DNA of 39,943 nt from Myxococcaceae bacterium. GTDB taxonomy: Bacteria; Myxococcota; Myxococcia; Myxococcales; Myxococcaceae. The notes beneath the pieces were generated by a model. The model was not told the origin of the DNA. It saw nothing but the letters and a program-made list of their open reading frames with translations, and did not search any database. The position numbers and the translations under genes are program-made. The DNA is taken from positions 1 through 39,943 of the forward strand of contig JAIBBQ010000036.1 of assembly GCA_019694595.1 (NCBI GenBank), given 5' to 3'. Below, in pieces: positions 1 to 39,943 of this stretch; position 1 is the first letter of the stretch; every line of letters starts with the position of its first letter.

Positions 1-624
1 GAGGTGGCCGCGCCCAGGGCACCTGCGCCCCCCGCGACCGGGTTCGGCTTCGGCCTGGGCGCCTTCTTCGGCGGGCGGCTGATCGGCGGCGGCGCGCCGC
101 TGGTGGTGGGCGGCGGGCTCGAGCTCGCCGCGGGCGACACCGCGCAGCAGCTGCGCCCCTTCCTCTCGGTGCTGGGCGAATACCACCCGGCCTTCGAGCG
201 CACGCTCGACCTGGTGGCGCTGCGCACCCAGTCGCTGTCCTTCCGGCTGGTGCCGGGGCTCTCGGTGCTGCGCGGCGAGCGCTGGCGGCTGGACGCGGGC
301 CTGGGCGCGGGCGCCGACGTGTTCCTCAGCTCGACGAGCTCCGCGGAGCTGCCGGCGGGCCGGCTGTCGGGGCCGCGCGCCGACGCGTCGCCGGTGCTCA
401 CCGCGCTCGTGCAGTTCCACCTGGCCATCGCCGAGCGCTTCGACCTGCGCCTCGCCTTCACGCTCGACGCCGACCTGCAGCCGCCGCGCTACGTGGCGCA
501 GCTCGGCCCCACCCGCGAGGAGCTCTTCTCTCCGTGGCGGGTGCGGCCGTCGCTCACCCTGGGCTTCGGGGTCGACCCCTTCGGACCCGCGCCGTACGCG
601 GGCCTGCCGGAGGCGACGCCGTGA
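1..624 (+). CDS. Envelope-type hypothetical protein, 5' end outside window
   Basis: The frame is open from the first base, so the true start probably lies upstream; a GTG at position 4 is the first possible start inside the window. The visible 207 residues are rich in Gly, Leu, Ala and Arg. Short alternating hydrophobic stretches and repeated Gly-Leu/Gly-Phe pairs (for example LGAGADVF and LTLGFGVDPF) resemble outer-membrane beta-strands. The C-terminus ends in an expected strand followed by a short Pro-rich tail. The stop codon overlaps the GTG start of the next lipoprotein gene by 4 bases, so the two are probably translationally coupled. I recognise no family; an outer-membrane or periplasmic barrel-like role is inference from composition only. 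Confidence 0.6.
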   Translation, partial: EVAAPRAPAPPATGFGFGLGAFFGGRLIGGGAPLVVGGGLELAAGDTAQQLRPFLSVLGEYHPAFERTLDLVALRTQSLSFRLVPGLSVLRGERWRLDAGLGAGADVFLSSTSSAELPAGRLSGPRADASPVLTALVQFHLAIAERFDLRLAFTLDADLQPPRYVAQLGPTREELFSPWRVRPSLTLGFGVDPFGPAPYAGLPEATP

Positions 625-1172
625 GGGCCTTGATGGTCGCGGCGGTGCTGGTGCTGGGCGCGTGCGGCCCACGGGACATCCTGGTGGCGCAGGCCGACAT
701 GCCCGACGGCGGGCGGCCGATGCACGACGAGCCGTGCACGCTCGACTCCGAGTGCCGGCCGATGGACTACTGCGAGCGCAGCGACTGCACCGCGGTGAGC
801 GGGCGCTGCCGGCCGCGGCCGCTCTTCTGCGACGGCGCGGCGAGCCCGGTGTGCGGCTGCAACGGCGTCACCTACTGGAACGACTGCGTGCGGCGCGCGG
901 CGGGGCAGAGCCTGAGCGGCGACGGCGAGTGCACCGCGGGAGCGACCTGCGGCGGCGGCCAGGGCTGCCCGGACCCGCGCGCCTCGTGCAACCTGCTGGT
1001 GGACGAGGCGTCGAGCTGCGGCCGGGCGACGGTGGGCCGCTGCTGGGGCCTGCCGCGGGAATGCCCGCCGGGGAGCCCGGGCGGCACCTTCAGCCCCTGC
1101 AGTGGCGGGGGAATGTGCGTGTCGTCGTGCGACGCCATCCGCTCCGGACAGGCGCACGCGCGCTGTCAGTGA
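621..1172 (+). CDS. Lipoprotein with Kazal-like protease-inhibitor domain
   Basis: The GTG at 621 overlaps the preceding stop (GTGA) and yields a short type II signal peptide ending LVLGAC, with lipidated Cys at residue 15; an ATG at 633 would cut the signal too short. The mature part is Cys-rich. Around residues 75-102 the sequence PVCGCNGVTYWNDC followed by a Gly and Cys matches the Kazal signature (C-x-C-N-G-x-T-Y-x-N-x-C). A second Cys-rich segment follows. Kazal domains bind and block serine proteases, so an envelope-anchored inhibitor, either self-protective or against predator or prey proteases, is plausible. Such lipoproteins are common in myxobacteria. The target protease cannot be inferred. 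Confidence 0.82.
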   Translation: MRALMVAAVLVLGACGPRDILVAQADMPDGGRPMHDEPCTLDSECRPMDYCERSDCTAVSGRCRPRPLFCDGAASPVCGCNGVTYWNDCVRRAAGQSLSGDGECTAGATCGGGQGCPDPRASCNLLVDEASSCGRATVGRCWGLPRECPPGSPGGTFSPCSGGGMCVSSCDAIRSGQAHARCQ

Positions 1173-1201
1173 TCGCTTTTCGCCCTGGCCACACACCAGA
1201 G

Positions 1202-1228
1202 CGTTCGAGAGGGGCGGCCTCTCGAACG
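1202..1228. promoter_or_regulatory. Perfect 11-bp inverted repeat, 5-nt loop
   Basis: CGTTCGAGAGG (1202-1212) and CCTCTCGAACG (1218-1228) are exact complements separated by GGCGG. The hairpin lies 29 bp after the Kazal-like gene and ends 13 bp before the GTG start of the next lipoprotein, close to its ribosome-binding position. No T-run follows, so it is a poor intrinsic terminator. An operator, or an RNA hairpin that modulates translation, is at least as likely. Confidence 0.55.
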
Positions 1229-1241
1229 AAAGCGAGCACAC

Positions 1242-1985
1242 GTGAAGACCTTCAGGCATCCCATCCTCCTCGGCAGTCTGCTGGCGGCAGCCTGCGCCGG
1301 CACCGACAGCCTCACCACGGCGCTGACGGCCACCACCACCGACGCGCTCCTCCAGACGGCCCAGTGTTCGAAGGAAGGGTTCGACGCCGCGGCCAAGGCC
1401 TGCTTCGACGCCTTCGACACCTGCAAGGCGTCGGCGAACGCCGACGTCGAGGCCTGCCGCACCACCCTCCACGCCTGCCTCCCTCCGCCTCCGCAGCGCC
1501 CGCAGGGGCTGCCCGGCGAAGGCGGCGGCGGCAACTGCGGCCCCGGTGGGCGCGGCGGTCACGGCGACGGCGGCGTGGGTGACGGCGACGGCGACCACCA
1601 CGGCGGCGCGCGGCCCGAGGGCGGCGGCGACCACGGCGGTCGCGGCCCGGGCGGTCCTCCGCCGGGCGGCGCCGACGGCGGCGTGCGCCCCGAAGGCGGC
1701 GGTCGCGGCAACCGGCCGTTGCCGGAGAACGCCGAGGTCCAGGCCTGCCACGACGCGCTCGCCACCTGCCTCGCGGCGACCGGCGCCGATGAAGCGGCCT
1801 GCCGCGCCACCGAGCACGACTGCGTGCACGCGGCCTTCGCGGCGGCCTTCCAGGCGGAGTGCGACGCGGCGGCCACCACCTGCGCCTCGAGCAGCTCGGC
1901 CGACTGCGCCCGCATCACCGCGCGCTGCGCCCAGGGCATCGACGGGCCGAAGGGCGCCGACGGCGGCACCGCCTGCGCGAACTGA
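1242..1985 (+). CDS. Lipoprotein with three CX6C helical repeats and Gly/Asp-rich linker
   Basis: GTG start with a typical lipobox (LLAAAC, Cys18). The mature protein carries three spaced Cys modules: C54-x6-C61-x10-C72-x6-C79, C169-x6-C176-x10-C187-x6-C194 and C207-x6-C214-x7-C222-x6-C229. Residues between them are Ala-rich and helical, which suggests antiparallel helix pairs stapled by disulfides. Repeats 1 and 2 are separated by about 75 residues of Gly/Asp/His/Pro low complexity, probably a flexible linker. The logic resembles CHCH (CX9C) proteins but with a different spacing. I do not recognise the family. A small acidic gene starts 13 bp downstream, probably in the same transcript. Confidence 0.8.
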   Translation: MKTFRHPILLGSLLAAACAGTDSLTTALTATTTDALLQTAQCSKEGFDAAAKACFDAFDTCKASANADVEACRTTLHACLPPPPQRPQGLPGEGGGGNCGPGGRGGHGDGGVGDGDGDHHGGARPEGGGDHGGRGPGGPPPGGADGGVRPEGGGRGNRPLPENAEVQACHDALATCLAATGADEAACRATEHDCVHAAFAAAFQAECDAAATTCASSSSADCARITARCAQGIDGPKGADGGTACAN

Positions 1986-1998
1986 AAAGGCGCTCGCC

Positions 1999-2172
1999 AT
2001 GACCACGCGCCCCGAAGACGAGGAGCAGGTTCCCACCCGGTTGCCGCAGCGCCTCGACCGGGAACGCGCCAGGCGGCTGTTGCGACTCGCGCTGGCCAGC
2101 CTGAAGGACGAGCCGCAGTCCTGGTCGAAGCCCCGGCCTCCGGTCCCCGACGAAGCGTTCGAGGACGACTGA
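1999..2172 (+). CDS. Small charged protein, 57 aa
   Basis: ATG at 1999 is preceded by AAGG (1987-1990) at a reasonable distance and lies 13 bp after the CX6C-repeat lipoprotein, so co-transcription is likely. The product is soluble with no signal peptide. Acidic ends flank a central Arg/Leu-rich amphipathic segment (around residues 18-36, LDRERARRLLRLALASL). A Trp- and Pro-containing stretch and a terminal EDD follow. A strong terminator sits about 60 bp downstream, closing the unit. No family is recognised. It might bind the partner lipoprotein's regulator or nucleic acid, but nothing in the sequence proves this. Confidence 0.6.
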   Translation: MTTRPEDEEQVPTRLPQRLDRERARRLLRLALASLKDEPQSWSKPRPPVPDEAFEDD

Positions 2173-2232
2173 GGTGAAGCACCCGTAGCCCTGAAGCTCA
2201 CCGCCGCTCCACACGGTGGTTCGAGCGCGCCG

Positions 2233-2276
2233 GCCTCCCAGGGGACATCCCCCCTCCTGGGAGGCCGTCGTCTTTT
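2233..2276 (+). terminator. Rho-independent terminator
   Basis: GGCCTCCCAGG (2233-2243) pairs exactly with CCTGGGAGGCC (2257-2267). The inner GGGG/CCCC bases extend the stem, and a T-rich stretch (GTCTTTTCT) follows on the plus strand. It ends the lipoprotein plus small-protein unit. The minus-strand side lacks a T-run, so it is directional. Confidence 0.8.
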
Positions 2277-2294
2277 CTCGTGCCGTCGCTGCCT

Positions 2295-2720
2295 TCAGCC
2301 CTTGGTCGAGCCGCGCAGCAGCGTGGCCGCGGAGATGACCGGCCCGTCGGGCGCTGCGGCCGCGGGGGCCGCGGGAGCGAACGCCCGGAAGGCCTGGCTC
2401 GCGCGCTCTTGTGACCTGGCGAGCTCCTCGCGCTGTTCCTCGCGCACCTCGAGCACGCCCTGGCTGGCGCCGCGGGCCGCGAGCGAGGTCTCGAGGGTGC
2501 GGGCGAGCTGCGCGGCCGACTCCTGTTCCCCGCGTTGGGCGAGCAGCGCGACGAGCTGACTCAGCTGATGGACGAGCCCCAGCACCGCCGCCTCGTCAGC
2601 CAGCGTGCGGGCGATGGTCCCGCGGACGGTGTCGAGCGCCCCCGCTTTCCAGCCCGTGGGGGTGGTGCTCGCGAGCAGGTGGACCAGCAGCGCTTCGGCG
2701 TCGCCGGCCGCCGCGCTCAG
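2295..2720 (-). CDS. Helical hypothetical protein, start unclear
   Basis: The frame runs on from the 3' end of the L,D-transpeptidase-like gene. No ATG, GTG or TTG lies near the junction. The position giving a 4-base overlap with the upstream stop is a CTG (CTGA, 2720), which would give 141 residues. The next ordinary start, a GTG inside the AAVLGLVHQL stretch, would give about 96 residues. The protein is predicted mostly helical: a Leu/Gln/Glu-rich middle (LVHQLSQLVALLAQRGEQES), a charged VREEQREELARSQERA coiled-coil-like stretch and an Ala/Pro-rich tail. There is no signal peptide and no family I recognise. Tight linkage suggests joint expression with the upstream gene. Confidence 0.5.
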   Translation of the reverse strand: MSAAAGDAEALLVHLLASTTPTGWKAGALDTVRGTIARTLADEAAVLGLVHQLSQLVALLAQRGEQESAAQLARTLETSLAARGASQGVLEVREEQREELARSQERASQAFRAFAPAAPAAAAPDGPVISAATLLRGSTKG

Positions 2721-3649
2721 GGGAGCCCCCGCGGCTTGCCTTCCACCACGGTGACGTTGATGGCGCCCGGCGCGTGGCGGATGTCGCTCCAGAAGCGCGA
2801 CCACTCGCCGGGAGTGAAGGTGAAGCAGCCCTGGCTCCAGGTGTTGGTGGGGCCGCCCTTGTGGAAGAGGAAGACGTCGCCGCCCTGCTCGACCTTGTGC
2901 TCGGTGAAGCGGCCGTCGTGGTTGCGGTCGCGCTCGACCAGCACGCCGTGGCGCGGGCGCAGACACGGGTCCCCGTTGGAGCGCTGGCTCACGCCGAAGT
3001 CGTACGAGCCCGTCTTGACCCGGCCCAGGGTGGTGCCGTTGCGCATCGACTCGTTGGGCTCGGTGTTGAAGTGCGTGTACAGCTTCACGTGGTGGTGGCC
3101 CGCGCTGTCGCGCCACACCATCGCCAGGGTGTCGTTGTAGCGGCCCCGCCCTCCGTTGGCGCGGGTCGAGTCGGGGGTGCGGAAGGCGACGAGGTTGCGC
3201 TGGTTGGCGCCGGTGCGGAAGTGGCCGCCGTGCGCGCGGGTGAGCGCCGCGAGGTACCGGTACTGCGCCTCGGTCCCCGACGGGAAGCGGCCGGATCCGC
3301 TGGCCGGAGCGTGGACCGGAGGGCGAACACCGGGCGCCGCGGGCGCCGCAGGGTGGTGGGCGACGTGCGCGACGTGGGCCAGGTGCGCCTGGTGGGTGGA
3401 GCGGGCGGCGAGCGCTTCGGTGTGCAGGGTGGCGGCCTCGGCCGCGGTGAGCACGCCGTCGGCCGGGCGGTGGTGGGCGCGCTCCCAGTCCTTCAGCGCG
3501 CCGAGCGTGAGCGGCCCGAAGTAGCCCTTGGCGGAGATGCTCGGGTCGATGAAGCGCAGCGCCCGGAGGTCGTTCTGGAAGTCGCGGACGTCGTTGCCGC
3601 CATCTCCGAGACGGAGCGTGCGGCGCGCAGCCACCGAAGCGTTCGACAT
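2717..3649 (-). CDS. Peptidoglycan-binding protein with L,D-transpeptidase-like domain
   Basis: ATG at 3649 is preceded on the minus strand by GGGGAG at good spacing, so the longer frame upstream is not used. The 310-residue product starts with a peptidoglycan-binding-1 type module (DVRDFQNDLRALRFI, then GYFGPLTLGALKDWE). An Ala/His/Pro linker follows, then a catalytic-looking domain. Its end has FLFHKGG, eight residues, then SQGCFTF, like the His and S-x-G-C nucleophile motif of YkuD/L,D-transpeptidases, though the His-to-Cys spacing is shorter than in classic members. A Ca-loop-like DRNHDGRF lies just before. No signal peptide is visible. A role in peptidoglycan crosslinking or trimming is likely; the exact reaction is uncertain. 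Confidence 0.72.
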   Translation of the reverse strand: MSNASVAARRTLRLGDGGNDVRDFQNDLRALRFIDPSISAKGYFGPLTLGALKDWERAHHRPADGVLTAAEAATLHTEALAARSTHQAHLAHVAHVAHHPAAPAAPGVRPPVHAPASGSGRFPSGTEAQYRYLAALTRAHGGHFRTGANQRNLVAFRTPDSTRANGGRGRYNDTLAMVWRDSAGHHHVKLYTHFNTEPNESMRNGTTLGRVKTGSYDFGVSQRSNGDPCLRPRHGVLVERDRNHDGRFTEHKVEQGGDVFLFHKGGPTNTWSQGCFTFTPGEWSRFWSDIRHAPGAINVTVVEGKPRGLP

Positions 3650-3923
3650 GAGCAGCTCCCCTTGTGAGGCCAACGACAACGAGGTTGTCGGCCCGCGGAG
3701 GTGTCGGGTGTCTTCACAACCTGTCAGGTCGTCTTCCAGATGGGAGGAATGGCCCTTCGGTCGCCCGGACACCGAGTCGTTTCAGCAGGCTGCACCTTTT
3801 CGAGCGGCCACCGGGCGAGTCGATCGACGTGCGTCAGGTCGTGTACGGCGATGTGAGCCCATTCCTCGCACTCGGGACACTCGTCGGGCGAACCAATTCT
3901 GGTTCCCAGCAAGGAACTCATTC
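3650..3923. other. Divergent intergenic region with three small dyads
   Basis: This 274-bp stretch separates two divergent genes. It holds CGACAAC-GAG-GTTGTCG (3674-3690), 24 bp upstream of the minus-strand start; ACCTG-T-CAGGT (3719-3729); and GAACCA-ATTC-TGGTTC (3890-3905), near the plus-strand start. Open frames inside it lack plausible starts or composition. It probably carries both promoters, but no clean -35/-10 pair is evident. Confidence 0.5.
3890..3905. promoter_or_regulatory. Candidate operator near lipoprotein start
   Basis: A perfect 6-bp inverted repeat with a 4-nt spacer, GAACCA-ATTC-TGGTTC, ends just before the AAGGA ribosome-binding sequence (3911-3915) of the gene starting at 3924. 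This placement would let a bound repressor or an RNA hairpin block initiation. Confidence 0.35.
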
Positions 3924-4232
3924 GTGATTCGGAATCTTCTCTGCGGTTTCGCCGTCGTGGCGTCCCTCGGTCTCACCGGCTGCGGCCGGCCGGAAGGTGC
4001 AGAGGAGGCCCTCGCGGCGGATCCGGCCTCCGACGCCACCACCGATTCGAAGGAACTCGCGGGCAGCAAGTGCAGCGCGAGTGCCCCGCTGGTGCATCAA
4101 CTGACGTCGCGACGAACGTTCCGGGCGCGCGCCTTCAGGCGCGTGACCCGGGGCTACTTCTCGACGCTGAGGTGCCAGTCCACCACCGTCATCGGCGCCT
4201 TCTCGGCGTTGTGGCGGTTGTGGGCGTTGTAG
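3924..4232 (+). CDS. Short lipoprotein, possibly truncated
   Basis: GTG at 3924 follows AAGGA by 8 bases. The first 20 residues form a clear lipoprotein signal (hydrophobic FAVVASLGLTGC, Cys20). About 45 acidic, Ala/Asp/Glu-rich residues follow, up to a KCSASAPLV segment. From there on the frame becomes Arg-rich and its last 79 bases run antisense over the 3' end of the gene at 4154-5290. That composition break suggests the natural protein ended sooner or continued in another frame, so this may be the stub of a longer lipoprotein. Function unknown. Confidence 0.5.
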   Translation: MIRNLLCGFAVVASLGLTGCGRPEGAEEALAADPASDATTDSKELAGSKCSASAPLVHQLTSRRTFRARAFRRVTRGYFSTLRCQSTTVIGAFSALWRLWAL

Positions 4233-5290
4233 AGGTCGAGGATGAAGGAGTTGCCCACCCACCCGAGCACCTTCACGCGCTCGTCCTTGAGCCAGCGCTT
4301 GAAGTCGCCCCACGAGAGGTTGGGCTTGCCGTCGGTGAGGTGGCCGCGCTCCTTCTCGAGCGTGCCGATGAACTCCTCGAACTGCGCCCCGAGCGCATCG
4401 CGGCGAGCGAGGACGGCGGAGACGAGCTCGTCGCCGGTGCGGTACTGACCGAAGGAAGCCCCGTCCTTGAACTGGGCCTCGATGAAGGGCGCGAGCGCGG
4501 CCTTCACTTCGCCGTCGGACAGCCCCTGGATCCGCTTCACCGCGTCGCGCATGGCGCCGAAGTCGACGTTCACGTCGCCGTGCACGTAGGACATGAAGAG
4601 CAGGTTCTGCGCGGTGGGAATCTTCCACTTGTACGTCTTGTAGCGGTCGAGCTCGCCCTGCGACTTCTCGTAGTCGTGGAGCGTGAGGTCCCAGTCCTTG
4701 TTGAAGGCGACCTGGGTGTCCTGCTTCTTCAGGTCGCGGATGGCGTACTGATCCGTCTTCATGTCGTAGTTCCCGAGGAACTCCGACCACACCGCGTCGA
4801 CGACCACCTGGCGCGCCTCGGCCTCGGTCCACGCCTTGGGGTCGTTGCCCAGCTCCCGGCCGTTGCTGCCCACGCGCGGGCGCACCCAGCCTTCGATGGC
4901 CTGGTGGTCGTTGATGGGCATGTGCACCCGGGCGCCGTCGGCGAGCGCGGGCTCGTCGGCGGCACGGCGCAGGGTGTTGGCGAAGTCGTCGCGCGCGTAG
5001 AAGTGGCGCGGGTCGGGGTTGGGCTTGAAGGTGAACTTCTTGGTCTCGAGCTTCCCGTCCTTGTCCGGGACCTGGGCCTCGACGACGAACTTGGCGCTGG
5101 TGCCGCCGGGCTCGGCGTCGGGCACGCGGGTGAAGGTGAGGGCCTCGAGCTGCGCGTCGGTGTAGTCGGGCAGCTCCTTGCGCAGCGCCTTGCGGAACTC
5201 CGCGTACACGTCGGCTCCACCCTGCTTCGCTTTGCCAGCGTCCACGTCGGCCGGCTGCTTGGGCGACGGCCCCCCACCCTGGATTTTCAT
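4154..5290 (-). CDS. Orphan cytosolic-type protein, weakly kinase-like
   Basis: The 378-residue product starts with a low-complexity MKIQGGGPSPKQP tail and has no signal peptide or membrane segment. It reads as a well-formed globular protein. Residues 173-182 (GNYDMKTDQY) and 197-204 (NKDWDLTL) recall the catalytic Asp/Asn and metal-binding Asp motifs of atypical HipA- or phosphatidylinositol-kinase-like folds (G-N-x-D followed by a hydrophobic-D segment). This resemblance is by eye and weak. The C-terminus contains a conserved-looking YNAHNRHN stretch. It is transcribed alone, divergent from the GMC oxidoreductase gene 60 bp away. No confident function. Confidence 0.68.
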   Translation of the reverse strand: MKIQGGGPSPKQPADVDAGKAKQGGADVYAEFRKALRKELPDYTDAQLEALTFTRVPDAEPGGTSAKFVVEAQVPDKDGKLETKKFTFKPNPDPRHFYARDDFANTLRRAADEPALADGARVHMPINDHQAIEGWVRPRVGSNGRELGNDPKAWTEAEARQVVVDAVWSEFLGNYDMKTDQYAIRDLKKQDTQVAFNKDWDLTLHDYEKSQGELDRYKTYKWKIPTAQNLLFMSYVHGDVNVDFGAMRDAVKRIQGLSDGEVKAALAPFIEAQFKDGASFGQYRTGDELVSAVLARRDALGAQFEEFIGTLEKERGHLTDGKPNLSWGDFKRWLKDERVKVLGWVGNSFILDLYNAHNRHNAEKAPMTVVDWHLSVEK

Positions 5291-5350
5291 GAGGCCAAGG
5301 AGAGCAGAGCGGCGTCGCGCGGTGCAACTTTCCGTGGCAAAGCGTCACCC

Positions 5351-6931
5351 ATGAGTGCCTGGGACTTCGTGGTCGTCGGATCCGGCTTCGGGGGCAGCGT
5401 CAGCGCGCTGCGCCTGGTGGAGAAGGGCTACCGCGTGCTCCTGCTGGAGAAGGGCAAGCGCTTCTCGCCCGACGACTTTCCGGAGACCAACTGGGACCTG
5501 AAGCGCTGGCTGTGGCTGCCGCGCCTGGGCTTCCACGGCCTCTTCAAGATGACCTTCTTCCCCCACGTCACCGCGCTCTCGGGCGTCGGCGTGGGCGGGG
5601 GCTCGCTGGTCTACGCCAACACGCTGCCGGTTCCCGAAGACGAGTTCTTCCGCGCCGGCGCGTGGTCCTCGCTGGCCGACTGGAAGAACGAGCTGAAGGA
5701 CCACTACGCCACGGTGCGCCGCATGCTGGGCGCGGTGGAGAACCCGCTGTCCACGCTCCCCGACCAGGTGCTGGGGGAACTCGGGCGCGAGCTCGGCCTG
5801 CCGCACCGGCCGACCACCGTGGCGGTGCACTTCGGAAAGCCCGGCGTCACCGTCGACGACCCGTACTTCGGTGGCCAGGGCCCCCGGCGCACCGGCTGCA
5901 CCAGCTGCGGCGGCTGCATGCTCGGCTGCCGCGTGGGCGCGAAGAACACGCTCGACCAGAACTACCTCTACCTCGCCGAGCGCAAGGGCCTGACGCTCCT
6001 CGCCGAGAGCGAGGTGACCTTGGTCTCGCCCGTCGAAGGCGGCGGCTACGACGTGGAAGCCACGGTGGGGCTCTTCCCCGCGAAGCGGGAAGTGAAGCGC
6101 TTCCGCGCGAAGAACGTGGTCTTCGCCGGCGGCGTGCTGGGCACGGTGCCGCTCTTGCTCGAGCTCAAGGCGAACGAGAAGGCGCTGCCCGGCCTACCCG
6201 CGGCGCTCGGCCGCTACGTGCGCACCAACTCCGAGTCGCTCATCGGCGTCACCACGCGCAACGAGAAGCTCGACCTGAGCAAGGGCATCGCCATCGGCTC
6301 CATCTTGCAGACCGACGCGCACTCGCACCTGGAGCCGTGCCGCTACCCGGAAGGCGCGGGCTTCTTCCGCTGGCTGGGCGCGCCGCCCGCGGGGGCCACC
6401 AGCTTCGCGGGGCGGCTGTGGCGGCTCACCAAGGAGACGCTGCGTCACCCCGTCTCGGTGGCCAAGGCGTACGCGGTGCGCGACTGGGCGAAGTCCACCA
6501 TCATCCTCCTCTACATGCGCACGCTCGACGGGCACCTGACGCTCGAGCGCGCGAAGGGCCCGTGGAAGGCGTTCTCGTCGCTCACCTCGGTGCTGGAGAG
6601 CGGGCCCAGGCCCACCAGCGACATCCCGGAGGCGGAGGCGCTCGCGCGCAAGGTGGCGGAGAAGATCGACGGGCAGCCGATGACGCTGCTCACCGAGACG
6701 CTCGGCGGCATCCCCACGACCGCGCACATCCTTGGCGGAGCGTGCATCGGCGCGAGCCCGGAGACCGGCGTGGTCGACGCGCAGCACCGCGTCTTCGGCC
6801 ACCCCGGCCTCTACGTCATCGACGGCTCCGCGGTGCCGGCGAACCCCGGCGTCAACCCGTCACTCACCATCGCCGCGCTCGCCGAGCGCGCGATGACCTT
6901 CATTCCCCCCAGGTCCGAGGCCACCGCCTAA
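5351..6931 (+). CDS. GMC-family FAD oxidoreductase, cholesterol-oxidase-like
   Basis: ATG at 5351 puts the FAD-binding GSGFGGS (residues 10-16) at the expected N-terminal place. The 526-residue length, the GVGVGGGSLVYAN loop (about 78-90), and the C-terminal LYVIDGSAVPANPGVNPSLT signature define the cholesterol-oxidase/ChoD-like branch of GMC flavoproteins. Residues 183-193 carry C-x2-C-x2-C-x3-C followed by GAKNTL. The branch is known to have a Cys-rich motif here; the spacing is that of a 4Fe-4S ferredoxin site. No signal peptide is present, so it is probably cytosolic or membrane-peripheral. It would oxidise an alcohol, perhaps a 3-beta-hydroxysterol or other lipid. Sterol genes about 20 kb away make a sterol substrate worth testing, but that is inference. 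Confidence 0.87.
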   Translation: MSAWDFVVVGSGFGGSVSALRLVEKGYRVLLLEKGKRFSPDDFPETNWDLKRWLWLPRLGFHGLFKMTFFPHVTALSGVGVGGGSLVYANTLPVPEDEFFRAGAWSSLADWKNELKDHYATVRRMLGAVENPLSTLPDQVLGELGRELGLPHRPTTVAVHFGKPGVTVDDPYFGGQGPRRTGCTSCGGCMLGCRVGAKNTLDQNYLYLAERKGLTLLAESEVTLVSPVEGGGYDVEATVGLFPAKREVKRFRAKNVVFAGGVLGTVPLLLELKANEKALPGLPAALGRYVRTNSESLIGVTTRNEKLDLSKGIAIGSILQTDAHSHLEPCRYPEGAGFFRWLGAPPAGATSFAGRLWRLTKETLRHPVSVAKAYAVRDWAKSTIILLYMRTLDGHLTLERAKGPWKAFSSLTSVLESGPRPTSDIPEAEALARKVAEKIDGQPMTLLTETLGGIPTTAHILGGACIGASPETGVVDAQHRVFGHPGLYVIDGSAVPANPGVNPSLTIAALAERAMTFIPPRSEATA

Positions 6932-6962
6932 GCAGCTGGAACCACGCCTGATTTTGACCATC

Positions 6963-6993
6963 TTGACACGGCGCAGCAATCTCTGGTCATAAG
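6963..6993 (+). promoter_or_regulatory. Candidate sigma-70-type promoter
   Basis: TTGACA (6963-6968) and CATAAG (6988-6993; 4 of 6 matches to TATAAT) are 19 bases apart, slightly long. They lie upstream of the kinase start at 7031. GGTCA (6985-6989) and TGACC (7004-7008) form a dyad across the -10 region, a possible operator. Confidence 0.45.
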
Positions 6994-7030
6994 GTACGAC
7001 AGTTGACCACAGCAGGGGTGAGACCGTGGC

Positions 7031-8641
7031 GTGGACGTGGGTGACAGCCTCGAAAGCCTGAAGCGGTTGGAGTCGCTGCGCGCGCAGCTGCCCCCGGCTG
7101 AGCCGGTGAGTACCCGTCACACCCTGCTGTCGCGGCCGACGCGGGAGGTGCTTGCTGGGCCGGTCAATCAAACGCATTCTGCCGCCCTCGTGCTGAAGGA
7201 GCCTTCCCCAACCGAGCCGGTGGCCTTCGGCCGGTACGAGCTGATTCGCCGCATCGGTGCGGGCGGCATGGGTGAGGTCTTCCTGGCGCGCGAGCCGTCG
7301 CCGCTGGGGCCGCGGGCGTGCGTGCTGAAGAAGGTGCTGCCGAGCCTGCAGGAGAACCGGGCCTTCGTGGGGCGCTTCCTCGACGAGGCGCGGGTGGTGG
7401 TGAAGCTCAAGCACCCCAACATCGCGCGCGTGTACGCGATGGGCGACGTGGCGGGGGAGTACTTCCTCACCATGGAGTACGTGCAGGGCAAGACGGTCTC
7501 GCGCTTCATGCGCCGGCTCCGCGAGCGCAAGAAGCAGCTGTCGGTGGGGCTGGCGCTCTTCCTCGGCGAGCGGGTGTGCGAGGGGCTGCAGTACGCGCAC
7601 GACGCGGTGGACGACAACGGCGCGCCGCTGCAGCTGGTGCACCGCGACCTGTCGCCGGCGAACGTGTGCATCAGCTACCGCGGCGAAGTGAAGATCATCG
7701 ACTTCGGCGCCGCGCAGTCGACGCTCAAGGAAGAGCAGACCGCGCCGCGCGTGGTCATCGGCAACCTGACGTACATGGCGCCGGAGCAGGCGAAGAAGCA
7801 GCTCGTCGACCGCCGCGCCGACGTCTACTCGTGCGGCGTGATGCTCTGGGAGCTGCTCGCCTGGCACGCGCTGCCGCAGAAGGGCGACCCCATCGAGCGC
7901 TGGCGCAAGGCCGCCAACCCGTCGTGGGAAGCGCCGTCGCTGTACCACGGCCGCATTCCGCCCGAGGTCGACGCGGTCATCCTGAAGGCGCTCGACAAGG
8001 ACCCGGCGCGCCGCTTCGCGTCTGCCGCCGAGCTCGGCGCGGCGCTCAAGCGGGTGCGCGAGGCGGTGGCGCCGCAGGCGAGCGAGAAGGAACTCGGCAC
8101 GCTGTTGTCGGAGGCCTTCGAGAAGGAGAAGGCGTCGGAAGACGAGGTGCTCCGCGAGAGCATCGGCACGCCCATCGACACCACGCCCACCGACCGCACC
8201 AAGCGGCTCAACTTCGTGCCGCCCACCGCGCTGGCCTTCGAGCACACCGCGGTGCTGGCCGACTTCGTGCCGCCCGACGTCACCCCCGCGGCGAAGCCGC
8301 AGCTCGCCGACGCCGCCGCGCCCACCATTCGCGCCTCGGGCCCTCGCCACGAGGTGACGGTCACCGCGGCGGACGACGGCACCCCGACGCCGTCGGTCGA
8401 CCCGCGCAAGCACCGGGTGAACGAGCGCCGCACCAGCTTCGGCGTCACCTTCCACGAGGCGACCGAGCCGCGCATCGAGCCGTCGCTCATCCAGGAAATC
8501 GAGGCGCTGGAGCCGTACGAGCAGACCGCGCCCGACGCCGAGCGGCCGCCGTCGTACCGCGGCCTGTTCCTGTTCGCGGGGGTGTTCCTCGCCGCCATGG
8601 GCGCCGGCTTCCTCGCCATCTTGCTCTGGGCGAGCCGGTAG
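7031..8641 (+). CDS. Membrane-anchored Ser/Thr protein kinase
   Basis: GTG at 7031 follows a purine-rich AGGGGTGAG; a GTG at 7037 is an alternative start. After a 65-residue N-terminal tail, a Hanks-type kinase domain has GAGGMGEVF (Gly loop, about 76-84), the Lys100/101 pair, HRDLSPANV (204-212) and IDFG (223-226). It also has the GNLTYMAPEQ activation segment. The HRD loop has Ser where Lys is usual (HRDLKP), seen in many myxobacterial kinases; it may be active but should be tested. A roughly 200-residue disordered Thr/Pro/Asp-rich region follows, and a single C-terminal helix (GLFLFAGVFLAAMGAGFLAILLW) anchors it with nearly no exterior domain. It is monocistronic, and its targets are unknown. 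Confidence 0.9.
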   Translation: MDVGDSLESLKRLESLRAQLPPAEPVSTRHTLLSRPTREVLAGPVNQTHSAALVLKEPSPTEPVAFGRYELIRRIGAGGMGEVFLAREPSPLGPRACVLKKVLPSLQENRAFVGRFLDEARVVVKLKHPNIARVYAMGDVAGEYFLTMEYVQGKTVSRFMRRLRERKKQLSVGLALFLGERVCEGLQYAHDAVDDNGAPLQLVHRDLSPANVCISYRGEVKIIDFGAAQSTLKEEQTAPRVVIGNLTYMAPEQAKKQLVDRRADVYSCGVMLWELLAWHALPQKGDPIERWRKAANPSWEAPSLYHGRIPPEVDAVILKALDKDPARRFASAAELGAALKRVREAVAPQASEKELGTLLSEAFEKEKASEDEVLRESIGTPIDTTPTDRTKRLNFVPPTALAFEHTAVLADFVPPDVTPAAKPQLADAAAPTIRASGPRHEVTVTAADDGTPTPSVDPRKHRVNERRTSFGVTFHEATEPRIEPSLIQEIEALEPYEQTAPDAERPPSYRGLFLFAGVFLAAMGAGFLAILLWASR

Positions 8642-8795
8642 CCTTTCGTTTCCGGGAAGGCCGCGAGGGTGCGGCGTGCACCCACCTGCTGATCCGAGGC
8701 ATGCTTCTGGCTTCCTGTCGCGAAGGCCGGGGGCGGCGCGTGCGCAAGCCCCGACAGACACTCGAAGCCGCTGTCGTTTTCTTGGAGGGAGCACC

Positions 8796-10829
8796 GTGAA
8801 AAACCGAGTCCTCGGGGCGTTGGTGAGCGCTGCACTGCTGGGAGTGACGGGGTGCGCCAAGCAAGCGCCGTCGTACGGGACCGGTTCGGGCAGCCTGGGC
8901 ATCAGCCGGGACGACGCCTTCCTCTACGCCGCGGACACCGACAGCAACCAGCTGCTGGTCATCGACTCGACCACCGACGCGCTGGTGGCCAAGGTGGCGG
9001 TGGGCGAGAGCCCGGAGAAGGTGCTGGTGGGCACCGACGACACCGTCTTCGTCACCAACGCGCGGTCGCGCAGCGTCTCCGTGGTGCGCCGCGGAGACTG
9101 GAAGGAAGCGGCGCGCATTCCCGTGGGCGTGGAGCCCAAGGGCCTCGGCCTCTCGGTCGACGGCAAGACGTTGCTGGTGGTGTCCGCCACCGCGCTCGAC
9201 CGGCCCGACGTGGGCACGCTGACCGCGGTCGACACCCAGACCTTGTCGCCGCAGTGGGAAGTCGCGGTCGGCAACGAGCCCCGCGCGGTGGGCGTCATCG
9301 GCGACCGCGCCTACGTCTCGCTCGGCAAGCAGGGCGAGCTGGTGCAGGTGGACCTCCGGTCGCACCAGGTCATCTCCGCCTCGAGCGGCCTGCGCGCGCA
9401 GCTCAACCGGCCGTCGAAGGTGCAGAACGACTGCCCGAACTGCGGCCAGCCCCCGACCCCCGAGCCGGGCCCGGGCTTCAACGGCATCGCCGACCTGGAG
9501 CCGCGCGGCATGGAGGCCATCGCGGTCTCGCCCGACGGTACCCAGGTGCTGGCGACCGGCGTGCTGGCGAGTGACGCGGTGCTGAACTCCGGCACCACGG
9601 TGGCGGTCGAGCAGTGCGTGGGCCCCGACTGCCCCATCGACCAGCCCGTTCCTCCGGACACCGGCAAGGGCGGCGACGGCTACGGCGGCGGCAGCTGCGG
9701 CTCCAACTCGGTGGCCTCCCCTGCCCTGCTCACCTTCTCGGCCGAGGGCGCGCCGCTGGTCGACGACCACTTCAGCTGCGGCTTCGACGGCGAAGGCAAG
9801 GACCACCCGTCCACCGTCATCGCCTCGGGCCGCCCGGACATGCCGGTGCAGGGCCCGGTCGCGGCGGTCATCGACCCGTCGGGCCGCTTCGCCTTCATCG
9901 CCAACCGGGAGACCGACAACGTCTCGGTGCTGTCGATGACCCGCGGCGGCGTGCAGGCCACCAAGGACAACTTCGGCAACGCCGCGGGCGGCCCGGTGAA
10001 GCTCGAGGTGCTGGTGGGCTCCGGCCCCACGGGCATCGCGCTCAGCCACGACGGCACCCGCGCGTGGACCTACAACCTCTTCGACCACTCGGTGACGCGC
10101 CTGGAGTCGAAGGACGGGCAGGTCCGCCCGGTGGCCACCACCCGCATGGTCGACGACGTGCTGCCGGCCGACGTGGCGGCGGGCCGCAAGCTCTTCTTCA
10201 GCGCCGTCGACGCGCGCATGAACAACCCGGGCGTGGGCATCAGCTGCAACAGCTGCCACCCCGACGCGCGGGAAGACGGCCACGTGTGGAACTTCACCGC
10301 GGGGCCGCGCCAGACGCCGTCGCTCGCGGGCCGGCACCTGCTCGACACCGCGCCGTTCCACTGGGGCGGCGAGTTCGCCACCTTGACCGACTTCATGAGC
10401 CACACGGTGCAGCGCCGCATGGGCGGCTCGGGCGTCTCCAGCGCGATGGAAGGCCAGCTCAAGGCGTTCCTCTCGCAGGTGAAGCTGCCCGACAACCCGA
10501 TGAAGACCGACACGCTCACCCCGGCGCAGGCGCGCGGGGCGCTGGTCTTCACCAGGGCGCAGTGCCACACCTGCCATGCGGGTGAGAACCTCACCGACAA
10601 CCGCAACGCCGACGTCGGCACGCTGGTGAAGGGCGACGCGCTGCCCAAGGGCCTCAACACGCCGTCGCTGCTGGGCCTCTCGCGCACCGGTCCCTACCTC
10701 CACGACGGCAGCGCGGCGTCGCTCAAGGCGCGCATCCTCCAGGGGCAAGACGGCAACCGCCACGGCCTCACCGCCGACCTGAGCGGCCAGGACGTCGACG
10801 ACCTGGTGGCGTACCTGCAGACGAAGTGA
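8796..10829 (+). CDS. Lipoprotein: beta-propeller fused to di-heme cytochrome c
   Basis: GTG at 8796 follows GGAGG and starts a lipoprotein signal (lipobox GVTGC, Cys20). Residues of about 30-440 contain repeated strands such as DDAFLYAADTDSNQLLVID and GRFAFIANRETDNVSVLS, typical of YVTN/NHL-like propellers. A Cys/Gly-rich insert sits near 210-320. Two heme c motifs follow, CNSCH (484-488) and CHTCH (590-594), in a MauG/cytochrome-c-peroxidase-like segment (PSLLGLSRTGPYLHDGS). The protein is therefore an envelope redox protein, probably periplasmic-facing or exposed on the outer membrane. A role in peroxide handling, electron transfer or cofactor maturation is possible. Partners are not visible in the window. 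Confidence 0.85.
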   Translation: MKNRVLGALVSAALLGVTGCAKQAPSYGTGSGSLGISRDDAFLYAADTDSNQLLVIDSTTDALVAKVAVGESPEKVLVGTDDTVFVTNARSRSVSVVRRGDWKEAARIPVGVEPKGLGLSVDGKTLLVVSATALDRPDVGTLTAVDTQTLSPQWEVAVGNEPRAVGVIGDRAYVSLGKQGELVQVDLRSHQVISASSGLRAQLNRPSKVQNDCPNCGQPPTPEPGPGFNGIADLEPRGMEAIAVSPDGTQVLATGVLASDAVLNSGTTVAVEQCVGPDCPIDQPVPPDTGKGGDGYGGGSCGSNSVASPALLTFSAEGAPLVDDHFSCGFDGEGKDHPSTVIASGRPDMPVQGPVAAVIDPSGRFAFIANRETDNVSVLSMTRGGVQATKDNFGNAAGGPVKLEVLVGSGPTGIALSHDGTRAWTYNLFDHSVTRLESKDGQVRPVATTRMVDDVLPADVAAGRKLFFSAVDARMNNPGVGISCNSCHPDAREDGHVWNFTAGPRQTPSLAGRHLLDTAPFHWGGEFATLTDFMSHTVQRRMGGSGVSSAMEGQLKAFLSQVKLPDNPMKTDTLTPAQARGALVFTRAQCHTCHAGENLTDNRNADVGTLVKGDALPKGLNTPSLLGLSRTGPYLHDGSAASLKARILQGQDGNRHGLTADLSGQDVDDLVAYLQTK

Positions 10830-10831
10830 CG

Positions 10832-10877
10832 CGGGGCTTCGCCCCGAGGCTGGCCGGAGGGCGCTAAGCTCTCCGGC
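10832..10877 (+). promoter_or_regulatory. Two adjacent hairpins before the coiled-coil gene
   Basis: CGGGGC-TTC-GCCCCG (10832-10846) follows the cytochrome stop codon and lacks a T-run. GCCGGAG (10853-10859) pairs with CTCCGGC (10871-10877), just before the ATG at 10882. No Shine-Dalgarno is visible in between. They may attenuate read-through or shape a short leader. Confidence 0.35.
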
Positions 10878-10881
10878 TTCG

Positions 10882-11481
10882 ATGACCAAGCGCTCCAAGT
10901 CCACCGGCACGCACGACCTGCTGCCGTTCGAGCTCGACGTGGACCTCGCGGCGGTGACGGCCGACGAGGATGCCGACGGCGAGTCCCCCGGTGTCTCCCA
11001 GCTCGCGCACCTGCGCACGCTGAGCAAGGTCGAGCTCTCGTCGCTCAAGGAGGCCTTCGGCCGCTCGAGGGACGCGGAGTCCTTCCGGCCGCTCGCCGAG
11101 GCGTACCTGGACCTCATCCGCTTCCTCGACGCGCTGGTGGTGGGCTCGGGCAAGGGCAAGGGGCGCAACGCGCTCACCGCGCTGCACCAGATGAGCGGCG
11201 GCAAGGGCCCCGGGCGGTGGATCATCACCCGCCTGCAGGAAGCGCTCGGCCGCGGCAACACCGCCTCGGCCCGCGGCGGCGCCGACCCGCGCCTCATCAA
11301 CAAGCTGGAAGAGACCGAGCAGACCGTCGCCGCGCTCCGCCGCCAGCTCGCCGAGCAGACGGTGGCGATGAGCGACGCGGAGGCGAAGCTGCGCAGCGCC
11401 GAGAAGGAGCGCGACGCCACGCGCAAGGCGATGGAGCGGCTCACCGAGCAGCTGGTGCATTCGCGCAGCCAGCGGCGTTGA
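10882..11481 (+). CDS. Cytosolic coiled-coil hypothetical protein
   Basis: The 199-residue product has an acidic N-terminus (DVDLAAVTADEDADGE) and a compact helical middle around residues 40-105 (ELSSLKEAFGRSRDAESFRPL onwards). It ends in a coiled coil (LEETEQTVAALRRQLAEQ to the Arg-rich end). No signal peptide or membrane segment is present. The ATG at 10882 lacks a clear ribosome-binding sequence, and TAAGCT lies 11 bases upstream, so a very short leader is possible. A hairpin terminator candidate follows. No family is recognised. It faces bacM tail to tail, but no functional link is evident. Confidence 0.75.
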   Translation: MTKRSKSTGTHDLLPFELDVDLAAVTADEDADGESPGVSQLAHLRTLSKVELSSLKEAFGRSRDAESFRPLAEAYLDLIRFLDALVVGSGKGKGRNALTALHQMSGGKGPGRWIITRLQEALGRGNTASARGGADPRLINKLEETEQTVAALRRQLAEQTVAMSDAEAKLRSAEKERDATRKAMERLTEQLVHSRSQRR

Positions 11482-11525
11482 AGCCCCGCCCAAGCCGGCC
11501 CGGTCCAGCTGAGATTGCGGAAAGA

Positions 11526-11556
11526 ACGACAAAGGGCCGAAATGACCCTTTGTTGT
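11526..11556. terminator. Hairpin between convergent genes
   Basis: ACAAAGGG (11529-11536) pairs with CCCTTTGT (11546-11553) and the stem extends with outer A-T and C-G pairs around a G-T wobble. The right arm is T-rich. It lies between the convergent coiled-coil gene and bacM. It is probably a terminator for the plus strand; use in both directions is possible. Confidence 0.5.
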
Positions 11557-11619
11557 GGCTCTTGAACTTCGTGGGGCCCGGCGGGGTGGCCGGGCGTGGT
11601 GCTGCCCTGCCCTGCCCGG

Positions 11620-12081
11620 CTACTTGACCGGAGCGGCGGCGGGCGCAGCGGCGGGCGCGCCGGACGCCTTGGACAGGTTCTCCATCTTCGAGGTGCCTTC
11701 GAAGATGACGCCCTTGTCCATGGAGAGCGCGGGGGTCTCGATGCTGCCCTTCACCCGGGCGGGCGGGTGCAGCTCGACGAGGCCGGTGGCCTTGATGTTC
11801 CCTTCCACCGTGCCGTGAATGATGACGGTGCCGGCCTGGATCTCGGCCATCACCTTGGCGCCTTCGCCGATGACCAGCACGTCCTTGGTGGCGATCTGCC
11901 CCGAGTACTTGCCGTCGATGCGGACCTGGCCTTCGAAGGACAGCTTGCCTTCGAACTCACTGCCCTTGCCCAGCAAGGTGTGCACGTCTCCTGCCCGAGT
12001 CGACACGGTGCTCTCCTCTCGCCTGGCCGTGGTGGCCGGCGCGTCTTTCTTCTCGTTCTTCTCGTTGCCGAACAAAGCCAT
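11620..12081 (-). CDS. bacM: Bactofilin, BacM-like
   Basis: The 153-residue protein has a charged, disordered N-terminus (about 34 residues). A right-handed beta-helix core follows (about 35-130) with repeats such as GKLSFEGQVRIDGKYSGQI and GTVIIHGTVEGNIKATG, the bactofilin (DUF583) pattern. An Ala/Pro-rich tail ends it. Bactofilins polymerise without nucleotides into cytoskeletal filaments. In Myxococcus xanthus, bacM lies next to parB, as here, and supports rod shape; its N-terminus is processed. The gene begins 10 bp after the parB stop, so it probably belongs to the parAB operon. The symbol is chosen on family plus context. Confidence 0.9.
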   Translation of the reverse strand: MALFGNEKNEKKDAPATTARREESTVSTRAGDVHTLLGKGSEFEGKLSFEGQVRIDGKYSGQIATKDVLVIGEGAKVMAEIQAGTVIIHGTVEGNIKATGLVELHPPARVKGSIETPALSMDKGVIFEGTSKMENLSKASGAPAAAPAAAPVK

Positions 12082-12091
12082 GTTTCAGCCC

Positions 12092-12952
12092 CTACCGGCG
12101 GATGAGCTTCACGATGCGGTCCAGGTCCTCATAGCTGAAGTAGTCGACTTCGAGGGTGCCCTTTCCGCTCGACCGCTGAATCAGCCGCACCTTGGTGCCC
12201 AGCCGCCGCTGGAGGTCCTCGACGAGCTGGCGGGCCTCGGCGCTCTGCTTGGCCTCGGTCTTCTTCGGCTTCGCCGCCGGGCGGCCTTCCTTCACCTTCG
12301 CTTCCAGCGCGCGCACCGACAGCCCGTCCTTCACCGCCTCGCGCGCCAGGGCCACCATGTCCGACTGGCGGCCGGCACCCAGGAGCGTGCGGGCGTGGCC
12401 CATGTCGAGCTCGCCGGCCTCGAGCAGCTGCTTCACCTCGGGCGGCAGGCCGAGCAGGCGCAGCGCGTTGGCGACGGTGGAGCGTTCCTTGCCCACGCGC
12501 TCGGCGACCTGCTCCTGGGTCCAGCGGCGCTCCTCGACGAGCCGGCGGTAGCCTTCGGCCTCTTCCAGCGGGCTCAGGTCGCTGCGCTGGAGGTTCTCGA
12601 CCAGCGCGAGCTCGAAGGCCTCGGCGTCGGACGCCTCGCGCACCACCACCGGCAGCTCGGTGAGGCCGGCGCGCTGGGCCGCCCGCCAGCGGCGCTCGCC
12701 GGCGATGATGCGGTAGCCCTTGCCGTCGCGGCGCACCAGCACCGGCTGCAGGAGCCCCTGGGTCTTGATGCTGGAAGCCAGCTCCTCGAGGAGCGTCTCG
12801 TCGAAGTGGCGGCGGGGCTGATCCGGATCCGCGGCGATCTGATCCACCGGGACGCGGGTGACGCCGCCGCGCACCTCGGGCTGCCGGGTGAGCCGCAGCA
12901 GGTCTTCCATCGGGCGGCCGAGCGAACGGCGCGCGTCGCGGGGCGTGCTCAC
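12092..12952 (-). CDS. parB: Chromosome partitioning protein ParB
   Basis: GTG start overlaps the parA stop by 4 bases (GTGA), a sign of translational coupling. The 286-residue product has the ParB/Srx CTP-binding N-domain with GERRWRA (box II, about 85-91). ENLQRSDLSPLEEAEGYRRL and the helix-turn-helix region around TQEQVAERVGKERSTVANALRLL (DNA binding) follow. A C-terminal dimerisation end completes it. ParB binds parS sites, spreads as a CTP-dependent sliding clamp and drives origin segregation with ParA. Three parS-type sites lie 1-4 kb upstream. Length and motifs are normal for the family. Confidence 0.96.
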   Translation of the reverse strand: MSTPRDARRSLGRPMEDLLRLTRQPEVRGGVTRVPVDQIAADPDQPRRHFDETLLEELASSIKTQGLLQPVLVRRDGKGYRIIAGERRWRAAQRAGLTELPVVVREASDAEAFELALVENLQRSDLSPLEEAEGYRRLVEERRWTQEQVAERVGKERSTVANALRLLGLPPEVKQLLEAGELDMGHARTLLGAGRQSDMVALAREAVKDGLSVRALEAKVKEGRPAAKPKKTEAKQSAEARQLVEDLQRRLGTKVRLIQRSSGKGTLEVDYFSYEDLDRIVKLIRR

Positions 12953-13761
12953 CGGGCCCTCCGCTCACTGACACCACTCGCCTTGCGGCGCAGCTTGCCC
13001 TTGCGGCGCTTGAGCAGCTCCTGCGCGAGCGAGAGGTACGCCTCGGCGCCCTTGGAGGTGATGTCGTAGAGCAGCACCGGCTTGCCGAACGACGGGCTCT
13101 CGGCGAGCCGCACGTTGCGCGGCACCACGGTCTGCAGCACCAGGTCGGGGAACACGCGCCGCACTTCCTCGGCCACCTGGTGGCTGATGTTCGCGCGCGG
13201 GTCGAACATGGTGAGCACGATGCCGTCGATGGCCAGGTCGGGGTTCAGGCCCTCGCGCGCCAGCTCGATGGTGCTCATCAGCTGCGCGAGGCCTTCCATC
13301 GCGTAGTACTCGCACTGCAGCGGGACCAGCACCGCGTCGGCCGCCGCGAGCGCATTGAGCGTCAGGAGCCCGAGCGACGGCGGGCAGTCGATGAGAATGG
13401 AGTCGTACTCGTCGCGCAGCGGCGCCAGCGCCTGCTTGAGCCGCAGCTGGGGGTCCTCGGCGCCCACCAGCGACAGCTCGGCGGAGGTGAGCTCGGGCGT
13501 CGCAGGCACCACGTCGAGAAAGGTGAGCCCGGTGGGGTGGACCAGCTCCTTCATCGGCCGGCCGTCGAGCAGGGCCTCCAGCACGCTGCCGTGGAGCAGG
13601 TTCCGGGTCAGCCCCAGGCCGCTGCCGGCGTTGCCTTGCGGGTCCAGGTCGACCAGCAGCGTCTTGCGCTCGCTGGCGGCGAGGCTGGCGGCCAGGTTGA
13701 TGGCGGTGGTCGTCTTGCCGACGCCACCTTTCTGGTTCGAGATGCAGAGGATTCGGCCCAT
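12949..13761 (-). CDS. parA: Chromosome partitioning ATPase ParA
   Basis: ATG at 13761 gives a 270-residue ParA/Soj. The deviant Walker A KGGVGKT (residues 11-17) with its signature Lys, the DLDPQGN segment and the Walker B LIDCPPSLG are all intact. ParA-ATP dimers bind DNA nonspecifically and are released by ParB, moving the origin region. It is first of the parA-parB-bacM unit. A parS site (13828-13843) lies 67 bp upstream of its start. The C-terminus is unusually basic (KRRKGKLRRK), which may help DNA binding. Confidence 0.96.
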   Translation of the reverse strand: MGRILCISNQKGGVGKTTTAINLAASLAASERKTLLVDLDPQGNAGSGLGLTRNLLHGSVLEALLDGRPMKELVHPTGLTFLDVVPATPELTSAELSLVGAEDPQLRLKQALAPLRDEYDSILIDCPPSLGLLTLNALAAADAVLVPLQCEYYAMEGLAQLMSTIELAREGLNPDLAIDGIVLTMFDPRANISHQVAEEVRRVFPDLVLQTVVPRNVRLAESPSFGKPVLLYDITSKGAEAYLSLAQELLKRRKGKLRRKASGVSERRAR

Positions 13762-13827
13762 GGGGCAGGGGACTTAGGTCCGAAAGCCCCTGGAATGCCA
13801 GCCGATTGGGGCCCTTCGCTGCAGGCC

Positions 13828-13843
13828 TGTTCCACGTGGAACA
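13828..13843. promoter_or_regulatory. parS: parS site 1
   Basis: The perfect 16-bp palindrome TGTTCCACGTGGAACA matches the parS consensus of myxobacteria. It is intergenic, between rsmG and parA, so bound ParB could also repress parA-parB-bacM. Confidence 0.92.
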
Positions 13844-13855
13844 CGTCTGAAGGCG

Positions 13856-14527
13856 TCAAGCCCGGTGGAAGACCGCCGCCGCCCGCTCGGCGCGGGACAC
13901 CGGCAGCAGGTAGGTGCGCAGGGCGCTCAGCCGGTAGCCCTTCGCCGCGGCCAGCGCCTCCAGGTCGGCCCGGTCGGGGTGGCGGCCCAGCATGGCGAGC
14001 ACCGCGCCCCCGGGCGCCAGGTAGGGGGTGGCGAGCTCGAGCAGCCCGGCGGGCTCGGTGAAGGCCCGGGCGACCACCAGCCCCGCGAGGCCGAGGCCTT
14101 CCTTCTCCGGGCGCCCCTCGGCGTGGAGGTGCCGGGCCTTCACCCGGGGAGCGAGCCCCAGCACGGCCACCGCGGCCTTCACGAAGGCCACCTTCTTGGC
14201 GACCGCGTCCACCAGGGTGGCCTCCAGGGTGGGGATCGCCAGGGCCAGGGGAATGCCGGGCAGGCCGGCGCCGGTGCCCAGGTCGAGCAGGGGCCCCTGG
14301 GCAGCCCGGACCTCGGGGAGCACCGCCAGGGCATCGACCAGGTGCTTCTCGATGGCCTCCCTGGGCTCGGTGATGGCCGTCAGGTTGACCTTCTGGTTCC
14401 ACTTGAGCAGCTCGCCGAGGTACCGCAGCAGGCCCTGGCGGACCGCCTCGGGGAGGCTCGAGCCCAGCGCGGCGAGGCCCGCCTCGAGGGCGGCGTTCTC
14501 CACAGGGCCATCGGGTGCGAAGGACAC
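13856..14527 (-). CDS. rsmG: 16S rRNA (guanine-N7) methyltransferase RsmG
   Basis: GTG start at 14527 shares one base with the mnmG stop (TAGTG). The 223-residue product has the GidB pattern: WNQKVNLTAITEP (about 43-55), the SAM-binding LDLGTGAGLPGIP (81-93), and VDAVAKKVAFV. RsmG methylates G527 of 16S rRNA (E. coli numbering). It is located between mnmG and parA in many origin regions, as here. The fold is cytosolic with no oddities. Confidence 0.95.
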   Translation of the reverse strand: MSFAPDGPVENAALEAGLAALGSSLPEAVRQGLLRYLGELLKWNQKVNLTAITEPREAIEKHLVDALAVLPEVRAAQGPLLDLGTGAGLPGIPLALAIPTLEATLVDAVAKKVAFVKAAVAVLGLAPRVKARHLHAEGRPEKEGLGLAGLVVARAFTEPAGLLELATPYLAPGGAVLAMLGRHPDRADLEALAAAKGYRLSALRTYLLPVSRAERAAAVFHRA

Positions 14528-16380
14528 TAACTCTCCGGATTCGTGGAGGACTCTGGGGGGCGGGGCGTTTTCCCCAGCTTTCCCCCATGCGGTGTTCCAC
14601 GTGAAACAGGCCGCAGGGCGTACAGGAGGGCGAGCTCGAGGGCGGCCGGGTCGAGGCCCCTCAGGCGGCGGACGTCACCCACCGTCCGGGGGCCGAGGCG
14701 GGTGAGGGTCTCGCGCGACTCGGCGGACAGCCCGGGCACCTCCGCCCACACCATGTCCTCGGGCAGGGCGACGGCGTCCTCGGTCCGGGAGAGGCGGTCG
14801 CGGGACGCCAAGGCCATGGCCACGTACCCCCGGTACTTCACCTCGGTCTCCACCTCGTCGGCGAGGTCGCCGGGGAGGTCGGGGTGACCGGGCAGGTCGT
14901 GGAGCCGGACGCCAGGCCGCTGCAGCGTCGACTCGAGCCGCGCGGCGGACAGCCAGCCGAGCGCGGCGTCGACCCGGGCGCGGCGGGCGAGGGTGCGCTG
15001 GTGCTCCGCGGCCTTCACCAGCCCGGCGCGGTGGCCGTGCGCGCGCAGCCGCCACTCGGCGTTGCCTTCGCGCAGGGTGAGCCGGTGCTCGCTGCGCGAG
15101 GTGAACATGCGGAAGGGCTCGTCGACGCCGTGGGTGACCAGCTCGTCGAGCAGCACCGCGCCGTGGGCCTCGTGCCGGCCGAGCACCAGCGGCGGCGCGC
15201 CCCGAACCTGCAAGCCCGCGTTGAGCCCCGCGAGGAGCCCCTGGAACGCGGCCTCCTCGTAGCCCGAGGTGCCGTTGAGCTGGCCGGCGAGGAAGAGGCC
15301 GCCCACCGCCTTGCACTCCAGCGTCGGCCGCAGCTGGGTCGGGGGCGCGAAGTCGTACTCCACCGCGTAGCCGAAGCGTTCGACCTCCACCGCCTCCAGC
15401 CCCACGATGGTGCGCAAGAAGCGGAGCTGCACGTCGGCGGGCAGCGAGGTGGAGACGCCCGCCGGGTAGACCAGCGGCGAGTTCGGGCCTTCGGGCTCGA
15501 GGAAGAGCGTGTGCCGCCCCTTCTCGGGGAAGCGCACCACCTTGTCCTCGAGCGACGGGCAGTAGCGCGGCCCCCGGCCGGTGATGGCCCCCTGGAACAG
15601 CGGCGAGCGGTGCAGGTTCTCGCGCAGCACCGCGTGGGTGGCGGCCGAGGTGTGGGTGATGGCGCAGGTGACGGTGGGGGCGGGCAGGGTGGCGGCGTCG
15701 GTGCGCAGGGAGAACGGGCGGCGCGCCTCGGAGGGCTGCGGCGTGCAGCGGGCCCAGTCGATGGAGTCGCGGCGCAGGCGGGGCGGGGTGCCGGTCTTGA
15801 AACGGCCCAGGGTGAGGCCGAGCGCGCGCAGCGAGGCCGACAGGCCGGTGGCCGCGGCGTCGCCCAGCCGGCCGCCGACCGACTGCTCCGCGCCCACGTG
15901 CATCAGCGCCTGCAGGAAGGTGCCGGTGGTGACCACCACTGCGCGGGCCGCGAGCTGCTGGCCGCTGGCGAGCGCCACGCCGGTCACGCGGCCGCCTTCG
16001 CTGAGCAGCGCGGCGACCTCGCCTTCGAGCACGTGGAGCGTGGGCTCGGCCGCGAGCGCCCCCTGCATCGCGCGCGCGTAGGCGTCGCGGTCGCACAGCA
16101 CGCGGGTGGCGCGCACCGCTGGACCGCGCGAGGCGTTGAGCGTCACCTGGTGGGTGCCCGCGAGGTCGGCGGCGCGCGCCATCTCGCCGCCGAGCGCGTC
16201 GAGCTCGCGGACCAGGTGGCCCTTCGCGGTGCCGCCGATGGCCGGGTTGCAGCTCATCACCGCGATGCGCTCGGCCTTCAGCGTCACCGCCACCACGTCG
16301 AGCCCGAGGCGCGCGCAGGCGAGCGCGGCCTCGCAGCCGGCGTGGCCGAGTCCGACGACGATGACGTCTGCGCGGTCCAT
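14527..16380 (-). CDS. mnmG: tRNA U34 carboxymethylaminomethyl modification enzyme MnmG
   Basis: ATG at 16380 starts a 617-residue GidA/MnmG. The FAD-binding GLGHAGCEAA lies at residues 10-19, and other conserved blocks are MSCNPAIGGTAKGHLVRE, ALDGEMAR-type segment and FRMFTSRSEHRLTLR. With MnmE it installs the cmnm5 group on wobble uridine of certain tRNAs. The C-terminus (RPVSRGTPHGG) is encoded by DNA that includes a parS site (14593-14608). The gene order mnmE-mnmG-rsmG-parA-parB is conserved near origins. It ends with TAG overlapping the rsmG start. Confidence 0.96.
   Translation of the reverse strand: MDRADVIVVGLGHAGCEAALACARLGLDVVAVTLKAERIAVMSCNPAIGGTAKGHLVRELDALGGEMARAADLAGTHQVTLNASRGPAVRATRVLCDRDAYARAMQGALAAEPTLHVLEGEVAALLSEGGRVTGVALASGQQLAARAVVVTTGTFLQALMHVGAEQSVGGRLGDAAATGLSASLRALGLTLGRFKTGTPPRLRRDSIDWARCTPQPSEARRPFSLRTDAATLPAPTVTCAITHTSAATHAVLRENLHRSPLFQGAITGRGPRYCPSLEDKVVRFPEKGRHTLFLEPEGPNSPLVYPAGVSTSLPADVQLRFLRTIVGLEAVEVERFGYAVEYDFAPPTQLRPTLECKAVGGLFLAGQLNGTSGYEEAAFQGLLAGLNAGLQVRGAPPLVLGRHEAHGAVLLDELVTHGVDEPFRMFTSRSEHRLTLREGNAEWRLRAHGHRAGLVKAAEHQRTLARRARVDAALGWLSAARLESTLQRPGVRLHDLPGHPDLPGDLADEVETEVKYRGYVAMALASRDRLSRTEDAVALPEDMVWAEVPGLSAESRETLTRLGPRTVGDVRRLRGLDPAALELALLYALRPVSRGTPHGGKLGKTPRPPESSTNPES
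14593..14608. promoter_or_regulatory. parS: parS site 2, inside mnmG
   Basis: TGTTCCACGTGAAACA has one mismatch from a perfect palindrome and matches the general bacterial parS consensus (TGTTTCACGTGAAACA) at 15 of 16 bases. It lies inside the mnmG reading frame, encoding Val-Ser-Arg-Gly-Thr on the minus strand, so it must satisfy both coding and ParB binding. Confidence 0.9.
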
Positions 16381-16421
16381 CGCGCGCGCTTGTAGCCGAT
16401 GCCGCGCGAGGGCTCGATGGG

Positions 16422-16437
16422 CGTTCCACGTGGAACG
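16422..16437. promoter_or_regulatory. parS: parS site 3, end bases changed
   Basis: CGTTCCACGTGGAACG keeps the 14-bp core GTTCCACGTGGAAC but has C/G at the ends instead of T/A. It is intergenic, between the mnmE stop and the mnmG start, so it could also affect mnmG transcription. Binding may be weaker than at site 1. Confidence 0.8.
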
Positions 16438-16494
16438 TCGCCTGCCGGCCGTTTTCTTGCGCGCGGGGTGTTTCCGGGGCAGCGCGGCGAGCCG

Positions 16495-17793
16495 CTACTT
16501 GCCGATGCAGAAGCGCGCGAAGACCTCGTCGAGCACGTCGCGCCCCGCGCCCGTGCCGGTGAGCTCGGCGAGCGCGGCGCTGGCGAGGGCGAGCTCGCCG
16601 GCGACCACCTCCAGAGTGGACAGGCGCTCGGCTTCGGCCGCCGCGCCGAGGTGCGCGCGCAGCTGCTCCAGCGACGCCCGCTGACGGTCGCTCAGGAGCA
16701 CGCCGAGGTCCGCGGTCGGCGCGAGGCGCGCGACGATGGCCCGCCGCAGCGCTTCGAGCCCTTTCCCGTCGTGCTGGTGCACGCGCAGCCCGGGGCCCTC
16801 GGCGTGCAGGTCGGACTTGCTGGCGACGTCGAGGCGGCGCTCGGCCAGGACCTCCGCCTCCCACGGCGCGCGCGCCGCGCCCGCGGGCACCACGCAGACC
16901 GCGAGGGCCGCCTCGTCGAGCGCCGCGCGGCCGCGGGCGATGCCCCGGGCCTCCAGGGCCTGGGCCCCGTCGCGCAGGCCCGCGGTGTCCTTCAGCTGCA
17001 GTCCCAGCCCCTGCCACTCGACCCGGGCCTCGAGCACGTCGCGGGTGGTGCCCGGTGAGGGGTCGACCAGCGCGCGCTCCTCGCCCAGCAGCGCGTTGAA
17101 GAGCGTCGACTTGCCGGCGTTCACCGGGCCGTAGAGCACCACCGCCGGCTCGCGGGACAGGAGCGCGCCCGCGCCGGCGGCGGTGGCGAGCGCCTCGGCG
17201 TCGGCGCGCAGGGCGGCGAGCCTGGGCGCCACCGTCAGCTCGTGGTCCTCGACGTCCTGGGGAAACTCCAGGGCGGCCTCGACCTCCGCGTGGAGCGCGC
17301 GCAGCGCCCGCTCCAGTCCTCCGAGCCTCGACGCGGTGGCGCCGCCGAGCGCGGCGGCGGCGGCCCGCACCGCGCGCTCCGACCGGGCCTCGACCAGCGC
17401 GGCCACGGCCTGGGCGCGGGTGAGGTCGACCTTCCCGTTGACCCAGGCGCGCCGGGTGAACTCGCCCGGGTCCGCCAGCCGCACCGTGGGGTGCTCGAGC
17501 AGCCGCGCCTGGACGAGCGCGAGCAGCCGGGGCGAGCCGTGGAGCTGCAGCTCGACCACCGTCTCGCCGGTGAGCGAGCGCGGGGCGGGGAACACCAGGC
17601 ACAGCCCGTCGTCGAGCGCCGCGCCGTCGGCGGCCACCACGGTGACCCGGTGGGCGAAGCGGGGCGTCGGGGGAGAAGGCAGGCCGCGGGTGATGGCGGC
17701 GACCGCGTCCACCGCCGCGGGGCCGGACAGCCGCACGATGCCCACCGCGCCGGTCGCCGGCCCGGTGGCGATGGCCACGATGGTGGAAGACAC
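16495..17793 (-). CDS. mnmE: tRNA modification GTPase MnmE
   Basis: GTG at 17793 gives 432 residues, slightly shorter than E. coli MnmE (454). The N-terminal tetrahydrofolate-binding domain begins SSTIVAIATGPATGAVGIVRLSG. The G domain shows G1 GPVNAGKST (222-230), TT at 249-250, G3 DTAGL (269-273) and an SKSD in place of NKxD. The C-terminal CIGK holds the essential Cys. With MnmG it makes cmnm5U34 in tRNA. A parS site lies between it and mnmG. A small conserved-looking gene starts just upstream; yidC, rnpA and rpmH, its usual neighbours, are absent here. Confidence 0.96.
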   Translation of the reverse strand: MSSTIVAIATGPATGAVGIVRLSGPAAVDAVAAITRGLPSPPTPRFAHRVTVVAADGAALDDGLCLVFPAPRSLTGETVVELQLHGSPRLLALVQARLLEHPTVRLADPGEFTRRAWVNGKVDLTRAQAVAALVEARSERAVRAAAAALGGATASRLGGLERALRALHAEVEAALEFPQDVEDHELTVAPRLAALRADAEALATAAGAGALLSREPAVVLYGPVNAGKSTLFNALLGEERALVDPSPGTTRDVLEARVEWQGLGLQLKDTAGLRDGAQALEARGIARGRAALDEAALAVCVVPAGAARAPWEAEVLAERRLDVASKSDLHAEGPGLRVHQHDGKGLEALRRAIVARLAPTADLGVLLSDRQRASLEQLRAHLGAAAEAERLSTLEVVAGELALASAALAELTGTGAGRDVLDEVFARFCIGK

Positions 17794-17816
17794 CGGAAAG
17801 AGTCCTTCGGTCTGTT

Positions 17817-18038
17817 TCAGGAGTCGTCGGGCTTGCCGCCCTTGGCGGCCTGCTCGACGCGGGCGCGGTTCTTCTCCAGGAAGGCGTCGACGTCTTCCGC
17901 GCTGACCCCGAGGTCGCGCAGCAGCCCGGGGTAGATGCCCTTGAAGGCGGGCGACTCCAGCGCGTCGCGCAGGGCGAAGCTGGCCTTCACCACCGCGGCG
18001 CCCCACAGCTTCTCTTCCTGCGTCTTGACCTTGGGCAT
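17817..18038 (-). CDS. Small basic helical protein, 73 aa
   Basis: ATG at 18038, stop 23 bp before the mnmE start, so co-transcription with mnmE is likely. The product is helical and charged (MPKVKTQEEKLWG, then GIYPGLLRDLGVSAEDVDAFLEKNRARVE). It has no signal or membrane segment. The DLGVSAEDVDAFLEKNRA portion resembles a short helix-turn-helix but is not a clear match. Family unknown. Its place upstream of mnmE may suggest a translation- or origin-linked role; that is inference. Confidence 0.75.
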   Translation of the reverse strand: MPKVKTQEEKLWGAAVVKASFALRDALESPAFKGIYPGLLRDLGVSAEDVDAFLEKNRARVEQAAKGGKPDDS

Positions 18039-18145
18039 GACGGGCCCGACAAAAGCACGGCCGGGCGGTGCGTGGGCGGCCTTCGGTGGGGGAAGGTGGG
18101 CTCCATGAAGTTGCGCGCTGGTCGCGGCGTTGCTTCGCTTCCCCC

Positions 18146-19798
18146 GTGTCGATCCGCGCCGCCCTGGTCAGCGCACTGTTCGCCGCGGGCTGCGCGTCGG
18201 CCCCGGGGGCGCCTGCGCTGCTCGCCGTCGAGCCTTCGACCGTGCCCACCGAGCGCGCGAGCGAGGTGACGGTGCGTGGCCAGAACCTCTGGCCGGAGGT
18301 CGGCGCCAACCTCGACCGGCCCTCGCGCTCGCAGGTGACGCCGTACTTCTCGTTGCGGCTCGACGACGGCACCGCGCTCGAGCTGCTCGCGTGGGAGAGC
18401 TCGAGCGCCCTGCGCGCGCGCGTGCCCGCAGGGGTCGCGCCCGGCGTGCACGGCCTCACCGTGGAGGACTTCAAGGGCAACACGGCGCAGCTCTCGTCCG
18501 CGCTCACCGTGCTGCCCTGCGCGGTGTGCGGCGAGCCCGACGGCGGCCGCGACGCGGGCCCGGATGCGGGCTCCGACGGAGGGCGCGATGGCGGCCTCGA
18601 TGGCGGGCGTGACGCCGGCGCGGACGGCGGCTTCGACGCCGGCGCGCTCGACGGTGGCGACGGCGGCCTGGCCGACGGTGGCTGCACTCCCACGGTGCCG
18701 GACCTCGACGGCGACGGCTTCGGCACCACGGCGGAGAGCCCGGCCATCGTCTGCCCGGTCCCGCCCGGCCGGGTCACCGTGGGCGGCGACTGCCACGACG
18801 GCGACCCGCTGTCGTTTCCCGGCGCGCCCGAGGTCTGCAACGGCCTCGACGACGACTGCGACGGGGTGGTGGACGACGGCGTCTGCCCGGTGGACGCGGG
18901 CTGGCGGCAGCAGGCGAGCACTGGTGGAGGCGGCTCGGACTGGCTCACCGTCTCTCCCTTCGGCAAGGACCAGGTGTGGATCGGCGGCCGCCAGAACGAC
19001 CTGCGCCTGAAGAACCGCGGCGCCTTCGTGGACCGCTCCTCCGGCTGTGGCAACCGGTGGACCTCCTCGTGGGCCGACCTCAAGACGGGCACCGTGTACC
19101 TGGGCGGCGGCAACCCCGGCACGGGGCACGTCTCGAGCCACCGGCTCGACGCCGGCAGCTGCGACGCCGACTTCCAGGCCTCGGCCGACGTCAGCGGCAT
19201 GGTGGGCTTCGTGCTCGACGCGGGCGTGCTGCTCGCCTCGATGACGGTGGACCGGGTGTCGCTGCGCTGGGTGCCCCCGGCGATGCCAGTCTCCCGTGCG
19301 ACCAATCTGCCGTCGGGCGCCTTCATCCTCGACCTCCACGGGCAGGCGCCGGACTCGGTGCTGGTGGCGGGCGTGGAGCCCGGCAAGTCGCGGCCCAACG
19401 TCTGGAGCCTGCAGGCCGACGCCGGCTGGCGCGACGAGGGCATCGACCAGCTCGCCGGCGTGCCTGACGCCTCGGTCAACGCGGTGTGGACGGCGCCCGG
19501 TGGCGCGGCGTGGGTGGTGGGCGGGCTGGGGCTGGTCCTCGAGCGCAGCGGCGGTACCTGGCGGGTGCTGCCCGCGCCCGGCGACGGCGGCATGACGCTG
19601 CGCTCGGTGGTGGGCTTCTCGCCGGGCCGCGTCCTCACCTGCGACTCGCGCGGGCGGGTGTGGCGCTTCGACGGCACCACCTGGGTGCTGCTCTACGCCC
19701 AGCCGAACGGCAACGCGTGCAACGACCTCGGCGCGCTCGCCGAGGACGACGTGTGGGCGGTGGGCGACAAGGGCTTCGTGGTGCACTGGCCCGACTGA
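18146..19798 (+). CDS. Lipoprotein: IPT-like, Asp-rich, MopE-type metal site and beta-propeller
   Basis: The GTG at 18146 places a lipobox (LFAAGC, Cys16) correctly; a longer frame would put an Arg-rich tail before it. Residues of about 25-120 look like an IPT/TIG fold (LLAVEPSTVPTERASEVTVRG). An Asp/Gly repeat spacer follows (about 130-180), and then a MopE-like putative metal-binding segment: DLDGDGFG, GDCHDGD, NGLDDDCDGVVDD. The rest has propeller-like repeats (WIGGRQND, LLYAQPNGNACNDLGALAEDDVWAVGDKG). Surface lipoproteins of this design are frequent in myxobacteria and may bind Ca or Cu. Its ligand is unknown. Confidence 0.82.
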   Translation: MSIRAALVSALFAAGCASAPGAPALLAVEPSTVPTERASEVTVRGQNLWPEVGANLDRPSRSQVTPYFSLRLDDGTALELLAWESSSALRARVPAGVAPGVHGLTVEDFKGNTAQLSSALTVLPCAVCGEPDGGRDAGPDAGSDGGRDGGLDGGRDAGADGGFDAGALDGGDGGLADGGCTPTVPDLDGDGFGTTAESPAIVCPVPPGRVTVGGDCHDGDPLSFPGAPEVCNGLDDDCDGVVDDGVCPVDAGWRQQASTGGGGSDWLTVSPFGKDQVWIGGRQNDLRLKNRGAFVDRSSGCGNRWTSSWADLKTGTVYLGGGNPGTGHVSSHRLDAGSCDADFQASADVSGMVGFVLDAGVLLASMTVDRVSLRWVPPAMPVSRATNLPSGAFILDLHGQAPDSVLVAGVEPGKSRPNVWSLQADAGWRDEGIDQLAGVPDASVNAVWTAPGGAAWVVGGLGLVLERSGGTWRVLPAPGDGGMTLRSVVGFSPGRVLTCDSRGRVWRFDGTTWVLLYAQPNGNACNDLGALAEDDVWAVGDKGFVVHWPD

Positions 19799-19809
19799 CG
19801 GGCCCCGCG

Positions 19810-20406
19810 TCAGCGCCCGGCGTCGGGCGCGAAGGGCTCGTCGCGCAGCGGGTACTTCACCGCGTCGGGCAGCTGGTAGTGCCACCACTCCATGGGGTTG
19901 CGCTCGAAGCCGGCATCCTCCATCGCGCCGCGGAGCACCGCACGGTGGCGGCGCGAGGCCTCGCTGCCGCCCTGGAAGCCGTGGTGGGCCGCGCGGGTGA
20001 AGGCGTCGAAGGCGGTGGGCATCTCCACCGGTCCGCCGTCGGGGTAGGCGAGCGTCAGGTCCACCGCGGCGCCGCGGTTGTGGTGGCTGCCGGTGGCGGG
20101 GTCGGCCACGAAGCCCACCTTGGGGAAGACCTTCCACATCTCGTACTGCACCGAGCGCGGCCGGTAGCAGTCATAGGTGCGCAGCCGGAAGCCCTGGGCC
20201 GCCACGGTCGCCGCCGCGCGCTGGAGCGCCGCGACCGCGGGCGCGAGCAGCAGGCAGCGCGCGCCAGGCGGGTACACCGCCTTGCCCATGAAGTTGTCGG
20301 GCCGCCCGTAGCGCAGCTCCACCTGGAGGCCGTCGATGGCCTGCGCGGCGTCGACCAGCGGCGGAGGCGCCGCGGCGAGCGCGAGCAGGGCTGCCAGCGG
20401 GCTCAC
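19810..20406 (-). CDS. D-Ala-D-Ala dipeptidase, VanX/DdpX-like
   Basis: GTG at 20406 overlaps the queC stop (GTGA). The 198-residue product has a probable signal peptide ([16 protein letters not shown]). It has Zn-enzyme motifs in the VanX order: YRP with Arg82, S107-x-H109-x2-G112-x-A114-x-D116 and E173-W-W-H176. H109, D116 and H176 would hold Zn, and E173 would be the general base. The enzyme cleaves D-Ala-D-Ala in the periplasm, which can serve as a nutrient or recycle peptidoglycan. No van resistance neighbours are present, so vancomycin resistance should not be assumed. Confidence 0.87.
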
Positions 20407-21083
20407 CCGTACCTCGTGGGGTCCTTCACCCCCGCGTCGGCGAAGCCCTTGCGGCGAATGGCGCAGGAGTCGCAGCGGCCACAGGCCAGGCCCGCGGGCG
20501 TGGGGTCGTAGCAGGAATGGGTGAGGCCGTAGTCGAGGCCCGCCTTCACCCCGGCGCGGATGATGTCGGCCTTGGTGAGGCCCGACAGCGGCGCGTGCAC
20601 GGTGAAGCGCGCCCCTTCGACGCCCGCCTTGGTCGCCAGCTGGGCGAGCGCCTCGAAGGCGCGGATGAACTCGGGCCGGCAGTCGGGGTAGCCGCTGTAG
20701 TCGACCGCGTTGACGCCGATGAAGAGGTCCTGCGCTCCCAGGGTCTCCGCCAGCCCCAGCGCGAGCCCGAGGAAGATGGTGTTGCGCGCCGGCACGTAGG
20801 TGACGGGGATTCCGTGCGCCATCGCCTCGGGGGCGCGGTCCTTGGGTACCGCGAGGTCGCTGGTGAGGGCCGAGCCGCCGATGGCGCGCAGGTCCACCGC
20901 CACCTGCCGCACGTCGGTGACGCCGAGCGAGGCGGCGACCGTGCGCGCGCGCTCCAGCTCCACCGCGTGGCGCTGCCCGTAGGCGATGGAGAGCGCGACG
21001 GGCGCGAAGCCCTGCTGCTTCGCGAGCGCGAGGCAGGTGGCGGAGTCGAGCCCGCCCGAGAGCAGCACCACGGCCTTCTTCAC
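20403..21083 (-). CDS. queC: 7-cyano-7-deazaguanine synthase QueC
   Basis: GTG at 21083 begins [16 protein letters not shown], and the PP-loop SGGLDSAT sits at residues 9-16; 45 bases of upstream frame are excluded. It has the ATP-pyrophosphatase core, [10 protein letters not shown] region, [11 protein letters not shown] and a C-terminal Cys cluster ([17 protein letters not shown]) expected to bind Zn. The 226 residues fit the family. QueC converts carboxydeazaguanine to preQ0 in queuosine synthesis. Its start overlaps the upstream lipoprotein stop by 4 bases, and its stop overlaps the VanX-like start. No other queuosine gene is in the window. Confidence 0.93.
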
Positions 21084-21661
21084 TGCCGCTCTCCGGTCAG
21101 CTGGTAGCGGAAGGAGCACGCGGTGCACTTCTCGGGGCAGGTCTCGCCGTTGGCCGCGGTGGCGAAGATGACGTCGCTCATCTCCCCGCAGGCGCGCACC
21201 GAATCGAAGCCCTTGTCGGTGGACCCGGGGCCGGTGATGCCTGCGTCATTTGGAGCGGGTACTCCGCCGTCGAGCGGGTTGGGAGGGCATTGGCCGCCCA
21301 GTGCATCGCTCTGCGACTTGGAGAGCAGCGCCACCGTGATGATCTCCTGCACCTGCGTCGCGCACGGCTTGCACTCTTCCAGCGCGGAGTCTGCGGTGTG
21401 GGCGGAGACGAAGACCTGGCCGTCGAAGCCTGCGTCTCGATTCTTTCCCTGTAGGAGCAGGAAGGCGTGCCCGCCGTCCCGGAAGCGGCTCATTGTCCCC
21501 GAGAAGGTGAATGGATCGGTGTTGATGGACAGCTGGCAGGCCACCACCTGGGGCTGCGCCTGGAAGACGTAGGTGCCCATGTTCTCGTCGCCCAGGGGGC
21601 GCACGTCACCGGGACACCCGGCCAGCCACACCACCGCCATCATCGAGAGCCAGACTCGCAT
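21080..21661 (-). CDS. Cys-rich lipoprotein coupled to queC
   Basis: ATG at 21661, preceded by GGTGG, starts a short lipoprotein signal ending VVWLAGC (Cys16). The mature 178-residue part carries CKPC and CPEKCTAC motifs along with other Cys residues. These may form disulfides or bind metal. An Asn/Asp/Pro/Gly-rich segment sits in the middle. The start lies within the 3' end of the upstream toroid-like gene (56-bp out-of-frame overlap), and the stop overlaps the queC start (GTGA). Function unknown. Confidence 0.78.
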
Positions 21662-22760
21662 CGCCACCCACCATACCGGGACATTCGGCCGCGTGCGCCG
21701 CCCACGGCGTCGCGGTGCGCGCGGCGAGCACCGTGGCGTCGCCCACCAGCGGCGCCAGGAGGTAGTTCCGGCCGCCGAAGGGCACGGTGATGCCCGCGGC
21801 CTCCGCGGTGCGCAGGAGCCGCTCGAGCGTCGCGCGGTCGCCCCGGGCCGCGGCGCCGGCCATGGCGAAGCCGGTGCCCGCGGGCGAGAGGCCGAAGACG
21901 AGCGGCCCCGAGTCGACGTCGCCTTCGCCGTCGACGCCGCGGGGGTACTCGCGCCAGGCGGTGGCGCCCAGCGGGAGCTCGACCTCGAAGGCCTGGCGGG
22001 CGAGCGCGTCCTGTTCGCTGGCGACGCGCGGCTCCACCAGGGGCAGGTAGAGCCCGTTCCACGCCGCGCCACTGGCGCGCACGCCGCCTTCGGGCCGGAA
22101 GAGGAAGAGTCCGGTGGCACGGTCCTTCGGCCAGCGGGCGAGCACCGCGCGCGCGACGGGGGCGTCGGCGCCCGCGCAGCGCTCGGCGAGCGCCACCGCG
22201 GCGAGCGAGGCGGCGTTGTCCGGAATCCAGGTGAGGCCGGGGTACGTCTCGATGAGGCCGCTCTCGGCGGCCTGGTGCCGGCGCGCCAGGGCCTCGCCCA
22301 CGCGCTCGAGCGTGGCCCGGTGACGCGTGCCCCCGAGCGCGCACTCCGCGCCGAGCACCAGCCCGAGGTGACCCAGGTAGCCGGCGTGGCCGGCTTCCCC
22401 CGCGAGCGTCTCCAGCGCGTCGTGGCCGTGGGCCCGGGTGTCGAAGGCGCGCGCTTCGGGGGAGAGCGCCCGGTCGGCGAGCTGCTCCACCAGGCGCAAG
22501 GCCTGGTCCCGCGGCAGCGCGTGGCGGAAGACGAGGTTGGTCGCCGCGAGCGCGGTGGCGGAGACCGTCACCAGCCGCCACTCGTCGGAGAAGACGTCGT
22601 CCGGGCCCGCGCCGGGGAGCTGCTCCCGGGCGAAGCGCCGCTCGAGCGCGTGCAGCCGTGCCAGGGCATCGGCGTCGGACGCCGTCACCGCGGACAGCTG
22701 GGCGGCGCGGAGCGCGAGGAGACAGCCAGCGACGACGAGGACCCGGCGGAGGTGGCGCAT
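21606..22760 (-). CDS. Exported alpha/alpha-toroid-like protein
   Basis: ATG at 22760 gives 384 residues with an N-terminal export signal (RRVLVVAGCLLALRAAQLS); VVAGC could also act as a lipobox but the h-region is short. The rest alternates helical Ala/Leu/Arg segments with Gly-rich turns. Recurrent motifs are WIPDNAASLAAVALAER and DSGPLVFGLSPAGTGFAMAGA, which recall alpha/alpha-toroid folds such as the linalool dehydratase/isomerase-like group. Resemblance is by eye. The start codon lies 3 bases after a long hairpin. The 3' end overlaps the next lipoprotein gene. Function not assigned. Confidence 0.75.
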   Translation of the reverse strand: MRHLRRVLVVAGCLLALRAAQLSAVTASDADALARLHALERRFAREQLPGAGPDDVFSDEWRLVTVSATALAATNLVFRHALPRDQALRLVEQLADRALSPEARAFDTRAHGHDALETLAGEAGHAGYLGHLGLVLGAECALGGTRHRATLERVGEALARRHQAAESGLIETYPGLTWIPDNAASLAAVALAERCAGADAPVARAVLARWPKDRATGLFLFRPEGGVRASGAAWNGLYLPLVEPRVASEQDALARQAFEVELPLGATAWREYPRGVDGEGDVDSGPLVFGLSPAGTGFAMAGAAARGDRATLERLLRTAEAAGITVPFGGRNYLLAPLVGDATVLAARTATPWAAHAAECPGMVGGDASLALDDGGGVAGRVSR

Positions 22761-22763
22761 GCA

Positions 22764-22800
22764 GCGATGAAACGCCCGCTTCGAGGGGCGGGTTCATCGC
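22764..22800. promoter_or_regulatory. Long hairpin abutting a start codon
   Basis: GCGATGAA (22764-22771) pairs exactly with TTCATCGC (22793-22800), and inner CGCCC (22773-22777) pairs with GGGCG (22786-22790). On the minus strand only TGC separates it from the ATG at 22760, leaving no exposed ribosome-binding sequence. It could terminate the upstream gene or limit translation. There is no T-run. Confidence 0.55.
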
Positions 22801-22850
22801 GGCCTGGCCAGCGGTCGAAGCGGGGCGCCGAGCGGTCGGCGCTCGGGGGC

Positions 22851-24452
22851 TCAGCGGCCGGGCACCGCGCCGAGCATCTCCTGGAGCGAGCGGTATTCCT
22901 GCTCGACGCCGACGAACTTCACCTTGCCGCCGCAGTGGGGGCAGGGGAAGTCGGTGGGCATCATCGCGCGCTCGAGCTTGCGCTCCAGCTGGGTGTTGGT
23001 GCCGCAGGTGCCGCACTCGTGGGGCGAGAGCACCGAGCGCACCTTCATGCCGCCGACCATGCCGTCGACCTGGGCGGCGAGCCGCACCAGCGACTCGGGC
23101 GCGGCGACGAGCTCCACCGGGCGGCCCTTGAGGCCGCGCACGAAGTTGAGCCAGCGCACCACGCCGGGCGAGGTGAAGCCCACCACGCCGCGCATGTCGA
23201 GGCGGGCGGCGGTGGTCTCGGGCAGGGTGGTGCGCTCGTCGATCCACCCCTTGAGCTCCAGCACCTGCAGGCCCTTGGAGGAGACCTTCACCGTGGCCGC
23301 GCTGCCGGTGGGCCGCGGCTCCAGCGCGCGCGAAGGCTGCGGGTGCACCTTGGACGGCGACGGCGCGGGCGGCGGGGTCCGTGCCGGAGGCCGCACCGCG
23401 GCGCCGGGCTTGGGCGCCAGCGCGGTGGGCGGCGGCGCGAGCGCGGGCATCTCCTGCGTCAGCGAGACCTCGGGGCTCAGCCAGAAGACGTTGAGCGAGC
23501 GGCTCACCTGGCGGAACTCGCCGGCGTTCTCCACCCGCAGGTACCAGCCGGCGAGCACCTCGGTGCGCTCGTGCTCGCGGATGTTGAAGACGAGCTGGTG
23601 CACCCGCTTCACCGCCATCGCGAGGCCCAGGCCCGCGCCCGACGACTTGGTCTCGATGGCCTGCTTCGACGGGCTGAAGCTCTTGGCGACGTACTGGTTC
23701 ACCCGCTCGCGGGACAACGAGCCGAAGGGGTCGGACACGCCGAACATGAAGCGCTGGCCGTCGCAGGCCCAGGTGACCTCGCCGTACTCCGCGGGCTCCA
23801 GCACCAGCTTGGGGTCGGGCCCCAGGTGCTCGTACTTGGGCTCGCCCTTGGGCGTCCGCGGGGCGTGCACGATGGCGTTGACCATCAGCTCGTCGGCCAC
23901 CGTCACCATGTCGGGGACCACCGACGACGGCACCTCGAGGTCGGTGAGGAAGCCTTCGAGCTCGTGGGTGAGGTCGTACTTGTCGCTCATCGAGCGCAGC
24001 ACGTGGCGGTGAATGGGCACGCCCCAGATGCCGACGTACTTCTCGACGCCGAAGATGTCCTTGCGCAGCACCTTCTGTGCGGTGACCAGCAGCTCGCGCT
24101 CGTCGAGCAGCGGGAAGACGGCGCGAATGGCGCCGTGCTTGGCGATGAGGTTCGCCACCTCGTAGGTCTGCAGGAGCTTGAAGAGCGGCTCCTTGTTCTC
24201 GCCGAGCGACAGCAAGATGGTCGGCCCGCGCGGAGGCGACTTGCGCATCCACTGGCCGAGCGCGTCCTGCACGGTGCTGGGGTCGACGGTGTCCGCGTCG
24301 ATGATGAGCAGCCCCGGCTTGTCGGCGGAGATGACGCGCTCCACGTCCATCGGCGTCTCGCAGAAACGCAGCTCCATGCCGCCCGAGTAGAGCGTGCGCG
24401 CCACCTGCCGGCGCGTCTGGAGCTGGCGCGTCATGAGAATGGTGATGGTCAT
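22851..24452 (-). CDS. Receiver-like/HATPase/STAS/zinc-ribbon regulator
   Basis: The 533-residue protein combines four parts. Residues 1-130 resemble a response receiver domain with a D52 at the end of strand 3, but the usual N-terminal acidic pair is absent (MTRQ). Residues of about 160-315 are HATPase_c-like: N-box DELMVNAIVHA (187-197), VSDPFGS (239-245) and SSGAGLGLAMA (270-280). A Pro-rich linker (336-384) leads to a STAS-like fold (387-465, LELKGWIDERTTL and MRGVVGFTSPG). A zinc ribbon follows (C480-x2-C483, C504-x2-C507). The design suggests a single-chain partner-switch regulator (anti-sigma/anti-anti-sigma type). Its target is unknown. Confidence 0.82.
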   Translation of the reverse strand: MTITILMTRQLQTRRQVARTLYSGGMELRFCETPMDVERVISADKPGLLIIDADTVDPSTVQDALGQWMRKSPPRGPTILLSLGENKEPLFKLLQTYEVANLIAKHGAIRAVFPLLDERELLVTAQKVLRKDIFGVEKYVGIWGVPIHRHVLRSMSDKYDLTHELEGFLTDLEVPSSVVPDMVTVADELMVNAIVHAPRTPKGEPKYEHLGPDPKLVLEPAEYGEVTWACDGQRFMFGVSDPFGSLSRERVNQYVAKSFSPSKQAIETKSSGAGLGLAMAVKRVHQLVFNIREHERTEVLAGWYLRVENAGEFRQVSRSLNVFWLSPEVSLTQEMPALAPPPTALAPKPGAAVRPPARTPPPAPSPSKVHPQPSRALEPRPTGSAATVKVSSKGLQVLELKGWIDERTTLPETTAARLDMRGVVGFTSPGVVRWLNFVRGLKGRPVELVAAPESLVRLAAQVDGMVGGMKVRSVLSPHECGTCGTNTQLERKLERAMMPTDFPCPHCGGKVKFVGVEQEYRSLQEMLGAVPGR

Positions 24453-24501
24453 GTCGAGATGAGCGGGCGGAGCAGACTGCCGACGACGTCGAGGTGTGCG
24501 A

Positions 24502-25560
24502 CTAGAAGACCTGGGGGTACAGCGGAGTGCCGTCGGCGATCGCCTCTTCGCCGCCCTGGGTGCTGTCGAGGAGCACGCAGGGGGTCGAGAGCTTCTGCTG
24601 GATGTAGCCGAGGTCCTTGCGGCCCTCGGTGAAGAACCAGGCGATGTGCGCGCCCTGCCGTTCCAGCCGGTCGAGCTCGCGCACCTTGAAGTTCGGGGTG
24701 CTCATGCGCGGGAGCGGCTTGCTCAGCACGTGGCTCGCGTCGGCGTCGGGCAGCTTGAAGCGCTTGAGCTGGGCGATGGTGCCGGCCTCGGTCTCCTGGG
24801 CGCGCCCGGTGAGGTAGATGACCTCGGCGCCGGCCTTCTTGGCGTCCTGCGCGAGCTTGATGATGGTGGGCATCGGCAAGTCGTGCACCAGGTTGTCGCT
24901 CTTCCAGAACTCGGCCTTCCAGTAGCGCTGGAAGCTCGTCACCTCGGCCTCGCTCAGGCCCAGCGAGCGGGCGAGCTCTTCACCGTCGTGGCCGACCTCG
25001 TTGAGCGCCACCCCGTCGAAGAGGTGGGTGCCGCGCTGGGCGTCGTAGGCGTGGGCGATGGCGAGGGTGCGGGCGCGGGTGTCGGCCACGGTGTTGTCGA
25101 GGTCGAAGACCACCACCGCGCGCTCGCCGCGGGCCACGCGGGCCTTCACGTCGTCGAGCGCCTGGGCGCAGAAGCGCTTGCCGTCGACGGTGGCCACGCC
25201 GCGCAGGTAGTCGAAGTCGGGGCGCAGGCTCGCCACCAGGGCCTTGGAGTCGTCGGGCGTGGCGAGGACGAGGTCGGGGCCCGCGGCCCTCTGGGCGGCC
25301 TCGAAGGCGAGGCGCTCGCCGGCAGCCACCACCGCGTTCACCGTGGGGTTGCGCGACCCGGTCGCGGCGAAGGCGTCTTTCAGGTTGTCGAGGACCAGGC
25401 GGGCGGCGCCGGTGAGCTTGTTCGCGGCGCGGTCGAGCTCTTCGCGGCTCAGGCGGCCGTCGGTGCCCGCGAGGGCGGCGAGCGCCGGGCGCAGCACGTC
25501 GCGCGACCAGGTCGTGGCGAGCTGATCCGGCGTCGGGTGTCGAGCGAGTCGGGCGGCCAT
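24502..25560 (-). CDS. HAD-family phosphatase with N-terminal helical domain
   Basis: The 352-residue product has a helical N-terminal domain (1-145) and then a HAD core: DLDNT (153-157, nucleophile Asp and general acid Asp), LTGR (250-253), and a Lys-containing loop before FFTEGRKD. The cap is inserted between motifs I and II, as in acid-phosphatase-like members. No signal peptide is evident. It likely hydrolyses a phosphate ester. The substrate is not predictable. It lies 49 bp from the preceding regulator gene, with the same orientation, and its transcript may extend into that gene. Confidence 0.83.
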   Translation of the reverse strand: MAARLARHPTPDQLATTWSRDVLRPALAALAGTDGRLSREELDRAANKLTGAARLVLDNLKDAFAATGSRNPTVNAVVAAGERLAFEAAQRAAGPDLVLATPDDSKALVASLRPDFDYLRGVATVDGKRFCAQALDDVKARVARGERAVVVFDLDNTVADTRARTLAIAHAYDAQRGTHLFDGVALNEVGHDGEELARSLGLSEAEVTSFQRYWKAEFWKSDNLVHDLPMPTIIKLAQDAKKAGAEVIYLTGRAQETEAGTIAQLKRFKLPDADASHVLSKPLPRMSTPNFKVRELDRLERQGAHIAWFFTEGRKDLGYIQQKLSTPCVLLDSTQGGEEAIADGTPLYPQVF

Positions 25561-25626
25561 GGAGGTCGTCGCGGGGGGAACTGTAGCACCGGTCGGGCGC
25601 CGACGCCGCTTCCCGTCCGGGGCGCT

Positions 25627-27030
25627 TCAGGCGGCGGCGTCGAGGGCCCGGCCGGCGTCGGTGCGGCTCGGGGCCGGGTACGCCAGCGACAGGCTGCTCT
25701 TGCGCCAGTAGCCCTGGGCGGCGTGTGCGAAGACCTGCTCCAACCGGCGCAAACCGGTGGCCGCCACCGAGGCGATTCGCGACGGCAGTGTCCACGGGCG
25801 CTTCTCGCGCAATGCACTGCGCAACAGCTCGGCGGCGGTGGCGCCCATCACCCGGGTGTACTCGGTGACGAAGGGCGACAGGCGCAGGTCCTCGCACGAG
25901 AGGATGCCCATGGAGGCGAGGCGGCCGCGGTCGCCCTGCTGCCAGTAGCGGAAGATTCCGGCCTGCAGGGCTGCGCTGCCTTCGTCCTGGGCGCGGAAGA
26001 TCTCGTACAGCGCCGCAGTGAAGGACTCGCGCAGGCGCACGAAGGCGACGCGCTCGCGCTGGTAGTGGAGCACCGCCTCGTCGCCGAAGCCGTGCTCGCC
26101 GACCGAGGACGCGAGCAGCAGCGCGTCGAAGGTGGCGCCCGTCATGCCGGTGGCGGTGAGGGGGTGGCTGCAGCCGCCGGCCTCGCCGATGAGCGCCGCG
26201 CCCGCGGCCACGCACTCCAGCGTGGAGATGGCGTGGTTGGCGCAGCCCTCGAGGGGCCGCTCGGCGAGCGAGCGCAGCATCGCGGAGCGCAGCGGCTCGG
26301 GCACCGCCTCGGCGTACTGGGTGGTGACGAACTGCTTGAGCGCGTCCTTCCCCTTGGCAGCGCCCCAGGGCACGTCGATGCACATGCGCACGCGGCCGTC
26401 GCCGTACGGGTAGGCGAGCACCGGGCCCGGCGCGCCGAGGAACACGTGGCCGTGGGCAGGCACCGGGAGCACCGGCCCTTCGACGCCCACCGCGACGGTG
26501 TACGAGAGCAGCGACTGCTCGGGCGAGAAGCCGAGCAGCGTGCGGACCTTGGAGGCGCGCCCGTCGGCGCCGATGGTGAGCGCCGCGCGGACCTCGTGGC
26601 CCTGGGCGGTGCGCACGCCGCGCACCCGGCCGCTCTCCACCAGCAGGGCGTCGACCCGCTGCGAGGTGCGCAGCTCGACGCCGGGCAGCGCGGCCACGGC
26701 TTCGCGCAGCGCGCTCACCATCGCGTGGTGGTCGATGCCCAGCCCCTCTCCGGCGGATTGGGGGTAGGGCAGCTGGAGCGGGGCGGAGCCGGGACCCGGG
26801 GAGACCGCGAAGCCTTCGACGCGCACCGCGCCGGCGCGCAGCAGGGGCGCCTTGAGGCCCAGCCCCTCGAGCGCCCGGACGCCGCGAGGGTGGATCAGCT
26901 CGCCACGGAAGCGGGGGTCGAAGGTGGGGTGCGACTCCAGCACACAGACCCGGGCGCCCCGCGCCGCGAAGGCGGCTGCAGCGGTGAGGCCCGCGAAACC
27001 GGCGCCGACGATGACCACGTCGCTCGACAT
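25627..27030 (-). CDS. Squalene monooxygenase (epoxidase)
   Basis: ATG at 27030 places the dinucleotide-binding GAGFAG at residues 9-14; upstream residues in the open frame are excluded. The 467-residue flavoprotein has GADGRASKVR (154-163) and GEAGGCSHPLTATGM (282-296), which matches the GD-x-hPLTG-x-GM segment of squalene epoxidases and related FAD monooxygenases. Its divergent neighbour is squalene synthase, with an oxidosqualene cyclase 3 kb away, so the reaction is probably squalene to 2,3-oxidosqualene, needing O2 and an electron donor. The C-terminus has an amphipathic stretch, typical of membrane-associated forms. Assignment rests on motif plus context. Confidence 0.84.
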   Translation of the reverse strand: MSSDVVIVGAGFAGLTAAAAFAARGARVCVLESHPTFDPRFRGELIHPRGVRALEGLGLKAPLLRAGAVRVEGFAVSPGPGSAPLQLPYPQSAGEGLGIDHHAMVSALREAVAALPGVELRTSQRVDALLVESGRVRGVRTAQGHEVRAALTIGADGRASKVRTLLGFSPEQSLLSYTVAVGVEGPVLPVPAHGHVFLGAPGPVLAYPYGDGRVRMCIDVPWGAAKGKDALKQFVTTQYAEAVPEPLRSAMLRSLAERPLEGCANHAISTLECVAAGAALIGEAGGCSHPLTATGMTGATFDALLLASSVGEHGFGDEAVLHYQRERVAFVRLRESFTAALYEIFRAQDEGSAALQAGIFRYWQQGDRGRLASMGILSCEDLRLSPFVTEYTRVMGATAAELLRSALREKRPWTLPSRIASVAATGLRRLEQVFAHAAQGYWRKSSLSLAYPAPSRTDAGRALDAAA

Positions 27031-27086
27031 GGGCGCGCGCGATAGCGCACCGCCCGGCCTCGATGAAGGGCCCATTTCGGGAGGCG

Positions 27087-27100
27087 CTGACAGGTGTCAG
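27087..27100. promoter_or_regulatory. Dyad in divergent sterol promoter region
   Basis: CTGACA-GG-TGTCAG is an inverted repeat of two 6-bp arms. It lies midway between the squalene monooxygenase start (27030) and the squalene synthase start (27142), so one protein bound here could control both. No clean -35/-10 pair is visible around it. Confidence 0.45.
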
Positions 27101-27141
27101 TCGCGGGGCGTCGGTGGGGCATGGCAAGGCCCGGGAGAGTC

Positions 27142-28065
27142 GTGTACGCGGCCCACCGTCCCATGGCCGACCTCGACGACCTGTTGCTCAAGACCAGCCG
27201 CACCTTCGCGCTGGCCATTCCGCTGTTGCCCGAGCCGACCCGCGAGGCGGTGTCGCTGGCGTACCTGCTGTTCCGCATCGCGGACACCTTCGAAGACGCG
27301 ACCGAGTGGCCGCGCGAGCGGCGGCTCAAGGCGCTGGAAGACTTCGCCCGCGCGGTGGAGACGCCCGACGACCTGGCGGCGCTCACCCGCGGCTGGCTCG
27401 ACGAGCCGCCGACCAAGCACGAGGGGTACCTCGAGCTCCTGCGCGAGACGCCCGCGGTGGTCGCGCGGATGAACACGCTGGCGCCCGGCGTGCGGCGGAT
27501 CCTGATCCACCACACCCAGCGCACCTCGCGCGGCATGGCGGACGTGGTGGCCAAGGCCGACGCCCAGGGCCACTTCCGGCTGCAGACGCTGCAGGACCTG
27601 AAGGACTACTGCTACGTGGTGGCGGGCATCGTGGGCGAGCTGCTCACCGAGGTCTTCGTGCACGACGCGCCGTCGCTCCAGGCGGTGAAGGCCGAGCTCG
27701 AGGCGCGCATGGTGGCCTTCGGGGAAGGGCTGCAGCTGGTGAACATCGTCAAGGACGCCAGCGACGACGCGAAGGACGGGCGCGCGTACCTGCCCAAGTC
27801 GGTGGAGCGGCGCGAGGTGTTCGCGCTCGCCAACGCGGACCTCGACCGGGCGGCGGAGTACGTGGAGGCGCTGCAGCGCGGCGGGGCGCCGAGGGGCTTC
27901 CTGGCCTTCACCGCGCTCCCGGTGATGCTGGCGCGGGCGGCGCTGCGCGCGGTGGAGCAGCGTGGACCGGGCGCCAAGGTGCCGCGCGACCACGTGACGT
28001 CGCTGTACCAGACGCTGGAGAGCACGCTGGATCAGGGCGGCTCGCTGCGCAGCGCCACGGCCTGA
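27142..28065 (+). CDS. Squalene synthase
   Basis: GTG at 27142 follows GGGAG by 4 bases; ATG at 27163 or 27121 and GTG at 27094 are alternatives. The 307-residue product has the SQS/phytoene-synthase fold. It has LLLKTSRTFALAIPLLP at the N-terminus, first Asp motif DTFED (48-52), YCYVVAGIVGELLTEVF (157-173) and the second motif NIVKDASDDAKDGRAY (201-216). These point to squalene rather than phytoene synthase, but product identity also rests on context. It condenses two farnesyl diphosphates to squalene with NADPH. The divergent monooxygenase and later cyclase complete a pathway to sterols. A hairpin (28101-28116) without T-run follows. Confidence 0.88.
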   Translation: MYAAHRPMADLDDLLLKTSRTFALAIPLLPEPTREAVSLAYLLFRIADTFEDATEWPRERRLKALEDFARAVETPDDLAALTRGWLDEPPTKHEGYLELLRETPAVVARMNTLAPGVRRILIHHTQRTSRGMADVVAKADAQGHFRLQTLQDLKDYCYVVAGIVGELLTEVFVHDAPSLQAVKAELEARMVAFGEGLQLVNIVKDASDDAKDGRAYLPKSVERREVFALANADLDRAAEYVEALQRGGAPRGFLAFTALPVMLARAALRAVEQRGPGAKVPRDHVTSLYQTLESTLDQGGSLRSATA

Positions 28066-28478
28066 CGCAGGACGCTCGGAGTCCTACCGTCGGCAGCGGC
28101 GCCGGGGCCTCCCGGCAGCGAGCGAGCTGGCCTCGTCGCGGCCAAGGACGAGGGAGGGGGTGGGGTACGGCCACCTCACCCGGGCTCAGGGGCGGGCGGG
28201 TCGGTTTCTTTGTGACGCCAAACTTGAGACCATCAATGCAATAAAAAGGCATCAATTGTTGCGAGTATCAGCGCAAGTTTGGTGTAGTTGAAAAACCAGG
28301 TCGGCCCGGCGGCGGCGCGAGAGCACCTCGCGAACTTCCTGGCTCGGCCCACTTCTTGAAAACCTCGTCCATCGGTGCCCGCGCCGGGTCCTGGCCGTCT
28401 GCTGCGTCGCCGCGGGGATTCCTCGAAGCCCCCCGGTGCGAGGCCAGCCCCGGCGGGCCGTGTTAGATCCTCCCTGGC
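28066..28478. other. Intergenic region with AT-rich structured island
   Basis: 413 bp without a convincing gene. Bases of about 28205-28300 are markedly AT-rich against roughly 70% G+C around. They contain an exact inverted repeat CCAAACTTG (28218-28226) / CAAGTTTGG (28274-28282), a nested dyad TTGCG (28259-28263) / CGCAA (28272-28276), and a 7-bp direct repeat CATCAAT (28231 and 28250, 19-bp spacing). It might be a promoter/structured RNA, an attachment-site remnant or a MITE-like relic. The integron attC pattern was not found. A hairpin GCCGGG-GCCT-CCCGGC (28101-28116) is the closest thing to a terminator for squalene synthase. Confidence 0.6.
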
Positions 28479-30227
28479 GTGGCCCGCGTTCGACACCCTC
28501 CCGTTCCGCTGAGCGCCCTCGAGCCGGGCCGCCAGCCGCAGGCCTTCGAGGTGCCGCGGGCCTCGCCACGCGCGGTCCCCGAGCCCAGGCCCACCCGGCC
28601 CGACCGCTTCAACTCCCGCCCGCGCCTCGAGCCGGTGCGCGGCGCCCCGGTGTCGGTCACCCTGAAGGACGGCAGCTCGGTGACCCTGCGCGCGCTGGTG
28701 ACCGGCTCCCGGCGCGACAACCCCCGCGTCGCCGAGACCTGGCAGCGCCTGCGCACGCGCATCCCCGCCGAGCAGCCCCAGACGGTCGGCGCCCTCCTCA
28801 AGCTCGGCCGCTCGGTGGCCGTCGACGTGCTCAAGGACGAAGGCGTCTACGACGCCCTCGGAGCGAACCGCGAGACGGCGGTCACCGGCCTCGCCCTGGT
28901 CGCCCTCGCCGCCCACTCCAAGGGCAAGCGCGACGAAGGCTCGGTGCGCTTCGACTTCCCCCGCTTCATCCCCGTCACCGACGGCAGCGATGGCTTCGAG
29001 GGGCGCGACAAGACGGCGCACGTGCTCACCCAGGCCGCCTTCGCCTTCGAGGTGCAGCTCGACGCCCACCAGGGGCAGGGCACGCTGCTCGGCTCGCTCG
29101 ACCAGCTGATCGCCACCTTCGACCCGCGCGGCCGCGGCGAGGCCGTCGGCGCGGCGTACGAGCGCGTGAAGGGCGCCGCCGGGAGCCTGCTGCCCGGCGC
29201 CTCGGCAGCGCCGTACGAGGCGCGCCCGGTCTACTTCCCCCGGCCCAAGGACCTCGGCCCCCAGGAAGGCCGCATCTACGACGCGCTGGTGCGCATCGGC
29301 GACGGCTACGAGGACCAGTCCACCGCAGAGAAGGACCCCGCCCACGCCGGCTACGCGCCCGAAGCGCTGGGCACCCACCCCGAGTGGAAGAACCCGCTCC
29401 TCCCCACGGAGAACACCGACGACGCGGTGCACGGTCTCGCGGACCGGGGCGTCACCCGCGACCTCACCGCCGACCGCATCGGCGCCTGGCTCGGCCTCGC
29501 GCTCTTCCGCGACCCCGGCACCGTCCCCTCCATTCCCTTCGACCAGGGGCCCGCCTTCGACCAGCGCCCCTTCGCCCCGGGCGTCCGCGGGACGCTGCCG
29601 CAGTACCTGGCGCTCGAGTCCGGGCTCCTCTCGCAGCTGAGCGCCGCGCCTCCTCCGGCCGGGCCCCCGACCGAGGCGAACCTGCTCGCGCGCATGGACG
29701 CCGTCGTCGACGCGCTGTGCACCACGGACCGGGAGACGCTCGCCGCGTACTACGCCAACTTCGCCGTGCGGCAGCTCTCCATGGGCGTGTCCTTCGGCGG
29801 CGGCCCCGGCGAGGCGCCCGACTTCGCCACCCACCAGGCCTTCGCCCGCACCGCATCGCCCGAGGCGCTCAAGGCGGCGCTCCATCGACGGGTCGGCCTC
29901 ATCGCCGGCGAGTACCAGCTCAAGACGCTCGACGGCCTGCTCGCCCAGCGCATGCTCTTCGAGCCGCTCGGCAAGCCGACCGGGCCGGCGCTGCGCTTCG
30001 GCGGCGGGGCGATTCTCGAGCTGTCCACCCGCTCCGGGCCCGCGCGGCTCCTCGCCGACGCACAGGGCGCGACGTACTTCCTGCCGCCCGCCGTCACCGC
30101 GCGCTTCGACACCCAGGACGACGCGGGCCGCTACCTGCGCGACACGCTGGGCCTGCCCACCGCCGAGGCCACGCGCGACGCCGGCCGCGTCACCCAGACC
30201 TTCGAGGGCGGCACCGTCACCGCGTAG
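28479..30227 (+). CDS. Hypothetical protein, 582 aa, between sterol genes
   Basis: GTG at 28479 is the natural start; no ribosome-binding sequence precedes it but TAGATC lies 9 bases upstream, so a very short leader is possible. An Arg/Pro-rich N-terminus (about 50 residues) is followed by globular, soluble sequence with no signal or membrane segment. A distinctive stretch near 150-190 is FPRFIPVTDGSDGFEGRDKT, then AHVLTQAAFAFEVQLDAH. The C-terminal third has strand-like GPALRFGGGAILELS. Its 3' end overlaps the cyclase gene tail by 11 bp in convergent orientation. I recognise no family. Its position inside the sterol locus may be coincidental. Confidence 0.75.
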   Translation: MARVRHPPVPLSALEPGRQPQAFEVPRASPRAVPEPRPTRPDRFNSRPRLEPVRGAPVSVTLKDGSSVTLRALVTGSRRDNPRVAETWQRLRTRIPAEQPQTVGALLKLGRSVAVDVLKDEGVYDALGANRETAVTGLALVALAAHSKGKRDEGSVRFDFPRFIPVTDGSDGFEGRDKTAHVLTQAAFAFEVQLDAHQGQGTLLGSLDQLIATFDPRGRGEAVGAAYERVKGAAGSLLPGASAAPYEARPVYFPRPKDLGPQEGRIYDALVRIGDGYEDQSTAEKDPAHAGYAPEALGTHPEWKNPLLPTENTDDAVHGLADRGVTRDLTADRIGAWLGLALFRDPGTVPSIPFDQGPAFDQRPFAPGVRGTLPQYLALESGLLSQLSAAPPPAGPPTEANLLARMDAVVDALCTTDRETLAAYYANFAVRQLSMGVSFGGGPGEAPDFATHQAFARTASPEALKAALHRRVGLIAGEYQLKTLDGLLAQRMLFEPLGKPTGPALRFGGGAILELSTRSGPARLLADAQGATYFLPPAVTARFDTQDDAGRYLRDTLGLPTAEATRDAGRVTQTFEGGTVTA

Positions 30228-32220
30228 CGGCGGCCGCCCACTCGCCCATCGCCCACAGCGGGAAGTAGTGGCGGTAGTTGTCGTAGTTGATGAGGCAGGT
30301 GCGGTTGAAGACGCCCACCAGCGCCTCGCGCGCCCAGCTGCCGTCGCTCTCCTGCCGCCGGGCGAGGAAGTCCACCGCCCGCCGCTGCACCGCCGCGCGC
30401 ACGTCGCCCGCGCGCACCAGCGTGAGCAGCGCCCACGAGGTCTGCGCCACCTGGCCGGTCTTCGCCTGCAGGTAGCGGCGCTCGCGGCAGCTGTCGCCCG
30501 CCTCGCCCCAGCCGCCGTCGGCCTTCTGCTTCGACACCAGGAAGTCGCACGCCCGCCGCACCGCCCCGTCGTTGCCCGGCACGCCAGCCGCGAGCAGGCC
30601 GGTGACGCCGAACCAGGTCCCGTAGGTGAAGCACACCGCCCAGCTGCCTTCGAAGCTGCCGTCGGGCCGCTGCTGCGCGCGCAGGAACGCCACGCCCTTC
30701 TTCACCGCGGCGTCGATGACCTCGTCGAACTCGCCCTTGAAGCGCTTCTTCGCGGCCACCAGCGCCTGCAGACACGCGCTGGTGCACTCGACGTACGAGT
30801 AGTCCACCATGATGTCGCCGAAGACCTGGCTGGGGTTCAGCTGCTCGAGCCAGCCCGAGCCGCGCTTCTTCTCGTAGGTGGCCCAGCCGCCGTCGTCGTT
30901 CTGCCAGCTCAGGATGAGCTGCACCCCGTCGCGCAGCAGCTCGAGCGGGATGCCGGGGGTGAAGCGGCCTTCGAGCGCGAGCGCGCACTTGAGGCCTTCG
31001 CTCGAGCAGTCGGTGATGGGCCAGCCGTGCGCGCGGTTGGAGAACGGCCAGCCGCCCTTCGAGCGGTGGCGGTAGTGCGCCTCGGGCTCCGGCACGTCCT
31101 CGAGAATCTGGTTGTCGCGCAGGAACGTGTGCGCCTTCTCCAGCATCGCACCGTGCGGCGCCTGGAGCGCCTCGGGCGCCGAGAGAATCGCCTGCACAGC
31201 GAACGCCGTGTCCCACAGCTCGCTGTTGTTGTACCCCTGCATCTTGAGGCCGTCGTGGCCGTCCCAGAGGTAGACCTGCAGCGCCTCGAAGCCACGCTCG
31301 AAGTCCTCGGCGCCGTCCTTGCCGCGGAAGTGGTGCACCACCGTGTTGAGCACCGCGTTCACCGGCCCGATGTCGATGTCGTTGGTGACGCGGTCCTCGT
31401 AGGCGATGTGCTTCAGGCACTCGTCGAGCGCCTTCTGCCGCAGCGGCTTGAAGGGCAGGTCTTCCGCGCGGGCGAGCGCCAGGTTCACCGCCTTGAGCGC
31501 CAGCGTCTGCGGCCGGTAGTCGTCCTCGCGGGCCACCGTGTCCCGCTGCGCCTTCCAGTCGATGCGCGCGTAGCCCTGGGGGTAGAGCTCCTCGCGCAGC
31601 GCGCGGGTGAGCGGCGTCGTCGGGCCGGTGGCGCGCATGCCGTAGAGCCACGCCATCGGCAGGTACACCTGGCGGCAGTGGCACCACAGGTTCCCAGGGT
31701 GCAGCGGCGCGCCCTTGGGCAGCAGCCACAGCTCGGGCGCCACCGGGTGAATGCCTTCCCACTCGTAGAGGCCCAGCAGACAGAGCGTGAACTTGCCCCA
31801 GCTCGCCGAGCCGAGCGCTCCACCGCGCGCCGCCATCCACTCCCGCAGGCGAACCACCGGCGCCTCGTCGGGCCCCATGCCGAGGATCCGCAGCGCCACG
31901 TAGGACAGCGCCGAGGTGAACATGCTGCCTTCGCTCGACTCCGCGTGGAGCCCGATGCCGCCGTCGGCGCGCTGCACGTTGAGGAAGTACGTGCGCATGC
32001 GCGCGGCCTGCGCAGGCGGCGGCCGCCGCCCCGACAGCTCCGCCAGCGCCAGGTACATCGGCAAGAGGAACATCGGGCCGCCGTAGTCGCCCGACCAGCT
32101 CCCGCGCGCCTCCTGCAGGTGCGCCAGGTTCGAGAGCGCCTTGCGCATCGCTTCCTGGGCCTGCGCCTGCAGCGGATCCACGACGACGGAGGTCCGGGGG
32201 CTCTCGAGGGTGGGGCGCAT
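30217..32220 (-). CDS. Oxidosqualene cyclase, cycloartenol-synthase-like
   Basis: ATG at 32220 gives 667 residues, shorter than eukaryotic cyclases (about 730-760). The catalytic acid motif is DCSSE (404-408; eukaryotic OSC have DCTAE), while the DxDDTA of squalene-hopene cyclases is absent. QW-like repeats (DGSFEGSWAV, QKADGGWGEAG, QESDGSWARE) are seen. Tyr330 (MQGYN), His398 and Ile402 (HGWPITD) correspond to Tyr410, His477 and Ile481 of Arabidopsis CAS1, the residues that set cycloartenol over lanosterol. Thus cycloartenol is predicted. The protein is probably a monotopic membrane enzyme. It shares its upstream region with a TetR gene. Confidence 0.9.
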   Translation of the reverse strand: MRPTLESPRTSVVVDPLQAQAQEAMRKALSNLAHLQEARGSWSGDYGGPMFLLPMYLALAELSGRRPPPAQAARMRTYFLNVQRADGGIGLHAESSEGSMFTSALSYVALRILGMGPDEAPVVRLREWMAARGGALGSASWGKFTLCLLGLYEWEGIHPVAPELWLLPKGAPLHPGNLWCHCRQVYLPMAWLYGMRATGPTTPLTRALREELYPQGYARIDWKAQRDTVAREDDYRPQTLALKAVNLALARAEDLPFKPLRQKALDECLKHIAYEDRVTNDIDIGPVNAVLNTVVHHFRGKDGAEDFERGFEALQVYLWDGHDGLKMQGYNNSELWDTAFAVQAILSAPEALQAPHGAMLEKAHTFLRDNQILEDVPEPEAHYRHRSKGGWPFSNRAHGWPITDCSSEGLKCALALEGRFTPGIPLELLRDGVQLILSWQNDDGGWATYEKKRGSGWLEQLNPSQVFGDIMVDYSYVECTSACLQALVAAKKRFKGEFDEVIDAAVKKGVAFLRAQQRPDGSFEGSWAVCFTYGTWFGVTGLLAAGVPGNDGAVRRACDFLVSKQKADGGWGEAGDSCRERRYLQAKTGQVAQTSWALLTLVRAGDVRAAVQRRAVDFLARRQESDGSWAREALVGVFNRTCLINYDNYRHYFPLWAMGEWAAAATR

Positions 32221-32277
32221 GGGTGCGGCTTCTCGCCCCTGCGACGCCCCGCGGTCAACCCCGGCCGCGCGATGGGT

Positions 32278-32307
32278 TTGACAAAAACGACCGGTCGTTC
32301 TTATTCT
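32278..32307 (+). promoter_or_regulatory. TetR promoter with embedded palindromic operator
   Basis: TTGACA (32278-32283) and TATTCT (32302-32307) are 18 bases apart, and the -10 ends 7 bases before the ATG at 32315. So the mRNA is probably leaderless. Between them lies the perfect 14-bp palindrome AACGACCGGTCGTT (32286-32299), an apt site for the TetR protein to block its own promoter. The region is shared with the divergent cyclase gene. Confidence 0.7.
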
Positions 32308-32314
32308 TCCCGTC

Positions 32315-32905
32315 ATGCGGAAGGGCGAGCAGACCCGCAAGGGCATCGTGGACAAGGCGTACCTCCTCGCGGGCCAGCTCGGCCTCGAGGGCGTGACGCT
32401 GGGCACCCTCGCCAGCTCGCTGTCCCTGTCCAAGAGCGGGCTGTTCGCCCACTTCAAGTCGAAGGAAGCGCTGCAGCTCGAGGTGCTCGAAGAGGCCATC
32501 GGCCGCTTCACCCGCCACGTGGTGACCCCGGCGCTCGGCAAGCCGCGCGGGCTGCCGCGGCTCAACGCGATGTTCGACGGCTACCTGTCGTGGATCCGCG
32601 GCGTCTCCGGGCGCGGCAGCTGCCTCTTCCTGTCGCTGGCCCACGAGTACGACGACCGGCCGGGCCCCGTGCGCGACCGGCTGGTGGAGTCGCAGCGCGC
32701 CTGGCTCGACACCCTGGCCAAGGCGGTGCGGCTCGCGGTGTCCGAAGGCCACCTGCGCGGCACCATCGACGCCGACCAGGCGGCCATCGAGCTCGTGGGC
32801 ATCGGCATGGCGTACCAGCACGCCACCCGCCTGCTGAAGGACCCCAAGGCCGACAAGCGCGCCCGCGCCGCCTACGACGCCTTGCTGCAGCGCCTGCGCA
32901 AGTAG
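32315..32905 (+). CDS. TetR-family transcriptional regulator
   Basis: The 196-residue protein has a typical N-terminal TetR helix-turn-helix (about 10-55; GVTLGTLASSLSLSKSGLFAHFKSKEALQ) and a helical ligand-binding C-domain (GYLSWIRGVSGRGSCLFLSLAHEY and onward). ATG at 32315 has no ribosome-binding sequence, consistent with the promoter geometry. It probably represses itself and the downstream hydrolase (41-bp gap), and could control the divergent oxidosqualene cyclase. A lipid or sterol-like effector is plausible because hydrophobic pockets are common in this family, but unproven. Confidence 0.92.
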   Translation: MRKGEQTRKGIVDKAYLLAGQLGLEGVTLGTLASSLSLSKSGLFAHFKSKEALQLEVLEEAIGRFTRHVVTPALGKPRGLPRLNAMFDGYLSWIRGVSGRGSCLFLSLAHEYDDRPGPVRDRLVESQRAWLDTLAKAVRLAVSEGHLRGTIDADQAAIELVGIGMAYQHATRLLKDPKADKRARAAYDALLQRLRK

Positions 32906-32946
32906 CGCCCCCTTCCCACCACGACGAGAGAGAGAAAGAGCCGACC

Positions 32947-33834
32947 ATGAACGCCGCCCCGACCGAAAAAAGCACGACCGCTCGTACTTCACGCCGCCCG
33001 CGGGCCCCCGCCTGGGTCCGCTCGGGCATGCAGGTGGCCGGCAAGGTGGCCCCCGCGGTGGCCGCGCAGGTGGCGGCCAAGGTCTTCTTCTCGCCCCAGC
33101 GTCAGCGCCCCAAGGCCGACGAGCACCTGGTGCTCTCGCGCGGCGAGGGCTTCACGCTCACCGTGATGGGCGAGGCGGTGCGCGGCTGGGCCTGGGGCAA
33201 GGGCCCGACCGTGCTGCTGGTCCACGGGTGGAGCGGCTACGCGGGCCAGCTCGCCAACTTCGTCCCCGCGCTCGAGCACGCCGGCTTCCGGGTGGTGGCG
33301 CTCGACCTCCCGGGCCACGGCGCGTCCGGCGGGCAGTCGTCGTCGCTGGTGCACGGCGCGCGCGCGCTGGAGCAGGTCGACCACCTCTTCGGGCCGCTGC
33401 ACGGCCTGCTCGCGCACAGCTTCGGCGCGGCCTGCGCGGGGCTGGCGATGGCCTGGGGCCTCAAGGTGGAGCGCGCGGTCTTCGTGGCGCCGAGCGCGCG
33501 CTTCGACGACTTCTGGGAGCGCTTCCGCGACGGGCTCGGCGTGTCGCAGCAGGTGTTCGACCGCATGGTGCACGACGCCGAAGGCCGGCTGCAGGTGCGC
33601 TTCGAAGACGTGCTGCCGCTCAAGCTCGCGCCGCGCCAGGAAGCGCCGCTGCTCGTCATCCACGACCGGCACGACCGCGAGATTCCCCTCGAGGAAGGCG
33701 AGCGGCTCTCCAGGGCCTGGCCCAACGCCTCGCTGTGGGAGACGCACGGCCTGGGGCACCTGCGCATCCTGAAGGACCCGCAGGTGGTGGCCCGCGCGGT
33801 GGACGCCTTCCGCGTCAGTCCCCCATCACCTTGA
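32947..33834 (+). CDS. Alpha/beta hydrolase
   Basis: ATG at 32947 follows a GA-rich stretch (GAGAGAGAGAAAGAG). The 295-residue protein has a 50-residue Arg/Ala-rich N-terminal segment with a mildly hydrophobic stretch ([17 protein letters not shown]), perhaps a membrane anchor. The core has LLVHGWSGY (oxyanion), LLAHSFGAA (nucleophile Ser), HDRHD (Asp) and GLGH (His), so the catalytic triad looks complete. It follows the TetR gene and faces the YjbQ gene tail to tail with a 20-bp overlap. Possible role is an esterase, maybe for lipid or sterol esters; the substrate is unknown. Confidence 0.86.
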
Positions 33835-34228
33835 CGATGACCCGCTTGCGCCGCCGGCCGTCGAACTCCGCGTAGAAGACCTGCTGCCAGGGGCCGAGGT
33901 CGAGCGCGCCCTTGGTCACCGGCACCATCACCTGGTGGTGCACCAGCATCGACTTGAGGTGCGCGTCGCCGTTGTCTTCCCCGGTGCGGTGGTGGAGGTA
34001 CTCGGGGCCGTGCGGCGCGAGGTGCTGCAGCCAGCGCCAGATGTCCTCGTGGAGCCCGGGCTCGTCGTCGTTGACGAACACGCCGGCGGTGATGTGCATC
34101 GCGGAGACCAGCGCGAAGCCTTCGCGCACGCCCGACTTCTCGACCAGCGAGGCCACGGTGTCGGTCAACCGCACCAGCTCGCGGCGCTCCTTGGTCTCGA
34201 ACCACAGGTACTCGGTGAGCGTCTTCAT
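33815..34228 (-). CDS. YjbQ/UPF0047 family protein
   Basis: The 137-residue product matches the whole YjbQ family. It has [13 protein letters not shown] (45-57), [21 protein letters not shown] and [25 protein letters not shown]. The conserved His residues and the LG-W-Q turn are intact. E. coli YjbQ has weak thiamine phosphate synthase activity, but its biological role is debated, so a metabolic name should be avoided. The gene is monocistronic and its 3' end overlaps the hydrolase gene in convergent orientation. Confidence 0.93.
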
Positions 34229-34254
34229 GGGCCGCGGTGTAGCCCGAAAACCAC

Positions 34255-34668
34255 TCAGCCCTTGAGCACCCCGCCGCGGAACAGCAGCGTCATCTTGTCG
34301 ATGGGCGGCAGGCGGCGCGCTCGGGCCTTGCTCCTCGGCTGCGCCTCGCCGGAGGTGAACTCCGGGCGGCCGGTCGCGGGCGGGTTCAGCACCACCAGCG
34401 GTCGCTCGACGCGGGTGAAGCGCGACGGGCCCTGCGCCACCGACTTCACTTCCTCGGCGCGGCGGGCCGGCGGCAGCCAGGCGAACTTCGTCTGCTCCGC
34501 GGGCGCGAGCGCCTGGTAGGCCTTCTTCTCTTCCGGCGCGCCGTTGAGCAGGAACTCCCGCTCCACCTCGTCGAGCTTGAGCAGCTCTTCCTGCAGCTCG
34601 GGAGGCAAGGACCCGAGCACGTCCTTCAACGTGAAGCGGATCTCGGGGAGCGGCGCGTCGGTCTTCAT
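34255..34668 (-). CDS. Small helical protein with LLNGAPEE motif
   Basis: ATG at 34668 gives 137 residues; a much longer upstream open frame is a shadow of other genes. The first two-thirds are helical ([25 protein letters not shown]), with [35 protein letters not shown]; the tail is basic and Pro-rich. The upstream gene ends 8 bp before, so co-translation is likely. The LLN-x-AP-x-E motif recurs in the upstream 71-residue protein. No family recognised. Confidence 0.72.
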
Positions 34669-34676
34669 GGCCGCGC

Positions 34677-34892
34677 TCAGTGCATGTTGGCGATGATGGC
34701 CATCGCCGCGTCGTGCTTCATCTTGAGGATGTTGGAGAGGAAGGAGACCAGCTCCGACTTCTTCTGCTCCATCATCTCGAGCTGCAGCTTGGCGCGCTGC
34801 TCGGGCGGCGCGGAGTTGAGGAGCTTCTGCTCTTCCGGGCTGTAGCTGATGATTTGACGAGCGACGGACGCGACGGAGATGTCGTTGGGCAT
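34677..34892 (-). CDS. Small helical protein, 71 aa
   Basis: ATG at 34892 follows GAGTCC-like bases. The protein is one to three helices: [28 protein letters not shown] and [33 protein letters not shown]. It has no signal peptide. It shares the LLN-x-AP-x-E region with the downstream protein and is probably co-transcribed. The 200 bp upstream hold TCTCG-AAATA-CGAGA (34953-34967), a small dyad. Function unknown; an adaptor role is possible. Confidence 0.72.
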
Positions 34893-35091
34893 GGCGGACT
34901 CCTCGTGGCTGGGTTCGAACTGCGTTGGGCGCCGCGCGGTGGCTGCGGCGTTTCTCGAAATACGAGAGCCCCGCAGGTGGGGTTACCGACGCGCGATGCA
35001 AAGCCCTTTTGCGCGCGGCTGGCGCCGGGTGCCCGCCGGGAGGATGCTGTCCTCCTGGGCCGGCAACCACCGGCATCCACAGGGGGTTTCC

Positions 35092-36489
35092 ATGGCCGAC
35101 TCGAGCACCATCGACACCGGAGCGACCCGGCGCCGCGACAGCACCGAGGTGAGCCCGGTGGTGGAGAGCGGAAGGCGGCTGATGTCCGGAGAGCAGCGCT
35201 ACGACCTGCGCACCACCATCGGGCAGGGCGGCATGGGCCGGGTGCTCGAGGCCTACGACACCCAGTTCTCGCGCGTGGTGGCGGTGAAGGAGCTGCACTC
35301 GGCGAACGCCGACGAGCTCACGCGCGAGCGCTTCGCGCTCGAGGCGCTCATCACCGGAAACCTGGAGCACGCCGGGGTGCCGGCGGTCTACGAGCGCGGC
35401 GTCCGGGCCGACGGCGCGCCCTACTACGTGATGCGCCGCGTGCAGGGGAAGACGCTCGACCAGGCGCTCAAGGAGACCACCACGCTCAAGGAGCGGCTGG
35501 CGCTCGCGGTGGTGGTGCTCAAGGCCGCGCAGACCATGGGCTTCGCGCACTCCCAGGGCGTGGTGCACCGGGACTTGAAGCCCCAGAACATCCTCATCGG
35601 GCAGCACGGCGAGGTCTTCGTGGTCGACTGGGGCCTCGCCAAGGCCCGCGGCGCCGCGGCCCGCATGTCCGCCGAGCACTCCTCGGTGCGCGGGGCGATG
35701 AACGAGACGGTGCAGGGCAGCGTGGTGGGCACGCCGTCGTACATGGCGCCCGAGCAGGCGCGCGGGCAGACCGACGCCCTCGACGAGCGCACCGACGTCT
35801 TCGCCCTGGGCGCGGTGCTCTACCACCTGCTCATGGGAAGGCCGCCCTTCCTGGGTCACGACGTGGAAGGCACGGTGAAGCTGGCCGCCGCCAACCAGGC
35901 GCCGCGCATCGACCAGCGGGTGCCGCCGCCGCTGCGTGCGCTGTGCGAGCGGGCGATGGCCACCGACCCCGGCGCGCGCTTCCGGAACGCCGAGGAGTTC
36001 GCCAACGCCCTGGAGCACTTCGCCTCCGAGTCCTTCCTGCGCTCCTTCTCTCCCATCTCCCTGGTGGCCAACGTCACCAGCGGCGTGATGATGGCGGTGG
36101 GCATCCTCCTGCTGGTGGTCGTCTCGTTCTTCCTGCCACCGACCCTGGCCGTGGGCCCCGCGCTGTGGATGATGGTGTTCCTCGCCGTCACCGGCCTGGT
36201 CATCTCGCTCTTCGAGGAACGCACCCAGGGGCGGCTCAACCTCTGGCCGATGTCGCTCTCCGCGGCGATCGCCAGCTTCCTGGTGGGGTTCACCGGAGCC
36301 GCCGGCCGCGTGGGCAAGGAGATTCCCAGGCTCAACGCCGCCGTGAACAGCGGCCGTGCCCCCGGCGACATCGTGGAAGAGGTCATCGGCTACGGGGTGA
36401 CGCTCATCGTGCTCGGCGGGCTGATGTGCGTGGTGCAGCTGCTCGTCTGGGGCATGGTCCACCGGCGCACCCTGACCCGCCGGAGCTGA
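35092..36489 (+). CDS. Polytopic Ser/Thr protein kinase
   Basis: ATG at 35092 follows AGGGGG by 5 bases. The 465-residue product has a Hanks kinase domain with GQGGMGRV (44-51), VAVKEL with Lys66, HRDLKPQN (159-166) and DWG (179-181) in place of DFG, common in bacterial kinases of this type. After the kinase domain, four hydrophobic segments (about 329-348, 353-373, 387-404 and 433-456) anchor it. Most kinases have one anchor, so the C-terminal domain may itself sense or transport something. Its substrate is unknown. Confidence 0.9.
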   Translation: MADSSTIDTGATRRRDSTEVSPVVESGRRLMSGEQRYDLRTTIGQGGMGRVLEAYDTQFSRVVAVKELHSANADELTRERFALEALITGNLEHAGVPAVYERGVRADGAPYYVMRRVQGKTLDQALKETTTLKERLALAVVVLKAAQTMGFAHSQGVVHRDLKPQNILIGQHGEVFVVDWGLAKARGAAARMSAEHSSVRGAMNETVQGSVVGTPSYMAPEQARGQTDALDERTDVFALGAVLYHLLMGRPPFLGHDVEGTVKLAAANQAPRIDQRVPPPLRALCERAMATDPGARFRNAEEFANALEHFASESFLRSFSPISLVANVTSGVMMAVGILLLVVVSFFLPPTLAVGPALWMMVFLAVTGLVISLFEERTQGRLNLWPMSLSAAIASFLVGFTGAAGRVGKEIPRLNAAVNSGRAPGDIVEEVIGYGVTLIVLGGLMCVVQLLVWGMVHRRTLTRRS

Positions 36490-36543
36490 TCCCAAAAAAT
36501 TAGAGCCCCTGCTACCGGGTGCTACGGTCTGCCACCTCGGAGC

Positions 36544-39500
36544 ATGGCGCAGGACACCAGCGACAAGACGGCGGAGAAGCGCGCGCCCGGGCCGGAGCTC
36601 CGCCTGGTGGACCGGCGCGCCTTCATCGGGTTTCCCCCGGTGCAGGTGGCGCCGGGCGTGGCCATCACCGACTTCGCGCTCCAGATTCCCGACGTCACCT
36701 TCCCGCTCAACATCTCGGGCGGAGCGTCGCGGTACCAGAAGAAGAAGCTCGACTTCGGGCTCCTCGAGCTCCAGGTCGACGCCGAGGTCATCAACCGCCA
36801 GGTCTCCTCCCTGGGCGAGAAGCTCGCCGAGCTCGACGAGCTCAAGCTCCACTTCCGGCCCGGGTACCTCGAAGGGCAGGGGCGGCTGCGCAGCGACAGC
36901 CGGGCGGCGGTCACCTTCAAGGTGGCCTTCGACGGCGACGCCGACCGCCTCGCCGTCTACGTCTACGACGTGCGGCTGTACGCCTTCGCCGCCACCCCGG
37001 CCTCGCGCCTGCCTGCGCTGCTGTCCGACAGCCTCGCGCGCTCCGGGGTGCTGCCCGACGTCGAGCGCCGCGGCGCCAACGGCTTCACCACCCGCGTGCT
37101 GCCCGCGCTCGTCGAGCAGGCGGCGGTCGCCCGGGGCTTCAAGATGCCGTCGCTCGACCAGGCGCGGCTCGCCGAGGCCCGGGTCTCGAGCAAGGGCCTC
37201 ACCCTGCGCTTCGCCGCGGGCGGCCTGCCTCCGCCGGCGACGCCCGACGAGGAGCTGCTCCTCACGCTCGAAGGGGCGCGCGCCTTCGCCGACGCCGAGG
37301 AACACCTCGCGTCCGGCAAGCTCGCGCTCGCCCGCGAGGCGTACCTCAAGCTGGGCGACGCGCAGGAAGCCCACCCCTTCGCCGCCGAGCGGCTGCTCAC
37401 GCTCCTGGTGGCCGACCCGCAGACCCACGAGCTGGCGCTCGACGTCGCCCAGTCGCTCGCCCGCCGCCGCGAGAAGAGCGCCACCGCGCTGTGGGCCGAG
37501 GCCGTGGTGCGCGAGCGGCGCGGTGAGTTCGCCCGCGCGGCCGAGCGCTACCTCGCGCTGTCCACCCTGGCCCGCCGCAACCAGGAAGAGGCCGGCGCCT
37601 TCTTCGCCGCCGAGGCCGGCAGCCGCGCCGGCCGCGACCACGCCCCGCAGATGGCGGTCAAGGCGCTCCACGAGCTGCTCGGCCTCAAGCCCGACCACCT
37701 GCCGTCGCTCAAGGCGCTGGCGCGCGCGTCCGACCAGGCGAAGGACAAGGCCGGCGCCATCCGCGCGTACCGGCGCCTCGCCGCGCTGGCCCGCGACCCG
37801 GCCGACGCCGCCGAGGCCCACGTGCAGCTCGCCCGGCTGTGCGCCCAGACGGAAGACGACGTCGCCGGCGCCCGGCTACACTGCGAGGCCGCGCTGCGCC
37901 TCACCCCCGACCACCCCGAGGCGCTGCAGCTCCTCGGCGAGCTCTGCTTCCAGGGCGGCGAGCACCTGCGCGCCATCAAGGCGCTCGACCGGCTGCGCGA
38001 GGTGGGGCTCGCCCGCCACGAGGTGGACCGCGTCGGCCGCGCCAACCTCCTCGCCGGCAAGGTGTGGGCCGAAGGCCTCAACCAGCCCGAGAACGCGCTC
38101 CTGCGCTACCGCGAGGCCGCCTCGCTCCTGCCGTCGGAGCCGGAGCCGCTGGTGCGCGGCGCCCAGGTCGCCGAGAAGCTCGGCCGCGTGCCCGAGGCGG
38201 TGGCCGGCTTCCAGCAGGCCATCGAGCTCGCCGGGCCCGCACCGTCGCGCGACGAGGCCCGCGCCGCGGCGCTCACCGCCCACCACGCGCTCGCGCGGCT
38301 GTTCCAGGGCACGCTCGCCGAGCCGGCGAAGGCCAAGGAGCACCTCGAGGCGGCGCTCGCGCTCGACCCGTCGGACCGCGGCGCGCTCGACGAGCTGATT
38401 CCCCACTTCCGCGCCACCGGCCGCGTCAGCGAGCTCGCCGACGCCTGCGAGAAGGCCGCCCAGGTGGTCACCGACTCCGCGCGCAAGGCCGCGCTGTGGG
38501 CCGAGGCGGGCGAGCTGTACCGCAGCCGGCTCTCGCAGCCCGAGCGCGCCGAGAAGCTCTTCGGCCTCGCGCTCGAGCTCGACGCGCACCTGCGCCCGGC
38601 GCTCGAAGGGCTGCTCGCCATCGCCGAGGCCAAGCGCGACGGGCCGATGCTCTGCCGCTGCCTCAAGGCGCTCGCCGAGGTGGCGAGCGACGCCAAGGAA
38701 CGGGTGCGCCACAACCGGCGCCTGGCGGTGGCGGCGCGCGACCTGGCGCTCGACCTCGAGCTCGCCGCCCACGCCTTCCGCCGGGTGCTGGAAGTCGAGC
38801 CGCTCGACCTCCCGGTGCTGGGCGAGCTGTGCGCGCTGGAGCGCCGGCGCAGCGACATGCAGGGCCTCGCCTGGGCGCTGGAGCGCCGCGCGGCCGCGGC
38901 CGAGCACCACGGCGACTCCCGCCTCGCCGCGGCCGCCCTGCGCGAGCTCGGCGGCGTGCTGGAAGCGCGCCTCGGGCGTCCCGGCGACGCGCTGGTGGCC
39001 TACGAGAAGGCGTGCCGGCTGGCGCCCGAGCCCAACGCGCTCCTCGAGCTCGCCAACCTCTCGCTGCGCTGCGAGCGACCGCAGAACGCCCGCCGCGCGC
39101 TGGAAGACGCGCTCGCGCTGCTGCCCAAGCACGCCGCGCCGGAGAAGCTCGCCGAGCTGCGCGCCGAGCTGGGCCGCGCCGGCGAGCTGGTGGGCGACCT
39201 CGACCGCGCGCGCGAGGCGTACGCCCAGGCCTTCCCGCTGCGGAAGCTCGACGAGGAGCTCGCCGGCCGCCTCGCGGCCCTCTACGAGGACGCGGGCCTC
39301 TGGCAGGAGCTCACCGACCTCTGGGCCGCGCGCGCCCAGGCGCTGATGCAGGCCGGCCGCCCCACCGAGGCCGCGCCGCTCTACTTCCAGAGCGCCCAGC
39401 GCCTGCTCGAGGCGGGCGACGCCGCCGGCGCCCGGGTCCGCTTCCACGCCTGCCTCGAGGCGGCCCCCACCGGGGACCGGGCCGCGGCGGCGCTCGAGCA

Positions 39501-39943
39501 GCTCGCCCAGCTCGAGCTCAAGCGCAACGAGGTGCAGGAAGCCGCGCATCTCTTCGCCCGCCGCGCGGCGCTGGAGAAGGAAGCCCGGCCCGCGGCGCGC
39601 GCCTACTACCAGGCCTCGCAGCTGGTGCGCGGCACGGCGCGGGAAGAAGGCTTCCTCGCCCAGGCGCTGCAGCTCGACGCGGCCTTCGTGCCCGCGCGCC
39701 TGCGCCGCGCCGAGCTGTCGTTCGACGACGACCCGGCCACCGCGCTGCTCGACCTCGAGGTCGCGCTGGCGTCCGACAAGGCCGACGTCGACGCCGCGGC
39801 CGCCCAGGTCGACCGGCCCGCGCTGGTGCGCCGTGCAGGCTTCGCGGCGCTGCGCGCCAAGCAGGCCGACGCCGCGCGCCGCCACCTCTCGCACTACGCC
39901 GCGGTGCGCCCCGACGACCTCGAGGTGCAGCTCGAGGTCGTCA
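36544..39943 (+). CDS. Large TPR-repeat protein, 3' end outside window
   Basis: From the ATG at 36544 the frame stays open to the window's end, giving at least 1133 residues. After an acidic/basic N-terminus there is a beta-rich domain (about 20-250; ITDFALQIPDVTFPLNISGGASRYQ, LDFGLLELQVDAEVINRQ) of unknown type. It is followed by many helical tetratricopeptide-like repeats (for example EHLRAIKALDRLREVGLA, PENALLRYREAASLLPSEPEPLVRGAQV, RPGDALVAYEKACRLAPEP), probably a super-helical scaffold for protein-protein contact. The ribosome-binding sequence (GGAG) is too close to the ATG; TACGGT lies upstream, so the leader may be short. No signal peptide is evident. Confidence 0.85.
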   Translation, partial: MAQDTSDKTAEKRAPGPELRLVDRRAFIGFPPVQVAPGVAITDFALQIPDVTFPLNISGGASRYQKKKLDFGLLELQVDAEVINRQVSSLGEKLAELDELKLHFRPGYLEGQGRLRSDSRAAVTFKVAFDGDADRLAVYVYDVRLYAFAATPASRLPALLSDSLARSGVLPDVERRGANGFTTRVLPALVEQAAVARGFKMPSLDQARLAEARVSSKGLTLRFAAGGLPPPATPDEELLLTLEGARAFADAEEHLASGKLALAREAYLKLGDAQEAHPFAAERLLTLLVADPQTHELALDVAQSLARRREKSATALWAEAVVRERRGEFARAAERYLALSTLARRNQEEAGAFFAAEAGSRAGRDHAPQMAVKALHELLGLKPDHLPSLKALARASDQAKDKAGAIRAYRRLAALARDPADAAEAHVQLARLCAQTEDDVAGARLHCEAALRLTPDHPEALQLLGELCFQGGEHLRAIKALDRLREVGLARHEVDRVGRANLLAGKVWAEGLNQPENALLRYREAASLLPSEPEPLVRGAQVAEKLGRVPEAVAGFQQAIELAGPAPSRDEARAAALTAHHALARLFQGTLAEPAKAKEHLEAALALDPSDRGALDELIPHFRATGRVSELADACEKAAQVVTDSARKAALWAEAGELYRSRLSQPERAEKLFGLALELDAHLRPALEGLLAIAEAKRDGPMLCRCLKALAEVASDAKERVRHNRRLAVAARDLALDLELAAHAFRRVLEVEPLDLPVLGELCALERRRSDMQGLAWALERRAAAAEHHGDSRLAAAALRELGGVLEARLGRPGDALVAYEKACRLAPEPNALLELANLSLRCERPQNARRALEDALALLPKHAAPEKLAELRAELGRAGELVGDLDRAREAYAQAFPLRKLDEELAGRLAALYEDAGLWQELTDLWAARAQALMQAGRPTEAAPLYFQSAQRLLEAGDAAGARVRFHACLEAAPTGDRAAAALEQLAQLELKRNEVQEAAHLFARRAALEKEARPAARAYYQASQLVRGTAREEGFLAQALQLDAAFVPARLRRAELSFDDDPATALLDLEVALASDKADVDAAAAQVDRPALVRRAGFAALRAKQADAARRHLSHYAAVRPDDLEVQLEVV

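Follow-up and report, generated by a model that had tools for sequence, protein, structure and literature searches.

Gene layout and domain assignment

Does a single gene in this myxobacterial genome combine parts of a partner switch that are normally made as separate proteins, and if so, what might it control? The gene lies within a window of 39,943 nt, by which we mean the whole stretch of DNA analysed (contig JAIBBQ010000036.1 of a Myxococcaceae bacterium). An earlier note, made from the sequence alone, had read it as a receiver, an HATPase, a STAS domain and a zinc ribbon on one chain, and had suggested self-contained control of a sigma factor or other target. The ORF showed a strong coding signal. 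When the proposed domain order was looked for in relatives, the same fused architecture was found in two genomes of the same bacterial family (51 % and 49 % identity, the latter homologue cut by a contig end), so the gene is neither a chance ORF nor a fusion created during assembly. A third genome of this family carried receiver-GHKL only. The features of the gene, with the evidence for each, were as follows.

22851..24452, reverse strand: fused gene, 533 aa, ATG start, stop codon at 22851-22853 (ORF, coding signal, two homologues of the same architecture)
24063..24452, reverse strand: pseudo-receiver, residues 1-130 (canonical spirochaete homologues, model pLDDT, PDB receiver matches)
24426..24431, reverse strand: T8-R9 at the position of the canonical Mg-binding acid pair (aligned to canonical homologue L276/L091)
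24297..24299, reverse strand: D52, at the receiver phospho-acceptor position (alignment)
24036..24062, reverse strand: KDIFGVEKY family signature, residues 131-139, at the receiver/ATPase junction (near-invariant in 41 homologues)
23472..24032, reverse strand: GHKL/RsbW-like ATPase, residues 141-327 (HATPase_c_2, E 8e-4; SpoIIAB/RsbW structure matches)
23877..23891, reverse strand: N-box E188-N192, equivalent to SpoIIAB E46 and N50 (invariant in 41 homologues; alignment)
23721..23732, reverse strand: G1-like box D241-G244 (D and G invariant)
23622..23639, reverse strand: G2 box GAGLGL, residues 272-277 (G274 and G276 invariant)
23295..23456, reverse strand: Pro-rich disordered linker, residues 333-386 (pLDDT <50)
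23040..23285, reverse strand: STAS domain, residues 390-471 (STAS/STAS_2 matches of homologues, STAS-antagonist fold, SpoIIAA alignment)
23169..23171, reverse strand: S428, predicted phospho-acceptor, at SpoIIAA S58 (Ser invariant in 35 STAS-zinc domains; alignment)
22932..23015, reverse strand: zinc ribbon CxxC...CxxC, residues 480-507, with Cys 480, 483, 504 and 507 (near-invariant Cys)

Searched against Pfam on its own, the fused protein matched no receiver, STAS or SpoIIE model and gave only weak zinc ribbons and a sub-threshold HATPase_c_2 hit (19.9 bits against a gathering score of 27.4), and PDB searches with single sequences returned no useful match. Relatives and an AlphaFold2 model of the whole protein, built from 41 alignment rows (mean pLDDT 83.1, pTM 0.80), backed each domain in the order first proposed. 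The model began with a domain of alternating alpha and beta elements, followed by a GHKL domain, the disordered segment at residues 333-386, a STAS-like domain and the ribbon. Comparison with the PDB using Foldseek ranked the receiver-GHKL protein LvrC of Leptospira first, followed by SpoIIAB (matching the GHKL domain with a TM score of 0.77 by target), RsbW and many receivers. The STAS-zinc part, modelled separately, was closest to a Haliangium STAS antagonist (4hyl; probability 1.00, though with an E-value of only 2.8e-3), with SpoIIAA and RsbV ranking below it at modest E-values. Among 35 homologous STAS-zinc domains, Pfam matched STAS in nine and STAS_2 in seven, and all four ribbon cysteines were near-invariant. 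The STAS assignment, like that of the receiver detailed below, therefore stands on both homologue and fold matches. Kinase and STAS-zinc rows were aligned separately, because aligning fused, kinase-only and STAS-only proteins together seemed to misplace the STAS rows. Directly downstream of the gene, at 22758-22806, lies a terminator-like imperfect 23 nt inverted repeat with a 3 nt loop.

Family distribution and gene fusions

Scanning GTDB identified relatives in Myxococcota, Bdellovibrionota, Spirochaetota and Omnitrophota, and in the family alignment the motif KDIFGxEKY was conserved after the receiver. At E<=1e-30 the family was present in 46 of 58 Bdellovibrionota genomes, 42 of 198 from Spirochaetota (the phylum of the Leptospirales and Spirochaetia loci) and two of 285 from Omnitrophota. 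In Myxococcota, 67/195 genomes had matches at E<=1e-20, many of which represent a more distant GHKL paralogue, and one myxobacterial genome alone had 16 at E<=1e-10. None of the models in Pfam or NCBIfam names this architecture, and a full-text literature search of partial coverage found no relevant description of a STAS domain and zinc ribbon together. Within those databases and the literature covered, the receiver-GHKL family with KDIFGxEKY is undescribed; a family that occurs in most Bdellovibrionota genomes searched, and is expanded in some myxobacteria, has no named model. One Bdellovibrionales member (L093:4780-6338) carries an extra N-terminal part that by eye resembles a cNMP-binding domain, followed by a coiled coil, receiver and GHKL domain.

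The STAS-zinc part was frequently found next to the kinase. It adjoined or was fused to the kinase in 23 of 43 surveyed Myxococcota members (20 adjacent, three fused), with the adjacent genes no more than 350 bp away, nearly all of them downstream at no more than 120 bp and some with ATGA overlaps. An adjoining STAS-zinc gene was lacking in roughly half of the Myxococcota members and in almost all from Bdellovibrionota. Many Myxococcaceae instead have the STAS-zinc part at the N-terminus of a large protein, whose gene often follows directly on a GHKL gene; in those scanned (L034, L035 and L040) the C-terminal end was a Ser/Thr kinase. Both Omnitrophota members were kinase-STAS-zinc fusions. 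Mapping these arrangements onto a tree put the Myxococcaceae fusions and the Omnitrophota fusions in different clades and required the label to change at least twice on well-supported branches; one unfused homologue (L199:16968) fell inside the Myxococcota fused clade. The Omnitrophota fusion was apparently independent of that in Myxococcaceae. Kinase and STAS domain have thus been fused on separate occasions and also occur as neighbours, which makes it very probable that they act together and reinforces the idea of partner-switch modules on one chain. Since these parts are encoded side by side by separate genes in relatives from several phyla, the gene appears to be the fused form of a signalling family that has been overlooked.

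Genomic neighbourhoods and candidate targets

Loci were sampled by kinase-family score and their genes called with a custom script, yielding 101 neighbouring proteins in which SpoIIE (8), Pkinase (8), GGDEF (5) and HATPase_c (4) domains recurred (raw counts). The sigma-70 family was absent from the 25 commonest families listed among them, a tally that leaves room for a single case. Operons in Omnitrophota comprised a GAF-SpoIIE protein (with HAMP in one), the fused kinase-STAS-zinc protein and a PAS-GGDEF protein, and two Myxococcota loci showed the gene order kinase, STAS-zinc and PAS-GGDEF. The PAS domain of the linked cyclases contained three invariant cysteines (C54, C63 and C67 in L083) and may sense redox state or a metal. 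These PAS-Cys cyclase genes were located at L083:7127-8209, L082:7223-8209, L088:7175-8197 and L198:3-989 (reverse strand).

No phosphatase for reset, no target partner and no linked diguanylate cyclase adjoined the fused gene. A conserved operon partner was also sought and rejected, as the upstream gene differs between the three genomes: it encodes a HAD phosphatase here, and a GT87 protein and a TonB receptor beside the two homologues. The HAD-family gene, which is acid phosphatase-like and spans 24502-25560, lies 49 bp upstream on the same strand and is absent beside the homologues. A search for a PAS-Cys-GGDEF partner elsewhere in the same genome recovered only GGDEF-domain matches that left the PAS part uncovered. 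The genome does contain a second module (L031, contig C107 of G000, positions 1-5240) encoding a HAMP-SpoIIE phosphatase, a GHKL protein and a large protein headed by STAS-zinc; this last is cut by the contig end, and its relatives carry a Ser/Thr kinase. Elsewhere in the window we observed two Ser/Thr protein kinase genes (7031-8641 and 35044-36489) and a squalene-epoxidase-like FAD monooxygenase gene (25627-28065) beside a divergent squalene/phytoene synthase gene.

These neighbourhoods bear on what the earlier note had proposed about function. Self-contained is too strong a term for this control, because the chain carries no phosphatase and SpoIIE phosphatases recur beside relatives. A sigma-factor target drew no support from gene neighbourhoods, which featured Ser/Thr kinases, SpoIIE phosphatases, diguanylate cyclases and histidine kinases. 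The protein might still be an anti-sigma factor with a built-in antagonist, whose GHKL domain sequesters a sigma factor that the fused STAS domain releases. The GHKL fold is closest to SpoIIAB/RsbW and to LvrC, itself described as a putative Rec-regulated anti-sigma factor (PMC13269768), and Rv1364c, a one-chain GHKL-STAS protein, interacts with SigF in vitro (PMC7693655). Set against the missing sigma-70 family and the recurrence of kinases, phosphatases and diguanylate cyclases among neighbours, we regard this explanation as unlikely. The comparison of loci suggests that the target lies among diguanylate cyclases or Ser/Thr kinases more than sigma factors, and the family offers a direct test case for whether partner switches in these groups steer c-di-GMP or kinase enzymes rather than sigma factors.

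Conserved residues of the kinase and STAS domains

The nucleotide-binding residues whose loss would have undermined the HATPase assignment are present: E188, N192, D241, G244, G274 and G276 were invariant in 41 family members. E188 and N192 paired with E46 and N50 of SpoIIAB, in an alignment that scored E 0.0065 with a low hhalign probability. The G1 box reads DPFG rather than the full DxGxG. In the STAS domain, S428 occupied a column of invariant Ser across the 35 domains and paired with S58 of SpoIIAA, and the preceding residue was T427 where SpoIIAA has Asp.

The incomplete G1 box and T427, together with the degenerate receiver, could indicate a catalytically silent scaffold in which the GHKL domain binds ATP without phosphorylating and the fusion serves as a fixed docking platform. 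A dead kinase would, however, need neither the catalytic Glu equivalent to SpoIIAB E46 nor the acceptor Ser, both of which are invariant family-wide, and we therefore consider this improbable.

A partially degenerate receiver

The N-terminal region was modelled as alternating strands and helices with pLDDT of about 74-96, matched receiver structures in the PDB with TM scores up to 0.87 by target, and was supported as a receiver by the family profile, which also matches receivers, and by Pfam Response_reg matches of spirochaete homologues (E 6e-16 and 3e-10). Alignment showed that D52, S82 and K105 are kept but that T8-R9 replaces the acid pair, leaving the canonical set of acid pair, phospho-Asp, T/S and K incomplete. 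The degeneracy noted earlier is thus confirmed by sequence, but is partial. Each of the three Myxococcaceae fusions has lost the acid pair (T-R, T-T and T-Q), and no histidine kinase was detected adjoining any of them.

All five receiver residues were canonical in each of the 17 surveyed members that adjoin a histidine kinase, all spirochaete, and in just one of 70 members that do not (Fisher p 4e-17, kinship ignored). As the 17 form one clade, this amounts to one evolutionary contrast rather than 17, and the p-value overstates independence. The family presents a natural series from a working receiver with a histidine kinase to a pseudo-receiver without one. That the fused protein is a working two-component response regulator under an unlinked histidine kinase, as the retained D52, S82 and K105 and the histidine kinases beside spirochaete relatives might imply, is very improbable given the loss of the acid pair in 3/3 Myxococcaceae fusions and the lack of any detected adjoining histidine kinase.

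Proposed mechanism

We consider it probable that the gene encodes a fused partner switch, in which the kinase acts on its own STAS domain, a separate phosphatase resets it and STAS-zinc binds a target. The RsbW-like GHKL domain would bind ATP and phosphorylate S428, in cis or in trans within a dimer. The phosphorylation state would set whether STAS-zinc is held by its own kinase or free for a downstream protein, and reset would fall to a SpoIIE-type phosphatase such as the HAMP-SpoIIE protein of the C107 module. Classical phosphotransfer would no longer involve the receiver, whose role is probably dimerisation or docking. More broadly, and tentatively, the phylum-crossing receiver-GHKL kinases and their dedicated STAS-zinc substrates may constitute a partner-switch class with second-messenger or Ser/Thr-kinase outputs rather than sigma factors, in which the lineage of the fused gene would have evolved a pseudo-receiver and a kinase-substrate fusion.

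Comparison with known systems

The best structural match, LvrC (PDB 9qih), likewise has a receiver followed by a Bergerat/GHKL domain. It differs in having a canonical receiver phosphorylated by LvrB and in carrying neither STAS nor zinc ribbon on its chain (PMC13269768), and KDIFGxEKY is not visible in its aligned stretch; the fused gene, by comparison, has no acid pair and no linked histidine kinase. The fusion of kinase and substrate is not unprecedented, since Rv1364c of Mycobacterium tuberculosis combines a GHKL kinase and a STAS antagonist on one chain and is reported to autophosphorylate its own antagonist domain (PMC7693655, PMC12143880). Its chain also includes PAS and PP2C phosphatase domains, with no receiver or zinc ribbon described (PMC7693655, PMC12143880), whereas the fused protein carries no PP2C phosphatase. 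SypE of Vibrio fischeri is similarly a response regulator of several domains whose serine kinase activity is directed at a STAS protein, but it is a dual serine kinase/phosphatase, its substrate SypA is a separate protein and no zinc ribbon is reported (PMC8256260, PMC3610818).

SpoIIAB/SpoIIAA and RsbW/RsbV share the kinase and STAS folds and the key Glu/Asn and Ser residues, but are separate proteins with a sigma-factor target and without a receiver or zinc ribbon. In SiaABCD and HsbA/HsbD of Pseudomonas and BgrV/BgrR of Sinorhizobium, a STAS or STAS-like switch controlled by kinase and phosphatase acts on a diguanylate cyclase (PMC8457831, PMC5085249). Their parts are separate proteins, whereas ours are fused and have no linked cyclase; a cyclase is present in the two Myxococcota loci and in Omnitrophota, whose relatives resemble the Sia and Hsb systems in that phosphatase, kinase-STAS and cyclase genes share an operon.
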